64,000 bases of DNA from Sporichthya polymorpha DSM 43042 (GTDB lineage Bacteria > Actinomycetota > Actinomycetes > Sporichthyales > Sporichthyaceae): contig NZ_KB913029.1 of NCBI RefSeq assembly GCF_000384115.1, positions 468,907-532,906 of the forward strand, given 5' to 3'. The notes beneath the pieces were generated by a model. That model was not told the DNA's origin. It saw nothing but the letters and a program-made list of their open reading frames with translations, and ran no database searches. Positions 1-64,000 of this stretch are shown in pieces. The position numbers were made by a program, and so were the translations under genes. How positions within the stretch are numbered: the first letter of the stretch is position 1; each line of letters begins with the position of its first letter.

Positions 1-1
1 G

Positions 2-259
2 GCCGCCTACCTCAAGCGGTTGCGCCGCGTCGAAGGTCAGGTCCGCGGGATCGCGCGGATGATCGAGGGGGACGAGTACTGCATCGACATCCTCACGCAG
101 GTCTCAGCCGCGACCAGCGCCCTGGAGTCCGTGGCACTACGCCTGCTCGAGGATCACCTCAGACACTGTGTCGTGCATGCCGCAGCTGATGGCGGCCCAC
201 TGGCTGAGGCAAAGCTGGCGGAGGCAACCGCTGCGATCAAGCGCCTGGTCCGATCCTGA
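2..259 (+). CDS. csoR: CsoR-family copper-sensing repressor (5' end outside window)
   Basis: The readable part starts in mid-protein (AAYLKRLRRVEGQVRGI), which matches the first helix of CsoR/RcnR repressors, so a short N-terminal piece lies left of the window. The copper-binding triad of CsoR is present: Cys in EYCIDIL and then His-x3-Cys in DHLRHC. CsoR binds operator DNA as an all-helical oligomer and leaves it when Cu(I) binds. A palindromic operator and a CopZ gene follow directly, so it probably controls its own copper regulon, including the copA region further right. The TTG at 20 is only an internal codon. Confidence 0.9.
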   Translation, partial: AAYLKRLRRVEGQVRGIARMIEGDEYCIDILTQVSAATSALESVALRLLEDHLRHCVVHAAADGGPLAEAKLAEATAAIKRLVRS

Positions 260-278
260 CTTCGGCCGCGCATGCCAC

Positions 279-295
279 ATACCCTAATGGGGTAT
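279..295. promoter_or_regulatory. CsoR operator-like palindrome upstream of copZ
   Basis: The sequence ATACCCTAATGGGGTAT is an inverted repeat of the TACCC-spacer-GGGTA type known for CsoR operators. It sits 31 bp before the copZ start and 19 bp after the csoR stop. Similar sites recur at 1510-1527, 10318-10334 and 10351-10367. Binding is inferred from the pattern and the context. Confidence 0.7.
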
Positions 296-326
296 AGGTT
301 GAGTAGGTCGTCCGGAAGGGGTTGCC

Positions 327-551
327 GTGCCAACTAGTACGTATCGCGTTGAGGGAATGACCTGCGGTCACTGCGTTGCCGCCGTCACAGCGGAGCTGAG
401 CAAGTTGCCCGGGGTCGAAGACGTCGGGGTCGATCTCGTGCCGGACGGGATCTCGACAGTCACCGTGACCGGCGAGGGCGCGCCGGAACTGGACCAGGTA
501 CGAGCGGCCATCGACGAAGCGGGCTACGCCCTGGCGGACAAACCGGGCTGA
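327..551 (+). CDS. copZ: CopZ-type heavy-metal-associated (HMA) copper chaperone
   Basis: This 74-residue protein is one HMA ferredoxin-like domain with the metal-binding loop MTCGHC at residues 11-16, which binds Cu(I) and hands it to CopA. The start is GTG with a GGAAGGGG ribosome-binding site just upstream; the length fits a single-domain chaperone. A CsoR-like operator lies directly upstream, so copper induction through the preceding repressor is likely. Confidence 0.9.
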   Translation: MPTSTYRVEGMTCGHCVAAVTAELSKLPGVEDVGVDLVPDGISTVTVTGEGAPELDQVRAAIDEAGYALADKPG

Positions 552-733
552 ACCCAGGCCGACGGCGTCCATGGCGCGTTGACGGCCGCAAGCGGGTCGA
601 TGGTCACGCAGCACCGCATGTCGCCCCGCATCGTCGTCCCTCCGGCAAGCTGCCCGGGATGCCTCCGCAGCGCGTCGGATCTCGCCGCGAGCGCCCAGTC
701 AGTTCGAAATCGGGAGTTCGGCACCATCAGTCG

Positions 734-988
734 TCAGCGTGGGCTCCCGTCCCGGCCCACCGTGTCGAGTCCCACGACGGCGCGGGCGGCCGGGTCGGCC
801 TTACGGAGCGAGACGATCTCGCGCTCTAGGTCTGCGATTCGCCGGTCGCGCTCGTCGTCGGTCTCCCGGCGCGCGTCGCTCGGGGCCATGTGCCCGCTGT
901 GCCCCTTCCCGCCGCCCATCCCGCGCATCAAGAAGATCATCATCAGCGGGCAGGCCAGCAGGATCAGCCACGGCAACAGGTTCTGCAT
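734..988 (-). CDS. small membrane protein, DUF2933-like
   Basis: This protein of about 84 residues starts with one hydrophobic membrane segment (NLLPWLILLACPLMMIFLM). A Gly/Met/His-rich stretch (GMGGGKGHSGHM) follows, then a charged helical tail likely to form a coiled coil (residues about 42-65). Proteins of this shape are common in actinobacterial metal-resistance loci and resemble DUF2933. I prefer ATG 988 over GTG 997 because the AAAGGGA element is better spaced from it. The His/Met motif suggests metal contact, but function is unknown. Confidence 0.55.
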   Translation of the reverse strand: MQNLLPWLILLACPLMMIFLMRGMGGGKGHSGHMAPSDARRETDDERDRRIADLEREIVSLRKADPAARAVVGLDTVGRDGSPR

Positions 989-1014
989 CGTCCTCACGTC
1001 CCTTTCTTGAATCG

Positions 1015-1309
1015 TCAGGCCGTCGGGCCGGTGCCGTGCAGCATTTCGCGGCGGCGGGTGAATTCGTCCTCGTCGATCTCCCCGCGGGCGAACCGTTCCG
1101 CCAGGACTCCACCCGGCGTCGCGGACGGTGAGGTCTCATCGGTGCCACGGGGGTTTGGGCCAGCGCCAATGCGGGCCACAGCCACATGATCAGCGCGATC
1201 AGCCCGCCCAGGAACAGCAGCTCGACCCGGTCGCAGAAGCCCGCCAGGGCTTCATCATCACCGCCATCGCTGTCCAGTGCCACACGCCCCAGTCGCCGTT
1301 GTGCCACAT
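1015..1309 (-). pseudogene. SHOCT-domain membrane protein, broken by frameshifts
   Basis: Three pieces in different frames add up to one typical short membrane protein with a C-terminal SHOCT domain. The N-terminus MWHNGDWGVWHWTAMAVMM starts at ATG 1309. The transmembrane piece (LLFLGGLIALIMW) is in a second frame. The SHOCT piece (VLAERFARGEIDEDEFTRRR), ending at the stop at 1015-1017, is in a third. Read straight, the first frame stops after about 36 codons. Real frameshifts or sequencing indels would give the same picture; it sits in the right place for a metal-locus SHOCT gene. Confidence 0.6.
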
Positions 1310-1509
1310 CGGATTAGCCTCCCGGGCCAGGGCCGCTCCCGGGATTCATTGGCCTCAGCCTCCGCTTCCAGACCCCAGGGGTCAGAGCAGAAAGTCCCGG
1401 CGGGGAGTGTGAGCAACCTCGCGACCGGTCACCGGCGCCGCGCAGTTCATCGACCAAGGGACACCGCCGGTTAGTCGACCTCGCCGACGCCGTCTCGTAA
1501 GCACAAGGA

Positions 1510-1527
1510 GGTACCCCCCGGGGGTTT
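1510..1527. promoter_or_regulatory. possible CsoR operator upstream of the NlpC/P60 gene
   Basis: The sequence GTACCCCCCGGGGGTTTG is an imperfect GC-centred palindrome close to the CsoR-operator pattern. It lies about 100 bp before the gene at 1629. The surrounding 1310-1628 stretch holds no convincing gene, so this is its main recognisable signal. The right arm is weaker than in the other three sites. Confidence 0.45.
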
Positions 1528-1628
1528 GACCCGCGCGTCATGCGGCGTTTACCTTCTGGTCGCGCCACGGCACCGCCCTTATCGAAGGCTTCCGAGCATC
1601 CCCGCCGCCCCTCGGACAGGACCTCCGG

Positions 1629-3215
1629 ATGCCCCACTCGGCCGCCTCGCGGCGACGTGTACGACCCACCTTTGCCGCCGCCGTCCTGTGTGGATTGTTA
1701 GGGGGTTCACTTACCGGTCTGGGCGCCTTCGGCTTCGACGGCGCGCCGGCCGCAGCGGCCGACAAGTGCTACGGCCTGGGCGCGCCGCCAAGCACCGGAA
1801 CAGTCGCGCCCACGCCGGCCGCGGCTGAGGAACCTGACTCGGCCATCGCGCCCGACCCAATCCCTGCCGAGCCCGCCCCGATCGCTGAGGACGAGAACAC
1901 CAGCCTCGAGCCGACCGACCCGGGCAGCGAACCCGCGACGGACTCGCCCGCTCCGATCGGGGGCGACGTCACGGCGGACCCCTTCCCTGACCTCACGACC
2001 ACAGCGCCGCTGATCTGCCCTCCGCATGGCGCCGCCCCCGTCACCGCCCCGACCCCGGAACTGCCGTCGCTGGAGCCGAGCCCCACGGTCGATCCGGTCG
2101 AGGTCCCCCCGGTTGCGGCACCACCGGTGCAGGTACTGCCCACGCCCTCGCCCATGCCGGCACCCGCGCCTGCGACTCCCCCGCAGCCCGACGACGATGA
2201 CCCCGAGCTGGGCGTCCCGGTCCTGGGGAAACCCACCGAGATCGGCGTTTCCGGACGGGGTATGCCGCGCACGCCGACTCCTGGCCGAACTGGGACCATC
2301 AGCAGGCCCGAGGTGATCGCCCGGGCGGTGAGCTGGGTGACCCAGAAGGTCCCCTACAGCCAGAGCCGGTGGTGGACTGACTCCGCCGGCACGTTCCGGC
2401 AGGACTGCTCCGGTTACGTGTCGATGGCCTGGCGTACGGACCAGCGGATCAACTACTGGACCGGGAACCTGGCCCGCATCTCCGACCGGATCTCCTCCCC
2501 TGCCCTGCGGCCCGGCGACCTTCTCAACCTGGCCGGCAAGCACGTCGTGATCTTCGCCGGCTGGGAGGACGCCGCGAAGACGAAGTTCCGCCTGTTCGAG
2601 CAATACGCCACCGGGCACACGCCCCGTTTCGTGCGGAACGCCCCCCTGTCGTACTACCTCTCCCGCGGCTACGGCGCCTACCGCTACGAAGGGATCACCG
2701 AAGCTGCCGCCGTGCGGGTGACGGCCCCCAGGCGTCTCTCAACGCCGATTCCCGCACCGGCAGCGACGTCCTCCCACCACCAGTCCATCGCCTTGGTGGC
2801 GGCCTCGTCCGATGTCGATCCGGCCGTCTCACCGCCGCCCGGCACGCAGATCCCTCCGACCCCGGAATCGCTTCTGGTGGGGCTTCCCGCGACCACGTGG
2901 AGTCCAGCCGTCGCGGAGCAGTACACCGCCGACAACACGGTTACTCAGACGCTCCCCGCCGGCAGCACGCCCTCGGCCGCGGAGATTCCGTCACCCGCAC
3001 AGTTGGTCGCGGAGCAACGTGCGATCGATACGGGCGAGCCCGCTGAGGCCCTGTTAGCCCAGACCGCTCGCGCGGTGGAGCCCACCTCACCGGCCGGCGT
3101 CCTGCTGGCTCTCGGCCTCGGACTGCTGTTCGTGGCCGTGCCGCTCGCAGCCGCAGCCCGGGGCCGCATCTGGGCTCCCGTGGTGACGCCCTTCGACGCG
3201 CGACCCGGCGGGTAG
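1629..3215 (+). CDS. secreted NlpC/P60-like cell-wall hydrolase with Pro-rich linker and C-terminal anchor
   Basis: This 528-residue protein has an N-terminal signal peptide, a long Pro/Ala/Glu-rich low-complexity region (about 45-215) and an NlpC/P60-like cysteine-peptidase domain (about 220-360). A second disordered region and a hydrophobic C-terminal helix (PAGVLLALGLGLLFVAVPLAAAA) with a short basic tail follow. The likely catalytic Cys is in QDCSGYV (about residue 260) and His in GKHVVIF (about 305). It should be exported and held at the cell surface, cleaving peptidoglycan peptides. ATG 1629 follows a purine-rich AGGA element. An operator-like palindrome upstream hints at copper control, which is speculative. 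Confidence 0.75.
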   Translation: MPHSAASRRRVRPTFAAAVLCGLLGGSLTGLGAFGFDGAPAAAADKCYGLGAPPSTGTVAPTPAAAEEPDSAIAPDPIPAEPAPIAEDENTSLEPTDPGSEPATDSPAPIGGDVTADPFPDLTTTAPLICPPHGAAPVTAPTPELPSLEPSPTVDPVEVPPVAAPPVQVLPTPSPMPAPAPATPPQPDDDDPELGVPVLGKPTEIGVSGRGMPRTPTPGRTGTISRPEVIARAVSWVTQKVPYSQSRWWTDSAGTFRQDCSGYVSMAWRTDQRINYWTGNLARISDRISSPALRPGDLLNLAGKHVVIFAGWEDAAKTKFRLFEQYATGHTPRFVRNAPLSYYLSRGYGAYRYEGITEAAAVRVTAPRRLSTPIPAPAATSSHHQSIALVAASSDVDPAVSPPPGTQIPPTPESLLVGLPATTWSPAVAEQYTADNTVTQTLPAGSTPSAAEIPSPAQLVAEQRAIDTGEPAEALLAQTARAVEPTSPAGVLLALGLGLLFVAVPLAAAARGRIWAPVVTPFDARPGG

Positions 3216-3241
3216 GCCCTACTCCGCCGCTTCTCCGGCGC

Positions 3242-3781
3242 TTATTGCATGACGAACTGGGTGAAGTAGATGTCCATGACGTCGCCGTGGTAGGCCTCCG
3301 CCACGGCTTCGAGCAGGGCAGCCTTCGCGGCGCTTCGCCCGTTCGCAGAGATCAGGTCAGCAGCTTTCCGGTTCGAGAGTTGCGCAATCGCCAGATCGAG
3401 GGCCTTCGAGCCGTCGGGCTCTTCCGCTGTGCCGCCATGTCCGCCTCCTGATAGGTCGGCGGTGAACTGCAGCGCCATGCCCATCTTGAGGTAGCGGCCG
3501 CCGTCAAGGTTGAGCGTGACCGGACCGAGGTCGACGACGATCCCTGGCTCGGGCTCCGCGCTCGCGGAAGGTTTGGGCCCGAGAAAGGCGTAGTACCCAC
3601 CCGCGAGAGTGGCGACGACCAACACCACGCCGACGATCTTCTTCTTCGACTTCGCTTTCTTGCCGGTGTTCGCGCCGGCGTCGTCGTCGGCGCGGGCCCG
3701 CCCCCGGTCGGTGCCGCGGGTCGTCTCAGCCTGACCACCACCCTCGGCGTTCGAAGACCGTGAAGCGGTTGAAGTTGTCAA
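3242..3781 (-). CDS. fliL: FliL-like protein
   Basis: This 179-residue protein has a charged N-terminus, one membrane helix after a Lys-rich stretch (KKIVGVVLVVATLAGGYYAFL) and a periplasm-side domain. That domain carries FliL hallmarks: VDLGPVTLNL, a later SNRKAADLIS segment and the C-terminal DIYFTQFVMQ, close to the family's VYFTEFVxQ end. FliL associates with the flagellar stator. No other flagellar gene is in the window, so it is either an outlier of a flagellar set or has another role. I chose TTG 3781 because GGAGG lies 8 bases upstream; the longer upstream reading frame has no such signal. Confidence 0.75.
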   Translation of the reverse strand: MTTSTASRSSNAEGGGQAETTRGTDRGRARADDDAGANTGKKAKSKKKIVGVVLVVATLAGGYYAFLGPKPSASAEPEPGIVVDLGPVTLNLDGGRYLKMGMALQFTADLSGGGHGGTAEEPDGSKALDLAIAQLSNRKAADLISANGRSAAKAALLEAVAEAYHGDVMDIYFTQFVMQ

Positions 3782-3890
3782 GGCGAAGACCTCCGCGATT
3801 CGAGGCGCCGCTCTTGTCTGCACCCACCCTTCCTTCGGCCACGCATCGCACAACGTGAGACGACCGCTCTGAGCTCGAGCCCGACGTTCT

Positions 3891-4613
3891 TCAGCTTGTC
3901 GTGTAAGCAAGCTCTGGCGGCAAGGGCCCGGGCTTCGGGTAGCTCGTAGTGAGCGTGCCGTAGAGGATCAGCCGGGTCGAGGAACCCCAGCGCGGGTTGC
4001 AGGTAACCAGGGTGATGCGGCGTTCGGTCGGCTTCACGCCTGGTTGTTCAGGCACTGGCAGAACCACCTCGCCGTAACTGGGGTCGACGAGCTTGTACGC
4101 CCGGTCGCCGGGTTTCGCCCCGGGCTGCGGGTCGATGGTGTAGACGAACCACCTGGTCCGCGTCTCCACCACGACACGGTCCCCCGCGCGGAGCCGGTCG
4201 AGGTAGGCGAACGGCTCCCCCTGAGTGGCCCGATGCCCAGCGACGGCGAAGTTGCCGACCTGACCGGGCTGCGCCGAGCGCGGGAAATGCCCCACCCCGC
4301 GGGCGAGCTGCTTGAGCTCGACGCCCTCCACGAGCGGCTTCTCCCACTTCCGTCCCAGCCGCTCGATGTAGATGAGGCCGATGGCATCGCCCTTGATAGG
4401 AGCACCGGCACTCACCGGCTGTACCCATGAGTCGCGCAGGTCGTCCCTGATGGCGTCCTGTCGCCGGCCGGCCTCGAAGTTTGTGTAGAAAACTTGGTAG
4501 ACCACCAGCAGGAGAGCCAGCACACCCACGGTGATGAAGACCTCGCCGACCCCCCGGACGAACAGATGTCGGCGGCGCGCCCACGGCGACAGCGAACCGG
4601 CGGCCGACCTCAT
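3891..4613 (-). CDS. class E-type sortase
   Basis: This 240-residue protein has a short cytoplasmic N-terminus, one membrane segment (about 20-42) and a sortase beta-barrel. Visible catalytic elements are His in NFAVAGHR, Cys in ITLVTCNP (the TLxTC motif) and Arg in GSSTRLILYG. Sortases join sorting-signal proteins to the cell wall. The ATG shares one base with the lgt stop codon (TGATG), so it is translationally coupled to lgt and presumably serves surface proteins matured in the same operon. Confidence 0.9.
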   Translation of the reverse strand: MRSAAGSLSPWARRRHLFVRGVGEVFITVGVLALLLVVYQVFYTNFEAGRRQDAIRDDLRDSWVQPVSAGAPIKGDAIGLIYIERLGRKWEKPLVEGVELKQLARGVGHFPRSAQPGQVGNFAVAGHRATQGEPFAYLDRLRAGDRVVVETRTRWFVYTIDPQPGAKPGDRAYKLVDPSYGEVVLPVPEQPGVKPTERRITLVTCNPRWGSSTRLILYGTLTTSYPKPGPLPPELAYTTS

Positions 4614-5485
4614 CAGCGGGCCTCGTCCCTGAGCGTCTCGGTCCGAGACTGTCCGAGGTAGGGCGTCGGCTCGCGGCGGTCGCCGCGACGGCGGGACACC
4701 ACGAGGTAGGCGACCGCGGCCGCGAACAGGACGAGCGCGACCCAGTTGTTCAGGCGCAGGCCGGCGATGCGGTGCGCCTCGTCGACCCGCAGCGCCTCGA
4801 TCCAGAACCGGCCGGTGCAGTAGGCGGCCACGTAGAGGGCGACGACCTGGCCACGGCCCATGTTGAAGCGCCGGTCGGCCCAGATCAGCAGCGCCGCGAC
4901 CAGCAGGCACCACAGCGACTCGTACAGGAAGGTCGGGTGGTAGGTAGCCGCGTCCGGAGTGGCCCGCGGCCGGTTCTCCGGATCGATCTCCAGCGCCCAC
5001 GGAAGGTCGGTGGGCTTGCCGTAGAGCTCCTGGTTGAACCAGTTGCCCCAGCGCCCCATGGCCTGCGCCAGCACGACCCCGGGAAAGACGGCGTCCGCGA
5101 CCGGCGGCCAGGACAGCCCGGCCCGCCGCGCGCCGATCCAGCCACCGAGCGCGCCGAGCGCGACCGCGCCCCAGATCCCGAGGCCGCCCTCCCAGATCTT
5201 CAGCGCGTCGACGGGTCGGCCACCGTCGCCGAAGTAATCGTCCGGGGTGGTGATCACGTGGTAGATCCGGCCGCCGACGATCCCAAACGGGACCACCCAC
5301 ATGGCGAGATCGCCGACCTGGCCGGGCTTGCCGCCGCGGGCGATCAGCCGCTTATCGCCGACCACGATGGCGATCAGGATCCCGGCCACGATGCAGAGCG
5401 CGTAGCCACGGATCGGGAAGCCGCCGAGGTACCACACGCCCTCAGAAGGGCTTGGGATTGACGCGACCAGGACGTCTGAGGTCAT
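4613..5485 (-). CDS. lgt: prolipoprotein diacylglyceryl transferase
   Basis: Lgt moves diacylglycerol from phosphatidylglycerol to the lipobox cysteine of prolipoproteins. The 290-residue protein has several membrane segments and family signatures: SIPSPSEGVWYLG with IRGYALCIV at the N-terminus, the GGRIYHV motif, EGGLGIWGA and MGRWGNWFNQELYG. I chose ATG 5485 because it overlaps the stop of the small upstream gene as ATGA; an in-frame GTG at 5542 would add 19 unlike residues. It sits behind two lipoprotein (DUF305) genes and ahead of a sortase, so it may serve these envelope proteins. Confidence 0.93.
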   Translation of the reverse strand: MTSDVLVASIPSPSEGVWYLGGFPIRGYALCIVAGILIAIVVGDKRLIARGGKPGQVGDLAMWVVPFGIVGGRIYHVITTPDDYFGDGGRPVDALKIWEGGLGIWGAVALGALGGWIGARRAGLSWPPVADAVFPGVVLAQAMGRWGNWFNQELYGKPTDLPWALEIDPENRPRATPDAATYHPTFLYESLWCLLVAALLIWADRRFNMGRGQVVALYVAAYCTGRFWIEALRVDEAHRIAGLRLNNWVALVLFAAAVAYLVVSRRRGDRREPTPYLGQSRTETLRDEAR

Positions 5486-5652
5486 AGCTGAATCGGCACT
5501 GGGTGTGCCCTCGACCCATGGGGATCTGGCGGACCGTCCCACGTGAGGGACAAGACGAGCGCAGCGCCGACCAGGAAGAGCATGGCCACCAACACAGCGA
5601 CGAGGACGACGCGGCCGCCTCGCGGCGGTGCGGCGTCCACGAAGCTAGCCAT
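5482..5652 (-). CDS. small single-span membrane protein between DUF305 gene and lgt
   Basis: This is a 56-codon frame with a clear membrane helix (VVLVAVLVAMLFLVGAALVL, residues about 15-34), flanked by a basic N-terminal side (RGGR) and a Pro/His-containing tail. Its ATG overlaps the end of the upstream DUF305 gene (ATGGCTAG) and its TGA overlaps the lgt start (ATGA). Exact coupling at both ends argues for a real gene. I recognise no family. A role in metal handling or in the lipoprotein pathway is only inferred from position. Confidence 0.65.
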   Translation of the reverse strand: MASFVDAAPPRGGRVVLVAVLVAMLFLVGAALVLSLTWDGPPDPHGSRAHPVPIQL

Positions 5653-6280
5653 TCTTCAGTTTCTGCATCTTCTGGATCTCACCTTGCTGCGCGATCTCAA
5701 TCTGCTCCGCGAGGGTGAGGGCTTCGGGGGCTTTGCCGTCGGCCCGTTCCGCCTTGGCCATCTGCAGAGCGCCGCGGTGGTGCTCGATCATCATCGTGAG
5801 GAACAGCCGGTCGAACTTCGCCCCTTTCGCCGCCCGCAACTCGGCCATCTCGCCGCTGGTCGCCATGCCGTCCATAGTGGCTTCCAAGTTAGACATCCCC
5901 TCCATGGTCTCCATACCGGGCATCCCTCGCATCGACTCCATGCCGGTCATGGTTTCCATGCTCTTGTCCAAGGACCGACCCCATTGGGCGAGCAGTTGGC
6001 GCAGCTGCTCGATTTCCGGCTCCTGCCCGGACAGGATCGTCGCCGCGAGCTTCTTGACCTCGGCGCTCGCGGCTCGTGACTTAGCGAGCCGCGCCATCTC
6101 GACGGCCTGGACGTGGTGGGGCAGCATGCCTTGGGCGAAGGTCACGTCCGCAGTGTTGAAGGCGGCGGCGGCCGCCGGCTGCGAGGTAGCGTCATCTCCT
6201 CCTCCGCAACCAGCGAGCAAGGCGGCCGAAGCCACGGTGGCGAGCGCGAGCGCTGCAGACCGAACGAAGCGGTTGGTCAT
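5645..6280 (-). CDS. DUF305 lipoprotein (copper-locus type)
   Basis: This 211-residue protein has a lipoprotein signal peptide ending LLAGC. The DUF305 domain carries paired motifs MLPHHVQAVEMA and MMIEHHRGALQMA, whose His and Met residues fit metal binding. A Met/Gly-rich segment between them (about 110-140, repeats such as GMESM and GMPGM) is a likely copper-binding insert. It should be anchored outside the membrane. The gene lies downstream of copA and a second DUF305 gene and ends inside the small membrane-protein gene. Confidence 0.88.
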   Translation of the reverse strand: MTNRFVRSAALALATVASAALLAGCGGGDDATSQPAAAAAFNTADVTFAQGMLPHHVQAVEMARLAKSRAASAEVKKLAATILSGQEPEIEQLRQLLAQWGRSLDKSMETMTGMESMRGMPGMETMEGMSNLEATMDGMATSGEMAELRAAKGAKFDRLFLTMMIEHHRGALQMAKAERADGKAPEALTLAEQIEIAQQGEIQKMQKLKNG

Positions 6281-6302
6281 CGAGGGCCTTTCGTAGGGGC
6301 GA

Positions 6303-6878
6303 TCACTTCAACTGGGCGAGTTGCTCGTCTTGTGCGGTGCGCAGGCGTTCGGCAAGGGCGCGGGCGTCCGGGTTGATGCCGCCCTGGAGTTGCTCGTCCA
6401 CCAGGTCAAGTCCACCTCGGTGGTGACGGGCCATCAGGACCCGGAACTGGCGGTCGAAGGCCTGGCCCTTCAGCGCTTCGAGGCGGGTCACGGCGCCCTC
6501 GGGCACCATCCCCGGACCGGTCTCGTCCTGGCCGATACCGTGCGCAGGCAGTTCCGCGCCGGCCTGCGCCCAGGCTCGGATCCACTCGGCGAGCGTGTCG
6601 ACCTGGGGTGCGTACACGGCGGCGATGTCGGCGGCGAGGGACTTGACCTCGGGCGAGCGGCCACGGGAGGGGGCCAGCTCCGCAAGGTGCAGTGCCTGGC
6701 TGTGATGCTGGCTCAGATGGACGACGAAATCGACATCAGCCTGGACGAACGCAGGGACAGCTGCGCCACCCGGAGCCGCCGCAGGGTCCGCCTGACCCGA
6801 CCCGCCGCACGCGGCGCTGACCGCCCCGGCCAACAGGACCGCGGCGGCCACCCGGCCGCGCAGAGGAACCCGCGTCAC
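6303..6878 (-). CDS. second DUF305 lipoprotein
   Basis: This 191-residue exported protein has a lipobox-like SAAC after a hydrophobic segment. Its DUF305 domain carries [19 protein letters not shown] and [14 protein letters not shown], the two His-rich helices of the family. It lacks the Met-rich insert of the neighbouring paralogue. The GTG start overlaps the copA stop (GTGA), so it is coupled to the copper ATPase. The role is probably to bind or buffer copper outside the cell; biochemical function of the family is little known. Confidence 0.87.
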
Positions 6879-9190
6879 ACGGGCTCCGTCCGGCGCAGCG
6901 GAGCGAACCGTCGAAGCCGCAGGCTGTTGGAGACCACGAAGATCGAACTGAAGGCCATCGCGGCCCCCGCGATCATCGGGTTCATCAAAGCGGCCGCAGC
7001 CAACGGCAGGGCAGCGACGTTGTAGGCGAACGCCCAGAACAGGTTGCCCTTGATGGTGGCCAGCGTTTTCCGGGACAGCCGGATCGCGTCGGCGGCGGAC
7101 CGCAGGTCACCCCGCACGAGCGTCAGATCGCTGGCGGCGATCGCCGCGTCGGTGCCGGTGCCCATCGCCAGGCCAAGGTCGGCTTGGGCCAGCGCCGCGG
7201 CGTCGTTGACGCCGTCCCCGACCATGGCCACGGTGCGACCCTCGGCCTGCAGGCGCTTGATCACCTCGACCTTCTCGGCCGGCAGGACCTCAGCGATGAC
7301 CTCCTCGATCCCGACCGAGGCGGCCACGGCCTGGGCGGCGCGGGCGTTGTCCCCGGTGAGCAGGACCGGCCGCAGGCCGAGCGCCTTGAGCTCCCGGATC
7401 GCCTCCGCCGAGGTGGGCTTGACGGTGTCCGCGACGACCAGCACACCTCGCACGGCGCCGTCCCAGCCGATCCAGACCGGGGACTGGCCCGCCGCTTCCG
7501 CGGTTTCCGCCGCCGCCACGAGTTCGGGCGAGGGGTACTGCGACCATTCCTCAGCGAGCCAGGTCCGCCGCCCCGCGACGACCGAGTGCCCCTCGACGAT
7601 CCCGGCAACGCCGCGCCCGTCGGTGCTCGCGAAGTCGTCCACGTCGGCCAGGGGATGACCCTGGGCCAGGGCGCCGGCCACGATCGCGCGCCCGATGGGG
7701 TGCTCGGAGGCGTTCTCCAACGCCGCCGCGAGCCGCAGCACCCGCCCGGTGTCCTGGCCGGGCGCCGGGTGGACGGCGATCAGGCTCATCTGACCTGTCG
7801 TCACGGTCCCGGTCTTGTCCAGCACGATGGTGTCAACCCGCCGGGTGCTCTCCAGAACCTCGGGGCCCTTGATGAGGATGCCGAGCTGCGCACCCCGGCC
7901 GGTGCCGACCAGCAGCGCCGTCGGCGTCGCCAGCCCCAGGGCGCAGGGGCAGGCGATGATCAGCACGGCGACCGCTGCGGTGAACGCCAGTTCCGGGCTG
8001 GCGTCGTTGCCCAGCCACAGGCCGAGGGTGGCGGCGGTCAGCACCAGGACGACCGGAACGAACACGGCCGAGACCCGGTCGGCGAGGCGCTGCACGGCCG
8101 CCTTGCCCGTCTGCGCCTCCTCGACCAGGCGGGCCATCTGAGCGAGCTGGGTGTCGGCGCCGACGCGGGTGGCACGCACGACCAGGCGGCCGCCGGCGTT
8201 CACGGTGGCTCCGGTGACGGCGTCACCGGGACCGACCTCGACCGGCACCGACTCCCCGGTGAGCATCGAGGCGTCCACCGCCGAGGTCCCGGAGCTCACC
8301 ACGCCGTCGGTGGCGATCTTCTCCCCCGGCCGCACCACGAACTCCTGGCCCACAGCCAGTGCACTGATCGGGATCCGCTGTTCGACACCGTCCGCAAGGA
8401 CGGCGACGTCCTTGGCGCCGAGATTCATCAACGCGCGGAGGGCGGCTCCGGAGCGCCGTTTTGCCTTCGCCTCGAAGTACCGCCCGGCCAGGATGAACAC
8501 CGTGACCGCCGAGGCGACCTCGAGATAGATCTCATCCGAACCGCCACCCCGCTCAGGAATGAGGTGGAACCCCATCGTCATGCCCTGCTCCCCGGCACCA
8601 CCGAAGAACAGCGCGTACAACGACCAACCGAACGCCGCCGACACCCCGACGCTGATCAAGGTGTCCATCGTGGCCACGCCGTGGCGCAGATTCATCCAGG
8701 CGGCGCGGTGGAACGGCAGCGCACCCCACACGACCACCGGGGCGGCCAGGGTCAGGCTCGCCCACTGCCAGAAGTCGAACTGCGCGGGCGGCACCATCGC
8801 GAGAATCAGCACCGGCAACGCCAGCAGCGCGCTGACGATCAACCGAGTCCGCAGTGCCGCGGCGGGGTCGTGCTCCACCTCGTCCGTGGTAGCTCCGGAC
8901 TCGTTTGGGCCAATGGTCTCGGCCGACTTCGGAGCCGGGGGGAGTTTGGCCGTGTAGCCGGTGGCGGTCACCGCGGCCACCAGATCATCAGGTGCGACCG
9001 AGGGGGCGTAACTGACCCGGGCCTTCTCGGTGGCGTAGTTCACCGAGGCGGTGACGCCGGGCACCTTGTTCAGCGCCTTCTCCACCCGGCGCGCACAGGA
9101 CGCGCAGGTCATCCCACCCACGGTGAGGTCGATCGTGCGCAGGTCTTCGGTGCCGGCAGGGGTGTCGATGCTGCTGTCGATGCTGGTCAT
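6875..9190 (-). CDS. copA: P1B-type Cu+-exporting ATPase
   Basis: CopA pumps Cu(I) out of the cytoplasm using ATP. The 771-residue protein has one N-terminal HMA domain (GGMTCASC, Cys 29 and 32) and eight expected membrane helices with the transport motif [13 protein letters not shown] (about residue 413). It also has the TGES actuator loop, the phosphorylation site DKTGT (about 458), the HP motif in SEHPIGRAI and the hinge [20 protein letters not shown]. Length and order match CopA. It is followed by coupled DUF305 genes; the putative promoter with two CsoR-like sites is in front of the gene upstream of it (10318-10367). Confidence 0.96.
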
Positions 9191-9202
9191 GTCCGGCTCC
9201 TC

Positions 9203-10270
9203 TCAGTGACCGCTGTGAACATCGGACGAGGACGGCGAAGGTTCGGTGGAGGCTGGGTCGCCCTCGTTCGAAGTGACAACCGCCGGAGTGCCTGTCGCTG
9301 GGCCTGAGCCCTCCGGTACCTCGACCGTGAACTCCGCCGTCCGCACCTCGCCGCCGTGTTGAAAATTCAGGTACAGCCGGTACCGGCCCGCGGTCGGGAA
9401 GGCCGTCCCGAACCGGACCTCCGGGCCACCGCGCTGATCAGCACTCGCCGCTTCGGCCGGGTGCGTGTGCAAGAACGCCAGGTCCCCCGAACGCAGCGAC
9501 ACCAGGTGCCCGAACGCCCCGAGATAAGCCTCCAGATCCGTCAACTCCGACCCGTTGCGAGTGACCTTGAACGTGAGCTCGGCCTCCCCGCCGGCCACCG
9601 GGGTCCCAGCCAAGGTGACCTCGTACCCGTCCGCCGACCACTGCGTGCCCGGCTCGGGCAGATCGGCCGGGGTGTACTCCCCCGGCACGAACACATCGGC
9701 GCCCAGCGTGATCGTCTCGGCCAACGCTGAGGGCGAGAAGTCGGCGAAGAAGCGGTACACCCCGGCCTCGCTGAGGTCGACCGGCACGCGCCAGGTGCCA
9801 TCCGTGTCCCGCTCCGGGTGCAGATGCTGGAAGTTCGCCATGTCCCGGCGGACCACGATCAGGTGCATCTGCTTCTCGTGCGTGGTGTCGAAGTTCAGCA
9901 CCGCACCCCCATCCGGGCTGGTGACGGTGAAGGCAACCTCGACGTCCTCGCCCTGACCCGGCGTCACATCCACCACCCGCAGCGTGTAGCCGCGGGAGGA
10001 GACCGCGAGGCCGGGAAGCTCACCACCGATCACCGCTGCGCCGCCGCTTCCCCCCTCACTAGCGGGTGCGGGGGTTGATGTGGGCTGCTGGGTCTCGCTC
10101 CCGCCCATGTTCATACCGTCGTGCTCGTCCCCGTCGGACTCATCAGCCATAGCGAGGCCGATCTCGTCTTCCGGGGCGATGGGGTCGAGGACGGATCCGA
10201 CACCGAATGCCAGCCCGAAGACAGTGGCCGTAACGGCTGCGAAGGCCGTGAGTTTTACGCCGACGTTCAT
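9203..10270 (-). CDS. secreted copper-locus protein with tandem beta-sandwich-like repeats
   Basis: The 355-residue protein starts with a signal peptide or anchor and a His/Met/Asp-rich stretch (DEHDGMNMGG). Two beta-rich halves follow, resembling FixH/YtkA-like immunoglobulin folds. The first contains EKQMHLIVVRRDMANFQHLHPE and the second LGAFGHLVSLRSGDLAFLHTHP, an internal duplication with His/Met residues in equal places. A disordered tail ends in DVHSGH. ATG 10270 is preceded by GAGGAG at good spacing. It is the first gene of the copA unit and probably binds copper outside the membrane; the exact family name is uncertain. Confidence 0.7.
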   Translation of the reverse strand: MNVGVKLTAFAAVTATVFGLAFGVGSVLDPIAPEDEIGLAMADESDGDEHDGMNMGGSETQQPTSTPAPASEGGSGGAAVIGGELPGLAVSSRGYTLRVVDVTPGQGEDVEVAFTVTSPDGGAVLNFDTTHEKQMHLIVVRRDMANFQHLHPERDTDGTWRVPVDLSEAGVYRFFADFSPSALAETITLGADVFVPGEYTPADLPEPGTQWSADGYEVTLAGTPVAGGEAELTFKVTRNGSELTDLEAYLGAFGHLVSLRSGDLAFLHTHPAEAASADQRGGPEVRFGTAFPTAGRYRLYLNFQHGGEVRTAEFTVEVPEGSGPATGTPAVVTSNEGDPASTEPSPSSSDVHSGH

Positions 10271-10317
10271 GGTGCGAACTCCTCGTGCGTGCCATCTCGG
10301 TGGAGCGGACATACGCC

Positions 10318-10334
10318 GTACCCGTAGGGGGTAC
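10318..10334. promoter_or_regulatory. CsoR operator-like palindrome, copA operon proximal site
   Basis: GTACCCGTAGGGGGTAC is an inverted repeat with GTACCC and GGGTAC arms, 48 bp before the start at 10270. With the site at 10351-10367 it forms a pair in the putative copA-operon promoter. Confidence 0.7.
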
Positions 10335-10350
10335 CCGATATCGACAACAT

Positions 10351-10367
10351 GTTACCCCCAGGGGTAT
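10351..10367. promoter_or_regulatory. CsoR operator-like palindrome, copA operon distal site
   Basis: GTTACCCCCAGGGGTAT is a second palindrome of the same type, centred 33 bp from the first, about three helical turns. That spacing would allow two repressor oligomers on the same DNA face; this is inference. Confidence 0.7.
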
Positions 10368-10388
10368 TCCGTCAAGCCGACAAGCGAG

Positions 10389-10601
10389 TCAGAGCAGCTG
10401 CACCTTGTAGCCCTCGGCCTCGATGGCCGCGACCACCTCCGCCGGTCCGGCGCCGGTGCCGTCGAGGTCGACGGTCGTCCGCGCGGCCTTCATGTCCGTC
10501 CGCGATTCGCGGACGCCGGGGAGGTCCTCGACCGCCTCGTCAATCAACATCCCGCAGCTGGCGCAGTGCATGCCGCTGATCGCCAGCACGATCGTGCTCA
10601 C
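10389..10601 (-). CDS. second HMA copper-chaperone domain protein
   Basis: A 70-residue HMA domain with metal loop GMHCASC near residues 10-16. The GTG start overlaps the stop of the preceding TauE-cupredoxin gene (GTGA), so the two are co-translated. It differs clearly from the CopZ at 327 (MHCASC against MTCGHC). It probably carries Cu(I) to or from the membrane partner encoded just upstream. Confidence 0.87.
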   Translation of the reverse strand: MSTIVLAISGMHCASCGMLIDEAVEDLPGVRESRTDMKAARTTVDLDGTGAGPAEVVAAIEAEGYKVQLL

Positions 10602-11785
10602 GACCGCCCTGCCGTCGGGCCGGCCATGGCCCCGGTCTGCGCAGCCGGCGCGATCGACACGGCCTGGAAGGCGATCCGGCCGGTGTACATGCCCATCCCG
10701 CACGTGTACTTCAGGGTCCCTTCCTTGGGGACGCCGAGGTCAACGCTGGTGACGCCAGTCTCCGGCAGGACCTGCTGGATGCCCTTGCTCGCCACCACGA
10801 ACGCGCGGGTGCAACCGCCGGTGTCGTCGGTGACCAACTCCAGGCGCGTCGGCACACCCGGGCGGGCCGCGATGGCGGAGGGCGCGTAGCCACCACTACT
10901 GACGGCGAGGGTGATGACCTGGGTGCCGTCGGGCAGCGTCCGCACCGCACGCGCGGACTCGGCCGCTGAGATGGTGCCGGACCCGCGGTCCGGGCCCCAG
11001 TCGCCCAGGGTGAGCGCCGAGCTGACGGTCCACGCCGCGACACCGAGGACGACCACGGCAGTAGCGATGGAGAGCCGGCCCTGCCACAGCCGCGAGGACT
11101 GGCGAAGCAAATACCCGATGAGGGCGAAGAGCGGCGCAGTGCCGATCACGAACCCGGCCATCACCGCAGCACCCGCGATCACCGACCCGGAGGTGATGGC
11201 GAGCAGCCACACGCTCAGCGTTACACCGCACGGCAGCAGCACCGTCAGGAAGCCCAGCAGCGCGGGGGTGAACGCCGAGTCCGAGCGGGAGCTGCGCCGG
11301 ACGCGCCGGGTCCAGGCCTCAGGCGCGCGCGGAGTGAGCCCACGCACGGCCTTCACCCCGAGCATGTCCAGGGCGAACACCACCATCAGCGCCGCGGCCA
11401 GGAGCAACAACGTGGCGCGCTGTCGCGGGCTGGGCTGGGCAGCGGCACCGAGCGCACCGAACAGAGCGCCCAGGAGCGTGTGCGAGACCAGCTTGGCGGA
11501 CAGAAATGCACCGAGCGGGACGAGCGCCCCGTCTTCACCGAGCAGCCCGGCGCGCCGCGCAACGGCGGCGCGGCGGTGCCCGGTCGCCTCGGGGAGGGGT
11601 TTGGGCAGATCCCGGGCCACTGATTCACTCAACCCTGCGGCGGGGACGAGCTCGGCATCAGCCGTCGCGGCGCGACGACGGCCCACGGCCCCGGCGAGCA
11701 GCCCGCCTTGCACGGCGGCGCACGAGGCTCCGCCGGCGATGGCGCCGGTGGTCAGACCGGTGAAGAACAGGGATAACGCAGACAT
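10598..11785 (-). CDS. TauE/SafE (UreH-like) membrane protein fused to a C-terminal cupredoxin-like domain
   Basis: This 395-residue protein starts with a six-helix transporter-like region whose first helix carries GGASCAAVQGGLL and a later helix LLPCGVTLSVWLL, a DsbD/UreH-type Cys pair in the membrane. After the last helix, about 120 residues form a cupredoxin-like domain with likely copper ligands in GGCTRAFVV and KYTCGMGMYTGRI. Fusions of this type move or oxidise copper at the membrane in actinobacteria. ATG 11785 follows AGAAGGG at good distance; the longer frame upstream lacks support. It is coupled to the HMA gene that follows. Confidence 0.8.
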   Translation of the reverse strand: MSALSLFFTGLTTGAIAGGASCAAVQGGLLAGAVGRRRAATADAELVPAAGLSESVARDLPKPLPEATGHRRAAVARRAGLLGEDGALVPLGAFLSAKLVSHTLLGALFGALGAAAQPSPRQRATLLLLAAALMVVFALDMLGVKAVRGLTPRAPEAWTRRVRRSSRSDSAFTPALLGFLTVLLPCGVTLSVWLLAITSGSVIAGAAVMAGFVIGTAPLFALIGYLLRQSSRLWQGRLSIATAVVVLGVAAWTVSSALTLGDWGPDRGSGTISAAESARAVRTLPDGTQVITLAVSSGGYAPSAIAARPGVPTRLELVTDDTGGCTRAFVVASKGIQQVLPETGVTSVDLGVPKEGTLKYTCGMGMYTGRIAFQAVSIAPAAQTGAMAGPTAGRS

Positions 11786-11879
11786 CGGAGAAACCCTTCT
11801 GGGTCGCGGAGACCACGCGAAAACGCGCGGCGGGAACACCGGAGAACCACCTGCGCAGGCGCAGGTGGGCGGAGTTCTC

Positions 11880-12317
11880 CTAGGTCCGCAGGACGCAGAA
11901 AGTAGAAGTGCTCGGAGCGATCGGGGCCTCGGCTCGCGGGGCCAACTCGAATGTTCGATTTTGCGGTGGGATTCCGGCGCTCACCAGAGCATCCGCAACA
12001 GGGGCGGCCACTGCACCGAAGGCGGCGGTGGCTGAACTGGCCATGCAGGACACAGAGTGGTCGTGAGCCGAGTTGTGCTCGGCAGCGCCCGACTCCGCGT
12101 GGCCCGATTGCGTGTGGCCGACCTCGGAGTGACCCGCCTGAGCGTGGCCAGGCTCGGACATCGAGACCGCCTGCTCAGCCGCCGCGGCGGGCTGCGTGAC
12201 GTGGTCTGTCGCGCCTGCGGCCGAGGCGAAGGAATGACCCCAGCCGAACACGCAAGCAAGCACCGCGACAACGAGCACAAGTCGCGGTGCGAGGCGAGAA
12301 CGAGCGGGGCGGTCCAT
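11880..12317 (-). CDS. His-rich secreted protein, DUF6153-like
   Basis: This 145-residue protein has an N-terminal hydrophobic signal/anchor and a striking His/Gly/Ser repeat region (GHAQAGHSEVGHTQSGHAES, about residues 45-75). A further hydrophobic stretch around one Cys and the ending FCVLRT follow; this ending is typical of DUF6153-like actinobacterial proteins. The repeated His residues suggest metal binding outside the cell. I prefer ATG 12317 (AAGGT just upstream) over ATG 12329. It is read leftward ahead of the TauE-cupredoxin gene and divergent from the gene at 12445. Confidence 0.6.
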   Translation of the reverse strand: MDRPARSRLAPRLVLVVAVLACVFGWGHSFASAAGATDHVTQPAAAAEQAVSMSEPGHAQAGHSEVGHTQSGHAESGAAEHNSAHDHSVSCMASSATAAFGAVAAPVADALVSAGIPPQNRTFELAPRAEAPIAPSTSTFCVLRT

Positions 12318-12444
12318 GGTTACCTTCATGTTACGCGACGCCGATCGGGGGTCGAGATCAATTCGGCGTGGCGGCACGCCCGGATGGCTCCCGATTGGCC
12401 CATGTCGTAGAGGTCTGGGCGAACACTAGCTACGCTGGCGCGCC

Positions 12445-12870
12445 ATGGGGACCGACCGCGCCGGCGTTGATGCCGCCGCGCTCGGGCTGCGCCCGCGTAG
12501 CTTCCTTTCTCTTCTTGCCGTCATCGCAGCGGCGCTCATGATTCACCTGTTCGGACCCGCGCTCCCAGTCTCCACGGTCGCAGAGTCACCCGCTCACGGG
12601 CACTCAAGCCTCGAACTCGGCGGGGCAAACGCCTCGGACACTGCTGCCGAGTTGGTCACGGGGTCGCATGGCGAAGACACCTGTCACTCGGTGGTGGGGG
12701 TCAGCCCAGCATCGGCCGCGCTGCCGGCGGCCACCTGTGTTGTCAGCACGTGGCGACAGGACACAACGACCGCCAGCGACCGGACCGACCTCCGCCCCGC
12801 GTGGATAGGAGGCGACGGCGGAGACGCCGCTGCTGATCCACGACGAAGTCCGGGGGTGCAGCGCACGTAG
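12445..12870 (+). CDS. small secreted or anchored protein, unknown
   Basis: This 141-residue protein has one hydrophobic segment near the N-terminus (SFLSLLAVIAAALMIHLFGPAL). The external part carries His/Glu patches (HGHSSLE, HGEDTCHS), two spaced Cys and the end GVQRT. Its layout recalls the divergent His-rich DUF6153-like protein, so the two may share a promoter region (12318-12444) and a role. I recognise no domain. Confidence 0.5.
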   Translation: MGTDRAGVDAAALGLRPRSFLSLLAVIAAALMIHLFGPALPVSTVAESPAHGHSSLELGGANASDTAAELVTGSHGEDTCHSVVGVSPASAALPAATCVVSTWRQDTTTASDRTDLRPAWIGGDGGDAAADPRRSPGVQRT

Positions 12871-12945
12871 GAGACCCGACGCCCATGCACCGGCATGGGG
12901 CAACGGGTTCTTTCCTGCAGCCGCTTCGCACTTCCGGAGGTTCTT

Positions 12946-13809
12946 GTGTCCCGTCACGCTTCATCGTCCACCGCAACCGATGGCCATCCCCCCGGTCGCG
13001 CCGCCATCGCCGGCAGGCTGAAGGCGGTCCGTCACGATCCCCTTCTCGTGGTCGCGGCCCTCGCCTCGCTAGGTGCGGGGATCATTCACGCCGCCGTGGC
13101 CCCTGAACACACCAACTGGTGGGCCAGCGTTGCGTTCTTCGTCGCCCTGGCTCTGTTCCAGCTCGGTTGGGGCGGCTACGTGCTTCTCCGCAAACCCGCC
13201 CCGCTGGTACTTCTCCTTGGTGCCGCGGCAAACCTTGCCGCCCTCGCAACCTGGGCAGTGAGCCGGATCAGCGGAATGCCGTTCGGGCCGCACCAGGGGG
13301 TGGCGGAGCCCGCCGCGCGGGCGGACATCATCGCCAGTGTGCTCGGCGTTCTCGTCGCCGTCGGCGCTCTGGGTCTCGCCCGCGGCTGGAGGCCGCGCTC
13401 TCTCCTCTCAATGCGTCCGGCGCTCTCCGCTGGCGCTGGCGGGCTGGCGGTCTCCGCGCTTTCGCTCGTCGCACTCACCGGCGTCTCGGGGCATGCGCAT
13501 TCGATCGGCGAGGAGCACGGCCACGCCGGCCACACCAGCGACCTCCAGGCCGCAGCTGCGACGGCACCGCTCACGCCCGCGGCGGCGGTCGTCCAATGTC
13601 GTCGGACTGCTGAGGTGAGGACCGATGCCGTGTTCGCCAAGGCCGCTGCTGCCGCTAACGGCAAGCCGGCCGCCATCCTCAAGGCGGAGAAGGCAGCCAA
13701 GAAGATGCTCAAGCGCGAATTGGCCAAGTGCGCGACCGCCCCCGCGCCTGCGCCGACGAAGAAGGTCGTCGAGGCAACGCCGCACCCCGACGACGGTCAC
13801 GCGCACTGA
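12946..13809 (+). CDS. multi-pass membrane protein with His-rich loop and Lys/Ala-rich tail
   Basis: The 287-residue protein has about five hydrophobic segments (PLLVVAALASLGAGIIHAAV, then NWWASVAFFVALALFQLGW, PLVLLLGAAANLAALATW, ASVLGVLVAVGALGLA and AGGLAVSALSLVALTG). A His-rich piece (HAHSIGEEHGHAGH), an Ala/Lys-rich helical tail with two Cys and a final DGHAH follow. GTG 12946 is preferred because GGAGG lies 6 bases upstream. Many terminal His residues fit metal sensing or binding next to the copper genes. No named family recognised. Confidence 0.65.
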   Translation: MSRHASSSTATDGHPPGRAAIAGRLKAVRHDPLLVVAALASLGAGIIHAAVAPEHTNWWASVAFFVALALFQLGWGGYVLLRKPAPLVLLLGAAANLAALATWAVSRISGMPFGPHQGVAEPAARADIIASVLGVLVAVGALGLARGWRPRSLLSMRPALSAGAGGLAVSALSLVALTGVSGHAHSIGEEHGHAGHTSDLQAAAATAPLTPAAAVVQCRRTAEVRTDAVFAKAAAAANGKPAAILKAEKAAKKMLKRELAKCATAPAPAPTKKVVEATPHPDDGHAH

Positions 13810-13975
13810 CCTCGTCGAGACGGGCGGGATGAGCGCCGCCGCACGCGGCGCCGGCTCATCGTCGCCGGCGTTCATCGTTCCCTCTGTTGGTTCTCGTAGT
13901 GGGTGGGTCAGGCTGACGCGACCAACCAGGCGAGACCCCTCGTCAATCACGCGCTGCCTGCGACAGGAGCGGGCC

Positions 13976-14746
13976 ATGACAGCGGATGGGCCCCGGCGCA
14001 GCTGGGTCGAGCAGATCATGGGCATGCCGATCAGCCTGTTGGCCCGCGGCGGGCCGGCCTCGTCGGCTGCGGCCGCTGCGGCGGCCGAGGCGGTGTTCGC
14101 CGAACTCCGCGAGATCGACGCGACCTTCTCCACCTACCGGGCCGAGAGCGTGGTGAGCCGCCTCGGGCGCGGTGAGGTCGCACTTGAGGACTGCCCAGAC
14201 GATGTCCGCGAGGTCGCCCAGCTGTGCGAGCGGGCGCGCACCCTCACCGATGGGCTCTTCGATGCCCGGCGGCCGGACGACAGCTGGGATCCGTCCGGCT
14301 ACGTCAAGGGCTGGGCGGTGCAGCGCGCCGCTCGGCACCTGCCACAGACCGGCGAGCTGGACTGGTGCCTGAACGCGGGCGGCGACGTCGTCGTGCGCTG
14401 CGGCGGTGACCGCTCGTTCAACGTCGGGATCGCGGATCCGCGCGACGCCACCCGGGCCGCCACCGTGCTGGCCTGGAGCTCCGGCGGGGTGGCCACCAGT
14501 GGCACCGCCGTCCGGGGCGCGCATCTCTACGATCCGCGGACACGTGGACCCGCGCTGACCCATTGGGCGTCGGTCACGGTCGCCGGAACTTCGCTGGAGC
14601 TGGCCGACGTGCTCGCCACCGCGGCGTTCGTCGCGGGCCCGTCCTGGACCGAGATCGTCGCCCTCGGACCCGGCTGCATCGGGCTGGCGATCGGACACGA
14701 CGGCGCCCTGGTTCCGACCGGCGGGTGGCCGCGCCCGGACTGCTGA
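13976..14746 (+). CDS. apbE: FAD:protein FMN transferase
   Basis: ApbE attaches FMN covalently to a Thr in target proteins. The 256-residue protein shows family elements: MGMPISLL at the N-terminus, EIDATFSTYRAESVVSRL, DPSGYVKGWAVQRA, LNAGGDVVVRCG and the C-terminal SVTVAG...ELADVLATAAFV segment. The ATG is 3 bases past AGGAGCG. The FMN-binding protein two genes downstream, with an SGATHTS site, is the likely substrate, linking this gene and the flavocytochrome into one electron-transfer cassette. Confidence 0.92.
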   Translation: MTADGPRRSWVEQIMGMPISLLARGGPASSAAAAAAAEAVFAELREIDATFSTYRAESVVSRLGRGEVALEDCPDDVREVAQLCERARTLTDGLFDARRPDDSWDPSGYVKGWAVQRAARHLPQTGELDWCLNAGGDVVVRCGGDRSFNVGIADPRDATRAATVLAWSSGGVATSGTAVRGAHLYDPRTRGPALTHWASVTVAGTSLELADVLATAAFVAGPSWTEIVALGPGCIGLAIGHDGALVPTGGWPRPDC

Positions 14747-14867
14747 CTGCAGGTGTCTAGCCCGAGGGCGCAGACATGAGTCGGTCGTGCCAGTTTCACC
14801 ACTAAGGCGAATCGACCCCTAAGTCCGATATCGGAAACGAGCGGCCCACGAAGAGGCGCCCGATCGA

Positions 14868-16316
14868 GTGATTTGCCGGACTCCCCTGGTGCCTGCCCGC
14901 CATTCTCGTCATGTGACGGTGGAGGTCCTCGCGGAGCGCGTAGCTCCCGCGCGTTCGCGGGTGCGCCCCGCCGACGCCTCCCTGCGCCTGCTCGCCGACG
15001 GCGTCGGCGGGATCAGCCTCGCCGTCGTGGTGATCCTGTGGGCCACGGGCCCGGGCTCGGCGGCGATCTGGACCTCGACCGCGAACGCGCTAACCGGTTT
15101 GGGTCGGTTGAGCGGCCTGCTGGCCGCGGACCTGCTGCTGATCCAGGTGCTGTTGATGGCCCGGGTTCCCGTCCTCGAGGCCAGCTTCGGGCGGGACCGC
15201 CTCGTGCGCCGGCACCGGGTCGTCGGCTTCACTTCCTTCGCCCTGATCTGGATACACATCGGGTCGGTCACCTCGGGCTACTCGCTCCTCGTCGGCGGGA
15301 ACTGGGCGAGTCAGACCTGGGATCTGATCGCGAACTACCCCGGGATGCTGCTCGCCGTCGCCGGGGTGGCGGCGACGTGCTTGGTCGCCGCGACCTCGAT
15401 GCGGATCGCCCGGCGCCGGCTGCGGTACGCAAGCTGGCATCTGCTCCACCTCTACGCCTACCTCGGCGTCGGACTCGCGCTGCCGCACCAGATCTGGGCC
15501 GGTGCCGACTTCACCTCCTCGCCCGGGGCGCGACTGTACTGGCTCTCGCTCTACGCCTTGACGCTCGCCGCGGTGCTGACCTTTCGGGTCGGGCTGCCGG
15601 CCTGGCGGACGCTGCGCCACCAGATCACCGTGCTCTCGGTCGAGCAGGAGAGCCCCGAGGTCGTCACCGTGCGCTTGGCCGGCCGGGACCTGCACCGCCT
15701 GCCGGCGCGCGCCGGGCAGTTCTTCATCTGGCGCTTCCTGGACGGCGCGGGGTGGTCGCGCGGGCACCCGTACTCGCTGTCGGCGCCGCCGCGACTGAAC
15801 CAGATCCGCATCACCGCCAAGGGCCGGGGTGAATCGCTGGCCCGCCTGGCAGCGCTGCGCCCCGGCACCTGGGTCCAGATCGAAGGACCCTACGGTCGCC
15901 TGACCGGCGAACGGCGCACCGCAACGACCCTTGCCATGTTCGCCTGCGGCATCGGCATCACCCCGCTGCGGGCCCTGCTGGAAGACGAGAACTACCGCCC
16001 CGGCGATGCTGTGCTCGTCTACCGCGCGCGGCGCGAGGAGGACCTCGTATTCCGGGCCGAGCTGGAGGCCCTCGCCGCCCATCGTGGCGTCAGGATCCAC
16101 TACCTCGTGGGCCACCGCACCCGGGACGGGTCCTGGCTGCCGGCCGGGGCGTTCGAGGGCAGCGACGCGGACGCGGTCCGCCACTTCGTCCCGAGCATCA
16201 CCGACTGCGACGTCTTCATCTGCGGCCCGGAGACCTGGTCAGAGGCGGTCCGGGCCGCCAGCGTGGCCGCCGGCGTGCCCGGCCCGCGGGTCCACAGCGA
16301 ACGGTTCGCCTGGTGA
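14868..16316 (+). CDS. ferric-reductase-like flavocytochrome (heme membrane domain plus FNR domain)
   Basis: This 482-residue protein joins a ferric-reductase-type membrane domain (about 45-245) to a ferredoxin-reductase module. The membrane part has paired His for heme (VRRHRVVGF, IWIHIGS, SWHLLHLYAY and GLALPHQIW). The reductase part has FAD-binding HPYSLSAPP, NAD-binding FACGIGITPLRALL and CGPETW near the end. It should carry electrons from NAD(P)H through flavin and heme across the membrane. The GTG at 14868 has no clear ribosome-binding site; a GTG near 14913 is an alternative. Its stop overlaps the next start (GTGA). Confidence 0.88.
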   Translation: MICRTPLVPARHSRHVTVEVLAERVAPARSRVRPADASLRLLADGVGGISLAVVVILWATGPGSAAIWTSTANALTGLGRLSGLLAADLLLIQVLLMARVPVLEASFGRDRLVRRHRVVGFTSFALIWIHIGSVTSGYSLLVGGNWASQTWDLIANYPGMLLAVAGVAATCLVAATSMRIARRRLRYASWHLLHLYAYLGVGLALPHQIWAGADFTSSPGARLYWLSLYALTLAAVLTFRVGLPAWRTLRHQITVLSVEQESPEVVTVRLAGRDLHRLPARAGQFFIWRFLDGAGWSRGHPYSLSAPPRLNQIRITAKGRGESLARLAALRPGTWVQIEGPYGRLTGERRTATTLAMFACGIGITPLRALLEDENYRPGDAVLVYRARREEDLVFRAELEALAAHRGVRIHYLVGHRTRDGSWLPAGAFEGSDADAVRHFVPSITDCDVFICGPETWSEAVRAASVAAGVPGPRVHSERFAW

Positions 16317-16825
16317 GCGCGCCGCGCTGGGCCGCACGCCGCAACGCCCTCTTCGCCGCTGGCACCGGCGCTGTTCTCGTCGCCCTGCTGATGTACCCGT
16401 CGAGCACCAGTGGGAGCGCGACGCAGGCCTCGGCCTCCGGCGAAGGCTCAAGGACGGCGACCGTCAAGCCCGGCGCGGACGGGCTGCTGATCGTGGACGG
16501 ACCGGTCGTGAACACCGACTACGGCCCGGTGCAAGTGCAGATCAAGTTTCGCGAAGAGCTGATCGAGAACGCGACGGCGCTGCTCTACCCGCGCGCGACC
16601 CTCGTCGACAAGGCGATAAACGACGACGCCGTGGACACCCTGATCGGCCAGACGCTGATCGAACAGAACGCGCAGTTCGACACGATCTCCGGCGCTACCC
16701 ACACCTCCGAGGCCTACCGCATCTCACTGCAGGCCGCGCTCGATGCCGCGCACGCGGCACCCTCCCAGGCCGAGATGCCCGCCGAGATGCCCGCCGGGAT
16801 GGACCACGGAGGGGGCTCGGGCTGA
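16313..16825 (+). CDS. exported FMN-binding domain protein
   Basis: This 170-residue protein has an N-terminal hydrophobic anchor (about 10-27) and an FMN-binding domain of the NqrC/RnfG type ending with DTISGATHTSEAY; the Thr of SGAT is the known site of ApbE-attached FMN. The tail is Met/His-rich (AEMPAEMPAGMDHGG). Its GTG overlaps the stop of the flavocytochrome gene, so it is the likely extracytoplasmic electron acceptor of that protein and the substrate of the ApbE upstream. Confidence 0.88.
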   Translation: MSAPRWAARRNALFAAGTGAVLVALLMYPSSTSGSATQASASGEGSRTATVKPGADGLLIVDGPVVNTDYGPVQVQIKFREELIENATALLYPRATLVDKAINDDAVDTLIGQTLIEQNAQFDTISGATHTSEAYRISLQAALDAAHAAPSQAEMPAEMPAGMDHGGGSG

Positions 16826-17301
16826 GCTGGCCAGATGCCTGCGAGCGCCGCGGCGCGCACGGCGTCGTGTCGCTCAGCGGACGTGGAACCCGGGCCTGCG
16901 CTCATCTCGAACCGTGATCGAGGGGCGTCGAGGGGGCTGCGGCCGAGTACGGCCCGTGCGCACGACACGAGGCGCCGAGCGGCATAGCGACAAACAGCAG
17001 ACCGAGCCTGCTGGCAGACAAGGACCGCTCCAGCATGACGACAGAAGGCCGACTCCCACCGACGCTTCGCGTGAGTTTAGCTTAGTCCCATCTGTCACTT
17101 GGGTGTCTTCTGTATTCACGGGCACGCGAGCCATAGTGATCATGAAGGTTCGTACGGATACTGGGTCCAGAACCGGACAAATCGAAAGTTCGTCGGGTTC
17201 TGCCGACCCGTCAACCGCGGGTCGGAGGTCGGCGTCTCTTGCACGCGGCGCGGAGTCCGCGCGACCAGACGCTACGAGGATTCAGGACGGGTCAGGGCAC
17301 G
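16826..17301. other. intergenic stretch without recognisable gene
   Basis: These 476 bp separate the FMN-binding cassette from the L,D-transpeptidase gene. No frame has a convincing start, codon pattern or domain. An AT-richer patch around 17070-17130 is a plausible promoter area for the downstream gene, but I see no certain -35/-10 pair. Confidence 0.4.
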
Positions 17302-18468
17302 ATGAGGCGAAACACGATGCGGGTCGCGGCGTTCGTCGGCGCGTGCGTCATGGCCCTCACCGCGTGCGGGGGCGACGGGGACAAGCTCTCGCCGGTTGCG
17401 GCGCGCTCGGCCATGGGCCTCACGGTCTACCCGGCCTACGACGCCACCGACGTCAAGCCCGACAGCACCATCACGGTCAATGGCACCTACGGCCGCCTCG
17501 ACGAGGTCCAGGTCTTCGACTCCACCGGCACCGTCATCACCGGCGAGTTCAGCGAGGACCGCACGGCCTGGGTGGCCGACCGCCGACTCTCCCCCAACGA
17601 GAGCTACACGGTCATCGCCCGCGGCACCAGTGAGAAGGGCGCGGCGGTGAGCCAGACCAGCCGCTTCAACACCCTCAAGGTGATGGAGAAGGACCAGACC
17701 GGGTCCAACTTCATCCTGCCGCTCGACGGCAGCACCGTCGGCGTCGCGCATCCGGTGGTCGTCCAGTTCAACCACAACATCCTCAACCGCGAGGCGGTCC
17801 TCGAGTCGCTGACGATCGAGACATCGGAAGAGGTCGAAGGCGGCTGGTACTGGATCGACGCGCGCGAGGTGCACTGGCGGCCCAAAGAATTCTGGCCGTC
17901 CGGCACCAAGGTCACCGTCAGGGAGAACCTGGTCGGTCTCGACATGGGCGACGGCGAGTGGGGAACCTCCCGACGCGAGAGCAGCTTCACCATCGGGCGC
18001 GAGCAGGTCATCAAGGTCGACGTGAAGCGGCGCGAGTTGACGGTTGTACGCGACGACGACGTGATCAGGCGCGTCGACGTCTCCACCGGCAAGCCGGGCT
18101 GGGAGACCCGTAACGGCACCAAGGTCATCATGGAGAAGGTCACCGGCAAGATCTGGACCAACGAGGCGATCGACGCCCCGGAGAACTACCGGCTGCGCTC
18201 GTCCTACGCGATGCGGATGACGAACTCCGGCGAGTTCCTCCACGACGCGACCTGGAACAACCGGATCGGCTCCGCCAACACCAGCCACGGCTGCGTCGGC
18301 ATGAGCCTGGCCGACATGCGCTGGATGTATAACAACACGATCATCGGGGACCCCGTCATCACCATCGGCTCCCCGAAGAAGTTCACCGACCTGTGGAACC
18401 GCTATCAGGACTGGAACGTGGACTGGGATCAGTGGCTGACCGGGAACTTCGACCTCAGCGACGAATAA
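17302..18468 (+). CDS. L,D-transpeptidase lipoprotein (LdtMt2-like)
   Basis: The 388-residue protein has a lipoprotein signal peptide (LTAC). Two immunoglobulin-like domains follow (about 30-240, including LTVYPAYDATDVKPDSTITV and PVVVQFNHNI). The C-terminal YkuD catalytic domain has conserved His in EFLHDATWN and the nucleophile motif SHGCVGMS (Cys about residue 330). It makes 3-3 peptidoglycan cross-links outside the membrane and is the likely target of carbapenems in such organisms. ATG 17302 gives the canonical signal peptide; the frame extends upstream without one. Confidence 0.93.
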   Translation: MRRNTMRVAAFVGACVMALTACGGDGDKLSPVAARSAMGLTVYPAYDATDVKPDSTITVNGTYGRLDEVQVFDSTGTVITGEFSEDRTAWVADRRLSPNESYTVIARGTSEKGAAVSQTSRFNTLKVMEKDQTGSNFILPLDGSTVGVAHPVVVQFNHNILNREAVLESLTIETSEEVEGGWYWIDAREVHWRPKEFWPSGTKVTVRENLVGLDMGDGEWGTSRRESSFTIGREQVIKVDVKRRELTVVRDDDVIRRVDVSTGKPGWETRNGTKVIMEKVTGKIWTNEAIDAPENYRLRSSYAMRMTNSGEFLHDATWNNRIGSANTSHGCVGMSLADMRWMYNNTIIGDPVITIGSPKKFTDLWNRYQDWNVDWDQWLTGNFDLSDE

Positions 18469-18856
18469 GTTCGGCCTCTCCGCAGCGGTCATGGCCGCGA
18501 CGGCAGCGGGACGCAGGTTCGTCCGCTGGCCGCTCGACCGGAGCCTGCTGACGGACACCAGCGCCGACCCGTACACGGCTCCGCTACGGCGCGTTGGACG
18601 CGGCTCCACCCATGCGACCTCGGAGATCACCAAGGTCGCCGACGCACTCGCCTGTGCCGCTGTTGGTCGCATTCCGACTCGCGGGGCGACCACAATCACC
18701 CGCCACACTGCGGCTACGGGCGCGCGTCCGTGACCTGCGACTACTTCAGAAACCCCGAACGATCATGAGAGCAGTTCGTACTATTTCGCCCTCTGTTGCC
18801 CGCCCCGAAATGCCAGCGCTCTGTACGCCCGCAGAACGACGACCTTGGGAGCTGAC
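18469..18856. other. intergenic stretch, no supported gene
   Basis: 388 bp between two cell-wall genes on the same strand. A short plus-strand frame (18491-18733) shows no domain, signal peptide or ribosome-binding site. Probably holds the promoter of the lytic transglycosylase gene. Confidence 0.4.
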
Positions 18857-19822
18857 ATGCGCTACCGGCGCGTTGCCGTTGTCATCGGCGGTGCGGTACT
18901 GCCTCTGCTCGCCGGCCTCTTCGGCGTGGCGGTCGCCGCCGAGAAAACCGGCGTAGCGGGGGCGCCGTCCCGGTTCACGGCGGCCCTCGCCGACGCCGCC
19001 TACACCTGCCCGCATTTACCGGCCGGTCTGCAGGCCGCGCTGATCGACGTGGAGAGCGGCTGGGACGCGGCCAAGGAGGGGCCCAACGGCACCCAGGGCC
19101 TGGCCCAGCTCTCGCCGCGGATGTGGGCGGCGTGGGGCGAGGACGCAGATGGCGACGGCACGAACAGCCCGCTGGACTCCGCGGACGCCATCGACGCCCA
19201 AGCGCGCATGCTCTGCCAGTACTACCGGCAGGCGGTCCAGTCACCACTGCGCGGCGACCGGCTCTCGCTCGCTCTCGCCGCTTACCGGCTGGGCTGGAAC
19301 CGACTCCAGGAGGTCGGCGGGCTCGGGCAGCTGCCGGCCACGCGTGAGTACATCGCCGAGGTCAAGAACCTGGCACCGCTTTACGCCAAGGGCCTCGGCG
19401 TGGTGAACAACTCCCGCTCGATGTACACCCCGCTGCCGAACCCGCGCACACCCACCAGTGCCGTCAGCTGGGCACGGTCCATGGTCGGCGACTACGGCTG
19501 GCTCAGCCTGTGCCTGAACTTCATGGCACAGGCCTACGGCTGGGACCACTCGGGGACGCGCTACGCCATCGACCACTGGCTGTTCACGCCGAACTCGATG
19601 CGCCACCACCGCCAGCGCGAGGCCCCGGCCGGCGCGCTGATGTTCTGGGACACCGGCCTGCGGGCCGGCCACGTCGCGATCTCACTCGGCAACGGCTACG
19701 TCGCAACCAACGACGTCATCACCCCCGGTCGGATCAGCATCGTGCCGGCGTCGACTATCGACGCGAGGTGGAACGCGCGCTACCTCGGCTGGACCCCGCC
19801 CTACTTCCCAGACGGCGTGTAG
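18857..19822 (+). CDS. secreted lytic transglycosylase-like protein with C-terminal hydrolase-like domain
   Basis: The 321-residue protein has a signal peptide (about 1-28) and an SLT/lysozyme-like domain (about 40-165). The catalytic Glu is in LIDVESGWD, with the GTQGLAQL motif and the LALAAYRLGWNR helix typical of transglycosylases. The C-terminal domain (about 205-321) resembles a CHAP or NlpC/P60-type fold (LCLNFMAQAYG, ALMFWDTG, GHVAISLGNGYVATND), with a Cys and a His in fitting places. ATG 18857 follows GGGAG by 6 bases. It is expected to cut glycan strands and perhaps peptide bonds. Confidence 0.8.
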   Translation: MRYRRVAVVIGGAVLPLLAGLFGVAVAAEKTGVAGAPSRFTAALADAAYTCPHLPAGLQAALIDVESGWDAAKEGPNGTQGLAQLSPRMWAAWGEDADGDGTNSPLDSADAIDAQARMLCQYYRQAVQSPLRGDRLSLALAAYRLGWNRLQEVGGLGQLPATREYIAEVKNLAPLYAKGLGVVNNSRSMYTPLPNPRTPTSAVSWARSMVGDYGWLSLCLNFMAQAYGWDHSGTRYAIDHWLFTPNSMRHHRQREAPAGALMFWDTGLRAGHVAISLGNGYVATNDVITPGRISIVPASTIDARWNARYLGWTPPYFPDGV

Positions 19823-20644
19823 CGCGCTACTCCACGGCAGTCACTCGCCGCCCGCGGGCGTCGGGTAGTCGACGACTGGGCGGCGCGGGCCGACGACAGC
19901 GCGGCCCAGCGGAGCCGGACACGGACCTGGCGCGTCCTCTTCCGGCAGGGGCGGCACGGAGGAACCGCTCCGGCCCTCGCCTCGCTCAAGTGACACGCAG
20001 CGGTCCAGGCAGCCGCAGGTACTCCATCCTCGAGGCGGTGCCACACCTTCTTTCTCAGGTCCCGGCTCACCGTGCCGGGCGCGACTCGACGAACGCCCCG
20101 CCAGCACCCTCACGCCACCCGCAGCCGACCGCCCATTTCTCCGGCCCCGACGCGAGCGGTCGAAAAGCGCCAGAAGCAGTACTGGTCCTGAATGACACCG
20201 ACCACCGCGCAGCAGCCAGAGCGCGCCCGAAGGGTGCGCTGACGCCGCATCAGGCGCGATTCCAGCGTGACCCAGGGCGGGCTCCGCCGTGTTCGCGCTG
20301 CGCGCGGACAGGGCGGAGCGTGCCGTCCGGTAGCGACCTCAGCCAGTGGATACAGGTCCACGCGCTCTATGGCAGCAATCCGGCTCACCCAACGGTCGCC
20401 GCGCTCACACTCATCTGCGAGCTGTACCCGCAGCATCAAAGTAATGACGACGTCCACCGGACGGCACACGCGCATTCAATCCCTACGGCCAAGCGATCGC
20501 AAGATCGCCAGCGAGCCACTCGTCTTGCTCAACTTGAGACCCGGCCGGTCTGGGCCGTCCGCGCGCACACAGACAAGGCGTGGGGACATCCATCGCACGC
20601 ACCAGGCCGACGGGCATGCCCGCGTCGGCGGGGTGGTCGCGGTG
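19823..20644. other. long intergenic region before the relaxase gene, possible oriT area
   Basis: About 820 bp without a convincing gene. Short inverted repeats cluster in its right part: GCGATC-GCAA-GATCGC at 20493-20508, AGACC-CGGCC-GGTCT at 20537-20551, and an imperfect hairpin around 20609-20628 (CGACGGGCATGCCCGCGTCG). MobF relaxase genes often lie next to their oriT, so this is the best place to look for it. The left end of the element may also lie here. No nic site was identified. Confidence 0.4.
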
Positions 20645-23600
20645 ATGTCGCTCGCGCGGTTATCGGCGGGGTCGGGCTATCGCTATCTGCTCAAATACAC
20701 CGCGTGCGGGGACTGCGCCCGGGACGCGGGGACATCGTTGACGTCGTACTACGCCGCGTCGGGCTACCCGCCCGGGCGGTGGCGGGGACGCGGGCTGGCC
20801 GGGCTCAACGGCGGGCGTGGTCTGGCCGGCGGGGCGGTGGTGGACGAGGAGGCGATGGCCGCCCTCTACGGCCGCGGCCACGACCCGGTGAGTGGGAAGC
20901 CGTTGGGCCGGGCCTATCCGACCTACCGCAGCGCCGATGAGCGGATCGCCGACGCGGTCGCCAAGTTGCCGGATTCGCTGACCACCCCAGAGCGGGAGGC
21001 GGCGGTGGAGGTGATCGAGCGCCGCGAGCGGGCGCGGCCGGTGCGGACGGCGGTGGCCGGGTTCGATCTGACATTCACGATGCCGAAGTCGGCCAGCGTG
21101 CTGTGGGCACTCGGGGATCCCACGATCCAGCGGGCGGTCGCCGACGCGCATCGGGAGGCCGTCGATGCCGTGCTGGGCCTGGTCGAGGACCGGTTCCTGC
21201 ACACCCGCATCGGAGCGCATTCGTGCGCGCAGGTCGCGACCCGGGGCATGGTCGCTGCCGCGTTCGATCACTGGGACACCCGTACCGGCGATCCCAACTT
21301 GCACACCCACGTGGTGATCGCGAACAAGGTGCAGGGCCCGGACGGGGTCTGGCGCTCGGTCGACGGCCAGGCGATCTATCACGCCGCGGTGGCCTGCTCG
21401 GAGATCTACGACACCCTGGTCGCCGACACCCTCGCCGCCCGGCTGCCGGTGACCTGGGGGCTGCGGGACCGCGGCAAGCGGCGGACCCCGGGCTTCGAAA
21501 TCGAGGGCCTGGACGACGCGGTGTTGGCTGCCTTCTCCGGGCGCAGCGCGCAGATCGAGACACACCTGCGCGTGCTGCTCGCGGCCTTCACGGCCGAGCA
21601 CGGACGCGAACCGAACCGGCGGGAGATCCTGCGTCTGCGCCAACAGGCGACGCTGACCTCCCGCCCGGACAAGACCCTGGTCCCACTGCCGGACCTGTTC
21701 ACCCGCTGGCGGGCGGACGCCACCGCGGCCACCGGCGAAGCGCCGGAGCAGCTCACCACGCGGGCGCTGCAGGGCGCGACGGCGCCGACCACTGCGGCGC
21801 AGTTGCCCGCGGAGCTGATCGAGCGCGCCGCGCAGGTCACCTTGGACGGTGTCGGGGAACGCCGCTCGACCTGGACCCGGCCGAACCTGCTCGCGGAGGC
21901 GGCCCGGGCCACCCGGCTCCTGCGCACCACCAGCCCGCAGGAACGCCTGGCCCTGGTGGACCGGGTCGTCGAGGCGGCGCTGGCCCGGTGCGTGCCGCTG
22001 GATCCGCCGGAGCTGTTCACCAGCCCGGCCCGGTTCCGGCGGGCCGACGGCACCAGCACCTTCACCCGGCCCGACGAGCACGCCTACACCACCACCGCGG
22101 TCCTGGCCGCCGAGGCGCGGCTGCTCACCGCCGCTGCCACCACCGACGCGCCGGTTCTGACGGTTGATCAGCTTGCCGGCGCCGGGTCTCGGGTCCCGCC
22201 GGGAGCGCCCGGGCGGCGCCTCGGCGCCGATCAGCAGGCCGCGCTCGAGGCGATCGCCGGCTCGGGGCGACGCGTCGACGTGCTCGTCGGGCCGGCCGGC
22301 ACCGGGAAGACCCGCACGTTGCGGGCGCTGCGGGTGGCGTGGGAACAGAGCTTCGGCGCGGGATCGGTGGTCGCCCTGGCCGCCTCCGCCGTCGCCGCCG
22401 CCGAACTAGGGGCCGCCCTCGGGGTCGGGTGCGAGAACACCGCCAAGTGGCTACACGAGTCAACTCGCGACGAGCCCGCGCCCCGGTGGCGGTTGCGCCC
22501 CCGTCAGCTCGTCATTGTCGATGAGGCCTCCATGGTCGCCACCGGTCAACTGGATGTGATCGCCGCCCAGGCCGGGGCGGTCGGGGCGAAGGTCGTGTTC
22601 GTCGGGGATCACCACCAACTCGACGCCGTCGGCGCCGGTGGCGCCTTCGGACTGTTGGCCCACCAGCCCGGCGCCGTGCACCTCACGGGGCTGTGGCGGT
22701 TCCGGCACCGTTGGGAAGCGAACGCCACCCGGGCCCTGCGCGCGGGCAACCCCGCCGCCCTCGACGCCTACGCCGAGCACGGCCGCCTGCACGGTGGTCC
22801 CGGCGAGCTGATGATCGAAGCCGCCTACACCGCGTGGGCCGCCGACGTCGGCGCCGGACGCAGCGCCGTCTTGCTCGCCGCGGACCGCGCCACCGTCGCC
22901 GCGCTGAACCAGCGCGCGCATGACGACCGCGTGAACGCCGGCCTCGTCCAGCCCGCCGCGATCTCCCTGGCCGATGACACCGCCGCCGGGATCGGGGACG
23001 TCGTGGTCACCCGCCGCAACGACCGGCGCCTGCCCACCGGCGACGGTGACTACGTCCGCAACGGCACGCTCTGGCGCATCACCGACGCCCACCCCGACGG
23101 ATCGATCGAGGTCCAACCGCACACACCGGCCGGGCCGGCCGGCTCCCCCGACCGGGCGGCGACGCCACCGGCCACGCCACCGGCGCCGGTCCGGCTGCCG
23201 CGCGAGTACGTGCGCGAGCATGTCGAGCTCGGCTACGCCGCCACCGTGCACCGCGCCCAGGGCATGACGGTCGAGCACGGGCACGTCCTGGTGCACGCGG
23301 GCATGACCCGCCAACAGCTCTACGTCGCCCTGACCCGCGGCCGCACCGCCAACCAGGCCTACGTCGCCCTGGACAGCCTCGACCCGGCCTGCCCCCACCC
23401 GCCGGAGTCCGCCCCGGTGCCGACCTCCCGTCAGATCCTCGAACGCATCCTGGCCGCCGACGGCGCCGAGCTGTCCGCGACCGCGACCCTGCGCCGTCGC
23501 CAGGACGAGGCCGCCTCCTTGCGCCGGCTGCTGCCGGTCCGCGACACCCTGGCCGCCGCGGCCGAGCACGGCGACCCGGAGTGCGGCCGGGCTGCCGGCG

Positions 23601-23719
23601 AGGTCAGGCGTCTGATCGCGCTGCGCGCGACCCAGCTACGGCAACCACCACAACCACGGCGCCACCGCGGCGCCGAGCACATCGCTCCACCACCCACTGC
23701 TGAAGGGATGAGCCGATGA
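20645..23719 (+). CDS. MobF-family conjugative relaxase-helicase (TrwC/TraI/TraA-like)
   Basis: This 1024-residue protein starts conjugal DNA transfer by nicking oriT and then unwinding the strand. The N-terminal relaxase domain (about 1-300) has the tyrosine region LTSYYAASGYPPGRW and the metal-binding motif NLHTHVVIANKV (about 218-229). The C-terminal RecD-like helicase has Walker A GPAGTGKT (about 549-556), Walker B LVIVDEASMV and motif VHRAQGMT plus YVALTRGR near the end. ATG 20645 gives the usual MSLARLSAG start; the frame extends upstream without support. Its end overlaps the next gene (ATGA). Confidence 0.95.
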   Translation: MSLARLSAGSGYRYLLKYTACGDCARDAGTSLTSYYAASGYPPGRWRGRGLAGLNGGRGLAGGAVVDEEAMAALYGRGHDPVSGKPLGRAYPTYRSADERIADAVAKLPDSLTTPEREAAVEVIERRERARPVRTAVAGFDLTFTMPKSASVLWALGDPTIQRAVADAHREAVDAVLGLVEDRFLHTRIGAHSCAQVATRGMVAAAFDHWDTRTGDPNLHTHVVIANKVQGPDGVWRSVDGQAIYHAAVACSEIYDTLVADTLAARLPVTWGLRDRGKRRTPGFEIEGLDDAVLAAFSGRSAQIETHLRVLLAAFTAEHGREPNRREILRLRQQATLTSRPDKTLVPLPDLFTRWRADATAATGEAPEQLTTRALQGATAPTTAAQLPAELIERAAQVTLDGVGERRSTWTRPNLLAEAARATRLLRTTSPQERLALVDRVVEAALARCVPLDPPELFTSPARFRRADGTSTFTRPDEHAYTTTAVLAAEARLLTAAATTDAPVLTVDQLAGAGSRVPPGAPGRRLGADQQAALEAIAGSGRRVDVLVGPAGTGKTRTLRALRVAWEQSFGAGSVVALAASAVAAAELGAALGVGCENTAKWLHESTRDEPAPRWRLRPRQLVIVDEASMVATGQLDVIAAQAGAVGAKVVFVGDHHQLDAVGAGGAFGLLAHQPGAVHLTGLWRFRHRWEANATRALRAGNPAALDAYAEHGRLHGGPGELMIEAAYTAWAADVGAGRSAVLLAADRATVAALNQRAHDDRVNAGLVQPAAISLADDTAAGIGDVVVTRRNDRRLPTGDGDYVRNGTLWRITDAHPDGSIEVQPHTPAGPAGSPDRAATPPATPPAPVRLPREYVREHVELGYAATVHRAQGMTVEHGHVLVHAGMTRQQLYVALTRGRTANQAYVALDSLDPACPHPPESAPVPTSRQILERILAADGAELSATATLRRRQDEAASLRRLLPVRDTLAAAAEHGDPECGRAAGEVRRLIALRATQLRQPPQPRRHRGAEHIAPPPTAEGMSR

Positions 23720-24078
23720 CCAGCCCCGAGTACACCGACAACCTTCCCCCCGAGTTGTTCCCTGTCTTCCCTGTCTGCTGGGCGACCCTGACCGACCTGG
23801 AGGTCGAGGATGCCCTCGATGAGCTGTCCGACTGGGTCATCTGGGCGATCGACCGCTACGCCCTCGACCAGCGCGTCGTCCCGCCCTGTTGGGACCGTCA
23901 CGGCGCGCTCGTCGAGGAACTCTCCGCCCTGCGGACCGCCTGGGTCGCGGCCTTCAACATCACCGGCCGACCAGAGGCCCCGTTGGAGTGGCACACCCAG
24001 TTCGCCGCCGCCCGCCAGCGGCTCACGGATTGGGCGTCACGGACGGGATGCCGGGCGGAGCACCGACCGGACCGGTGA
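23716..24078 (+). CDS. small protein coupled to the relaxase, unknown
   Basis: The 120-residue acidic protein starts inside the relaxase stop (ATGA), so the two are co-translated. It is Trp- and Leu-rich (CWATLTDLEVEDALDELSDW, PPCWDRHGALVEELSALRTAW) and recalls the DUF4913-like accessory proteins of actinobacterial conjugative plasmids, a weak resemblance. No catalytic motif or membrane segment. Probably an accessory factor of DNA processing. Confidence 0.65.
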   Translation: MTSPEYTDNLPPELFPVFPVCWATLTDLEVEDALDELSDWVIWAIDRYALDQRVVPPCWDRHGALVEELSALRTAWVAAFNITGRPEAPLEWHTQFAAARQRLTDWASRTGCRAEHRPDR

Positions 24079-24223
24079 AGCCCGTCCGGCGGACGGCGAC
24101 CCTCGCAGCGGATCCGGCCCACGATGGACCGGGTGAGTCAGGTCGTACTGGATCCACGTCGGGATCCGCGTCGAGACGGGCCCGCGATCCCCAAGGGGCG
24201 GGTCGCTCAAGGACGTGGGTCGC

Positions 24224-24439
24224 TCAAGCGAGTCCGTAGCGCGAACGCACCCGCTCGCCGAGCTGGTCGATGTCGATCTCTCCGCGGACATAGGCGTCCT
24301 GATCGGCCCGGGTCGCCTCCGTGCTCCGCGCACCCTCGAGCTCTGAGGATCGGCGAGCATCTGCCACCACACGCGAACGATCGGCGGGCTGTAGATCGGT
24401 CGGGCTCATACCCCTGATTGTGGTCTTTCCCGCCGACAT
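24224..24439 (-). CDS. VbhA-like antitoxin domain protein (Fic-inhibitor type)
   Basis: The 71-residue protein contains ARRSSELEGARSTEATRA and DAYVRGEIDIDQLGERVR. This is the VbhA antitoxin layout: a helix with the Fic-inhibiting [S/T]xxxE[G/N] motif (SSELEG) followed by the YVRGEI segment. Such proteins block AMP-transfer by Fic toxins. No Fic (HPFxxGNG) gene was seen anywhere in the window, so it is an orphan here. ATG 24439 has GGAG at 10 bases; ATG 24409 is an alternative. Confidence 0.6.
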   Translation of the reverse strand: MSAGKTTIRGMSPTDLQPADRSRVVADARRSSELEGARSTEATRADQDAYVRGEIDIDQLGERVRSRYGLA

Positions 24440-24494
24440 ACGACCGATACTCCACACCAGCAATGGCTGGGTTGCCGGCATCAGCAGGACGAGG

Positions 24495-25994
24495 TCAGGC
24501 CGAGGGTGGCAGGCGCTCATGCAGGGGCGCGGCCGGGTGTTCCGGTCGGTGGCGAGCGGTGGGTCGGCGCATGGCGGAGTGCAGCTGCATCTCCAGGGTC
24601 ACGGTTGCCGGGGCCAGACTGGAGACCGGCGCTCGGTGCTCGGCAGTGTGCGTACGCAGCACGTCGGCGGCTTCCGCGGCGTTGTTCAGGGCGATCGTCA
24701 TCCGCGGTGTTCGGTGCGGGTCGGCGGTGGTGGCGACGGCGAAGTGCAGGCGGGGGCGGTCGTTGCGGTCGGGTAGTGCCCAGCGCCGCTGGGTTACCTG
24801 GGCGTTCGCTTGGTCGGCGAGCGTGGCGACCAGGTCGGGGAGGCAGGCGGCGAGGCGGGTGGCATCCGCGGGCTGGGGGCGCGGCGCACGACCGGCGAAG
24901 GCATCGCGGGTGTAGCGGGCGAGCCTGCGGATCTGGTGTTCCAACCCCGGTTGGCGTTCCTCGACGGTCGCGGCCTCGCCGTGACGGCCCGTCACGACAT
25001 GGTTCAGACCGATGGCGACTTCTCCGAGTTCGCGGCGCAGGTCCATCCCGCCCGGGCCGGTAGCGCCGTTCGCGGCGGCGAGGACGGCCAGGTCGCGGCC
25101 GACGGTGGCGAGGACTCGGACCTGGTCCGGGGTGAGTGTGTCGGCGCAGCGGATGAGCATGGTCAGCCGGCGGGTGGCCCTAATGGCACTGACGCCGTCA
25201 GTGGGGGCGATGGCGGAGAGCGGTTCGCGGGCACGGATGGCCGCGTGCGTGCCGGTGGCTGGCAGGGCGTTGTCGGTCGGCTCGACGGCCAGCGTGCGGA
25301 CCTCGCGGGCGAGAAGGCGAAGACCTGCGGTGCGGTCGAGGTAGGAGGCGACCTCGGGACGCCCAACGAGGGCGGCGAGGCGGATCAGGTCGGGGTCGAG
25401 GATGGCGATGAGTTCGGCGAGCGCAGCAGCCTCGCCGATGACCTCCCAGGCGTGCGCGCCATTGAGGTGGCGCGGGGCCGCGGTCCAGATCCGGTCGGCA
25501 AGCAATGCATGGCGTCCGGCGGCCGCCCATCGGAGAGTGGGGCGGCTGCCCGGGGTGGCGGCGTCGAGTAGTTCGCTGGGGCGGCGTCCCAGTTCGGGTC
25601 GGCCGCGGGCGCTGAGCAGCAGCCCGAGGGCCCGCACCGGGTCGCGATCGGTCAGGGCGAGAAGGTCGTCCCGGTCCCGGGCGAAGGCACCACGACCGGT
25701 GCCACCACGGCTGGAGGTTTCACGACCGGCGGTGCGAGCTGCGGCCGGGCGCTCGGTGGCCAGGCGCTCGGCGTCGGTGGGATCGGTAGCCGCGCGTTCG
25801 GCCGTGATACGGCCAGCGGGCGCGAGGTCGTGCACGACGACGCTGACCCCGGCGAGGACCGCTGCGCGGGCGGTCAGGGCGACGTCCAGGTCGATGTCCT
25901 GGCCGCGGACGGTGGCGCTGGGGTCCCGGGCCGGGGCAGCGAGGTCGGCGAGGGCGATCGCGATGCGCCGGGTGGCGCCCTGCCACGTGCTCAT
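24495..25994 (-). CDS. conjugative-element protein of unknown function
   Basis: The 499-residue protein is Ala/Arg/Leu-rich and mostly helical, with no membrane segment, signal peptide or known catalytic motif. Its N-terminal part (TARAAVLAGVSVVVHDLA) is followed by an Arg-rich variable region (about 70-110), then helical segments (AWEVIGEAAALAELIAILDP). Its ATG overlaps the stop of the preceding gene (ATGA). It belongs to the leftward operon with ArdC and the transfer genes. Function unknown. Confidence 0.7.
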   Translation of the reverse strand: MSTWQGATRRIAIALADLAAPARDPSATVRGQDIDLDVALTARAAVLAGVSVVVHDLAPAGRITAERAATDPTDAERLATERPAAARTAGRETSSRGGTGRGAFARDRDDLLALTDRDPVRALGLLLSARGRPELGRRPSELLDAATPGSRPTLRWAAAGRHALLADRIWTAAPRHLNGAHAWEVIGEAAALAELIAILDPDLIRLAALVGRPEVASYLDRTAGLRLLAREVRTLAVEPTDNALPATGTHAAIRAREPLSAIAPTDGVSAIRATRRLTMLIRCADTLTPDQVRVLATVGRDLAVLAAANGATGPGGMDLRRELGEVAIGLNHVVTGRHGEAATVEERQPGLEHQIRRLARYTRDAFAGRAPRPQPADATRLAACLPDLVATLADQANAQVTQRRWALPDRNDRPRLHFAVATTADPHRTPRMTIALNNAAEAADVLRTHTAEHRAPVSSLAPATVTLEMQLHSAMRRPTARHRPEHPAAPLHERLPPSA

Positions 25995-26422
25995 GACCCG
26001 TGCGCCGAAGCGCCACCGGTGGCCTCCGCGTCCCAGGCAGTGCTGTCGGTGTGGCCGGCGCTGTCGCAGGGGTCGCCACCGCCGGCATCGGCGAGCAGGT
26101 CGAGGTCACGCAGGTCGCGGATGGTGATGATGTAGCGGGCGATGTCGGCGGCACTGCTCGCGTCGGCGATGGCGACGGCCAGCCAGTCGATCGCGGCGAG
26201 GAGGTCGGCGCGTGGGTCGGGCGAGGCCTCCACCTCAAGCAGCGGGTGGTAGGCGGGGTGGACGGTCTCCAGGGTGAGGAAGGCCAGGCCGATCCCGGTC
26301 AGGTCCCAGCACGGCTCCAGCGGCCCGACGTCCAACGCGAGGCGTTGTTCGGCGCGCGCCATGGCCAGCCGGGCCTGCTGCACGGGCTCGGGCGGGGTGG
26401 TGAAGGTGAGCGGGTGATTCAT
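25991..26422 (-). CDS. small conjugative-element protein, unknown
   Basis: The 143-residue protein has an acidic, Trp/Leu-containing core (GPLEPCWDLTGIGLAFLTLE, LLAAIDWLAVAIADASSAAD) and a disordered Gly/Asp tail. ATG 26422 is preceded by GGAGG at 5 bases; the longer frame is unsupported. Its pattern of PxCWD followed by a DWLxxAIxD helix faintly recalls the 120-residue protein at 23716, so the two may be distant relatives. Confidence 0.65.
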   Translation of the reverse strand: MNHPLTFTTPPEPVQQARLAMARAEQRLALDVGPLEPCWDLTGIGLAFLTLETVHPAYHPLLEVEASPDPRADLLAAIDWLAVAIADASSAADIARYIITIRDLRDLDLLADAGGGDPCDSAGHTDSTAWDAEATGGASAHGS

Positions 26423-26570
26423 CGGAACCTCCGTGACGTGGACGGGACCTGTCGAGCGTGGGTGGGATCGGCCGTTGGTGGGCAAGGTCGGGCTGCAATC
26501 TGTGGACACGTGCGCGCTGCTGGGCGCCCTGTGGAATGACAGGCGGGCGCGCCGACGGACTCGGGACCTG

Positions 26571-27569
26571 TTACGGGGGTTGCGGCGCGGGCGGCTCAAC
26601 CTCCGGCAGCGCGGCGGGGTCAACGAGTCTGTGGGTCACCGGGGCCGGGGCCGGCGGGTGGCTGCGGTCGAGGCCGAGGTCGGTAAGGATGCCGCGGGCG
26701 GTGTCGATGACCCGGGTGGCGGCCTCGCGCACCCGGTCGGTGTCGCCGCCGGACCAACCGGCGAGGTAGGGCACGGAGTAGGCCTCGGTGGGCAAGCCGG
26801 CGGCGTGCGTGACGAGGTAGGCGATGGACTCGGCCTCGACCTCGGCCTGGGCGCGGCAGCCGAGGGAGGTGCGGTACTCGGCGAGGAATCGGGTCTCGTG
26901 CCCGCCCCGGATGTGGCCGAGCTCGTGGGCGAGCGTCTTCGAGGCTTGTGCGTCGGGGACGTCGTCGCGTACCCGCACCGTGCGGGTGGCGAAGTCCGTG
27001 TGCCCATTAGCCGTTCCGGTGCACGGGCCAAGCTCGACGGTGAAGCCGTCGGAGCGGATCACGTCCACGAGCCGGGCCGTGAGCAGCCGCGGGGCGTCCC
27101 CGGCGAGCAGCTGCGGCCCGACGTCGGGCAACGGCTCACCCACGGTCTGGCTGGCGTCGAAAACGTGCACGACCCGGAAGCCGCGCAGCCGGCGGGCCGG
27201 GACGGCGTCGGGGCGCTCGCTGGACTCTCGTGGGACCGGCAGTGGCGAGTCTGCGGCGGGTCGCTCGTCTCCCTCACGCACCCGGGACAGGCAGGGCGCG
27301 AGGATGGCGATGCCCTTCTCCCCTTTGCGGACCCGTCGGCCGAGGGAGTTCCACGCGCGGATTCCGGCCACGTGGGTCGCGTCCGGGCACTGGATGCCGA
27401 TGAGCAGGATGTTGGTGGCGCTGTAGGTCGGGAGCCGGGCGGCGACGGTGAGCATGTGCTGCCACGCCTCGCCCTGGGTGAGGGCCTCGACGGCGCTGAC
27501 CAGGTGGGCGTGGGCCACGGCCAGCCGGTCACCGGGATCCGCCCGCCGTGTCGGAGTGGTGCGGCTCAT
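26571..27569 (-). CDS. ArdC-like antirestriction protein with zinc-metalloprotease domain
   Basis: The 332-residue protein has an N-terminal ArdC single-strand-DNA-binding-like domain (about 15-110: QMLTVAARLPTYSATNILLI-type core, RRVRKGEKGIAILAP). The C-terminal metallopeptidase-like domain carries the HELGH zinc motif in KTLAHELGHIRGG and a downstream Glu region (EVEAESIAYLVTHAAG). Such proteins protect incoming plasmid DNA during conjugation. The ATG overlaps the stop of the cell-wall peptidase gene. Its ssDNA-protection role fits the relaxase and coupling protein here. Confidence 0.88.
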   Translation of the reverse strand: MSRTTPTRRADPGDRLAVAHAHLVSAVEALTQGEAWQHMLTVAARLPTYSATNILLIGIQCPDATHVAGIRAWNSLGRRVRKGEKGIAILAPCLSRVREGDERPAADSPLPVPRESSERPDAVPARRLRGFRVVHVFDASQTVGEPLPDVGPQLLAGDAPRLLTARLVDVIRSDGFTVELGPCTGTANGHTDFATRTVRVRDDVPDAQASKTLAHELGHIRGGHETRFLAEYRTSLGCRAQAEVEAESIAYLVTHAAGLPTEAYSVPYLAGWSGGDTDRVREAATRVIDTARGILTDLGLDRSHPPAPAPVTHRLVDPAALPEVEPPAPQPP

Positions 27570-28207
27570 CTGACGGTCCGTCGGTTGTGGGCCGGGTCAG
27601 AGAGCAGTGCCTGGTCGCTATCCGGTTCCGGATCGGGCGGCAGCGGGCGTCCGGCGCAGACGGGGTCGGACCAGCCGAGGTAGCCGCCGGGGGTGACGAA
27701 GCCGTCCTCGATCCGGGCGAGGGTGACGTGGTAGACCCCGCCGCGGTGACCGAGCGCGGTGTCGAGGACGTCGTTGGACACCACGGCGATCCGGGCCGGG
27801 TCGCAGAACACGTCGCTGCTGGTGACCAGGGCGACGTGGCCTTCGGGGGCGGCGCTGCGCCAGAACACGAACGCGCCCGCCGGTGGGCAGCGGTCGCCGG
27901 GGTGGGCGTGCCCGGCGGCGAACATCGCGGCCCAGTGCGCGGCGGCGTCGGGGTAGCCGGAGTTCGCGTGCCCGTAGGCGCGGCAGACGAGGCGGTCGCA
28001 GAGCCGGTGCCAGCCCGCGGTGATCCCGACCATCGAGACCGCGATGCGGATCGCCGTCCCCGCCGACACCGGACCCGAGACCGCCGTGACGGCCATACCG
28101 CTCGCTGAGGTACCGGGGCCGGGGCCGGCCAGGACGGCGAGCGACGCGAAAGCCGGGACGGCACCAATCCACGCGGTGGCGGCGGCTCCGGCGAGCAACA
28201 CCTTCAT
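27566..28207 (-). CDS. secreted cysteine-peptidase-like protein (VirB1-like role)
   Basis: The 213-residue protein has an N-terminal signal/anchor and an NlpC/P60- or CHAP-like domain: conserved Cys and Gly positions in HRLCDRLVCRAYGHANSG, PAGAFVFWRS, EGHVALVTS and GYLGWSDP. It resembles the C-terminal domain of the chromosomal protein at 18857. In conjugation loci such hydrolases open the wall for the secretion channel. Both ends overlap neighbours (ATGA), so it is a fixed member of the transfer operon. Confidence 0.75.
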   Translation of the reverse strand: MKVLLAGAAATAWIGAVPAFASLAVLAGPGPGTSASGMAVTAVSGPVSAGTAIRIAVSMVGITAGWHRLCDRLVCRAYGHANSGYPDAAAHWAAMFAAGHAHPGDRCPPAGAFVFWRSAAPEGHVALVTSSDVFCDPARIAVVSNDVLDTALGHRGGVYHVTLARIEDGFVTPGGYLGWSDPVCAGRPLPPDPEPDSDQALLSDPAHNRRTVR

Positions 28208-30108
28208 GACCTCGCCTCCCCCAGCAACGGTGGGCCGGGCGTGAACGGTGGGCTGGGTTGGATGGGGGTGCCGGTGGCGCAGGCGGTCTCGATGGCGCGC
28301 TGCCCGGCGCGTAGGGCGGCGGCGTCGGGGCGGGCGGTCCACGGGTCGAGGTCGAGCACCGAGGGCCGGGTGTGGCGCAGCAGCAGGACCGCGGTGCTGA
28401 ACGGCAACGTGCGCAGCACGGATGCCGGCATCACGGAGACCTGACGGGTACTCACGGACTCGCTGCGGTCCCCGCCTCGCCCGCGGGACAGGGTGGTGGT
28501 GGGTTCGTCGATCTCCCCGAGCAGGCGGGAGACGTCTTGCAGGTCGCGGGCCTTGCCGAGGCCGCCGAGGATGAGCTTGACGGTGGCGGCGTCCCAGATC
28601 GCGTCGGCGGCGTGCTCGCCCCACCGGTGGCGGGCCTGGGCCAGCGATTGCAGCACCGCGAGAGTGGTGATCCCGGACCCGCCGCCTTCGGCCATCAGCG
28701 AGGGCAGGGACGGCAGCGGGGTGAGGTTGGCGATCTCGTCCAACGCCAGTAACAACGGCGGGTCCAAACGGGCGCCGGGGGCGCGGGCCGCGCGGGCGCG
28801 GGCGGTCTCGGTGATGTCCTCCACGAACGCAGCGACCAGCGGGGCGCACGTCCCGGAAGAGACCGCGGAGGCGAGCAGGTAGAGGGTGCCGGAGTTGGCC
28901 AGGAAGGTGGCGGGGTCGAACTGGTCGCGGGGGCCGGGGTCGACCGCGGCCAGCACGTCCGGGTCGGCCAGCGCCGCGAGGGCCTGGCGCACGCCGAGCC
29001 AGACCGAGTCGCGGGTGCGGGGGTCGGCGTGGATCGCGGACTCCAGGGCGTCGGCCCACCCGTCTGCTGCGCCGGGGTGGCGCATCAGCACGGTGACGGC
29101 GTCGGTGGCCAGCGCCGGGTTGAGCGACCACCGGTACAGGTCCAGTGCGCGGCGCCCGTCCAGGGCGGCGGCGTGCAGCAAGCACCGCAGCGCGGTCTCG
29201 GTCTGCCCGGACCAGAAGTCCGCGTCGGTCACCGAGCGCCCAAACCCGGCGCCGGCGGCCAGGCCGCGGGCGCGGACCAGGGCGGTGCGGGGGGTTTCGC
29301 AGCCCCGGACCGGGGACCAGCGCAGCCCACCGGGCAGCCCGGCCAGGCGTTGCGGGTCGAAGATCGCGACCGGGCCGCGGGCGGCGCGGTGGTGGTAGGT
29401 CAACGCGAGCGTGTCCGGGCGGGTGGAGGTGGTCACGACCGGGCCGGGGGCGTCCAGGACCCAGGGGATGACCACGTGCAGGCCCTTGCCCATCCGGGGT
29501 GGGCCGACCAGCAGCGCGGAGTCCTCCACGCTGCACCACAACTCCGTGCCCCGGGCGCGTCCGAGCCGATACCCGACCGCGCCCGGCGCGGGCTTGGTCC
29601 CGGCCAGGGAGGGGCGGACCAGCGGTGCGCGGGCGAGCACGACCGCACGGCCGGCGACCGCGCGAGCCTGCCGCGCGGTGGCCAGCCCCGGCAGAGTGCG
29701 GACGTCACGGCGATCCACCCCGCAATCGCCCCCACCAATGCCACCGATCCCGCCACCGAATAACGGGCCGAACCGGTGAAGCACGACCCAGGCGAGCGCG
29801 CCAGCCACGCCCAGGACGACCAGCGTGGCGGCCCAGTACGTGAGCGGGCCGGGCAGCTCGGCCGGCGCCGGCCAGACTGACGCCGGGTCAGATAGGGCGG
29901 TGACCGCGGCCAGGGCCGCGACGAGCCCGCCGGTCGGCATGCCGCGGCCGGTGGCCAGGGCGCCGAGCGCGGCGCCGGCCCACAGCAGGAACCCGACCGC
30001 GATCACGGCGGCCAGCACGGTGAGGGCCAGGTCGATCAGCGGGCTCGACGGCGCCGCGCCGGAGCGCCCCCGCGCAGACCGCGACGGCCCGGGGTGACGG
30101 GGCGTCAT
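28204..30108 (-). CDS. type IV coupling protein, VirD4/TraG-like ATPase
   Basis: The 634-residue protein links the relaxosome to the secretion channel. Two to three N-terminal membrane helices (about 25-130) are followed by an ATPase domain with Walker A VGPPRMGKGLHVV, Walker B PLLLALDEIANL and the downstream GLGKARDLQDVSRLLG segment typical of TraG/TraD. ATG 30108 overlaps the preceding stop (ATGA); the frame runs on upstream only as a shadow of the next gene. Confidence 0.92.
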   Translation of the reverse strand: MTPRHPGPSRSARGRSGAAPSSPLIDLALTVLAAVIAVGFLLWAGAALGALATGRGMPTGGLVAALAAVTALSDPASVWPAPAELPGPLTYWAATLVVLGVAGALAWVVLHRFGPLFGGGIGGIGGGDCGVDRRDVRTLPGLATARQARAVAGRAVVLARAPLVRPSLAGTKPAPGAVGYRLGRARGTELWCSVEDSALLVGPPRMGKGLHVVIPWVLDAPGPVVTTSTRPDTLALTYHHRAARGPVAIFDPQRLAGLPGGLRWSPVRGCETPRTALVRARGLAAGAGFGRSVTDADFWSGQTETALRCLLHAAALDGRRALDLYRWSLNPALATDAVTVLMRHPGAADGWADALESAIHADPRTRDSVWLGVRQALAALADPDVLAAVDPGPRDQFDPATFLANSGTLYLLASAVSSGTCAPLVAAFVEDITETARARAARAPGARLDPPLLLALDEIANLTPLPSLPSLMAEGGGSGITTLAVLQSLAQARHRWGEHAADAIWDAATVKLILGGLGKARDLQDVSRLLGEIDEPTTTLSRGRGGDRSESVSTRQVSVMPASVLRTLPFSTAVLLLRHTRPSVLDLDPWTARPDAAALRAGQRAIETACATGTPIQPSPPFTPGPPLLGEARS

Positions 30109-31328
30109 CCGGCCACCGGTCCGGCGCGACGGGTCTGCCGGTCGGGCAGGGCGTGGACGGTGGCCAGGCCACGCCGGTCCGCGGCGGGAGGTTCGAGCGG
30201 TCGGGCGGCGGTGCTCAGGGCCTGGGTGAGGATGTGCCCGGTGCTGAACACCTGAGCCAGGTCCAGGCCGGGGTTGGCAGCGGCGGTCCGCAGGCTGTCC
30301 GCGGCCCGGTCGGCGGCCAAGCGCAGGTGATCGGCGGAGACCACCCGGGCCCAGTAGTCCGGGTCGGCGGTCCTCGCCCGCTCGACCGCGGCGACACCCG
30401 CGGCCGGGTCCGGGCCGCGCCCGGCCGCCCGGGAGGCCCGCTGGGTCTCCCAGAAGACCGTGACGGCGTCGATCCGGCGGCCCTCGGTGTGCAGGCGCAG
30501 CACCGACTCGTACACCGGGCGCCAGGCCCGGTTGGTCACCGTGTCCGGGCGCAACCAGCCCGCCGCGCTGGCCCCGATGCGCTGCGGGTGGGCGATCAAC
30601 GCCGCGATCAGGGTCGCCTCGTGCTCGGCGATCTGACCTGGCGTCAGGGGCGGGTGCGCGGCCAGCAACCGGTCCGCGCCGTAGGAGGACTCCAGCCGGG
30701 CCACCGCGGACCGCACCGCTACGGGCTCCCGTGCTGCGCTGGTCCGCCCCGGGCATGCCGGCGACCGACCAGTCGCAGATTGACCCATAGCGGTCTGTCC
30801 GGTCGCGGCCGCCCACCGTTGCATGCCCTGCTCCAGCGCTGCGTCGACGACGGCGGTGATCGCGGTCATCGGCCGCGCCGAGCCGTCCAAGGCGCACTGC
30901 AACGCCGCCGCCTGCAGGAGGACACCGTGGGCGGTGACCTCGCGGCGCAGCGCGGCCTCCAGCACCATCACCGCGTAGGTGGCGGCCTGCGCGCCCGGCG
31001 GCAGGTCGTGCAGCAGCCCGGCCACGCGCACCACCTGAGCCCGGGTCGGTCCGAGGCGGCGCAGCAGGTCGAGCCCGGCGGCCTCGGCACGCACGGTGTC
31101 CCCCGCGGCCGCGTGGGCGCGGATCGTGGCGTAGACCTCGCGGTGCCAGGGGTCGGCGAAGTCCTGCGGTCGCAACCAGCCGAGCATGTCCGCACCGGCG
31201 CCTGCACCCCGACCCGGCGCGGCGACGGAGTTCACCGCGCAACTGGCAATGGGAATCGCGGGACCCAGAGGATCCTGGAGGAGTAGGGCACCGAGGGTGG
31301 CCCGCTCGGCCAACGGCACGACCTTCAC
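30105..31328 (-). CDS. protein with two DnaB N-terminal-like domains, no helicase domain
   Basis: The 407-residue protein opens with AERATLGALLLQDP and then MLGWLRPQDFADPWHREVYATI, a good match to the N-terminal helical domain of replicative helicase DnaB. A second copy occurs near 225-300 (IAEHEATLIAALIAHPQ, WLRPDTVTNRAWRPVYESVL). No Walker motifs or RecA fold follow. It may bind DnaG or DnaB for copying transferred DNA; this is inference. It is coupled on both sides by 4-bp overlaps within the transfer operon. Confidence 0.75.
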   Translation of the reverse strand: MKVVPLAERATLGALLLQDPLGPAIPIASCAVNSVAAPGRGAGAGADMLGWLRPQDFADPWHREVYATIRAHAAAGDTVRAEAAGLDLLRRLGPTRAQVVRVAGLLHDLPPGAQAATYAVMVLEAALRREVTAHGVLLQAAALQCALDGSARPMTAITAVVDAALEQGMQRWAAATGQTAMGQSATGRSPACPGRTSAAREPVAVRSAVARLESSYGADRLLAAHPPLTPGQIAEHEATLIAALIAHPQRIGASAAGWLRPDTVTNRAWRPVYESVLRLHTEGRRIDAVTVFWETQRASRAAGRGPDPAAGVAAVERARTADPDYWARVVSADHLRLAADRAADSLRTAAANPGLDLAQVFSTGHILTQALSTAARPLEPPAADRRGLATVHALPDRQTRRAGPVAG

Positions 31329-32632
31329 CGCTCCTCCCCGAATCCACGGGAGTTACGCATCGCCGAATCCGTGTCGTAGAGATTTCTTTCGTCCGGGTCG
31401 TGCAATCGGTGATGCACGACGTGCGAAGAGCGGGGCAGCTTCCACAGCCCGCAGCCGCGGGGCAGTGCGGGCAGCAGCGTGCGTTCGGTGTCGGTGAGGC
31501 CGAGCGCCGATGCGGTGCCGGTGAGCTGGTCGGACTCCTGGCGGTAGATCACGCGGGTCGAGCAGTCGGCGAGCAACCCGGCCGCGAGGGCGCGGGACTC
31601 GCTGCCGGAGGCGCCGACCGCGTCGAGGTCGGAAAGCCGGTGCAGAACGAGCAGGTTCGCGATCCCGTGTGCCCGGGAGAGCTTCCACTGCGCCTGCATC
31701 CGGCGGATCAGCGCGGGTGAGCGCAGGAGCCGCCATGCCTCGTCGTAGATGATCCAGCGCCCGACCCGCACCTCATCCTCAGAGACGCCGGTCCCGAGGG
31801 CGGCTTCGAGCCAGGACGCGGCGCAGGTCATCGCGACCGCGACGGCGCGGTCGTCCGAGCCGAGGGCGGACAGGTCCACGACGACCATCGGTGCGTTCGG
31901 GTCGAAGCTGACGGTAGAGGGGCCATCGAACATTCCGGCGAGGTCGCCGCGGACCAGGCGGCGCAGCCCGTGCGCGACGTCCCGCCCGTCGCTCACCCGA
32001 TCGGTAAGCGCCACGCCGTCATCCCGGGCTTGCGACGGGTCGGGGTCGATCAGGGCGGCGACGACGTCGGAGACCACCGGTTCGCGGCCGCTGCTGCCGG
32101 ACATGACCGCGACAGCTGCGTCCAGTGCAGCCCGCTCGCCCGGCGTCAGGTCGTGCCCGAGCAGCGATTCGGCCACGGACGTCAGGACGCGGGATCGCTG
32201 CCCTGCGGCATCCGCTGTCCCGGCATCGAGGGGGTTGAGGCGGGCGGGGAGTCCCGGTCCGAGGCGCAGGACGACACCGCCGACCTGCTCGGCAACGGCG
32301 GACCACTCCCCTTTCGGGTCGCCCGGGACGTAGGCCCGGCGCCCGGAGGCGATCGCGCGGACGGCGAGGGATTTCGCCAAGGCGGACTTGCCCGACCCGA
32401 TGACCCCGGCGAGGGCGACGTTCGGGTTCGTCAGCACGCCCGCGGCGTAGAGCGCCCACGGGTCGAAGGAGAACGGCTCCCCGGAGAGCGCGTCCGACCC
32501 GACCAGAGCGCCGAGGCAGCACGGCTCCGGCGTCAGGAACGGATACGCCCCCGCCAGGGTCGCCGAGCTGGCCCGGTGCGACGGCACCCGAAGCCGGCCC
32601 CAACGCGGCCCGGTGCTGAGGCGCGCGGTCAC
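31325..32632 (-). CDS. VirB4/TraC-like conjugation ATPase
   Basis: The 435-residue protein shows Walker A AGVIGSGKSALAKSL (about 75-90), GDPKGEWSAVAEQ, Walker B MVVVDLSAL and RWIIYDEAWRLLRSPAL, and a DCSTRVIYRQES segment typical of VirB4-type motors. The usual N-terminal VirB4 region is absent here and may be supplied by the SCO6880-like protein encoded just upstream. GTG 32632 overlaps that gene's stop (GTGA). Confidence 0.88.
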   Translation of the reverse strand: MTARLSTGPRWGRLRVPSHRASSATLAGAYPFLTPEPCCLGALVGSDALSGEPFSFDPWALYAAGVLTNPNVALAGVIGSGKSALAKSLAVRAIASGRRAYVPGDPKGEWSAVAEQVGGVVLRLGPGLPARLNPLDAGTADAAGQRSRVLTSVAESLLGHDLTPGERAALDAAVAVMSGSSGREPVVSDVVAALIDPDPSQARDDGVALTDRVSDGRDVAHGLRRLVRGDLAGMFDGPSTVSFDPNAPMVVVDLSALGSDDRAVAVAMTCAASWLEAALGTGVSEDEVRVGRWIIYDEAWRLLRSPALIRRMQAQWKLSRAHGIANLLVLHRLSDLDAVGASGSESRALAAGLLADCSTRVIYRQESDQLTGTASALGLTDTERTLLPALPRGCGLWKLPRSSHVVHHRLHDPDERNLYDTDSAMRNSRGFGEER

Positions 32633-33999
32633 GACAGCACCCGGGCGAGCGGCAACGCCGCAGCCGCGTAGGCCTGGACCTGCTGGCCAACCAGCCGGCG
32701 CAGTTCGCACCCGGCTTGGCCGGCCGAAGACTCCAGCGAGGCGCACGAGTTCTCCAGCTCCTCCAGCGTCGGCGCGGAGACGGCGATCAGGCCGACGAAC
32801 CGCAGGTCGCCGTGGCCTGCGATCAGGTCTTCCTCGCGGCGGGTCAGCTCGGAGGCGGCGGCACGGGAGGCCTCGTCCTCGACCCGCCCGATCCGGGCCC
32901 GGGTGGAGGCGTCGGCGAGCTGCTCGGCCCGGGCGCGGCGGATCTCCCGCAGCGCCTTCGCCGTCGGCAGCGGCTGAGCGATCAGGCTGAACGCGCGGTC
33001 CGCGCCGGCCGCGAGCAGGAGTGGTCGCAGGAAGCTCGGGTGGGTCGCGGATCGTGGCCATTCGGCGATCCAGTAGGTCGCGTGGAAGGCGGAGTCGCTG
33101 CGCGCGTGGGACCAGTTCTCCGCGATGCCCATCGGGCCCGCCGGCCCGTCGGATCCGTCCGGGCCGTGGCGGTCGGTACCGATCGGGTCGTAGGCCCGTC
33201 GTACCCTGCCTCGTAGCTGACGGGGCGTCAGCCAGGCCGCGCCGAGCTCGGCCGCCGCCATCGCCTCGGCCAGCGAGGCGAGGACCGCCTCGAGGTCGCT
33301 ACCGCGGCGCGGCCGCAGGCTCACCGCAATCAGGCACTCCAGCCGAGTCGTGGTGGCGTCCTGGTTCACCTCGTCGAGGACTCGCGATGCCCACGCCGGC
33401 GCGGGCCCGGATTGGCGGGCCCACCAGGTGCGGACGTCGGCGCCGGCTCTCGTGCAGTGCAGGACCTGGATGCCAGTGACGCCCGCCAGCCCGATAGATC
33501 CGAGGAGGCGGCCCCAGCTCGTGACGCGGCGGTCTTGGGTGGCGGCGTCCTCGAGCAGGAACCCGGGACCGCGTACCTGGGCCACCACCGTCACCGCGGC
33601 GCGTGCTCCCGTAGCGCGGATCACCGCCGCACCGGTGATGGGCTCGACGGTGATCCGGAGCCGTCCGCGCACCCCGGGAATCGTGAGGTCGTCGTCCGAG
33701 TCGGTCGTCCGCGCGAGGACGAGGTGGGCTCCGCGGGCGCGACGAGCCGCCCACGGCGCCACCACGGGAAGCACCTCGACCAGGGGTCGACCACCGACCG
33801 GGAGCAGCGCCATCGCGAGCGCGCCACCCCAGAGCGGGACGGTGAACAGCAGGCCTGCGGGCCCAGCGGCCATCCCTGCCGCGACCACGATGATCAGCGC
33901 GGAGCCCACCAGGGCCAGTTGTGCGCCGCTCAGGCCGAGCAGCAGACCGCGTCGCTCCAACCGGCCGAAACGAACATCACTTGCCTGGGTCGCGGTCAT
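32629..33999 (-). CDS. SCO6880-like conjugation protein (PrgI-like membrane part plus VirB4-N-like part)
   Basis: The 456-residue protein starts with FGRLERRGLLLGLSGAQLAL and two membrane helices, the usual start of SCO6880-family proteins. A long cytoplasmic region follows (about 90-456, with LTPRQLRGRVRRAYDP and TYWIAEWP). In actinobacterial transfer systems this family pairs with a VirB4-type ATPase, as here with the next gene. It overlaps its neighbours on both sides. Confidence 0.87.
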   Translation of the reverse strand: MTATQASDVRFGRLERRGLLLGLSGAQLALVGSALIIVVAAGMAAGPAGLLFTVPLWGGALAMALLPVGGRPLVEVLPVVAPWAARRARGAHLVLARTTDSDDDLTIPGVRGRLRITVEPITGAAVIRATGARAAVTVVAQVRGPGFLLEDAATQDRRVTSWGRLLGSIGLAGVTGIQVLHCTRAGADVRTWWARQSGPAPAWASRVLDEVNQDATTTRLECLIAVSLRPRRGSDLEAVLASLAEAMAAAELGAAWLTPRQLRGRVRRAYDPIGTDRHGPDGSDGPAGPMGIAENWSHARSDSAFHATYWIAEWPRSATHPSFLRPLLLAAGADRAFSLIAQPLPTAKALREIRRARAEQLADASTRARIGRVEDEASRAAASELTRREEDLIAGHGDLRFVGLIAVSAPTLEELENSCASLESSAGQAGCELRRLVGQQVQAYAAAALPLARVLS

Positions 34000-35222
34000 C
34001 GTTCGTCCTTCCTGCTCGTCGGTCGCCCGGTTCCGCCCGGGCGCGGGTTCGAGGGCCGGTGCGCGGACAGACCCGCCGCGAGGGGCGCTCCCCCGGCATT
34101 GGCGTTACGGGCCGGACCGGCCCGTCGTCCTGCCGCAGCCGCACCTGCACCGCCGGCGCCGGCCCCGGCGAGCACGGAGGAGGTGATGGCTTGTTGGGCG
34201 GCGAAGCGGGCCTGCGACCCCGCGGCCCCCGCAGCGCGGGACGCCGGGTTGGCGGCCATGGAGGAGTGCATGACGGAGGCGGCTTCCATGCCGGTCCAGT
34301 GCACGAACTTGAAGGTCATCCACGGTGCAAAGGCAGCGATCGTCAACAGGATCAGCCCGACCAGAACGTCAGAGAGCCCGGCCGATTGGGCGGCAGCTGC
34401 ATCCGGCACCGCTCCCGGTAGTGCCCCCGGCGTTGTTCCAGGTGCTGTCCCCGGCGGGGCGACCGTGGGCCCGGTTCCGGTGAAGGCGCTCGCACCGAGC
34501 ACGAAGGTCACGACGATGACGACCTTGCACAGCACCAGGGCCGCGACGATCTCGATCCAGCGGCGAGCCCACACCCGGGTCTGGTCCCAGACCGCGCCGG
34601 CGAACGCGATCGGCGCGAACACGGCGACCAACAGCAGCGCTGCCTTGCGAAAGAGCAGAACGGCCCACAGGGCCAGGCAGCCGAAGATGATCCCGATGCC
34701 GAGCATCATCTGCAGCACCGGTCCCACTTGCGGGCCGGCCAGCCACGTGAGGTTGAGGAACCGCTCGGCGGCGCCGTGGACCGTGGTCCCGCTGGAGGCG
34801 GCGATGAACTCGCAGATCCCGTCGGTCGCGATCAGTCCGGCTTGGGTGACGCCGAGGGCGAGGCTCGCTCCGAGGAGAGCCTTGGCAAGTCCGACGGCGG
34901 CGCGGGCCAAGCCGCCGGGCTCGCGGCGCAGGACGGAGGTGATGGCCTGCGCGACGAGCAGGCCCATCACGACCGGAACGGTGACCGCGGCGATGACCGC
35001 GACGTTGGCGCGAAACCAGTCCGCGCCCAAGTCGATGCGGGTGCCGGTGTCCAGGGCGGCCAGCGCGGTCGTGGTCACCGACTCGGCGGCGCTGACGAAT
35101 GCGTCGCCGAGGGCGTCGAGGACGAAGCCGGAACCGGTCGCCGTCGCCGAACCGACGACACCACCGACGGCGGCGCAGAGCGGGTCGAGGGGGCCGGCGC
35201 AGGCCGGGTTGCCAGCGGTCAC
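33996..35222 (-). CDS. VirB6/TrbL-like polytopic membrane protein
   Basis: The 408-residue protein has about six membrane helices (for example VIAAVTVPVVMGLLVAQAI, LQMMLGIGIIFGCLALWAVL and VVIVVTFVLGASAF), a hydrophilic loop with DQTRVWARRWIEI and a Gly/Ala-rich tail. This is the TrbL/VirB6 layout of the inner channel component. A Pro/Gly-rich insert (about 275-300) is unusual. GTG 35222 overlaps the DUF6112 stop. Confidence 0.85.
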   Translation of the reverse strand: MTAGNPACAGPLDPLCAAVGGVVGSATATGSGFVLDALGDAFVSAAESVTTTALAALDTGTRIDLGADWFRANVAVIAAVTVPVVMGLLVAQAITSVLRREPGGLARAAVGLAKALLGASLALGVTQAGLIATDGICEFIAASSGTTVHGAAERFLNLTWLAGPQVGPVLQMMLGIGIIFGCLALWAVLLFRKAALLLVAVFAPIAFAGAVWDQTRVWARRWIEIVAALVLCKVVIVVTFVLGASAFTGTGPTVAPPGTAPGTTPGALPGAVPDAAAAQSAGLSDVLVGLILLTIAAFAPWMTFKFVHWTGMEAASVMHSSMAANPASRAAGAAGSQARFAAQQAITSSVLAGAGAGGAGAAAAGRRAGPARNANAGGAPLAAGLSAHRPSNPRPGGTGRPTSRKDER

Positions 35223-35560
35223 TGGATCCGCGTTCCCATCGCGGAGAAGAACGAGATGATCCCGTTCGCCCCGCCGATCAGCAGCGCCCCACCGGCCGCG
35301 ACCAGCACGCCCGTCTTGCCGCTGGAGGTGTGGGAGTAGTTGCCCTGGTGGTGCCCGAGCGCCCAGATGATCACCGACACCACCAGCCCGGCGACGCACG
35401 CCACCAGGCCCCAGGTCAGCAGCGCGCCGACGAGCTCGCGAAGCACCTCCAGCCCGGGCAGGCCGTTGCTGTTCGGGGTGATCCCGGGATCCGCCGCCCG
35501 CGGCCTCGGCGACTCAGCCGCTCGCGGAACCAGCCACCCGATCGGAGCACTGACCACCAT
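35219..35560 (-). CDS. DUF6112-like small membrane protein (VirB2-like)
   Basis: This 113-residue protein has two hydrophobic segments (LTWGLVACVAGLVVSVIIWAL and GVLVAAGGALLIGGANGIISFF) around a short polar loop, as in VirB2/TrbC pilins and the actinobacterial DUF6112 family. ATG 35560 has GGGAGG at good spacing and is preferred to the upstream starts. It is the first gene of the type IV secretion part of the operon; the 35561-35820 gap in front holds no gene and may contain a promoter. Confidence 0.8.
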   Translation of the reverse strand: MVVSAPIGWLVPRAAESPRPRAADPGITPNSNGLPGLEVLRELVGALLTWGLVACVAGLVVSVIIWALGHHQGNYSHTSSGKTGVLVAAGGALLIGGANGIISFFSAMGTRIQ

Positions 35561-35820
35561 GACGCGCCTCCCCAAGGCCGACGCCCACGCGCAGCGCGCG
35601 GGCCCTCAGAGTCCTGTGTGCGCACCCGGCACCCAGATCGACGATCACTCGCGGCAACGCGGGGAATCCCGACGCCGCCCCACTCGTCCGGCTGCTGCCT
35701 CGGGTTGGCGTCTGTCAGTTCACTTCGGCCGCAGTGAGGGCTCAGATGCGTCGGCGACGAGCTCGGTCGCGCAGCGGCAACCGTCCAGGTGACTCAGCGT
35801 TCAGCACCCGCGGCAACACG

Positions 35821-36630
35821 TCATAAGGCGGCCAGCAACTGCCGAACGAGCGTCACGAACGACGGCGCGACGGTGGGGTCGCCCTGAGCTGCGGCCGCCG
35901 CGATCTCCGGGATTCGTCCGGGAGGATTCCCGCAGTGCGCCTCTAGCAGGGCCAGCGCTTCGCCCGTGACGGCGGCTGCGTGCTGGTCTGCTCGATGGAG
36001 AGCGATCCCCCTTGCGAGGACGGGCGTGTCAATCGCCTGGAGTAGGCGGAAGACATCCAGGGCGTCCTTCTCTTTGAGCCGGTCGGGCTGGGCCTCGGCC
36101 TGACCGAGCCGTTCACCGATCTTGATGATCTTTGCGGTCAGCAAGGCGGCCGGGCCGGCGACCATCAGGCTGACGGATCGGGGATCTGACGGGTCGAGTG
36201 CACTCAAGGTGACGAGGTCGTGGTCCACGAGGGCGGGCTCCAGCCCGCGCGCGATACGCGCCGTCAGCTTCTCGTGTGGTTCCAGACGTGCACTGCGCGC
36301 CGAGGCACGGGTGACGCCGGCCTGATGGGGAACGACCATGAGGTCCACTGCCACGTCGCCGGCGGACACCCAATGCCCAGGGTTGGGGCCAGGCGTGAAT
36401 CCCGCGCGTCGCAAGACGTCGCCGATTTCCGGGACGTCCGCTAGATGCAGGGTGTTGATGGCCAGGTCGCCGTCGGTGGTCATCAACGGCACGTTCAGGT
36501 CGGCATCCCCGGTGTGGTGATAGACAGCTTGTGCGCCGACGAGGATCAGGTTGGGCAGGTGCTGGTCCAACGCAGTGAGCGCGTCGAGCAGAACCCGCCG
36601 TGCCTCGACGTATTCGGGTGCAGGTTGCAC
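35821..36630 (-). CDS. AbiEii-like nucleotidyltransferase, putative toxin
   Basis: The 269-residue protein has LILVGAQAVYHHTG followed by MTTDGDLAINTL, matching the hG[GSA]...DxD core of nucleotidyltransferase-fold toxins. Further conserved-looking parts are DLMVVPHQ and LTAKIIKIGERL. GTG 36630 follows GGAGGGAG and lies 3 bp after the stop of the wHTH regulator. The pair looks like an AbiE-type toxin-antitoxin or phage-defence module carried as cargo between transfer genes. Confidence 0.7.
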   Translation of the reverse strand: MQPAPEYVEARRVLLDALTALDQHLPNLILVGAQAVYHHTGDADLNVPLMTTDGDLAINTLHLADVPEIGDVLRRAGFTPGPNPGHWVSAGDVAVDLMVVPHQAGVTRASARSARLEPHEKLTARIARGLEPALVDHDLVTLSALDPSDPRSVSLMVAGPAALLTAKIIKIGERLGQAEAQPDRLKEKDALDVFRLLQAIDTPVLARGIALHRADQHAAAVTGEALALLEAHCGNPPGRIPEIAAAAAQGDPTVAPSFVTLVRQLLAAL

Positions 36631-36633
36631 GTC

Positions 36634-37737
36634 TCACTCCCTCCAGGCCGCGTCGCGAAGGGCTAACGCGTCCATGAGTTGCTCGGCCTCGGCATCGGAT
36701 CGGCCCGGCAGCGTAAGCAGATCGGCTAACACAAGAGCGGTCGGCGCGATCGGGAGCAGGCCATCGGAAGTCTTGCCCACGCGCAGGATGTCGATGTCCT
36801 GCGGCCGGGCGATGAGCACGTTCGCGGTTGCTGCATCGGCCTCGACTAGGCCCCACTGATCCGCAAGAAGTGGCGGGTCATCGGCGTAGACGGCGATCTG
36901 ACGCAGCGGCACTACGGAGGTGGTTTCGGAGGGCAGGAGTCGTCTCGCGGCCGCCGAACCGGTGAGCACTGCACCGCCGAGGCCGGCGACCTTTTCGAGC
37001 GTGCGTGCTACACCACGCGGAGCGAGAAACCAGACGGCGAGCGGGTTAGACCGGTTGAACGAGTAATCCGCGACCCACCGACGGACCAGCGCCCGGCGGC
37101 GTACCAACACCACCGCACCCGCGTCCCGCTCCACGATTCCCTCGCCAGCCAGCGTGACCAGCAGCTTCGACACCGACCCCGCCGACGCTCCCGCAACCAC
37201 AGCGAGCTCCCGCACCCCGACCGGGACGGGTGTCTCACAGAGCGCTCGGATGATCCGATTGGCCGCCACGCCATTGAGTCGCGCCACGGCGTTGCCGCCC
37301 GAGCGCGGCCTCGGAGCACGGTCGGCTCCGATCCCGGTGAGCAGGATCAGCGGATCGTCATTGGCCACCCGCACCCAGCCCGTCGCGTCGGCGTAGCTGA
37401 TTCCCTCTGACGCCAACGCCTCTCGCAGCGACGGCCCGATGTAGTCGGAGACGAACAGGACCGGCAGTTCGAATGTTCTGCTCAGATCCGCAAGCACGAG
37501 CCGAAGGGAATCGATCGACGAGGCGCCTGCAGGTTTGGCCTCCACGATGAACGAGGCTTTGGTGCCTCGCGGGCCGACCAGGCGGACTAGTCCGTCTGCT
37601 TCCAAGCGTCGCGTGGCCTGTGGTGGCGACGCGGTCTCGAGTCGCCACGCGGGCGGCAGTAGTTCGCTGACTGACGCCAGCGCTTTCTGCGTCAGCAGCG
37701 TTTCTCTAATAGACCTGTTTCCCTTCACGAGAAACAT
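36634..37737 (-). CDS. AbiEi-like antitoxin/regulator with winged-helix domains
   Basis: The 367-residue protein has an N-terminal helical DNA-binding part (RETLLTQKALASVSELL, ATRRLEADGLVRLVGPRGT). A central region and a second winged helix (VPVGVRELAVVAGASAGSVSKLLVTLAGEGIV) follow, then a C-terminal half that recalls AbiEi. The ATG at 37737 falls in an inverted repeat (37716-37736); GTG 37728 is an alternative start. By analogy to AbiEi it should repress its own promoter and counteract the nucleotidyltransferase that follows. Confidence 0.65.
   Translation of the reverse strand: MFLVKGNRSIRETLLTQKALASVSELLPPAWRLETASPPQATRRLEADGLVRLVGPRGTKASFIVEAKPAGASSIDSLRLVLADLSRTFELPVLFVSDYIGPSLREALASEGISYADATGWVRVANDDPLILLTGIGADRAPRPRSGGNAVARLNGVAANRIIRALCETPVPVGVRELAVVAGASAGSVSKLLVTLAGEGIVERDAGAVVLVRRRALVRRWVADYSFNRSNPLAVWFLAPRGVARTLEKVAGLGGAVLTGSAAARRLLPSETTSVVPLRQIAVYADDPPLLADQWGLVEADAATANVLIARPQDIDILRVGKTSDGLLPIAPTALVLADLLTLPGRSDAEAEQLMDALALRDAAWRE
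37716..37736. promoter_or_regulatory. inverted repeat at the start of the AbiEi-like gene
   Basis: TGTTTC-CCTTCACGA-GAAACA overlaps the start codon region, and a further GAAACA half-site lies at about 37752-37757. Autorepression through such repeats is known for AbiEi proteins; binding here is inferred. The locally AT-richer DNA fits a promoter. Confidence 0.5.
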
Positions 37738-37808
37738 GTTATTTGAAGAAACACAGCAGGTCAAAGGAAGGATCGCACCGTTGGGTCCGCCTTGGCTCGG
37801 AAAGCCAA

Positions 37809-38210
37809 TCATCCCGCTTGGAGCGCATGGACGAACGAACCGGCCAGGTCTTTCCAGTCCTCGCGGCCGACACCGCACGACGATTCAAGCTCGTCCGCCG
37901 TTTCTTCGACGGTCCAATCCTGGGTCAGGTAAGGGACGTACAGCCCGCGGTCGAGCGTCCAAGCCGCCCAGACCGGACCGCGACGCCGTTCACTGCGGCT
38001 CAGGATCGTCACGATGTCGTTCCGAGCAAGGGTCGTGCAGATGGCCAGAAACTCCCGCGCCGGGTGCCAGTCACGCCAGGCACGGCTGAAGGCCAACTCC
38101 AGGGTCAGCTTCCGTGCCGTAACTGAGGTGACACCGATGGCGAGGCATCCAACTGCCAGACCCTCCCCGACCGTCGTCTGCTGTTGAACTGCCGTTGGGG
38201 CACCTGCCAC
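37809..38210 (-). CDS. unknown protein in the PIN cargo cluster
   Basis: The 133-residue protein has no membrane segment or known motif. Its middle carries RAWRDWHPAREFLAICTTLA and RNDIVTILSRSERRRGPVWA; the C-terminus is acidic. GTG 38210 follows ACGGAG by about 8 bases and lies 21 bp behind the 226-residue gene, so the two form one unit. Function unknown. Confidence 0.55.
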   Translation of the reverse strand: MAGAPTAVQQQTTVGEGLAVGCLAIGVTSVTARKLTLELAFSRAWRDWHPAREFLAICTTLARNDIVTILSRSERRRGPVWAAWTLDRGLYVPYLTQDWTVEETADELESSCGVGREDWKDLAGSFVHALQAG

Positions 38211-38231
38211 GGTTGAAACTCCGTTCGGCTT

Positions 38232-38912
38232 CTAGTTCTCGTGTTCGAATGTCTGTGTCTGCTCCCACTCCGCGACAACCTCAGGACGCAGACGTTGTTC
38301 GAACCGCAGTCGCTTCCCGGCGTTGACATCTGACGCAAGCTCAGCGAGCTTGCCGACGCGGTTGCCAGGCCAACCTTGTCTGAGGGCCTCGACCGAGAGC
38401 TGGTCGCGGTCGAAGGTATGTCCGCACTGGCGGAAGTAGGTCAGCGCCTGAATGACACGCCATCGCTCGCGTTCATCAACCAGCCCCTGGTTGCGAATGA
38501 CATAGTTCGTCACTCCCTGGACCATCGCCTTGATCGCCGGGCTCGCTTCGGGCACCGCCGGCACGGGTGTCCCTGCAAGGCACTCAACACCGTGCGCTGT
38601 GATCCACGGGGCGTGCACGCCATGAGCGCGAACAAGGACGACCTCCTGAACGCCCTTCTGGCTCTCCTGATCAAGCAGGTCATGCAGGTCAAGGCACCAC
38701 GCGACCAAGGTTCCTTGCGGGCGAGCGGTGAACCGGGAGTGCTTCTTGCTAGTGACGCCGATCGGTACCCCGGCGTCCTGTAACCATGACTCCGCCTCCA
38801 CGTCAGCGGTCATCGGCGCGATGACGGTCAGCGGGTTCGCCTGCGCCCACTCCGTCGCAATCGCAAAGGAATCGCGGAGGGACACGGTGGCTGCGATGAA
38901 CGCTCGACGCAT
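38232..38912 (-). CDS. unknown protein in the PIN cargo cluster
   Basis: The 226-residue soluble protein has an N-terminal alpha/beta-looking part (NPLTVIAPMTADVEAES, VPIGVTSKKHSRF, TLVAWCLDLHDLL and VQEVVLVRAHG). It resembles a Rossmann-like nucleotide or nuclease fold, without a decisive motif. The C-terminal part is helical (NQGLVDERERWRVIQALTYF). It sits between the PIN gene and the 133-residue gene, all on the minus strand. I do not recognise the family. Confidence 0.6.
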   Translation of the reverse strand: MRRAFIAATVSLRDSFAIATEWAQANPLTVIAPMTADVEAESWLQDAGVPIGVTSKKHSRFTARPQGTLVAWCLDLHDLLDQESQKGVQEVVLVRAHGVHAPWITAHGVECLAGTPVPAVPEASPAIKAMVQGVTNYVIRNQGLVDERERWRVIQALTYFRQCGHTFDRDQLSVEALRQGWPGNRVGKLAELASDVNAGKRLRFEQRLRPEVVAEWEQTQTFEHEN

Positions 38913-38977
38913 GATCGGAGCCTAGGCGCCACCTGTGACATTCCCGTGTAGCGTGCCCTGACTCGCCTCGGTCCCTG

Positions 38978-40000
38978 TTAGGGCATCACTTCAAACGAGC
39001 CGTCTGGCGGATCGACTGCACGCCCCAGCTGCCAGCAGAAGGGTTCGCCCTCAACGAACTCCGAACCAGCCACCAACTCGACCCGTACGTCCTCGACATT
39101 TGGCGTGTCAGCCCCGGGATAGGCCGCGATGAGAAGGCTGAGGACCTCGTCCTCAGCAACCGGTTCCAGCTGAACCGCGAGCACGGATGCGAGCTGGTGG
39201 CGAAGAGAATCACCAGAGGCGACATACATCGCCTCCTGCAGGATCGCCATCGCCAAGTGCTCATCGGCTTCGATCCGTGCAAGCTGCTCCGCGAATGCGC
39301 GGCCGATGGTGCCTAGAGCTTCCCCTACTGTTCGGCGACGGGCAGGTGCGCGCATCACCAGAACTGCCCCGGCCAGGAGAGCAGCCGCCGGGATCCACGG
39401 CGTGACGCTTAGCCGGCGAGCTGACGCTTGTACGGCCCAGACGGCCGCACGCGCTGGCAAGTACACCGCCATCCCAAGCGCGATCTTCTCGCGCTCGCAG
39501 TCGATGAGTTCAATCGCGCCGCGGGCAGCGACTTGCCAGTCCTTCGGAGCGAACCCAGGGTCGCGAAGGTGCCTGTCGTCCGAGAACACGACGCTCACGC
39601 CGAGCAGCTCGGCGAGCTGCGCCGTCGGAACGTCATCAGGATCGGTAACGCCCAAGGCTTCGGCCGCACCGTCATCCGGCGTGACCGTCACGAACCGCAG
39701 GATGGCCAAGTACTCCTCTTCAAAGAGCTGCCGGAGCTCCTCGACCGAAGGTGTTCCGTCGCGGCCGACGAACTTCGACAGATGTTCGTAGACCTCACCA
39801 AACACGTGGTCAGCTGCGTACAGGACCGCATGGTCCTCGTCGGTCATCCGGAGAAGCCGGGACCGCCAACCCGTACTGCAGCCGTTCGCAATGCTGCTGA
39901 GAAGCACGTTCGCATCGACCACGCCAGTGAAACGCGGCCGCCCGTAACGCAGCGGCTTTAGCCCGACCGGTGCCAGGCTATCGGTCTGACCATCTGTCAT
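38978..40000 (-). CDS. PIN-domain protein with hydrophobic segment
   Basis: The 340-residue protein has an N-terminal PIN nuclease-like domain: first acidic site in TGVVDANVLLSS, a middle EVYEHLSKF and the paired acidic stretch GVTDPDDVPTAQLAELL with FSDDRHL. PIN domains are metal-dependent RNases. A Trp/Pro-flanked hydrophobic segment (SVTPWIPAAALLAGAVLVMRA, about 215-235) suggests membrane contact, and a helical C-terminal half follows. No small antitoxin lies beside it, so it may not be a simple VapC. ATG 40000 is chosen; an upstream GTG adds 23 residues. Confidence 0.65.
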   Translation of the reverse strand: MTDGQTDSLAPVGLKPLRYGRPRFTGVVDANVLLSSIANGCSTGWRSRLLRMTDEDHAVLYAADHVFGEVYEHLSKFVGRDGTPSVEELRQLFEEEYLAILRFVTVTPDDGAAEALGVTDPDDVPTAQLAELLGVSVVFSDDRHLRDPGFAPKDWQVAARGAIELIDCEREKIALGMAVYLPARAAVWAVQASARRLSVTPWIPAAALLAGAVLVMRAPARRRTVGEALGTIGRAFAEQLARIEADEHLAMAILQEAMYVASGDSLRHQLASVLAVQLEPVAEDEVLSLLIAAYPGADTPNVEDVRVELVAGSEFVEGEPFCWQLGRAVDPPDGSFEVMP

Positions 40001-40359
40001 GTCCCGAACGTAGCGACCATCGGTGACAAGCGCCTGATCATTATCCTGGCTAGGAACCGCCACCGTCACCGGGCAGGGCTGAATTACCTCCGGGTCGACG
40101 CGACGAGCGAGGGGTGGGGACTTTCAGGTGGCGACCAGTGGGTTCTAATCCGGGGCCATAGGCAAAGCCCTGACCTGTACGTTTGCCCTTGGCCGAGGCC
40201 TGCTTCGTTCTAATCCGGTTCTAATCCGGGGGGGGTCTGCGGCGCGGCCAGCTGCCCGCGGGTGGCACGGCCATGGCCGGACGTCGCGTTCGGCCGGAAC
40301 GACCGCCGCGGGCCCGACCTGCGTGCGATGTCGGGAGGCAGGTTGACCGGGGCGGCCCT
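40001..40359. other. intergenic stretch with repeated 12-mers
   Basis: About 360 bp between the PIN gene and the LysM-BTAD gene, both leftward. It carries no supported gene. Its notable content is the three-copy GTTCTAATCCGG repeat listed separately. It probably contains the promoter of the cargo cluster and the terminator of the Tad-like operon. Confidence 0.45.
40142..40229. repeat. three copies of GTTCTAATCCGG
   Basis: Copies lie at 40142-40153, 40207-40218 and 40218-40229, the last two sharing one base. The motif looks like a tRNA T-arm (GTTCxAATCC), but no acceptor or anticodon parts are near. Possible roles are recombination remnant or protein-binding site; unknown. Confidence 0.55.
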
Positions 40360-43300
40360 TCAGCGCGCGCCGAGGATGCCCGTCGTGACTGCGGTCGCGT
40401 CGGTGATGTCGTCGTCAGGGTCGAGCTCGGCGATGCAGCGGCGTAGCTGGTCGAGTAGCCGGGTCGCGTCCTGGTCGTCACCGGCGGCCTGCGCGGCGCG
40501 GATGGCGTCGCGGTAGAGGAGCTCGGCGACGGGTTCGGCGTTGATCCCGCGGGCGGCGGCCCAGCGAGCGCGGCGGTGATCGCCGCCGGCGAGGGCGAAA
40601 CTGGCCAGGGTGTGGGCGACGTCGACGATGGCGCTGATCATGTCCTGGGTGTCGGCGTCGGCCCACCCGTACGCGGCGGGGTTCACCCCGAGGAACGGGC
40701 GACCACGGACCAGCTCGAGCGCGGCATGCAGGTCGTCCAGCCCGTCCGGTCCGGCGGCGAGACCGCGTTTGGCCAGCGCGCAGAACTCATGCCAGTCGCA
40801 CCTCACCTCGGCTCGCAGCTGGTAGCGCTGGCCTTCGGTGACCAGCGCGAGGTAGGGCTGCCCGTCGGAGGCAACGCCGAGCCATTGGCGGGCCCGGGAG
40901 ACCAGCGGGTTGCGGGTGCCGCGTGACACCCGGACGCCGGGCCACAAGGCCTCATCCAGCTGGTGCTGGCTGGCACCGGGGTGCAAGGCGAGGTAGGCGA
41001 TCAGCTCCTCCGCCCGGCGGCGCCGGCCGGGCTTCACCTCCTCCCCCGCGCCCAGGACCTCGACCGGGCCGAGGACGAAGACTCGGGGCGCGAGCGGACC
41101 CGCGAGCGGGCCCGCGAGGTGCGCATCGGCGGGCGGTTGGGAGCGGCCGGACGAGTCCGGGATCGCGGCGGCGATGATCGCCAGGCTGGTGGGGGATGCC
41201 ACCGGGGCGCCGTTCACGGCGCTCACGTCGTGCACGGTCATCTGCGGTGTCATCTGCGGTGTCGGCGTCGGTTCGGCCGGGCTTGGTGCGGGGATGGGCC
41301 CGGCGCCGTTCCGCGCTGGGGTGGCCGGCTCCTGCGGGTCTGGGTCGGGAACGTCGGTGACCGCGAGCAGGGCATCGAGTTGGGCGAGACGCTCGGGATC
41401 GAGGCACTGGGGGTCAAGGTCGATGCCGGGTGGTTCCAGGCGCCAGGTCTCGGAGGCCTTGGTCAACGTCCATGCGGGGTTCTCCTCGTCGAGTCCGGCC
41501 CGGGTGGTGATCAGGCAGCCACCGCCGTAGGGGCGGGTGGGAACCTCGACGGTGTTCGAGTCGTCGTGCCTGCCGCCGTCGATGAGCACCATGGGTGCCC
41601 AGAGGTCGTCGAGGACGCACCGGGCACGGGCGGTGAGTAGGTCACCGGTGTCGGCCGAGGTGAGCAGGGCTTCGACCTCGCGTTGGTGGACGGCGACCCG
41701 CCGCCGACCCGCGGCCGCGTCAACGGCTCGGGCGCGGCCGGGTTCGAGGATCCGCAGCAACGGCGCCGGGCAGCCGCTCACGAGGATCCCGGTGGTGCGG
41801 GTCAGATCGCTGGTGCCGAGTTCGGCGGCGAGGGCGTGCAGGATCGCCTCGGCGCCCTCGGGCGGCCCGGTGATCTGCAGGGTGCCGGCGGCTTCGAGGT
41901 TGATCAGCAGGATCGCCTCGTCGCCGGTGACGCCGAGCGCGACCAAGGCGGGGTAAGGATCGACGAAATCACCGACGTCATCGGCGTCATCGCTGTCATC
42001 GCCGTCGATGGCATCAGCGCCGGCGGCGTCGAGGGTCCATGTCCGCGCGTCGACGCGCGTGAACGGCGGCACAGCGGCCGGGGTGTCACTGCCCAGGTGC
42101 AGCGTCGCCCCGGCGGCGTTGATGCGGACGGTGTGCAGGTCCGGTAGCGCATGGCCCCCGGCGTGGCAGGCCGCGGCGAGCGCTCGGAGTGCGTCGCGCA
42201 ACGCCGTCGCTGTCAGCTCGGCGTTGGCGGCGTGTAGCTGGCGTTGCAGATCGCTGGCCGGGCCGCCGGGGTGGCGCAGTCGTTCACCGGGTCGCCGGAA
42301 CCGTTGCCCGCGGCGACGGCGCCGGGTCAGTTCCGCGGTGAGCCCGGCGCAGGCGAGCGCGCCGAGACCCAGCGTGAGCACGCCGACGGGGAGCCCCGGC
42401 CCATCGTCGGCCGGGTCGTCGTCGGCCAGGTGATGATCGGGCGCGAGGTCCGGGCCGAAGGCCGGAGCCTCGGCCCGGTCGGTCTCGTTGACGGTGGTCG
42501 CCGGTGGAGTGGGTCGTGGCAACGTCGGGACGATGGCCGCGGGCGGAGAATCCTCAGCACGCTCGGGCGCCGGCGGAACCGCGAGGACGCCCGTTTCCTT
42601 CGAGGTCTGCAGGTCCCGTTCCTTGGCCTGATCGAGACGGAGGCGTTGGCCGGTGGACGGGTCGCTGAAGTGATCGGCAGAGTCGCCGAGGTGATCGGCC
42701 GACGGGGCGCCGGGTTGGCCGGCGCGCTCATCGGCGTCCTTGGCCGCGGGAGTCGACCGCTTCGATGTTTCGCCGCCGGGCTTGGGAAGTCCGGTGGCGT
42801 CGGGCGGCAGGAGCAGACGCCAGCCCGGGTGGATGAGCCGCGGTAGTTGCAGTTCACCGCCGCCGGGTTGGGAGCGGCCGCGGTTGAGTTCGTAGATCTC
42901 CTTCCACCGCAGCCCGTCGCCGAGGTGACGTTCGGCGATGTCCCAAAGGGTGTCGTGATGAGATCCACGCGGCGGCTTCACCACATACCAGCGACCGGCA
43001 CGCTCCGTCGTCGCATTGGACTGAGACGCAGGGGACTGAGACGCAGGGGACTGAGACGCAGGGGACTGAGACACAGGGGACTGAGACACAGGGGACTGAG
43101 CCGCGTGGGGTGGAGCCGTCGCCTCGGGTCGCGCCAAGCGAACGCCGTCGCGATGTGCAGATTGCGGCGGGACCGCTGCCGCCGTGACCTGCTCCCGGGC
43201 CGCAGGAATCTGATGTGACGTCAGCTCAGCGGCTGGTTCCGGTTCCGTGTCATGTCCTCGATCCTGCGCCGTCTCGGGTGCGGCGCAGGTCGCGACGGCG

Positions 43301-43710
43301 GCCGCGGCCGGGACGGCGCTCGTGGGGAGCAGGAGCGTCCCGCTGCCGGCGAGGAGGAAGGAGACGGCCAGCACCAGGTGGCGGGCGAGGTGCTGTTGAG
43401 GGCCGGTGAAGGGGATGCGGGCTGGTAGCGGCGCGCTGCGCAGCGCGGCCGCGGCCTCAACGAGCACGGCGAGCATGAGCTGCGCCCAGGCGGCCCAGAC
43501 CACGACGGCGAGCATGCCGATCACGGCGGCGTCGGTGAGCCGCCCGCCCACGACGGGCTGGGCCGGGATGGGGTTGCCGATAAACGCGAGCAGCGCCGCG
43601 GGCGGGCCGAAGGCGAGGGCCACCAGCAGGGCCAGCGCCCCGACACCACGCAGCAGGAGGCGGCCGGTGTTGGGGGCGTGGGGCGGCCGGTTCGTGCCGG
43701 TGGCGGTCAT
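40360..43710 (-). CDS. membrane-anchored LysM and BTAD-domain regulator of the Tad-like locus
   Basis: This 1116-residue protein has three N-terminal hydrophobic segments (about 18-145), an Ala/Pro/Ser-rich repeat and a LysM-like segment (about 240-300: DTLWDIAERHLGDGLRWKEI). A linker with another membrane span (GVLTLGLGALACAGLTAEL) and a long cytoplasmic part follow. The C-terminus has a winged-helix DNA-binding region (PRVFVLGPVEVLGAG, LIAYLALHPGASQHQLDEAL) and a bacterial transcriptional activator domain (about 980-1110). It could sense the wall and control pilus genes. It is coupled to the TadG-like gene before it. Confidence 0.8.
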   Translation of the reverse strand: MTATGTNRPPHAPNTGRLLLRGVGALALLVALAFGPPAALLAFIGNPIPAQPVVGGRLTDAAVIGMLAVVVWAAWAQLMLAVLVEAAAALRSAPLPARIPFTGPQQHLARHLVLAVSFLLAGSGTLLLPTSAVPAAAAVATCAAPETAQDRGHDTEPEPAAELTSHQIPAAREQVTAAAVPPQSAHRDGVRLARPEATAPPHAAQSPVSQSPVSQSPASQSPASQSPASQSNATTERAGRWYVVKPPRGSHHDTLWDIAERHLGDGLRWKEIYELNRGRSQPGGGELQLPRLIHPGWRLLLPPDATGLPKPGGETSKRSTPAAKDADERAGQPGAPSADHLGDSADHFSDPSTGQRLRLDQAKERDLQTSKETGVLAVPPAPERAEDSPPAAIVPTLPRPTPPATTVNETDRAEAPAFGPDLAPDHHLADDDPADDGPGLPVGVLTLGLGALACAGLTAELTRRRRRGQRFRRPGERLRHPGGPASDLQRQLHAANAELTATALRDALRALAAACHAGGHALPDLHTVRINAAGATLHLGSDTPAAVPPFTRVDARTWTLDAAGADAIDGDDSDDADDVGDFVDPYPALVALGVTGDEAILLINLEAAGTLQITGPPEGAEAILHALAAELGTSDLTRTTGILVSGCPAPLLRILEPGRARAVDAAAGRRRVAVHQREVEALLTSADTGDLLTARARCVLDDLWAPMVLIDGGRHDDSNTVEVPTRPYGGGCLITTRAGLDEENPAWTLTKASETWRLEPPGIDLDPQCLDPERLAQLDALLAVTDVPDPDPQEPATPARNGAGPIPAPSPAEPTPTPQMTPQMTVHDVSAVNGAPVASPTSLAIIAAAIPDSSGRSQPPADAHLAGPLAGPLAPRVFVLGPVEVLGAGEEVKPGRRRRAEELIAYLALHPGASQHQLDEALWPGVRVSRGTRNPLVSRARQWLGVASDGQPYLALVTEGQRYQLRAEVRCDWHEFCALAKRGLAAGPDGLDDLHAALELVRGRPFLGVNPAAYGWADADTQDMISAIVDVAHTLASFALAGGDHRRARWAAARGINAEPVAELLYRDAIRAAQAAGDDQDATRLLDQLRRCIAELDPDDDITDATAVTTGILGAR
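43018..43107. repeat. 15-bp coding tandem repeat in the LysM-BTAD gene
   Basis: Six adjoining units of GGACTGAGACGCAGG, the last diverged, encode the pentad SQSPA/V on the minus strand. A variable-number repeat here would change the linker length between membrane and LysM parts without shifting the frame. Confidence 0.8.
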
Positions 43711-44228
43711 CGCGGTTGCTCCCCCGGGTTGGTGGCGGGCAGGTCTTCTTCGTGGTCGATCCCGGTCAGGCCGTGCGCGCTGGCGGTGGCGGTGGCGGTG
43801 AGGGTGTCGATGCCGACGGCGGACAGAATCGCGGTGGCGCGGGTGATCCGGACCGTGACCGTCACGGTCTGCCCGACGACGTTGACCTGGCCGGTGGAGC
43901 CGGCGGTGCTCAGGTACCGCTCGGCGGCGGCCCGGGCGGCCGCCGGATCAATCCGCAGGGGCCCGCCGCGCATCGCGGCCTCACGGTTCAGCGCGTCGGC
44001 ACCGGCGCGGGCGGCCTGCTCGGCGGTGCCGGCAGCCTGCTGGCGGGCGGCGAGAGCGTAGCCGCCGTCCACAACCAGCCCGGCCATCGCGAGCAGCGCG
44101 GCGGTGATGACGACAACGAACGGGGTGATGCTGCCCTCGTCACGCGCCGCCGCGGCCTGGCAGCGCCGGTGGTGTTGGGGCTGACCGGTCCGGTTCGGGT
44201 GCGCGCCGGTCGCGCGACGGGGGACCAT
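43707..44228 (-). CDS. TadG/Rv3654c-like pilus-locus protein
   Basis: The 173-residue protein has a basic N-terminus and then EGSITPFVVVITAALLAMAGLVVDGGYALAARQ (see residues about 30-62), the hydrophobic N-terminal helix of TadG/TadE-like proteins. It lacks the Glu at +5 seen in the two neighbours. A beta-rich tail follows. ATG 44228 shares one base with the preceding stop (TGATG). Likely a minor pilin or assembly protein at the membrane. Confidence 0.8.
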   Translation of the reverse strand: MVPRRATGAHPNRTGQPQHHRRCQAAAARDEGSITPFVVVITAALLAMAGLVVDGGYALAARQQAAGTAEQAARAGADALNREAAMRGGPLRIDPAAARAAAERYLSTAGSTGQVNVVGQTVTVTVRITRATAILSAVGIDTLTATATASAHGLTGIDHEEDLPATNPGEQPR

Positions 44229-44710
44229 CACCGCGATGCGTGAAGGTCGATGGGGACCTGCACGGTCGCGCTGAACGTGCGGGTACCGGGGAAGCCCGCC
44301 AGCCCGAGCCCGGCCAGCGAGACGGTGCAACGCAGGTGCGCGGTGACCACGCCGCCGGGGCGGAGCCCGGCGGTGTCGATGTCGATGTCCAGGTGACGAC
44401 AGGACCGGTCGCCGAGATAGGCGCGGGCGGCCTGTTCACCGGCATGCTGCGCGGTGGCAGGGCTGGTGGCCAGGGAGGCCGAGCGGGCCGCGTCGGCGGC
44501 GGCACCCTCGACCTGCGCGTGGGTGTGGGCGATCCGCCCGAGCCCAACGACCAGCAGGAGCAGCACGATCAACAGCGGGGTGAGGATCACCAGCTCGACC
44601 GCAATCGAGCCGCGTTCCCGGTCGGCCGCAGACCCCATGCCCGTGTCCGGGTCCGCACCCGAGCCGGGGTTGCTGGCCGGGCTGGTGTCGGGGCTGGTGG
44701 CGGAGGTCAT
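44228..44710 (-). CDS. TadE-like pseudopilin
   Basis: The 160-residue protein has a class III-type cleavage context G-SIAVE before the hydrophobic helix LVILTPLLIVLLLLVVGLG, as in TadE/Flp pseudopilins. A variable exported domain with two Cys (RSCRHLDIDI, HLRCTVSLA) follows. The start overlaps the previous gene's end. No prepilin peptidase is seen in the window. Confidence 0.85.
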   Translation of the reverse strand: MTSATSPDTSPASNPGSGADPDTGMGSAADRERGSIAVELVILTPLLIVLLLLVVGLGRIAHTHAQVEGAAADAARSASLATSPATAQHAGEQAARAYLGDRSCRHLDIDIDTAGLRPGGVVTAHLRCTVSLAGLGLAGFPGTRTFSATVQVPIDLHASR

Positions 44711-45168
44711 GGGGTTGTCTCACCGGCGGTCGGGATGAAGCGTTCGACCGGACCGTGGGCCTGTTCTCTCACACCGAAGGTGAATAGGCCGCCGAGGATC
44801 GAGGGGGCGTGGGCGGTGACGGTGACCGTGACCTCCTGCGCGGTGCGGGTGACCTCGATATGCGGGTCGCGCAGGATCGTCGGCCCGAGCCGGTCCAGGC
44901 TGGTGGTGGCACGATCGTGGCCGGCCGCCTCGCTGGCGCCGTAGGCGCGAGCGGCCTCGGCCCCGTCGCGGGCGGCGGCCAGCGCCACGTGCTGGGCGTG
45001 CGCCCAGATGCCGAACTGCATGATCACGAGAACAGCCAGCAGGAGCGCGGGCATGGTGATGACCAGCTCCACGCTGCTCGCCCCGCGGTCACCCGGCTCG
45101 CCAGTGCGGCGCGCAGCAGCACGAGGTCGAGCGGCAGGGCGCCGGCTGCCGGGGCGGGCCCCCGTCAT
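44707..45168 (-). CDS. TadE-like pseudopilin
   Basis: The 153-residue protein has an Arg/Pro-rich leader, the cleavage-like G-ASSVE, and a hydrophobic helix (LVITMPALLLAVLVIMQFG) followed by AHAQHVALAAARDGAEAARAYG, very typical of TadE. ATG 45168 overlaps the stop of the pilin-like gene (ATGA), so the pilin and pseudopilins are made together. Confidence 0.85.
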   Translation of the reverse strand: MTGARPGSRRPAARPRAAARRTGEPGDRGASSVELVITMPALLLAVLVIMQFGIWAHAQHVALAAARDGAEAARAYGASEAAGHDRATTSLDRLGPTILRDPHIEVTRTAQEVTVTVTAHAPSILGGLFTFGVREQAHGPVERFIPTAGETTP

Positions 45169-45371
45169 TCGGTTTGCAGGCTGCTGGCCTTGTTCGTGAT
45201 CTTGGTGACGATGATCGCGACGATCACGACGGCCGCCATCGCCAGTGCCGCGGTGATCACCACGTACTGCACGATGTCCCCCGCATCGGAGGGTCGATCC
45301 TGCGCGGCGAGCTTCCGCTGACGGGCCCTCAGGATCGTGCAGAGCGCGGACAGGAACTGGATCTGCGGCAC
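45165..45371 (-). CDS. Flp-type pilin-like small protein
   Basis: The 68-residue protein has a polar leader and then G-DIVQYVVITAALAMAAVVIV with a C-terminal TKITNKA. Size and layout fit the small Flp major pilin, though Gln stands where Flp has Glu at +5. GTG 45371 follows GGGAGG. It lies between the TadC and TadE genes, where the pilin is expected. Confidence 0.75.
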   Translation of the reverse strand: MPQIQFLSALCTILRARQRKLAAQDRPSDAGDIVQYVVITAALAMAAVVIVAIIVTKITNKASSLQTE

Positions 45372-45470
45372 GGGTGCCTCCCTCGATGGATTGGTGCACG
45401 GGTCTGATCACGACTGCCCGGGTGGGGCCGCTCGGCGGCTCAGTCATCGGCTCAGTCATCGGCCTACTGG

Positions 45471-46397
45471 TCACAGGGCGAGGACCGCGGCCAGGGCCGG
45501 GTAGGCGACGAGGACGAGGAAGGCGAAGGCGAGCAGGACCTGGGCGATGCGCATCGCTTGGTCGGCCTGGGCGGCTTGGCCTTCGGCGTCGGTGAGGGCC
45601 CGGCGCCGCAAGGTGGCGGCGCGGGCGGTGAGGGTGTCGCGGACCCGGGCGCCGTGGTCCCCGACCAGGGCGAGGCTGCCGGCCAGCTCGCCCAGCTCGC
45701 CGACACCGATCCGCTCGCCGAGGTCTCCGAGGCCGCGCCAGGGGCTGATCCCAGCGAGCCGGGCGCCGTCCAACGCGTCCGCGATGAGTCGGTGCGCCCA
45801 CCCGTCGGACAGGGCCGCGGCCTCGGGCAGCGCCTGGGCCGCGCCGCGTCCGCCGGCCAGGCTCATCGCGACCAGGTCGAGGTAGCAGGACAGGGCGCGG
45901 CGGAACTCCCGCCGCCGGGTCTCGGCCTCGCGCCGCAGGGCGAGATCGGGCAGGAACCAGAACGCGGCCGTGAGCACCGGCGTCCCGGCGAGCAGGACAC
46001 CGGCGGGCATGACGAGCCCAGCCGGCAGGAGCATCAGGGCCGCGGCCGGGAGCAGGCAGAACCCGCCCAGAGCGGTGAGCACCTGGCGGCCGAGGAACAG
46101 CTCGGGGTGGTGAGCGGTGATGGCCAGGTCGGCCGCGCGGGTCCCGGCCGGGCCGCGGGGGGAGCGACCCGGCCGGGACAGCGCGCCCAGTCGAGCGCCC
46201 GCGAGGCGCCCGAGCTGGGCCTGACGGCCCGTCACTGACGAGCCGTTTTCCGCGCGCGGGGCTGCGGGGGCAGCGGCGCGCGCGGCGTCGAGACGTCCGA
46301 CCGTGACGAGCAGACCTGGGCGCTGCGGCGCGAGCAGCGCCAGCAGGGCGGCCACGGCAGCGCCGAGGCCGGCGAAGACCACGAGCTCCGCGGTCAT
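45471..46397 (-). CDS. TadC-like type II secretion F-domain membrane protein
   Basis: The 308-residue protein has N-terminal and C-terminal membrane helices around a cytoplasmic GspF/TadC domain (LSCYLDLVAMSLAGGRGAAQAL, DLGERIGVGELGELAGSL). The end ADQAMRIAQVLLAFAFLVLVAYPALAAVL (about 280-308) is characteristic of TadC. It forms the membrane platform with TadB encoded just upstream, with a 4-bp overlap. Confidence 0.88.
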   Translation of the reverse strand: MTAELVVFAGLGAAVAALLALLAPQRPGLLVTVGRLDAARAAAPAAPRAENGSSVTGRQAQLGRLAGARLGALSRPGRSPRGPAGTRAADLAITAHHPELFLGRQVLTALGGFCLLPAAALMLLPAGLVMPAGVLLAGTPVLTAAFWFLPDLALRREAETRRREFRRALSCYLDLVAMSLAGGRGAAQALPEAAALSDGWAHRLIADALDGARLAGISPWRGLGDLGERIGVGELGELAGSLALVGDHGARVRDTLTARAATLRRRALTDAEGQAAQADQAMRIAQVLLAFAFLVLVAYPALAAVLAL

Positions 46398-47284
46398 CGC
46401 GACGCTGCCCGGGTCAGGGACGAGGGTCCGTCAGCTCCGCTGAACTCATGGCCGTGTTTCGTGAGCAGCCGCTGCGGGACGGTGACCTCGCTCAGCGCGC
46501 GGAGCCAGGCGAACGCGGCGGTGAACATCGCGGCCACGAGCAGGAGGACGAGCTGCCCGGTCGCGGTGTCGTAGGGGTCGAGGTAGGCCGAATCGAGCGC
46601 GATCAGCGCACCGACGAAGGCGACGGTGACCCCGACGATGATCCGGACACCGCTGCGCAGGGCACGGCGGCCGGCGTCAACGCGGCGGCGCATGTCCAAC
46701 TCGTCGCGGGCCGAGGTGGCCAGCGCTTCCAGCGTGGCGCGCAGCCCGGGACCGCGAAGCCGGGCGTTGAGGATCAACGCGGCCACGACCAAGTCCGCGG
46801 AAGGATCATCGAGGTCAGCCGCGAACCGGTGCAGCGCCGCCGGCAGCGGTTCGCGCGCCCGCAGCCGCTCAACCAGACGTTCCACCTCGCCACGGATCGG
46901 TGCCGCCGCTGTGGGAGCGGTCGCAGGGATGGCCTCCTCGAGTCCGATCGCACCGGCGATGGTGTCCTTGAGCGACTCGGTCCACCCGGCCAGGGCCTCC
47001 AACCGGGCAATGCCCGCCTGGGATGCGGCGTTGCCGCCGACCAGCCGTGGCCACGCCCACACCAGGGCGCCGGCGCCCAGCGCCGCGACCGGCCACCGGG
47101 TGAGCACCCCGACCGCCAGCACCGTTCCCCCGGCCGCGGCCACCCGCGGGCCGGCCAACGCGACCAGGACCGGCCGGCTCCGCATCACCGGGACGATCGG
47201 GCCGGTGCAGGCGACGGCGAGCAACCACACCGCGGCGCCCAGACCCGCGAACACCACCAGTGCCACCAACGTTTCGGTTTGCAT
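46394..47284 (-). CDS. TadB-like type II secretion F-domain membrane protein
   Basis: The 296-residue protein has hydrophobic N-terminal segments, then a F domain (WTESLKDTIAGAIGLEEAI, FAADLDDPSADLVVAALIL, LATSARDELDMRRRVDAGR) and two C-terminal helices (VRIIVGVTVAFVGALIAL, LVLLLVAAMFTAAFAW). With TadC it forms the pilus assembly platform. ATG 47284 lies 63 bp behind the TadA gene. Confidence 0.88.
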   Translation of the reverse strand: MQTETLVALVVFAGLGAAVWLLAVACTGPIVPVMRSRPVLVALAGPRVAAAGGTVLAVGVLTRWPVAALGAGALVWAWPRLVGGNAASQAGIARLEALAGWTESLKDTIAGAIGLEEAIPATAPTAAAPIRGEVERLVERLRAREPLPAALHRFAADLDDPSADLVVAALILNARLRGPGLRATLEALATSARDELDMRRRVDAGRRALRSGVRIIVGVTVAFVGALIALDSAYLDPYDTATGQLVLLLVAAMFTAAFAWLRALSEVTVPQRLLTKHGHEFSGADGPSSLTRAASR

Positions 47285-47347
47285 GGGCTCCCCTCCCTCG
47301 CAAATGTGGTGCCTACCTCGTGTCCACTGTTCTGTGGTGACAGGGCC

Positions 47348-48742
47348 TCAGGTCGCCGTGTAGCCGGGCTCATAACCGACGGCGATCAGGTCGGACAGGC
47401 AACCGATCGCGACCGCGTCGTTGCGATGCGCGCGCCCGTCCGGGCCCGGGGTGAACACCTCGCTGGCCTGGACCCGCTGGTCGAACCCGGTGACCTCCAG
47501 CACGCTGGACAGCACCCGCCGGGTTCCGGCCGCCGGTGCACCGGTCGACGACAAAGCTGCGATCTCTGATTGAGCGTCAGGTGATGGTGGCGTGCCAGGG
47601 CGGGTCTTGCGCAGGAACACGACGAAGTCCAGGGCCCCGGTGCCGCCCTCGCCGCCGGCGATGAGCTGGTGGGTGGCTTCCAGGTCCAGGCGCTCTTCGG
47701 CTTGGCGGGCATAGGTGGCGATGCGGTCGAAGACCCCGCGCGGGGTGCGGGCATGGATCGTGGACAGGGACCCGTCGTTGCCCTGGCTCATCGCGTTCAG
47801 CATGGTGACGACCTCGGGCCCGAGGACCTCGCCCACGATGACCCGGTCCGGGTTCATCCGCAGCGTCCGGCGCACCAGCCGGGCCATGCTCACCGCGCCG
47901 GCGCCTTCGCTATTGGCCGGGGCGGCCTCCAGCTCCACCACGTCGGGGTGCAGCGCGGGATGGGCGCGCAGCCCGAGTTCGAGGCTGTTCTCCACCGTGC
48001 AGATCCGCTCGGACGCGTCGATCTCGTTGACCATGGCGCGCAGCAACGTCGTCTTACCGGAGTCGGTCTCGCCGGCGATCATCACGTTGCGTCGTGCCTT
48101 GACCACCGCGGACAAGAACGCGGCCAGTTCCGCGGTGATGGTGGCGTTGCCGACCAGGTCGGACAGGAATACTTTCGGGAACCGGTGGCGGCGCAGCGAT
48201 ACCGCTGGGCGCGCGGTGACCCGTCGTACCGCCGACAGGCGCGTGCCGTCAGGCAGGCGCAGGTCCAGTTCGGGGTTGGCGTCGTCGAAGACTCGCGCGT
48301 TCAGCCCGGCGTAGGCGGCCAACAACTGCACCTGCTCGACGAGTTCGGCGTCGGTCCCGGCGACCGGGTCGACCCGGGCCCGCCGGCCGTCGGCGTAGGA
48401 GACGAAGACCTCGTCGCAGCCGTTGATGTCGACGTTCTCGATCGCCGGGTCATCCAGCAGGATCTGCAGCCGGCCGGCCCCGAACAGGCGGGCGTGGACC
48501 GCGTCGGCGAGGGCGCGTTCCTCCTCCGGTTCAGGTGGCCGGTGCCCGGTGGCCATCGCGCGTTGCACGTCCGCGGCGATCACGGCCGCGATCACCGCGC
48601 GGGCGTGTTCGCGCTCGTCCTCACCGGCCAGCTCCGGGCGCCCGGCGGCCCGGGCCGCGCGTCGCGCCGCCGAGAGCTGCTCGGCGACCTGCCCCTGCAG
48701 GCGGCGGACCAGGGCGTGGTCCAACCCGACGGCCGTGCTCAT
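47348..48742 (-). CDS. tadA: TadA/CpaF-like pilus assembly ATPase
   Basis: The 464-residue ATPase powers Tad pilus assembly. It shows the N-terminal helical part, IENVDINGCDEVFVSYADGR, Walker A AGETDSGKTTLLRAMV (about 220-229), the Asp box ENSLELGL, Walker B RVIVGEVLGPEV and the His box GSLSTIHART. Walker A has Asp-Ser where many homologues have Gly/Ala. ATG overlaps the TadZ stop. Its closest role-mates are TadB and TadC downstream, not the VirB4 of the secretion set. Confidence 0.92.
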   Translation of the reverse strand: MSTAVGLDHALVRRLQGQVAEQLSAARRAARAAGRPELAGEDEREHARAVIAAVIAADVQRAMATGHRPPEPEEERALADAVHARLFGAGRLQILLDDPAIENVDINGCDEVFVSYADGRRARVDPVAGTDAELVEQVQLLAAYAGLNARVFDDANPELDLRLPDGTRLSAVRRVTARPAVSLRRHRFPKVFLSDLVGNATITAELAAFLSAVVKARRNVMIAGETDSGKTTLLRAMVNEIDASERICTVENSLELGLRAHPALHPDVVELEAAPANSEGAGAVSMARLVRRTLRMNPDRVIVGEVLGPEVVTMLNAMSQGNDGSLSTIHARTPRGVFDRIATYARQAEERLDLEATHQLIAGGEGGTGALDFVVFLRKTRPGTPPSPDAQSEIAALSSTGAPAAGTRRVLSSVLEVTGFDQRVQASEVFTPGPDGRAHRNDAVAIGCLSDLIAVGYEPGYTAT

Positions 48743-49611
48743 CGGGACCGCACCAACGCGGCGAGGCGCCCGGGCGAGCGCTCAGCGCCGGGGGGTGCCA
48801 CAACGGGTGGGGGCAGGTCCGGGTTCAGGTGCGGGACGAGGGCCCGTGCGCTGCGGATCAGCAGACTGCGGTCCAGGCGAGCGCCCCGTTGCCCGCACGA
48901 GAGGGCGTGCACCGCGGCGGCGTCGAGGGCGAGGTACCCGGCCACCGTGACCGGCAGGGCTGCGTGCTCCAGCACAGCGCGGGTCGAGGCGACCGCCTCG
49001 ACAGCGTGGCGATCCTCCACCACCAGGACCACGACCACCCGGCGACCCCCGACGTGGCCGGCCTGCACGGTGTGGGCGGCGTCGGTGGGCGGGAGCCCGG
49101 TGATGAGGTGGGTGAGCCGGTCGCGGATTCGCAGGATGCCCGCGGCGTCACCGCAGGCGACTCCGACCAGGGTGTCGGCGGCCGCGGCTATCGCGATCGC
49201 GGGGCTGCCCGGGTGCAACCGGCCGAGGTCGGCCAGCACATCGCCCTCGCCGGGGCGGGCCAGGGCGGCCGCGATCCCCGGCCACAGCCCGACCAGGCCG
49301 GCCCCCTGCTCCGGCGAGGCCAGGCCCACCAGCACCGCCGGCCCGGACCTTAGGCCGCCGGGCAGGGGCTGTGCATGTTCCCGCGGATCGGGGCTCGGAT
49401 CGCGGCGAGCCGCGACCGCGAAGGTGAGCAGACCGGGCTCCGGGCCCAACACCGGCCGCCCAGCGGGATCGCTCACGCGCAGGGCGATATCCCCGCCCGC
49501 TGGGTCGCACTCTGCCAGCACCACCGGGCGCGGCCAGACCGCGGCCAGAGCCAAACCCAACGTGGTGGTACCGGGGCTGCTCTTCTCGGAGAACAACGCG
49601 ATCAGACTCAC
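48739..49611 (-). CDS. TadZ/CpaE-like ParA-family protein with degenerate P-loop
   Basis: The 290-residue protein opens with SLIALFSEKSSPGTTTLGLAL, the ParA/MinD deviant Walker A position, but with KSSPGTTT instead of KGGxGKT. AECDPAGGDIALRV then replaces the usual switch I. Such changes occur in TadZ-type polar localisation proteins that bind nucleotide weakly. It is coupled to the SAF-domain gene and to TadA, supporting a role in pilus positioning. Confidence 0.8.
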   Translation of the reverse strand: MSLIALFSEKSSPGTTTLGLALAAVWPRPVVLAECDPAGGDIALRVSDPAGRPVLGPEPGLLTFAVAARRDPSPDPREHAQPLPGGLRSGPAVLVGLASPEQGAGLVGLWPGIAAALARPGEGDVLADLGRLHPGSPAIAIAAAADTLVGVACGDAAGILRIRDRLTHLITGLPPTDAAHTVQAGHVGGRRVVVVLVVEDRHAVEAVASTRAVLEHAALPVTVAGYLALDAAAVHALSCGQRGARLDRSLLIRSARALVPHLNPDLPPPVVAPPGAERSPGRLAALVRSR

Positions 49612-50339
49612 GACCCGGCCCCCGGCCCCGGCGCGGCCACAGGTGCGGCCGGCACCTTGATCAGGCTCACCTGATCGCTCGCGCCGTGAGCGGCCAGTCG
49701 TCCGGCCGCGTCGGTGGGCACGAGCAGGGTGATCAGGGTGTCGCCCCCGGAGGCGGCGTCGGCGCGGACGGCGAAGACCTCCCCGATCGCCAGCACCCGC
49801 GGGGCATCCAGGCTCGCCCCCGCGGCGGCGGCGTTCGGGACCGCGATCGCCTGGACCCGGTCCCCCGGTGCCAACCCGTCGGCGGGCAAGCGGCCCAGAC
49901 CTAGGGCGAGCCCGACCATCGCCTGACCGGCGCCCGGGACCGCGTCCTCGGTGAGCATGTCCCGGTTCAGCAGCTGGCCGCCGACCAACGCCACCGTGGC
50001 GGTCCGGCCCACCACCGTGCTCAAGTCCGCAGCCGGGATCGCGCGCACCCCACCGCTGACGCTGACCGCACGCAGGTCACCCGCGGTCACCACGTGCCCG
50101 GCCGGGACGGGACCCGCGGCGACCAGAACCTCCGTCTTGCCGGCGGCGTTGGACACCAGCAATCCACCAGTCAGGGCGAAGCCGACGATCAGCAGCACCG
50201 CGGCCGCGATCAACCCGGGCCGGCGGGCCCGGGTCGGCAACGGCCGCGCCGCCGGCGACCCGGCACCCGTGACCATGCCGGCGCCAGGAACAGTGCCGTT
50301 GCGTGACCTGGGCAGCGAGCCGGTCGTTGCAGTGCTCAT
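49608..50339 (-). CDS. CpaB/RcpC-like SAF-domain protein
   Basis: The 243-residue protein has one membrane helix (LIAAAVLLIVGFALTGGLLV) followed by a SAF domain (LVAAGPVPAGHVVTAGDLRAV, VVGRTATVALVGGQLLNRDML) and a CpaB-type C-terminal half (GDRVQAIAVPN, VRADAASGGDTLITLLVPTDA). It should lie outside the membrane and shape the pilus channel. ATG 50339 overlaps the preceding stop as ATGA. Confidence 0.85.
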   Translation of the reverse strand: MSTATTGSLPRSRNGTVPGAGMVTGAGSPAARPLPTRARRPGLIAAAVLLIVGFALTGGLLVSNAAGKTEVLVAAGPVPAGHVVTAGDLRAVSVSGGVRAIPAADLSTVVGRTATVALVGGQLLNRDMLTEDAVPGAGQAMVGLALGLGRLPADGLAPGDRVQAIAVPNAAAAGASLDAPRVLAIGEVFAVRADAASGGDTLITLLVPTDAAGRLAAHGASDQVSLIKVPAAPVAAPGPGAGS

Positions 50340-51238
50340 CGGTCTCCCCCTTGGACGACGACGGTTTGCCGCTCGGCGACGGCGATCGGGAACGTTGTCT
50401 GACGCTCCATCAGCGGCAGGGTCCCGTTGAGCCCCCCGGACCCCGACCAGGTCACTCGCCAGCTCACGACGACGCGGGCGAGGTAGACGTTGTTCGGCTG
50501 CGCCGCACTCGAGCGCCGATAGGTGTAGGTGCACGGCGTCCCAGCCGAGTCCGTCGCCGTCCAGGCCCGACCCGCGCCCGCGCCCGCGCACCGCACCGGG
50601 CCGCTGCCGTCGCCCGGCCACCATGTTGTGGCGACCGGCTCAGCCGTCACTTCGGCCCACGTCTCACCGGCGGCAGTGCGCTGGGTGACTGGCTCCCAGC
50701 CGTCCAGGAAGAACCACGTCGGGATCGCGACCAACGTCGCCGGGCCGGCGCTGGAATCCCGATGGGGCTCGAACCCCGGCTCCGGGAGCGGGAGCGGGAG
50801 CCGGTTCGTGGCCCGCTCCGCCAACCGCTGCGGCGTCACCTGGGTCGGCTCCGGTACCGGAACCCAAGCGGTCTCCATCGTTCCGTCCGTGCATCGCCGC
50901 ACCACCCAACCGCCCGGGCCATCTCCCGCCGGGGCGCCGGACTGAAACTGCTCCTGCGTCGCGTACCCGCCGGCGCCGTCGGACTTGGTCTGCGTGCACC
51001 GGGGCGGCGCGGACTCGCGCGCCGGTCGGGGCCGCTCCCGCGCGCCCTCCACCGTGCCCGGGTCGGCGACCTCGGTGTCGATCCACCCCGCCCAGCCAGG
51101 CAGGACCGAGATCCGGTCGGGATCATCCGTGGCGGATGCGATCGCCGGCGACAGCACCATCACACCGAGTACGGCGCTCACACCGGCAGCGCTCACGCCG
51201 AGCGCGCCGACACCGCGGGGGACGGCTCGGGTCAGCAT
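50336..51238 (-). CDS. secreted protein of the Tad-like operon, unknown
   Basis: The 300-residue protein has a Sec signal peptide (GVGALGVSAAGVSAVLGVMV, cleavage near AIASA), four or more spaced Cys (PRCTQT, VRRCTDG, PVRCAG, TPCTYTY) and many Trp residues in beta-like stretches (WFFLDGWEP, TTWWPGDG, VSWRVTWSG). It may be an adhesin or channel-associated protein. ATG 51238 overlaps the lipoprotein gene by 7 bp. No family recognised. Confidence 0.65.
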   Translation of the reverse strand: MLTRAVPRGVGALGVSAAGVSAVLGVMVLSPAIASATDDPDRISVLPGWAGWIDTEVADPGTVEGARERPRPARESAPPRCTQTKSDGAGGYATQEQFQSGAPAGDGPGGWVVRRCTDGTMETAWVPVPEPTQVTPQRLAERATNRLPLPLPEPGFEPHRDSSAGPATLVAIPTWFFLDGWEPVTQRTAAGETWAEVTAEPVATTWWPGDGSGPVRCAGAGAGRAWTATDSAGTPCTYTYRRSSAAQPNNVYLARVVVSWRVTWSGSGGLNGTLPLMERQTTFPIAVAERQTVVVQGGDR

Positions 51239-51828
51239 CTGTCGTCCTGGTAGTCGACGGTGGAGATCCGCCACCGGCCGTCCTCACCGCGCTTGGCCGT
51301 CACTTCGGCCTTGGCTTGCTTCGTCCCGCGGGTGGTGATCTTGCCGTTGCTGCGCTTCTTCCGCCCGGCCATGCTGCTGTCCTGGCAGTCGGTGATCCGC
51401 GCGGTGTCGCCGTCGATGCTCTCCACGGTCGGGTTCACGACCGGTTCGCCATAGCCGACCTCGCCGAACTCCTCGGCGGCGAACATGCCCCGAAGGACAC
51501 GCTCGAGCGCAGGGTCGGTGGTGAACGGTTCGAGCAGAACGCGGCGCTGTTCCTTCGGCGCCATCGAGATCTCGCTCTGGCGGGCGAAGAACTCGCGGTA
51601 GGCCGCGAGGATGGCCTCCTCCTCGGACGCGGCGACGCCGGCCTGAGTCGACGTGGCCGTCGGAGTGGCCAACGGCCCAGCGGCAGGATCGAGGTCGACG
51701 TCGCCCCCCGAGCTGCACCCGGCGCTCGCCGTCAGCGCAAGCATCACGGCCGCCGCCGTCACCGCACGGGCGTCACGCCGGCGGGCCCCGCCATCCCCCC
51801 GGCGGCACCATGACTTGGTCAGGAACAT
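51232..51828 (-). CDS. lipoprotein of the Tad-like operon
   Basis: The 198-residue protein has a Arg-rich N-terminus, a hydrophobic stretch and the lipobox ASAGC. The exported domain (ILAAYREFFARQSEI, FTTDPALERVLRGMF, ITDCQDSSM) has the shape of small SnoaL/NTF2-like lipoproteins often encoded in actinobacterial secretion loci. ATG 51828 follows AGGGGGG. It is the first gene after a nested inverted repeat at 51871-51923. Confidence 0.7.
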   Translation of the reverse strand: MFLTKSWCRRGDGGARRRDARAVTAAAVMLALTASAGCSSGGDVDLDPAAGPLATPTATSTQAGVAASEEEAILAAYREFFARQSEISMAPKEQRRVLLEPFTTDPALERVLRGMFAAEEFGEVGYGEPVVNPTVESIDGDTARITDCQDSSMAGRKKRSNGKITTRGTKQAKAEVTAKRGEDGRWRISTVDYQDDRC

Positions 51829-51870
51829 CCGTACCCCCCTTGCTCCCAGATCGGTCCTATCACCCGTTTC

Positions 51871-51923
51871 GGGCACTTCGCAGGGTTTCCACCAGATCCG
51901 TGGAATCTTTCCGATAAGTGCCC
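51871..51923. repeat. nested inverted repeat upstream of the lipoprotein gene
   Basis: Outer arms GGGCACTT and AAGTGCCC (51871-51878, 51916-51923) enclose inner arms TTCCAC and GTGGAA (51887-51892, 51900-51905). The 53-bp element lies in the 200-bp gap between the 303-residue gene and the lipoprotein gene. It could be a terminator, an operator or a leader RNA fold. Confidence 0.6.
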
Positions 51924-52029
51924 AGCACGCGGGAGCGCGTTCAGGTAGCGCTTCTCCTCTGTGTGCGCGATCCCCGGCAACATCGACAACCCGGGGCTAC
52001 GACTTCCATGGGGCCTGGAAACGGGCGCG

Positions 52030-52941
52030 CTACGAGGCGAGTACGGCGTGCCGGTCCGGGCGGTGCTGCGGCAAGGTGACGGCGGTGCGGGCGGGCGTGC
52101 GCATCGACTCCGCGCGGGTCGCCCGGACCGCCGCCTCGATCGCCGGTCCCCGCAGCGCGGCCGGGCCGCCGGTCGCCCAGCGCTCGGCCAGGCCCGGCCA
52201 ACCCGGCGCGCCGAGCAGGAGCACGGTGACCCGGCGGGCCTGCCACGGCGGGATGCCGAGCGTGATCGCGAGGGTGCGCCAACCCGGCACCTCCGTGCGG
52301 TCCGGGCGGTTGTTCTGCGCGTGCTCGGCGACGTGCAGCACTACCTCGCGGGCGGTCGCCGCCGGCCAGCCGCCACGCACGAGAACCTCGGCGAGGGTGC
52401 CGTGGTCGGAGTCGGCTTCGCACGGGATGTGGTCGGTGACCGGCCGGTCGTACCCGTCCTCGACCAGGGCGGTCAGGCTCATCGGCCGGGCCAGTGCGGC
52501 CGGGTCGACGACGGTCCGCCACTCGCCGTGGCGAGGTTGTTCGCCGCGCTCGCCGGCGGTGCGGAAGCGTTCGATCCGCCACGCGGTCCACACCGACGTG
52601 CGGTACCGCTCCGCCATCCGGTCCCCGAGCACGGCCCGGCGCACCGCGGTGGTCACCACACCCCACGGTGACGACGCCGAGCGCAGCGTCGGATTCGCCA
52701 ACGCCTCCCACGCCGCCGACCACCCGGTCGCCTCCGCGGACTCCGCCGCCGACCCGCACAACCCGGCCGCCCGCACCGCCGGCGCCACGATCTCGCGGCG
52801 GGCATAGGCAAGCAGCAGATCCCCCGTGGGACCGTTCCACCCCTCGACCTCGACCCGGTCAAGTGCGGCGAGCAGCCGCGGCGTGCTCTCCACCTCATCA
52901 AGTAGTGCCTGGCGTTCCAGCGTCATCGCGTTCGTGGACAT
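52030..52941 (-). CDS. first gene of the leftward conjugation run, unknown
   Basis: The 303-residue soluble protein is Ala/Arg/Trp-rich with helical segments (QALLDEVESTPRLLAALDRV, AARLGWPAATAREVVLHVAEH-like region, PGWRTLAITLGIPPWQARRV). The last segment resembles a helix-turn-helix placed as in sigma-like regulators. ATG 52941 has GGGAGG at 5 bases. As the promoter-proximal gene next to repeated operators it is a candidate regulator of the element. Confidence 0.6.
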   Translation of the reverse strand: MSTNAMTLERQALLDEVESTPRLLAALDRVEVEGWNGPTGDLLLAYARREIVAPAVRAAGLCGSAAESAEATGWSAAWEALANPTLRSASSPWGVVTTAVRRAVLGDRMAERYRTSVWTAWRIERFRTAGERGEQPRHGEWRTVVDPAALARPMSLTALVEDGYDRPVTDHIPCEADSDHGTLAEVLVRGGWPAATAREVVLHVAEHAQNNRPDRTEVPGWRTLAITLGIPPWQARRVTVLLLGAPGWPGLAERWATGGPAALRGPAIEAAVRATRAESMRTPARTAVTLPQHRPDRHAVLAS

Positions 52942-52990
52942 CGGGACCTCCCCTAACTGGCGTGTTTGGTGCCAGCACGGTCCCGACGGG

Positions 52991-53013
52991 CGGTTGTCAC
53001 GATGCTTGACAGC
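52991..53013 (+). repeat. 23-bp repeat, copy 1, in divergent control region
   Basis: The copy runs CGGTTGTCACGATGCTTGAC followed by AGC; it matches copy 2 with one change and starts 45 bp before it. It sits between the starts of divergent genes (52941 leftward, 53283 rightward), so operator or iteron function is likely. Confidence 0.75.
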
Positions 53014-53035
53014 GAGCACATCGGTGCAGGTCAAC

Positions 53036-53058
53036 CGGTTGTCGCGATGCTTGACAGC
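53036..53058 (+). repeat. 23-bp repeat, copy 2, in divergent control region
   Basis: Same 23-mer as copy 1 with G in place of A at position 10. The 45-bp period is close to four turns of DNA, so both copies face the same side. Confidence 0.75.
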
Positions 53059-53176
53059 CGGTTGCCCGTCCGCTTGCCCGCCCCGGATCCGGCACGTCGC
53101 CTACGGCGATCAGGGCGGTCCCGGGACCCGCGATTGCCCGCGGCCCGGCAACCGCCCGGCGGTGCCCACCGGCTCG

Positions 53177-53199
53177 CGTGTCAAGCAACTCGACAACCG
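53177..53199 (-). repeat. diverged inverted copy of the 23-bp repeat
   Basis: On the minus strand this site reads CGGTTGTCGAGTTGCTTGAC then ACG, keeping the CGGTTGTCG and TGCTTGACA blocks of copies 1 and 2. It lies nearer the rightward gene at 53283. Confidence 0.6.
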
Positions 53200-53282
53200 C
53201 CGGCTCCGATCCTGGACAGCCCGCGAGCCATGCCGGCCACCCCCGGGCCGACGCGCTCACCCGACCCGAAAGGAGCCGACCG

Positions 53283-53861
53283 ATGACCACCGACAGCGCC
53301 CGCCAGGATTCGGACGCGAAGACCCCCGCGGCCACCCAGCCCCGAGGGGAGCCCACCTCGACCCCGCCCGAGCCCACGGACGCGGTCAACGTCCACGACC
53401 CACGATTGAGTGCCGTCCGGATCGCCCGGCAGATGGACGACCTGGCCCGGGCCCTGACCTACACGACTCGGCCCGGCGACCCGCGACTCGGACGGGTGCC
53501 CGACATCTACAGCGTCCTCGGCTCCCTCCATGAAGCACTGGCCAAGCTGCCCCAGATCTGTGGCCAGATCGCCACCGCCCTCGGGCACCACGAGGTCGGC
53601 GGCCAGCTGCGGGCAGCGCCCGGGTTCCCCCACGCGGGCGACCCCCGGCTCGCGGTCATCGAGGCGGTCGCGGAGCTCCAGGTCGCTGCTGCTGCGACCG
53701 CCGCAGCGGGCACGTCGCTCGTGCACGCCAAGTCCGCGATCAGCGGCCTCAGCCACACCGAGGCGCCCCGGGCCGACCACCGCCACGCCTTCCAGGCGCG
53801 CCCGGTCAAGTCCCCGCCGTCTACGCCGCCGCCCCGAGGCGGTGCCGGCCTCAGTCGCTAG
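53283..53861 (+). CDS. unknown protein upstream of the excisionase
   Basis: The 192-residue protein has a disordered Pro/Thr-rich N-terminus, then a helical core (SAVRIARQMDDLARALTYTT, VLGSLHEALAKLPQICGQIA, RLAVIEAVAELQVAAAATAA) and a basic tail. No catalytic motif or membrane helix. ATG 53283 follows AAAGGAG. Similar helical proteins often lie before xis genes in actinobacterial elements; a DNA-binding or recombination accessory role is inferred. Confidence 0.65.
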   Translation: MTTDSARQDSDAKTPAATQPRGEPTSTPPEPTDAVNVHDPRLSAVRIARQMDDLARALTYTTRPGDPRLGRVPDIYSVLGSLHEALAKLPQICGQIATALGHHEVGGQLRAAPGFPHAGDPRLAVIEAVAELQVAAAATAAAGTSLVHAKSAISGLSHTEAPRADHRHAFQARPVKSPPSTPPPRGGAGLSR

Positions 53862-53907
53862 ACCAACCCGCCACAACGACCACCGTCATCACCCGCAGGA
53901 GGGCCAG

Positions 53908-54135
53908 ATGCCTCGCACCGCCATCCCCGCACCCCGCCACCCCGCCGAACCGACGGCGCCGCCGGTCGAGCGCATGCTGCTCACCGTCGAGGAAGCCGCC
54001 GCCGCGATCGGCGTCGGGCGCAGCCTCATGTACGAACTCATCGCCGCCGGCGCCGTCGAGACGGTCCGCGTCGGACGCCTGCGCCGCGTCCGGCCCGAGG
54101 CGTTGCACGACTACGTCGCCTCGCTCTCCCAGTAG
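53908..54135 (+). CDS. xis: excisionase-like helix-turn-helix protein
   Basis: The 75-residue protein is a MerR-type/AlpA-like DNA-binding domain of the excisionase family: LLTVEEAAAAIGVGRSLMYELIAAG, with the VETVRVGRLRRVRPEAL wing. It steers integrase toward excision. ATG 53908 follows AGGAGGG. In related elements the integrase gene follows at once; here a DUF1508 gene and transposon sequence follow. Confidence 0.88.
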   Translation: MPRTAIPAPRHPAEPTAPPVERMLLTVEEAAAAIGVGRSLMYELIAAGAVETVRVGRLRRVRPEALHDYVASLSQ

Positions 54136-54183
54136 CGCCCCGCACTGTCCAAGGCCGCACCGCTTGCGGCGACCGCAGCGACG

Positions 54184-54201
54184 CCGGGCCGACATGCCCG
54201 G
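54184..54201. terminator. hairpin between convergent xis and DUF1508 genes
   Basis: CCGGGC-CGACAT-GCCCGG forms a 6-bp GC stem between two gene ends. No T run follows on either strand, so it is a possible bidirectional terminator only. Confidence 0.4.
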
Positions 54202-54218
54202 GGTCGCGGCGGCCTTGT

Positions 54219-54488
54219 TCAGTCGTCGGTCTCGACGATGGGCGCACCATCTGCGGCGCGCTGCACCGCCTCACATCCGCCCTTGGCCCCAGCCAGCGAG
54301 TCGTAGGCCTCACCGACGGCGACGATCTCGCCGTTACCGGCCTTCAGCCGGAAGCGGTACTTGCCGGCCTTGTCGAAGAACTTATGAGCCTGATCTGCGA
54401 TCAGCGCGATGACCTGCGATTCTGGTCGTAAAAGGCCTTGTGACCTGCGAAGACTTGCAGTTGATGTTCCGAGCCACCCGCTTTCCAA
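54219..54488 (-). CDS. DUF1508 (YegP-like) protein, N-terminus doubtful
   Basis: The last 54 residues or so match DUF1508: FFDKAGKYRFRLKAGNGEIVAVGEAYDSLAGAKGG (positions 54256-54362 approx.) and a final EAVQRAADGAPIVETDD. The upstream 35 residues are unlike the family, and no proper start or ribosome-binding site stands where the domain should begin. The gene may have lost its original start at a junction with mobile DNA. Function of the family is unknown. Confidence 0.5.
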   Translation of the reverse strand: MESGWLGTSTASLRRSQGLLRPESQVIALIADQAHKFFDKAGKYRFRLKAGNGEIVAVGEAYDSLAGAKGGCEAVQRAADGAPIVETDD

Positions 54489-54673
54489 GTCTGGGGTCGG
54501 GCGTTCTCCCAGGTCCGGTGGTGTCTGCCACGCTCGGCTGCGCGGTCGGCGGGCGCCGACGGACGGGTCCGGACGTGGGCGAATGAGACCACAACTGATC
54601 CGAAAATCGGACCTGTAGTGGCGCGCGGCAGCGAACCCCGGCCGGTGACCGCGGTGGGGTTGTGGTGGTGTGT
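54489..54673. other. junction between DUF1508 gene and IS110-like element
   Basis: 185 bp with no gene. The right end of the IS110-like element's downstream flank must lie here, but IS110 elements lack clear terminal repeats, so the exact end is not visible. Confidence 0.35.
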
Positions 54674-55699
54674 TCAGGCGGCGGGCTCGACCGTGACGGT
54701 GTAGCCGAGGGCTTCGAGCTGGCGGATGTGGTTGCGCTTCTTCAGCTCGGGGTTGGTGCGGGAGTCGTACCAGCTGGCTCCGAGGTCTTCGAATCGTGCC
54801 TCGGGATTGTTGAGCAGGTGCCAGACGATGACGAGGATCGATCGGCCGACCGCGACGATGGCCTTCTTCTTTCCGCGGCGGCGGGCGATACGCCGGTATC
54901 GCTCGCCGAGGAAGGTATCGGTGCGCCCGGCCGCCACGGCGGACTCGCCCAGAACGCGCGCCAGGTAGCAGTTGCCGTGCCCGGTCGCGCCCTTGCCCTT
55001 CTGCTTTCCCGCGGACTCCTTCACCCCGGGCGCGAACCGAGCCCAGGACGACAGGTGGGCCGGGGTGGGGAAGCGACTCATGTCCAGGCCCACCTCGGCG
55101 ATGATCACCTGCGCGGCGATCGCACCGACTCCGGGGATCTCATCGAGGCGGGCCACTGCCGTGGCGAAAGGGGCGACGTGGGCCTCGATCCTGGTTTCGA
55201 CCTCGGCGATATCGGCGCTGATCGCATCGATTCGGCTGAGCATCTTGCCCAGCAGGAACCCGTGATGGGCGGTGAAGTACCCGGTGAAGGCTTCCTCCAG
55301 CAGGGCGAGCTTGCCGCGCATGGGCCCGCGCGCCATCTCGGCGAGGACCTTCGGATTGCGCTCCCCGGCGATCAGCGCGGCCAGCATCGCCCGTCCGGAC
55401 ACCCCGAAGATGTCGCTGACCGCGACGCTGAGTTTGATCTGGGCGTCTTCGAGTAGCTTCTCCACCCGCTGCTTTTCCGCGGTCCGGGTGACGACCAGGT
55501 CGATCCGATAGCGAGTCAGGTCCCGCAACTGACGAATCTGTGCCGGCGGGACGAAGCTGGCCCGGATCATCTGCCGCTCAGCGACCTTGGCCAGCCACAC
55601 CGCGTCCAACCGGTCGGTCTTCGGTCGCCCGGGCAGGTGCTTGACGTCCTTGGCGTTGACCAGCCACGGGTCGAAGCCCAGCGCCTCCAGCAGATAGAA
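54674..55699 (-). CDS. IS110 transposase, exon 2 (C-terminal part)
   Basis: From FYLLEALGFDPWLVNAKDVK onwards this reads as IS110 transposase: KTDRLDAVWLAKV with the third and fourth acidic residues, and then a transposase-20-type C-terminal domain (LDEIPGVGAIAAQVIIAEVG, FPTPAHLSSWARFAPG). The final part is GHGNCYLARVL and YDSRTNPELKKRNHIRQLEA. The reading frame continues upstream into the intron (to 55846), but those residues are not protein of the family. Product forms only after intron splicing. Confidence 0.85.
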   Translation of the reverse strand, partial: FYLLEALGFDPWLVNAKDVKHLPGRPKTDRLDAVWLAKVAERQMIRASFVPPAQIRQLRDLTRYRIDLVVTRTAEKQRVEKLLEDAQIKLSVAVSDIFGVSGRAMLAALIAGERNPKVLAEMARGPMRGKLALLEEAFTGYFTAHHGFLLGKMLSRIDAISADIAEVETRIEAHVAPFATAVARLDEIPGVGAIAAQVIIAEVGLDMSRFPTPAHLSSWARFAPGVKESAGKQKGKGATGHGNCYLARVLGESAVAAGRTDTFLGERYRRIARRRGKKKAIVAVGRSILVIVWHLLNNPEARFEDLGASWYDSRTNPELKKRNHIRQLEALGYTVTVEPAA

Positions 55700-55761
55700 G
55701 TGAGGTCGACCCGGGGCGCCCTGCCGGTGTTTCCACCGGTGGTTTCCCCGGGCCGCCTCCC

Positions 55762-55796
55762 GCACCCGCCGTGCCCGTTTCCGGGCAACGGGCGCT
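55762..55796 (-). ncRNA. group II intron domain V
   Basis: Minus-strand AGCGCCCGTTGCCCG-GAAA-CGGGCA then CGG-CGGGTGC folds into a two-part stem with a GAAA tetraloop, a two-sided bulge and the catalytic AGC triad at its base. This is the domain V signature. The following domain VI arm CCCGGGG/CCCCGGG lies just downstream. Confidence 0.8.
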
Positions 55797-55827
55797 CCAC
55801 AAGCCCCGCTCGGTCTCGTGGCATTCG

Positions 55828-57258
55828 TCATCCCGCGGCCGTCCATGGTGTCGGGATCGCTGCTCCCCGGTAGCGGTAGCGCGTTGTGCGCACCGTGGCC
55901 GGATTGAACAGCATCCGTTCAGCCGTGGTCGGCCACCACCGCCCGCCGCAGTAGCGGCGGCGGATGTCCTTCACGGTGCTCCGGCGGTGTTTGCGGCGCA
56001 ACCACGCGAAGACCCGGGCCCAGGTATAGGCGCCCAGGTAGGCGAAGGTGGCACTGGACACCCCAGGCCGGAAGTAGGCGCACCAACCCCGCAGCAGCGA
56101 GTTGATCCGCAGCAACAGGATTTGGAGCGGCTGGTTCGTGCCGATCTGACGACACAACGCCCGGACCTTGCCCGTCACGGCCATCACGGCTTTGCGCGAG
56201 GGATAGGTGTAGACGTAGTACCGGTTGGTGCCCCGCTTGCGGTGACGCTGGATGCGCCACCCGAGGAACACCAGCCCCTCATCGATGTGGGTGATCAGCG
56301 TCTTCTCCGGAGACAGGCGCAAACCCATCCCGGTCAAGACCTCCGCCATCTCCTCACGCAGGGCCTCGGCGTCGGCTCGGGTGCCGTGCACGAGCAGGCA
56401 CCAGTCGTCCGCATACCGCACCAGGCGGTAGTTGGGCAGACCCTGAGCGCGGCGCTTAGACCGCTGGTGACGGCTGGCTCCGGACCCGCCCGGAGCCTGG
56501 ACGATGTACTCGTCCAGGACCGCGAGGGCCACGTTGCTCAGCAGCGGCGAAAGGATCGACCCTTGTGGGGTGCCGGTGTCGGTCTCCCGCAGGACCCGGT
56601 CCTCACCGAGGATCCCGGCCTTGAGGAACGCCTTCACCAAGGCCAAGACGCGTTTGTCCCCGACTCGCGCCCGCACCCGGTCCATCAGGGCCGGATGGGA
56701 GATTTCATCGAAGCAGGCCTTGATGTCGCCCTCGACCACCCACTCATAGGAGCGGGAGGACAGCAGGCGGACCTCGGCCACCGCGTCATGAGCCCGGCGC
56801 CTCGGGCGGAACCCGTAGGAGCACGGGAGGAAATCCGCCTCGAAGATCGGCTCCAACACCAACTTCAGGGACGCCTGGACCACCCGGTCCCGGACGGCGG
56901 CTATCCCCAGGCGACGCCACTTGCCGTCGGCCTTGGGGATCATCCGTTCCCGCACCGGGAGCGGGCAGAAGCTGCGCGCCTTCAACTGCGCGCGCAGCTC
57001 ATCGAGGACGACCTCGACCCCACGCACGGTCTCCACGTAGTAGGCAGTTTCGCCGTCCACGCCAGCCGTGCGGGCGCCCCGATTGCCCCGTACCCGAGCC
57101 CAGGCGACCAGAAGGAACGCCGGGTCGGTGACGAGGTTGAACAGATCGTCGAACCGGCGATGAGGATCATCGCGAGCCCAACGGTGCAGCTTGGTCTGAA
57201 TCTCCCGTACCCGTCGCTCGGCGCGGATCAGCGCCAGCTCCGGATCGTCGGTATTCAC
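55828..57258 (-). CDS. ltrA: group II intron reverse transcriptase/maturase
   Basis: The 476-residue protein has the RT fingers/palm (RMIPKADGKWRRLGI, LPCSYGFRPRRRAHDAV, VVEGDIKACFDEISHPALM, TGTPQGSILSPLLSNVAL), the active site YADDW, and a C-terminal maturase (GIIM) domain with WCAYFRPGV and a C/H-rich end (RRRYCGGRWW). It both splices the host intron RNA and copies it into new sites. No HNH endonuclease motif is evident. Starts at ATG 57258 inside intron domain IV. Confidence 0.93.
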   Translation of the reverse strand: MNTDDPELALIRAERRVREIQTKLHRWARDDPHRRFDDLFNLVTDPAFLLVAWARVRGNRGARTAGVDGETAYYVETVRGVEVVLDELRAQLKARSFCPLPVRERMIPKADGKWRRLGIAAVRDRVVQASLKLVLEPIFEADFLPCSYGFRPRRRAHDAVAEVRLLSSRSYEWVVEGDIKACFDEISHPALMDRVRARVGDKRVLALVKAFLKAGILGEDRVLRETDTGTPQGSILSPLLSNVALAVLDEYIVQAPGGSGASRHQRSKRRAQGLPNYRLVRYADDWCLLVHGTRADAEALREEMAEVLTGMGLRLSPEKTLITHIDEGLVFLGWRIQRHRKRGTNRYYVYTYPSRKAVMAVTGKVRALCRQIGTNQPLQILLLRINSLLRGWCAYFRPGVSSATFAYLGAYTWARVFAWLRRKHRRSTVKDIRRRYCGGRWWPTTAERMLFNPATVRTTRYRYRGAAIPTPWTAAG

Positions 57259-57874
57259 CGGCGGCCTCCGGGCATTTCAGTTCCTCCCTGCCGACTTGCT
57301 GGTCCCCTTCGCCATGTGCACGCCTTTCGCGTGCTCGGACTACTACGAGACCTCCGCCCCGCCCAGCGGTCCTCGGTCGGCAACGGACCTGCCCACCCGA
57401 GCGGGCTGGCTGCCCGCCTGGGGAGGGCAACCGCAAGGCGGTTCCCACGTTCACCACGGAATCGATCGATGAGGGAGGCGCCCGCCTTTACCCCGACAGC
57501 ATCGCCACGCCTACGCCGCAGGCATTCAGCGTGGCCTCCCCGCCGGACCAGCCGACCCGGCTTCGGAGTTGACCAGCCCCGGGATCACCGAGACCTGGCC
57601 ACGCACTGCACACCGGCCCATATCCACCAGGTTGGAGCCGGCACTGGACTTACGGGGCTTCAGACAGCGGTTCCTCTCGTACGCCTTCTCATCACTGCTT
57701 GCCGGACCCGGGCCGTCTGGCAGTGCCGACCCGTCCCGTGCGTTGTCAGGGCTGCTTCCCACCGTCGCGTGCGTTCCCACGTCCCGGCTGCCCTCAGCTT
57801 CACCAGGCAGCTGCGACTGCCCAGCGGTGGCGGTCTCTCACCTCCACTCGATTCCACAGCGCCTCGTGGCGCAC

Positions 57875-58117
57875 CGGCGCCTTCCAGTAGTCCGAGGTCG
57901 CCTCCATCACCACCCGCTCCACGCCCAGCTCGCGCAGCCGGTCGGTCATCCCCAGCAGCGAGCGCGTCATCGTGGAGTAGGTCGAGACCTCCTGCATCCT
58001 CCGACCCGCCCGCCGTTGCCCGGGAACCCGGATACAGCACACCAACTCCGCCTTGCCGATATCCAGCGCGGCGACCCGCGCGATGATCTCCTCGGTCTCT
58101 TGCGTCTGTTCCAGCAA
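57875..58117 (-). CDS. IS110 transposase, exon 1 (N-terminal part)
   Basis: The 81-codon exon encodes the start of the DEDD domain: IIARVAALDIGKAELVCCIR with the first Asp, LLGMTDRLRELGVERVVMEA with the Glu, then DYWKAP. TTG 58117 lies 8 bases after GGAGG (58126-58130); GTG 58126 would overlap that site. The frame runs past the exon end into the intron for 25 codons. Confidence 0.82.
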
Positions 58118-58695
58118 TCTGCTCACCTCCGCGATGCCGACGAACACAGCACGGCGGTTGCCCGCAGGAGCCACCAGGGAGTCGAATCTGATCCGCGTGC
58201 TCGAAGCAACACTGAAGGGCCCATGGCATGGCTCCCAGTACCCGGCTGAGACACGACCTCAAGCGATCACAGTTGAACGGCCTCGGCGGGCAACCAGCCC
58301 GATTTTCAGCCCGGAACGGGCGCCCCACCAGGGGCATCGTCGGCTGAGACCACGGAAGGCGCAAGGGTTGCAGCCTGGGAAGGAACCTCTCCTCGGGCGG
58401 AGGAGGCCGGGGACTCAAAATCCGAAAAGGGGCCTTTTCGGCGACCCCGAAAATTGCTCTTGAAAGCCCGGAAACCCTTGCTGTGTAAGGGTTTCCGGGC
58501 TCGCGGGGCTTGACCGAAGGACACCCCGAGAAACCGCCTTTGACCCCTCCATCTGGCACGTATCTGGCACGTCGACACGCTCACGCATCGTGGGGGTGTG
58601 GCACTCCGCCCTCGGGCAGTCGGACACGCCCCTGGCAAGACAGCTCACGATTCCGCAGAATCACTCACGCCGAAATCAACAGGGGTGGATCCGGG
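58118..58695. other. non-coding stretch right of the IS110-like element
   Basis: About 580 bp that hold no supported gene. The strongest signal is the hairpin at 58465-58501. A duplicated ATCTGGCACGT (58550-58572) lies next to it. The right end of the conjugative element or of the IS110 element may be here; no att pair was found. Confidence 0.45.
58465..58501. terminator. strong hairpin, possible terminator
   Basis: AGCCCGGAAACCCTT-GCTGTGT-AAGGGTTTCCGGGCT has a perfect 15-bp stem. No T run follows on either strand. It lies between the mobile region and the rightmost resistance operon and may end transcription from either side. Confidence 0.6.
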
Positions 58696-59142
58696 CTAAG
58701 GGAGGGTCGACCCGATGGACGCGGTCCGGTCCGGTGTGAGCTGGGGCGCAACGATCCACTGCAGCGTGGCGAAACTCAGAGCGGCGACCACGGCCAGGGT
58801 GAGCAGCTGTCGGGTCACGGCGTGCCGGCGGGCGGGCCCGGTGGGGCAGGTGCGTCTGACCCGCAGCACCTGAACGCCGGAGACGGTGAGCAGGGCAGCG
58901 AGCCCGTACAGGGCACTGCCAGTTGAGACCCCGATGCCCGTTGCCGTCCCTGCGGCGACAGCCGGGGCGACGCCCACGCAACCCGCGCAGGCCGCGAGCA
59001 GACTGCTCAACGCCGCCGGGCCGATGGCGGGCGCCGCGGCGACGATCCCGGCAAGCATCCCGGCGCGGGTGGCCCGCACCGGGGGCACCGAGGTGGTTGC
59101 GCTGTCGCGGACGGCTCCGTCACGAACTGCACCCTCACCCAT
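58696..59142 (-). CDS. small polytopic membrane protein of the mercury/thiol operon
   Basis: The 148-residue protein has three hydrophobic stretches. One contains the Cys pair LLAACAGCVGVAPAVAAGTA, suited to Hg(II) or copper ligation or disulfide exchange. The ATG overlaps the end of ccdA by 8 bp. I recognise no family; it could be a MerC/MerF-like transporter or a redox partner of CcdA. Confidence 0.6.
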   Translation of the reverse strand: MGEGAVRDGAVRDSATTSVPPVRATRAGMLAGIVAAAPAIGPAALSSLLAACAGCVGVAPAVAAGTATGIGVSTGSALYGLAALLTVSGVQVLRVRRTCPTGPARRHAVTRQLLTLAVVAALSFATLQWIVAPQLTPDRTASIGSTLP

Positions 59143-60073
59143 CGCGCCGTGCCCGGGACTCCGCGGCCGGGGAGATCTGCGGGGGAACGTCGGTGGCGAG
59201 CCGGTCCACTGTGGGGGCGCCGGGCGGCGCCGAGGTGGTCGCGGACGCGGCGCGCAGTCGGTGGTGTAAGGCGACGGCCGTCACGGCGAGGACGGTTAGG
59301 GCGGCCAGGGTGGCGACGGTGGTCGTGTGGGCCTGGAGCCAGGTGGAGACAGTGATGGAGAAGGCACCAAGACCGAGGCCGTTGCTAGTGCCACCGGTGG
59401 CGGCGGGATACCAGTACCACGCCAGGTAGGCACCGGTCAGGACCAAAACGGCGGCGCTGATGCGGGTGCCGTGCCGGGCCAGGGCGGTGATTTTGCCGGT
59501 GAGCGCGGCGCCCGCGGCGGCGGCGGTTACGGACACCAGCAGCAGGACGGCGGCGGCGCCGCTCGCGTAGGCGGCGAAGACGGCGAGCAGCCCGGCGTAG
59601 CTGGCGGTGGCCTGGGCCTGGCCGATGACGGCCAGCAGCACCCCGAGGGTGCAGGACAGCGACGCGGCGGCGTAGCCGACGCCGAAGGCGGCCAGGCGAC
59701 GCGCGGAGGGTGGCCCCGCCGCTTCCCTGGAACCGGAGGGCAGCCTTATCCGCAGGCGCAGGGATCGGCCGGTGAGCATGACGGCGCCGAGCACCAGCAA
59801 TGCGATGCCGGTGGCCAGGCCGAGCCAGGGTGCGGCGCTGATCAGTGCCCGTGCGCCGGCGCTGATCGCGAGGCCTACGACGGCCAGGGTCCCGGCGAAG
59901 CCGAGGGTCAGGGCTGCCCCGGCGCGCAGGGCGTAGAGCAACCGGACCGGCAGCGGTTCCTGCTCCCGATCGACGAGGGTGTGGGTGATCCAGGCCGGCA
60001 GCAGGGCGAACCCGCATGGGTTGACCGGGGCGATCATCCCGGCGGCGAAGGCGAGGGCGAGCAGGCCGTTCAC
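59135..60073 (-). CDS. ccdA: CcdA/DsbD-like thiol-redox membrane protein
   Basis: The 312-residue protein has six or more membrane helices and the CcdA Cys residues in MIAPVNPCGFALLPAWI and AASLSCTLGVLLAVIG. CcdA moves reducing power across the membrane to exported thioredoxins. The GTG overlaps the stop of the TlpA-like lipoprotein, its obvious partner. An extra C-terminal hydrophobic helix and tail extend it beyond plain CcdA. Confidence 0.9.
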   Translation of the reverse strand: MNGLLALAFAAGMIAPVNPCGFALLPAWITHTLVDREQEPLPVRLLYALRAGAALTLGFAGTLAVVGLAISAGARALISAAPWLGLATGIALLVLGAVMLTGRSLRLRIRLPSGSREAAGPPSARRLAAFGVGYAAASLSCTLGVLLAVIGQAQATASYAGLLAVFAAYASGAAAVLLLVSVTAAAAGAALTGKITALARHGTRISAAVLVLTGAYLAWYWYPAATGGTSNGLGLGAFSITVSTWLQAHTTTVATLAALTVLAVTAVALHHRLRAASATTSAPPGAPTVDRLATDVPPQISPAAESRARRDG

Positions 60074-60672
60074 GCCGGGATGGCTGCCTCGTCGAGAGCG
60101 GCGATGATCCGCTCGGCGGAAGGGTCGGTGCCGCGGTAGGTGACCGTCCCCGTGGCATCGATGACGATCAGGGTGGACAGGGCGGCGACCTTGAACCGCC
60201 GGGTGAGCACCGCGCCGGTGTCGATCGCGGCGGGCACGTTTTGGGCGTCGGTGTAGTCGAGGAACTTCAGGATGGTCTGCGTCGATTCACTCGGATCCAT
60301 GTCTGCCGCGAGGAAGTCGGCCTGGATCCCAGCTTGTTCGGCCAACCGGGCGGCCTCGCCCAGGGACTTGACGCCGCCGGCGCATGAACCGCAGTTGACG
60401 GAGAAGAAGAACACCGCCACCGGGCGCCCGGCAGGTATCTCCAGCGTCTTCCCGTCGATGGTTGTGATCGCTGTGGTAACGGCCGCGGTCTGGGTCCTGG
60501 GCGTGATCGCGGAGGTCGTGATCGCGGGGCGCGGGGGTTCGGTCTGGGCCGCACCGCTGCCGGTGCTGGCGGTGTCGGCGTTGGTAGTACCGCCGGTACC
60601 GCAGGCGGCCAGCACCGACAACGCGACGCTCACCGCGACCGCGGCCGCGAGATGGCGCTTCGGGCGCGTCAT
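60070..60672 (-). CDS. TlpA-like exported thioredoxin lipoprotein
   Basis: The 200-residue protein has a lipoprotein signal (VLAAC), a Thr/Ala-rich linker and a thioredoxin-fold domain with active site FFFSVNCGSCAGGVKSLGEA (CGSC) and the cis-Pro region later. It should work outside the membrane and be reduced by CcdA. ATGA overlap with the MerT-like gene. Confidence 0.85.
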   Translation of the reverse strand: MTRPKRHLAAAVAVSVALSVLAACGTGGTTNADTASTGSGAAQTEPPRPAITTSAITPRTQTAAVTTAITTIDGKTLEIPAGRPVAVFFFSVNCGSCAGGVKSLGEAARLAEQAGIQADFLAADMDPSESTQTILKFLDYTDAQNVPAAIDTGAVLTRRFKVAALSTLIVIDATGTVTYRGTDPSAERIIAALDEAAIPA

Positions 60673-61019
60673 CGGTGGTCTGCGCTTTCCGAGCGGTCAG
60701 CGCCGTCCGTTGACTGAGGTCTGGATGGGCAGCAGCCCCCGGCGCTGCGGTTCCCGTCGTTGCGTGGCCACCGCCGGGCGGTGAGACTGACCGCGACCAG
60801 TACGAGCATCGCTGCCGCGCCGATCGCCCAGGGGTCGCGCACCGCCCCGCCGATCGCGGCGAGCGTGCCTGCGGCCAGCAGGGCGGGACCGGCGCAACAC
60901 ACCACCATCAGCGCCCCCATCGCGAACCCGACGCGCCCGAGCTTGGCCGGCTGGCCGGGACCTGCGGCGCCGGGCCGCTCGTGTGCTCTATCGGATGCAT
61001 CGTTCGTTCGGGGTGTCAC
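60669..61019 (-). CDS. MerT-like mercury transport protein
   Basis: The 116-residue protein has two membrane helices. The first holds the MerT-type Cys pair in ALMVVCCAGPALLAAG, and a second pair (GGCCPSRPQ) lies in the C-terminal tail. Such proteins bring Hg(II) in for reduction. GTG 61019 follows GGAGG by 7 bases. It heads the coupled TlpA-CcdA-membrane protein operon. Confidence 0.7.
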   Translation of the reverse strand: MTPRTNDASDRAHERPGAAGPGQPAKLGRVGFAMGALMVVCCAGPALLAAGTLAAIGGAVRDPWAIGAAAMLVLVAVSLTARRWPRNDGNRSAGGCCPSRPQSTDGADRSESADHR

Positions 61020-61063
61020 GGTGGGACCTCCAGCTCGCGTGTTCTGCCGACACCCACATACTA

Positions 61064-61077
61064 CTACGTATTCGTAG
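61064..61077. promoter_or_regulatory. palindrome upstream of the MerT-like operon
   Basis: CTACG-TATT-CGTAG lies 45 bp before the start at 61019. On the minus strand it contains ACGAATAC, also seen in the merA-arsR gap near 63107. It may be the site of the ArsR-type regulator. Confidence 0.5.
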
Positions 61078-61158
61078 AAGCGGATCGGTTATCGACTGAG
61101 GCGACTTCGCGCGGCTGGCGTCATCGGGCGGAACTCTCAGGCGCCCCTGTCGCCCTGC

Positions 61159-62163
61159 TCAGCTCGTGGGGGCTGTGGCGTCGTGTCGCAACCGACGCCG
61201 CAGGGCGCGAAGGCCACCGGCTGGGCGGGCGGCGAGCCAGCCGGCGGCCAGCGCGCAGGTGATCAGGTTGGCGGCGGTCTGACCCACGCCGGCGAGCGCG
61301 CAACCTGACCAGGCCAGCGCCAGGGCGAGGGTGAGGCCGTACACGGGGACGGCGCTGCGCCGGGCCTCGGGCGGGGCGGGATGTTGCAGCCGGTGGATGC
61401 GGTAGCGCAGCGCCGGGGCGTCGAGGTCGTTGAAACCGGCGACCGCCGGTCGGGCGCGGGCGATCGCGACCCGGGCCAACGCGGACAACAACGTTCGGGC
61501 GCCGACGGCGCGGGCCGCGGCGTCATCGGCGGCGGCCTCCAACTCGCGGCGGAGCAGAGCCCACGCCGGGCTCACCCCGGGCATCCACCGGTAGGTCCGG
61601 GCCAGCGCGGAGCCCACCACGAGTAACCGGGCGTGACCCAGGCGCAGATGTGCGGCCTCGTGGGCGAGCACGGCCTGCTGCTCATCGGGTGAGAGCAGCT
61701 GCAGCAGTCCGTCGGAGACGACCACCCGGGGCCGGAGCAGCCCGGCGACGTAGGCGAGCGGTTCGGCCGCGGGCAGCACCCACGCGCATCCGCCGCCGGG
61801 CAGGGGGGCCCGCCGGCAGGCGGCCTGGACCAAGCCCCGCGGAGCGGTGTCGCGGGCGTGTCGAACGGCGGTGACCGTGTGCCAGGTGAGCGCGCCGAGC
61901 AGGACCACGGCGAGGCCCGCCTCGACCACTCGGGCGGCGCCGGAGGCCAGCGCCGGCCAGCAGCCCGTCACCCCGGGAACGGCGATGCCGCCGCCGAGGC
62001 ACGCGAACACGACGATCGGCAGCAGCGCGAGATTGACCAGCGCCAGCAGCGCGATGCCGGCGACCAGCCGGGGGTCGCCCCGGCGGGCAAGCCGCTTGCG
62101 CGGGCGGGGCGCGGGGACCCCGCGGGTGCTCAGCGCCGGCAGCAGGGCGGTGGGCGTCCTCAT
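61159..62163 (-). CDS. M56-family membrane metallopeptidase (BlaR1-like)
   Basis: The 334-residue protein has membrane helices at both ends and the zinc motif in AVLAHEAAHLRLGHARLL (HEAAH). A later EAAADDAAARAVG carries the third ligand. M56 proteases pair with BlaI repressors and cut them on signal. No penicillin-binding sensor domain is present, so the signal is unknown. ATG overlaps the BlaI stop. Confidence 0.9.
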   Translation of the reverse strand: MRTPTALLPALSTRGVPAPRPRKRLARRGDPRLVAGIALLALVNLALLPIVVFACLGGGIAVPGVTGCWPALASGAARVVEAGLAVVLLGALTWHTVTAVRHARDTAPRGLVQAACRRAPLPGGGCAWVLPAAEPLAYVAGLLRPRVVVSDGLLQLLSPDEQQAVLAHEAAHLRLGHARLLVVGSALARTYRWMPGVSPAWALLRRELEAAADDAAARAVGARTLLSALARVAIARARPAVAGFNDLDAPALRYRIHRLQHPAPPEARRSAVPVYGLTLALALAWSGCALAGVGQTAANLITCALAAGWLAARPAGGLRALRRRLRHDATAPTS

Positions 62164-62543
62164 GGCGGCGGCGGGTCCGGGTGCAGGATCGCGGCCAACT
62201 CCTCGAGCAACGCCGGGTCCGCATGTTCGCTCAGCAGGTGCGCGAGCACCGCGCGGCGATCGGTCGCCGCTAGCAGCAGACGATCGATCGCCTGCGCGGT
62301 GAGTTGGTCGTGGTCGCCCGCCGCGCGGTAGAGGTTGCGCTGGCCATCACTGGAGCGCTCGACCAGGCCCTTGGTGGTGAGCCGGGAGAGCACCGTCAAC
62401 ACCGTGGTCGGGGCGCGCGACGGCCCGGGCAGTCGCGCCGCGACCTCCTGCGCGGTGAGCGTGGTACCGGCCTCCCACAGCTGGCGCAGGACCTCGGCCT
62501 CGAGCTCACCGAGGCGCCGGCCCGCGATATCGAAGCGCACCAC
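62160..62543 (-). CDS. BlaI/MecI-family winged-helix repressor
   Basis: The 127-residue protein has the BlaI fold: GELEAEVLRQLWEAGTTLTA, EVAARLP, APTTVLTVLSRLTTKGLVERSS and a dimerisation helix. It binds a TACAxxTGTA-type palindrome, found 37 bp upstream (62580-62597), and is probably cleaved by the M56 protease coupled downstream. GTG 62543 start. Confidence 0.9.
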   Translation of the reverse strand: MVRFDIAGRRLGELEAEVLRQLWEAGTTLTAQEVAARLPGPSRAPTTVLTVLSRLTTKGLVERSSDGQRNLYRAAGDHDQLTAQAIDRLLLAATDRRAVLAHLLSEHADPALLEELAAILHPDPPPP

Positions 62544-62579
62544 CCGCGTCTGCCTCCCTCGCTGCTATGGACCAGGGCC

Positions 62580-62597
62580 CTCTACAACACTGTAGAG
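62580..62597. promoter_or_regulatory. BlaI operator-like palindrome
   Basis: CTCTACA-ACAC-TGTAGAG is a perfect 7+7 inverted repeat matching the BlaI consensus (TACA/TGTA cores), between the ArsR-gene stop and the BlaI-gene start. Autorepression is likely. Confidence 0.8.
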
Positions 62598-62640
62598 CCA
62601 GCGGCGCGAAATCGGGCCGGGAGATTGATCGAGAGGGAGG

Positions 62641-63066
62641 TCACGCGCCTGGCCCGTGGACGCAGGGCTGGATGTGCAGGCAGGCAGCCAGCGCGGAGGC
62701 GTTGTCCGCGGCCATTGCCCGTGCCACCACGATCAGGTCGGCCACCCGCGGGTCGACGACCCGGTAGTGACAGAAACGGCCGTCGCGGCGCGCTGCGATG
62801 TAGCCGCAGTCGGACAGGCACGCCAGATGCGCCGAGACCCGCCCTTGGGACAACCCGATGCGGGCGACGCATTCGCTCACGGTGTGTTCGGTGGTGAGCA
62901 GGAACTCCAGCAGGCGCAGCCGGGTCGGGTCCCCCAGCGCGCGGAAGAACTTCGCCACCACCGCGACCTGCTCGCCGGTATCCCCGAGCAGGGAGACCCC
63001 AGCCACTGGCGGCGGAGGCGCGGGCGCGGCGGTTCGTGGGGTGATGGTGCGCACGTTGCCGGCCAT
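62641..63066 (-). CDS. ArsR/SmtB-family metal-responsive repressor
   Basis: The 141-residue protein has the winged-helix core RALGDPTRLRLLEFLL, VSECVARIGLSQGRVSAHLACLSDCGYI and ARRDGRFCHYRV. Several Cys (ECVARI, HLACLSDC, then CLHIQPC at the end) suit Hg(II) or another thiophilic metal. It is divergent from the merA-like gene, so it probably represses it. ATG 63066. Confidence 0.88.
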   Translation of the reverse strand: MAGNVRTITPRTAAPAPPPPVAGVSLLGDTGEQVAVVAKFFRALGDPTRLRLLEFLLTTEHTVSECVARIGLSQGRVSAHLACLSDCGYIAARRDGRFCHYRVVDPRVADLIVVARAMAADNASALAACLHIQPCVHGPGA

Positions 63067-63127
63067 GGCTTTCCAGTTCCTTCCGCGACCTACTCATCCG
63101 CCTGGACGAATACTACAACGCGCCATA

Positions 63128-63139
63128 CATTCGGGAATG
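63128..63139. promoter_or_regulatory. palindrome in the divergent arsR-merA gap
   Basis: CATTC-GG-GAATG is a perfect 5+5 inverted repeat in the 192-bp gap between the ArsR gene and the merA-like gene. It is a candidate operator. Confidence 0.5.
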
Positions 63140-63258
63140 CGGATTGGACGGTTCGCAGGCGGGTACCTCACACGCCGGACCACCGGCCGCGTTCACCCGC
63201 CTGCCCCGGGCACCGGAGCAGTGCTCGGCCCCACCGCACGGACTGCAGGAGGTCCCTT

Positions 63259-64000
63259 GTGATCGAGCCCCCAGCCATCGACCTGGCCGTGATCGGGTCC
63301 GGGGGCGCGGCGATGGCCGCGGCCATTACCGCCCGCCAGGCCGGGAAGACGGTGGTGCTGATCGAGGAGGGCACCCTGGGCGGCACCTGCGTCAACGTCG
63401 GGTGCGTGCCGTCCAAGACGCTGCTCGCCGCCGCCGGGGCACGGCACGGCGCGTTGAGCAACCCGTTCCCGGGCGCCCCGACCTCGGCCGGCCCGGTGGA
63501 TCTGGGCGCCCTCGTCGCGCAGAAGGACGAGCTGGTCGGGGCGCTGCGCCAGGCCAAGTACGCCGCCGTGGCCGACGCCTACGGGTTCGAGGTGCGCCCC
63601 GGCCGGGCCCGCTTCCTCGACGCCGACACCCTCACCGTCGACGGGGCAGTACTGCCGGCCCGGGCGTACCTGATCGCCACCGGTGCCGCCCCGGCCGACC
63701 CGCAATTACCCGGCCTGGACGCGGTCGACTGGCTGACCTCGACCACGGCGATGGACCTGAGCGAGGTGCCCGAATCCCTGATCGTGATCGGCGGCGGCTA
63801 CGTCGGGATGGAACAGGCCCAGCTCTTCGCGCACCTGGGCAGCCGGGTCACCCTCATCGGGCGCCTGGCCCCCGCGGCCGAACCCGAACTCGCCGAAGCG
63901 CTGCGTGCGGTGTTCACCGACGACGGGATCACCCTGATCGAGGATCGCGCCGCCACCGTCGAGACCGAGGGTGGCCGGGTCGTGGTGGTGACCCGGTCCG
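63259..64000 (+). CDS. merA: mercuric reductase-like flavoprotein (3' end outside window)
   Basis: The readable 247 residues have the FAD site AVIGSGGAAMAAAITA, the redox-active Cys pair in GGTCVNVGCVPSK, and the NAD(P)H-binding IVIGGGYVGMEQAQ. These are typical of MerA and related disulfide reductases. The N-terminal HMA domain of some MerA is absent. GTG 63259 follows AGGAGG. The C-terminal Cys pair that defines MerA is beyond the edge, so dihydrolipoamide-type reductases remain possible. Confidence 0.8.
   Translation, partial: MIEPPAIDLAVIGSGGAAMAAAITARQAGKTVVLIEEGTLGGTCVNVGCVPSKTLLAAAGARHGALSNPFPGAPTSAGPVDLGALVAQKDELVGALRQAKYAAVADAYGFEVRPGRARFLDADTLTVDGAVLPARAYLIATGAAPADPQLPGLDAVDWLTSTTAMDLSEVPESLIVIGGGYVGMEQAQLFAHLGSRVTLIGRLAPAAEPELAEALRAVFTDDGITLIEDRAATVETEGGRVVVVTRS

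Follow-up and report, generated by a model that had tools for sequence, protein, structure and literature searches.

A putative operator of paired TTGNC half-sites between divergent transfer and xis-like operons of an actinobacterial integrative element

The regulator AcaCD of IncA/C plasmids activates promoters of transfer genes and of xis, and the island SGI1 carries an AcaCD site before xis (PMC4605294, in its accessible part; compare PMC4207636). Head-to-tail binding to direct repeats is described for BldC, whose units are AT-rich and 9 bp long (accessible text of PMC5859096). RdfS of ICEMlSym, a winged-HTH excision factor, binds its own promoter and attP, and the accessible portion of its report (PMC11963761) gives no consensus motif. 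These are the described systems closest to a set of short repeats, probably operators, that lie between divergent operons of an actinobacterial integrative and conjugative element (ICE), to judge from their sequence and setting. Our literature search found little on how T4SS-type ICEs are controlled in actinobacteria.

The repeats lie in Sporichthya polymorpha DSM 43042, whose genome comprises 5.50 Mb in one contig, within a 64,000-nucleotide stretch of DNA that we analysed as a whole and refer to as the window. On our best reading they would form the operator of a divergent regulatory pair: a sigma-factor-like protein of 303 amino acids, heading a Tad/T4SS operon, and an HTH_17 (Xis-like) protein. 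A conjugative-element master regulator acting at transfer and xis promoters, with a mobilizable island that carries the site before xis, would parallel AcaCD and SGI1 as presented in the accessible part of PMC4605294; AcaCD, however, is of the FlhDC family and uses an inverted-repeat motif, whereas the half-sites here form a direct pair and the candidate regulator is sigma-like. BldC operators, in the accessible text of PMC5859096, share direct repeats spaced by about a helical turn, a variable repeat number and a small HTH_17/MerR-like protein encoded alongside, but have AT-rich 9-bp units in place of the TTGNC half-sites at 11-12 bp in this window of 71% GC. RdfS is likewise a winged-HTH excision factor that binds its own promoter (accessible part of PMC11963761), but its binding is motif-free and includes attP, whereas the motif here is strong and its sites are kilobases away from the presumed att sites. 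T4SS-type ICEs of Actinobacteria share the TrwC relaxase, a TraG/VirD4-like coupling protein and integration at tRNA genes, while 23-bp operator boxes and a 303-aa-like head gene are not described in the accessible part of PMC3218068. The box system resembles AcaCD, BldC and RdfS functionally, and we do not assign it to those families. Judging by titles and abstract openings, with incomplete coverage, we found no description of the box or of the 303-aa family in the literature.

The box is a concrete, position-conserved site with two candidate regulators adjoining it. It allows regulatory eavesdropping by mobilizable elements to be tested outside the proteobacteria, and two paralogous loci with different half-sites in one genome constitute a natural specificity-swap system.

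Paired half-sites in the divergent control region

A sequence-only reading had reported two near-identical 23-mers 45 bp apart, with a diverged inverted copy, between a leftward transfer run and a rightward xis unit. Both observations hold (Table 1). Boxes 1 and 2 agree at 22 of 23 positions and start 45 bp apart, the inverted box is identical to box 1 at 18 and to box 2 at 19 of 23 positions, and the 303-aa, 192-aa and HTH_17 genes that had been named are present. When up to three mismatches are allowed, GGTTGTCRCGATGCTTGACAGC has two matches in the 64 kb, namely boxes 1 and 2, where none was expected (100 shuffles), and an 18-bp core at the same tolerance has three against 0.04 expected. The boxes are thus repeated above chance, in the control region before the head gene of the transfer run.

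Beyond that earlier reading, each 23-mer proves to consist of two TTGNC half-sites 12 bp apart, and a fourth, degenerate copy adjoins box 2. The half-sites at 53039, 53051, 53062 and 53074 make up a 12-11-12 bp array across box 2 and the degenerate box; such arrays place at least two same-direction half-sites about one helical turn apart. Four of the five TTGNC-N7-TTGNC pairs of the whole window fall inside the 341-bp intergenic region 52942-53282, and at least four pairs were seen in 0 of 5000 dinucleotide shuffles (shuffle mean 0.007).

Table 1. Boxes and adjoining genes (positions within the window)
Feature	Position	Strand	Remarks
303-aa protein P0001, head gene of Tad/T4SS transfer run	52030..52941	-	ORF, structure model
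Box 1 (CGGTTGTCACGATGCTTGACAGC)	52991..53013	+	gene-proximal end 50 bp from 303-aa start codon
Box 2, one substitution relative to box 1	53036..53058	+	45 bp beyond box 1
Degenerate box (CGGTTGCCCGTCCGCTTGCCCGC)	53059..53081	+	23-bp tandem with box 2
Inverted box	53177..53199	-	faces boxes 1-2; about 84 bp from 192-aa gene start codon
192-aa protein P0002	53283..53861	+	no family; low-confidence helical model
75-aa HTH_17 / TIGR01764 excise-family DNA-binding protein	53908..54135	+	profile match

Each box is directional, its two TTGNC half-sites being spaced by about one helical turn (12 bp). In the mechanism that we propose, boxes 1 and 2 would serve the leftward transfer operon and the inverted box the rightward 192-aa/HTH_17 operon, each being oriented alike toward its gene. 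A regulator presumably encoded by the element may bind each pair of half-sites in head-to-tail fashion, beside the core promoter, and would set the expression of the transfer and P0002-xis operons together, most simply next to RNA polymerase. A pattern search found no sigma-70 promoter consensus and no terminator pattern; a missing sigma-70 consensus would fit an activated or alternative-sigma promoter.

The sequence-only reading had left two options for this layout, a master-regulator operator or replication iterons, that is, Rep-binding repeats of an origin. The former is favoured by the near-fixed distance to the head gene and by recurrence before xis operons, both described below, although it stays a prediction. 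Iterons would account for the repeat length of 22-23 bp and for the 23-bp tandem pairs, one here and one at 5063 kb. Against them, there are just two near-identical same-direction copies rather than several tandem ones beside an initiator gene, no initiator was recognized among the neighbouring proteins scanned with Pfam, the GC dip is modest (0.63 at boxes 1-2 against 0.75-0.77 just rightward), the site lies where divergent promoters are expected, and relatives in other families keep the position fixed relative to the 303-aa start codon. We therefore reject iterons, which seem very improbable. A MITE or other mobile repeat was also rejected, the spacer between box 2 and the inverted box being unalignable between the elements at 522 kb (the window) and 256 kb. 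Comparison of the intergenic DNA with plasmids returned five records, matching only in short pieces (E 0.09-0.3), and Rfam gave no match in window positions 15000-64000.

Recurrence of the box and its distance from the head gene

The same order of two direct boxes followed by an inverted one recurs in this genome before paralogs of the 192-aa gene at 256 kb (47% identity) and 1854 kb (49% identity), the half-sites of the latter reading TTGCC, while at 5063 kb a 23-bp tandem pair of boxes precedes an xis gene. Across five genomes of the order GTTGNCNNNATGCTTGMC has 12 matches and the reversed pattern none; seven lie upstream of these operons, four in linkers of TrwC relaxase genes, and the last falls within the helicase portion of a relaxase gene (G001). 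Weak TTGCC-N7-TTGCC matches in coding sequence, often on (I/V)A--LA codons, were left uncounted. Among 29 relaxase loci, L088 and L099 also score about 25 bits at places of the (I/V)A--LA type, L099 being the G001 match. A small profile search found an HTH_17 gene downstream of the box at all eight box loci of the home genus; four of the eight had seeded the profile and the other four serve as tests, two of them weak.

Since the boxes lie near xis genes, they might be attP arm-type sites for integrase or Xis in recombination. If nearby tRNA genes are taken as the att sites, box and tRNA gene are separated by about 18 kb at 522 kb (the window), by 2.3, 3.5 and 2.4 kb at 1854, 1809 and 3594 kb, respectively, and by 4 kb at G003:C45, as against the few hundred base pairs that arm-type sites require; we reject this explanation as highly unlikely. 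The stretches searched near 256 and 5063 kb yielded no tRNA gene.

Across the class, relatives of the 303-aa protein were detected at E <=0.001 in 15 of 393 genomes, six with E <1e-20, and the strong relatives head a syntenic Tad-type operon. From the 19 matches in these 15 genomes we dropped L132/L156 (box region past the contig end), L137/L157, L149 (a second piece of L136) and the weak matches L138-L145, of which L138 was inspected. Because dinucleotide shuffles overstate a lag-12 signal, owing to the codon periodicity of coding sequence, windows drawn from the same loci were used as controls. Over the 260 bp upstream, the six strong foreign loci reach a lag-12 self-similarity of 85 against 29.7 (sd 10.9) in random windows (p 0.0001), and the contrast of 11 plus 12 bp with 9 plus 15 bp was equalled in 0 of 20,000 draws; this contrast was chosen after the lag-12 peak was known, the 12-bp spacing having come earlier, from the home genome. 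For all eight first loci lag 12 alone gives only p 0.033, in five of the eight the lag-12 count is equalled or exceeded by over 5% of same-locus windows, and L151 taken singly has no contrast.

Boxes picked by eye at these eight loci end 50, 47, 47, 47, 45, 51 and 47 bp from the start codon in seven cases and 70 bp in the eighth, in the same orientation toward the gene. An offset scan has its lag-12 optimum at -67 (47 of 64), the next-best place scoring 45. The half-sites differ: TTGCC/TGGCC (L151), GTCTTGCG (L152), GACTCCGTC (L153), CGTCCGTC (L154) and TTGCC (L155). At L155, where the TTGCC box stands 70 bp from the start codon, the 303-aa relative and its Tad cluster adjoin genes that by eye resemble a YchF-type GTPase and a TetR regulator, and this locus is possibly a chromosomal, non-mobile version.

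A scan of named genomes contributed 12 further loci, 11 from Cellulomonas and Actinotalea and one (L189) from a Nanopelagicales MAG; L188 and L190 were left out as repeats of L150 and L152. The 12-bp pairing was not replicated over the 12 new loci (lag-12 33 versus 55.9, p 0.95; contrast p 0.03), where the lag-12 score at offset -67 ranks 27 of 320 and lag 11 peaks at -70. L189 has a TTGTC-type box 48 bp from the start codon. Upstream of the 11 Cellulomonas/Actinotalea genes, several of which come from closely related loci so that counts are not independent, the 200-bp regions contain GTCATC/GATGAC 44 times where 2.5 were expected (0 of 20,000), and nine of the 11 have it at -62 to -65. The same motif is contained in some L153 and L154 repeats. 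Exactly 8 bp after it, in nine of nine cases, stands one of the hexamers TATACC, TATACA, TACACC, CATAGG or CATAGC, a possible -10 element shortly after the half-site. Upstream of 303-aa relatives, 17 of 20 loci retain the box in its position (seven of eight, L189, and nine of 11), two of the 20 belonging to this genome. Judged from these upstream regions, the position of the box is conserved, its half-site sequence is lineage-specific and its arrangement varies.

An HTH_17 gene divergent to a 303-aa relative was seen at L189, L191-L194 and L196-L199 (Cellulomonas, Actinotalea and Nanopelagicales), with Tad-type genes inside the 4-kb flank at L189, L191, L192, L196, L197 and L198.

Candidate binding proteins

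We give the 303-aa protein about an even chance of being the binder, regard the HTH_17 protein as possible but doubtful, and consider another factor unlikely; the ranking leans toward the 303-aa protein, without certainty. Its AlphaFold2 model (mean pLDDT 69) has a sigma-factor-like N-terminal part and an HTH-like stretch near the C-terminus. The 50 rows listed by VIA-align, all sigma models or chains of RNA polymerase complexes that we took as sigma, have Z of 8.1-10.9 and span about residues 2-157; for a helical model such as this one, Z <13 may be chance. Foldseek matches are weak (best E 0.07), and a Pfam search gave no sigma match.

G104 (L151, L154) and G287 (L152, L153) each hold two loci with differing half-sites, so that box specificity goes with the locus and not with the host. 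The HTH-like stretch of the 303-aa protein tracks half-site type in 16 of 17 readable loci: it reads RRL in all ten of the GTCATC/GACGGA type, among which L198 has a single such site, and RRV or RRM in six of seven of the TTGNC type, the exception being L016, in this genome (L199-L201 were unreadable). The RRL/RRV difference follows the phylogeny of the protein and may be inherited. Counting against the 303-aa protein as binder, G003 has a relaxase box, yet no 303-aa relative was found there (five of 35 first-look candidates scored).

Alternatively, the HTH_17 protein, BldC/RdfS-like and of winged-HTH type, may bind as head-to-tail oligomers on direct half-sites at 11-12 bp, autoregulating its own operon together with the divergent transfer operon. 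Its gene lies downstream of the box throughout the home-genus set; of 18 foreign loci, 12 have it divergent to the 303-aa gene (adjoining it in three of six and nine of 12), and precedents exist in the head-to-tail binding of BldC (PMC5859096) and the own-promoter and attP binding of RdfS (PMC11963761), both as described in the accessible parts of these reports. However, the recognition-helix subtypes of 19 proteins, compared by eye, mix across half-site types; L154 and L155 carry boxes, but the stretches examined there yielded no HTH_17 gene; and the 9-bp BldC units of that accessible text differ from the spacing here. Upstream of 26 homologs in other genomes, the gene position being approximate for six, there is no 12-bp excess; L167 and L171 (the same as L150 and L152) were left out of this comparison. 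We accordingly hold the HTH_17 protein to be the less probable binder, and the 303-aa protein remains our leading candidate.

The 192-aa protein between them has no family in Pfam, PHROGs or NCBIfam. A scan of genome contigs with the 192-aa alignment gave ten pattern-matching stretches, none of them confirmed, and among plasmids one weak Actinomadura match was the only one. At L024 (1399-1761) in a genome from another family, a 120-aa relative directly precedes a gene that we read by eye as primase/polymerase-like. The 192-aa family may have a part in replicating or maintaining the element.

Boxes in relaxase genes and loci without detected transfer genes

Four boxes fall in the linker that joins the relaxase domain to the helicase domain in TrwC genes, two in this genome (1809 and 3594 kb) and two in sister species (G003:C45 and G004:C48); they represent a cis site embedded in coding DNA. 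In an alignment of nine of the 29 TrwC matches, the box lies within an extra linker insert of variable length in L085, L086, L101 and L109 and is absent from the five other relaxases. In the three linker boxes that are antisense to the gene, the encoded residues vary (ASIVTT, ASILTT, SSIAST), and each gene has two codons with A as the last base (GCA/TCA and ACA/TCA). A-ending codons kept despite varying residues hint at conservation at the DNA level.

The interior of a relaxase gene is not where an operator is expected, which speaks against the operator reading. The boxes might instead be an oriT, or an accessory-protein site of DNA transfer, with one cis site per element that sometimes lies within the relaxase gene. 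The four relaxase genes with a box-bearing insert would suit such a site, and rolling-circle origins within initiator genes are a known precedent. But the relaxase gene of the window (20267-23719) has no box, a fixed spacing to a start codon is not a property of oriT, and a 440-bp stretch upstream of the TrwC relaxase domain in the window (20091-20530), being 94.8% identical to 3595986-3596423 in a second element of the same genome, is a better candidate. We consider an oriT function of the boxes improbable. The relaxase genes beside this 440-bp stretch share about 67-71% DNA identity; the stretch may reflect recent exchange or a conserved site, and is a candidate oriT.

Returning to an operator function, we compared the gene content of the box loci. 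Of the 23 predicted ORFs of the window transfer run, 17 have relatives at 256 kb by blastp with the window ORFs (E522), and none has a blastp relative in the stretches examined at 1809/1854, 3594 and 5063 kb, G003:C45 (20 kb) and G004:C48 (9 kb). Loci without detected transfer genes hold a TrwC relaxase gene and an HTH_17 gene, except that no relaxase was seen beside the box at 1854 kb. At 1809 kb, 1854 kb and G003:C45 an integrase gene was seen, with a tRNA gene nearby; an integrase gene was also seen at 5063 kb, and a nearby tRNA gene at 3594 kb. From this gene content, the relaxase/xis loci without detected transfer genes look mobilizable and not self-transmissible. Within the stretches searched they are of the kind represented by SGI1, elements without transfer genes that carry the box of the helper, and by analogy they may respond to the regulator of the ICE whose boxes they carry, as SGI1 does to AcaCD.

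A joint reading, which we hold as speculative and rather unlikely in its entirety, would combine these points. A sigma-like master protein would drive transfer and excision through a bipartite directional box; boxes whose specificity follows the regulator of their own locus could insulate coresident systems; and mobilizable elements would have captured the box of the helper, even within relaxase genes, and would excise when the helper is active.

The window element may itself be mosaic, because the xis-like gene is followed by genes for an IS110-family transposase and for a group II intron reverse transcriptase/maturase (54674-57258), and the nearest integrase found rightward of the xis-like gene stands beside tRNA-Leu(taa) at 538.5 kb, a distance of 16 kb.
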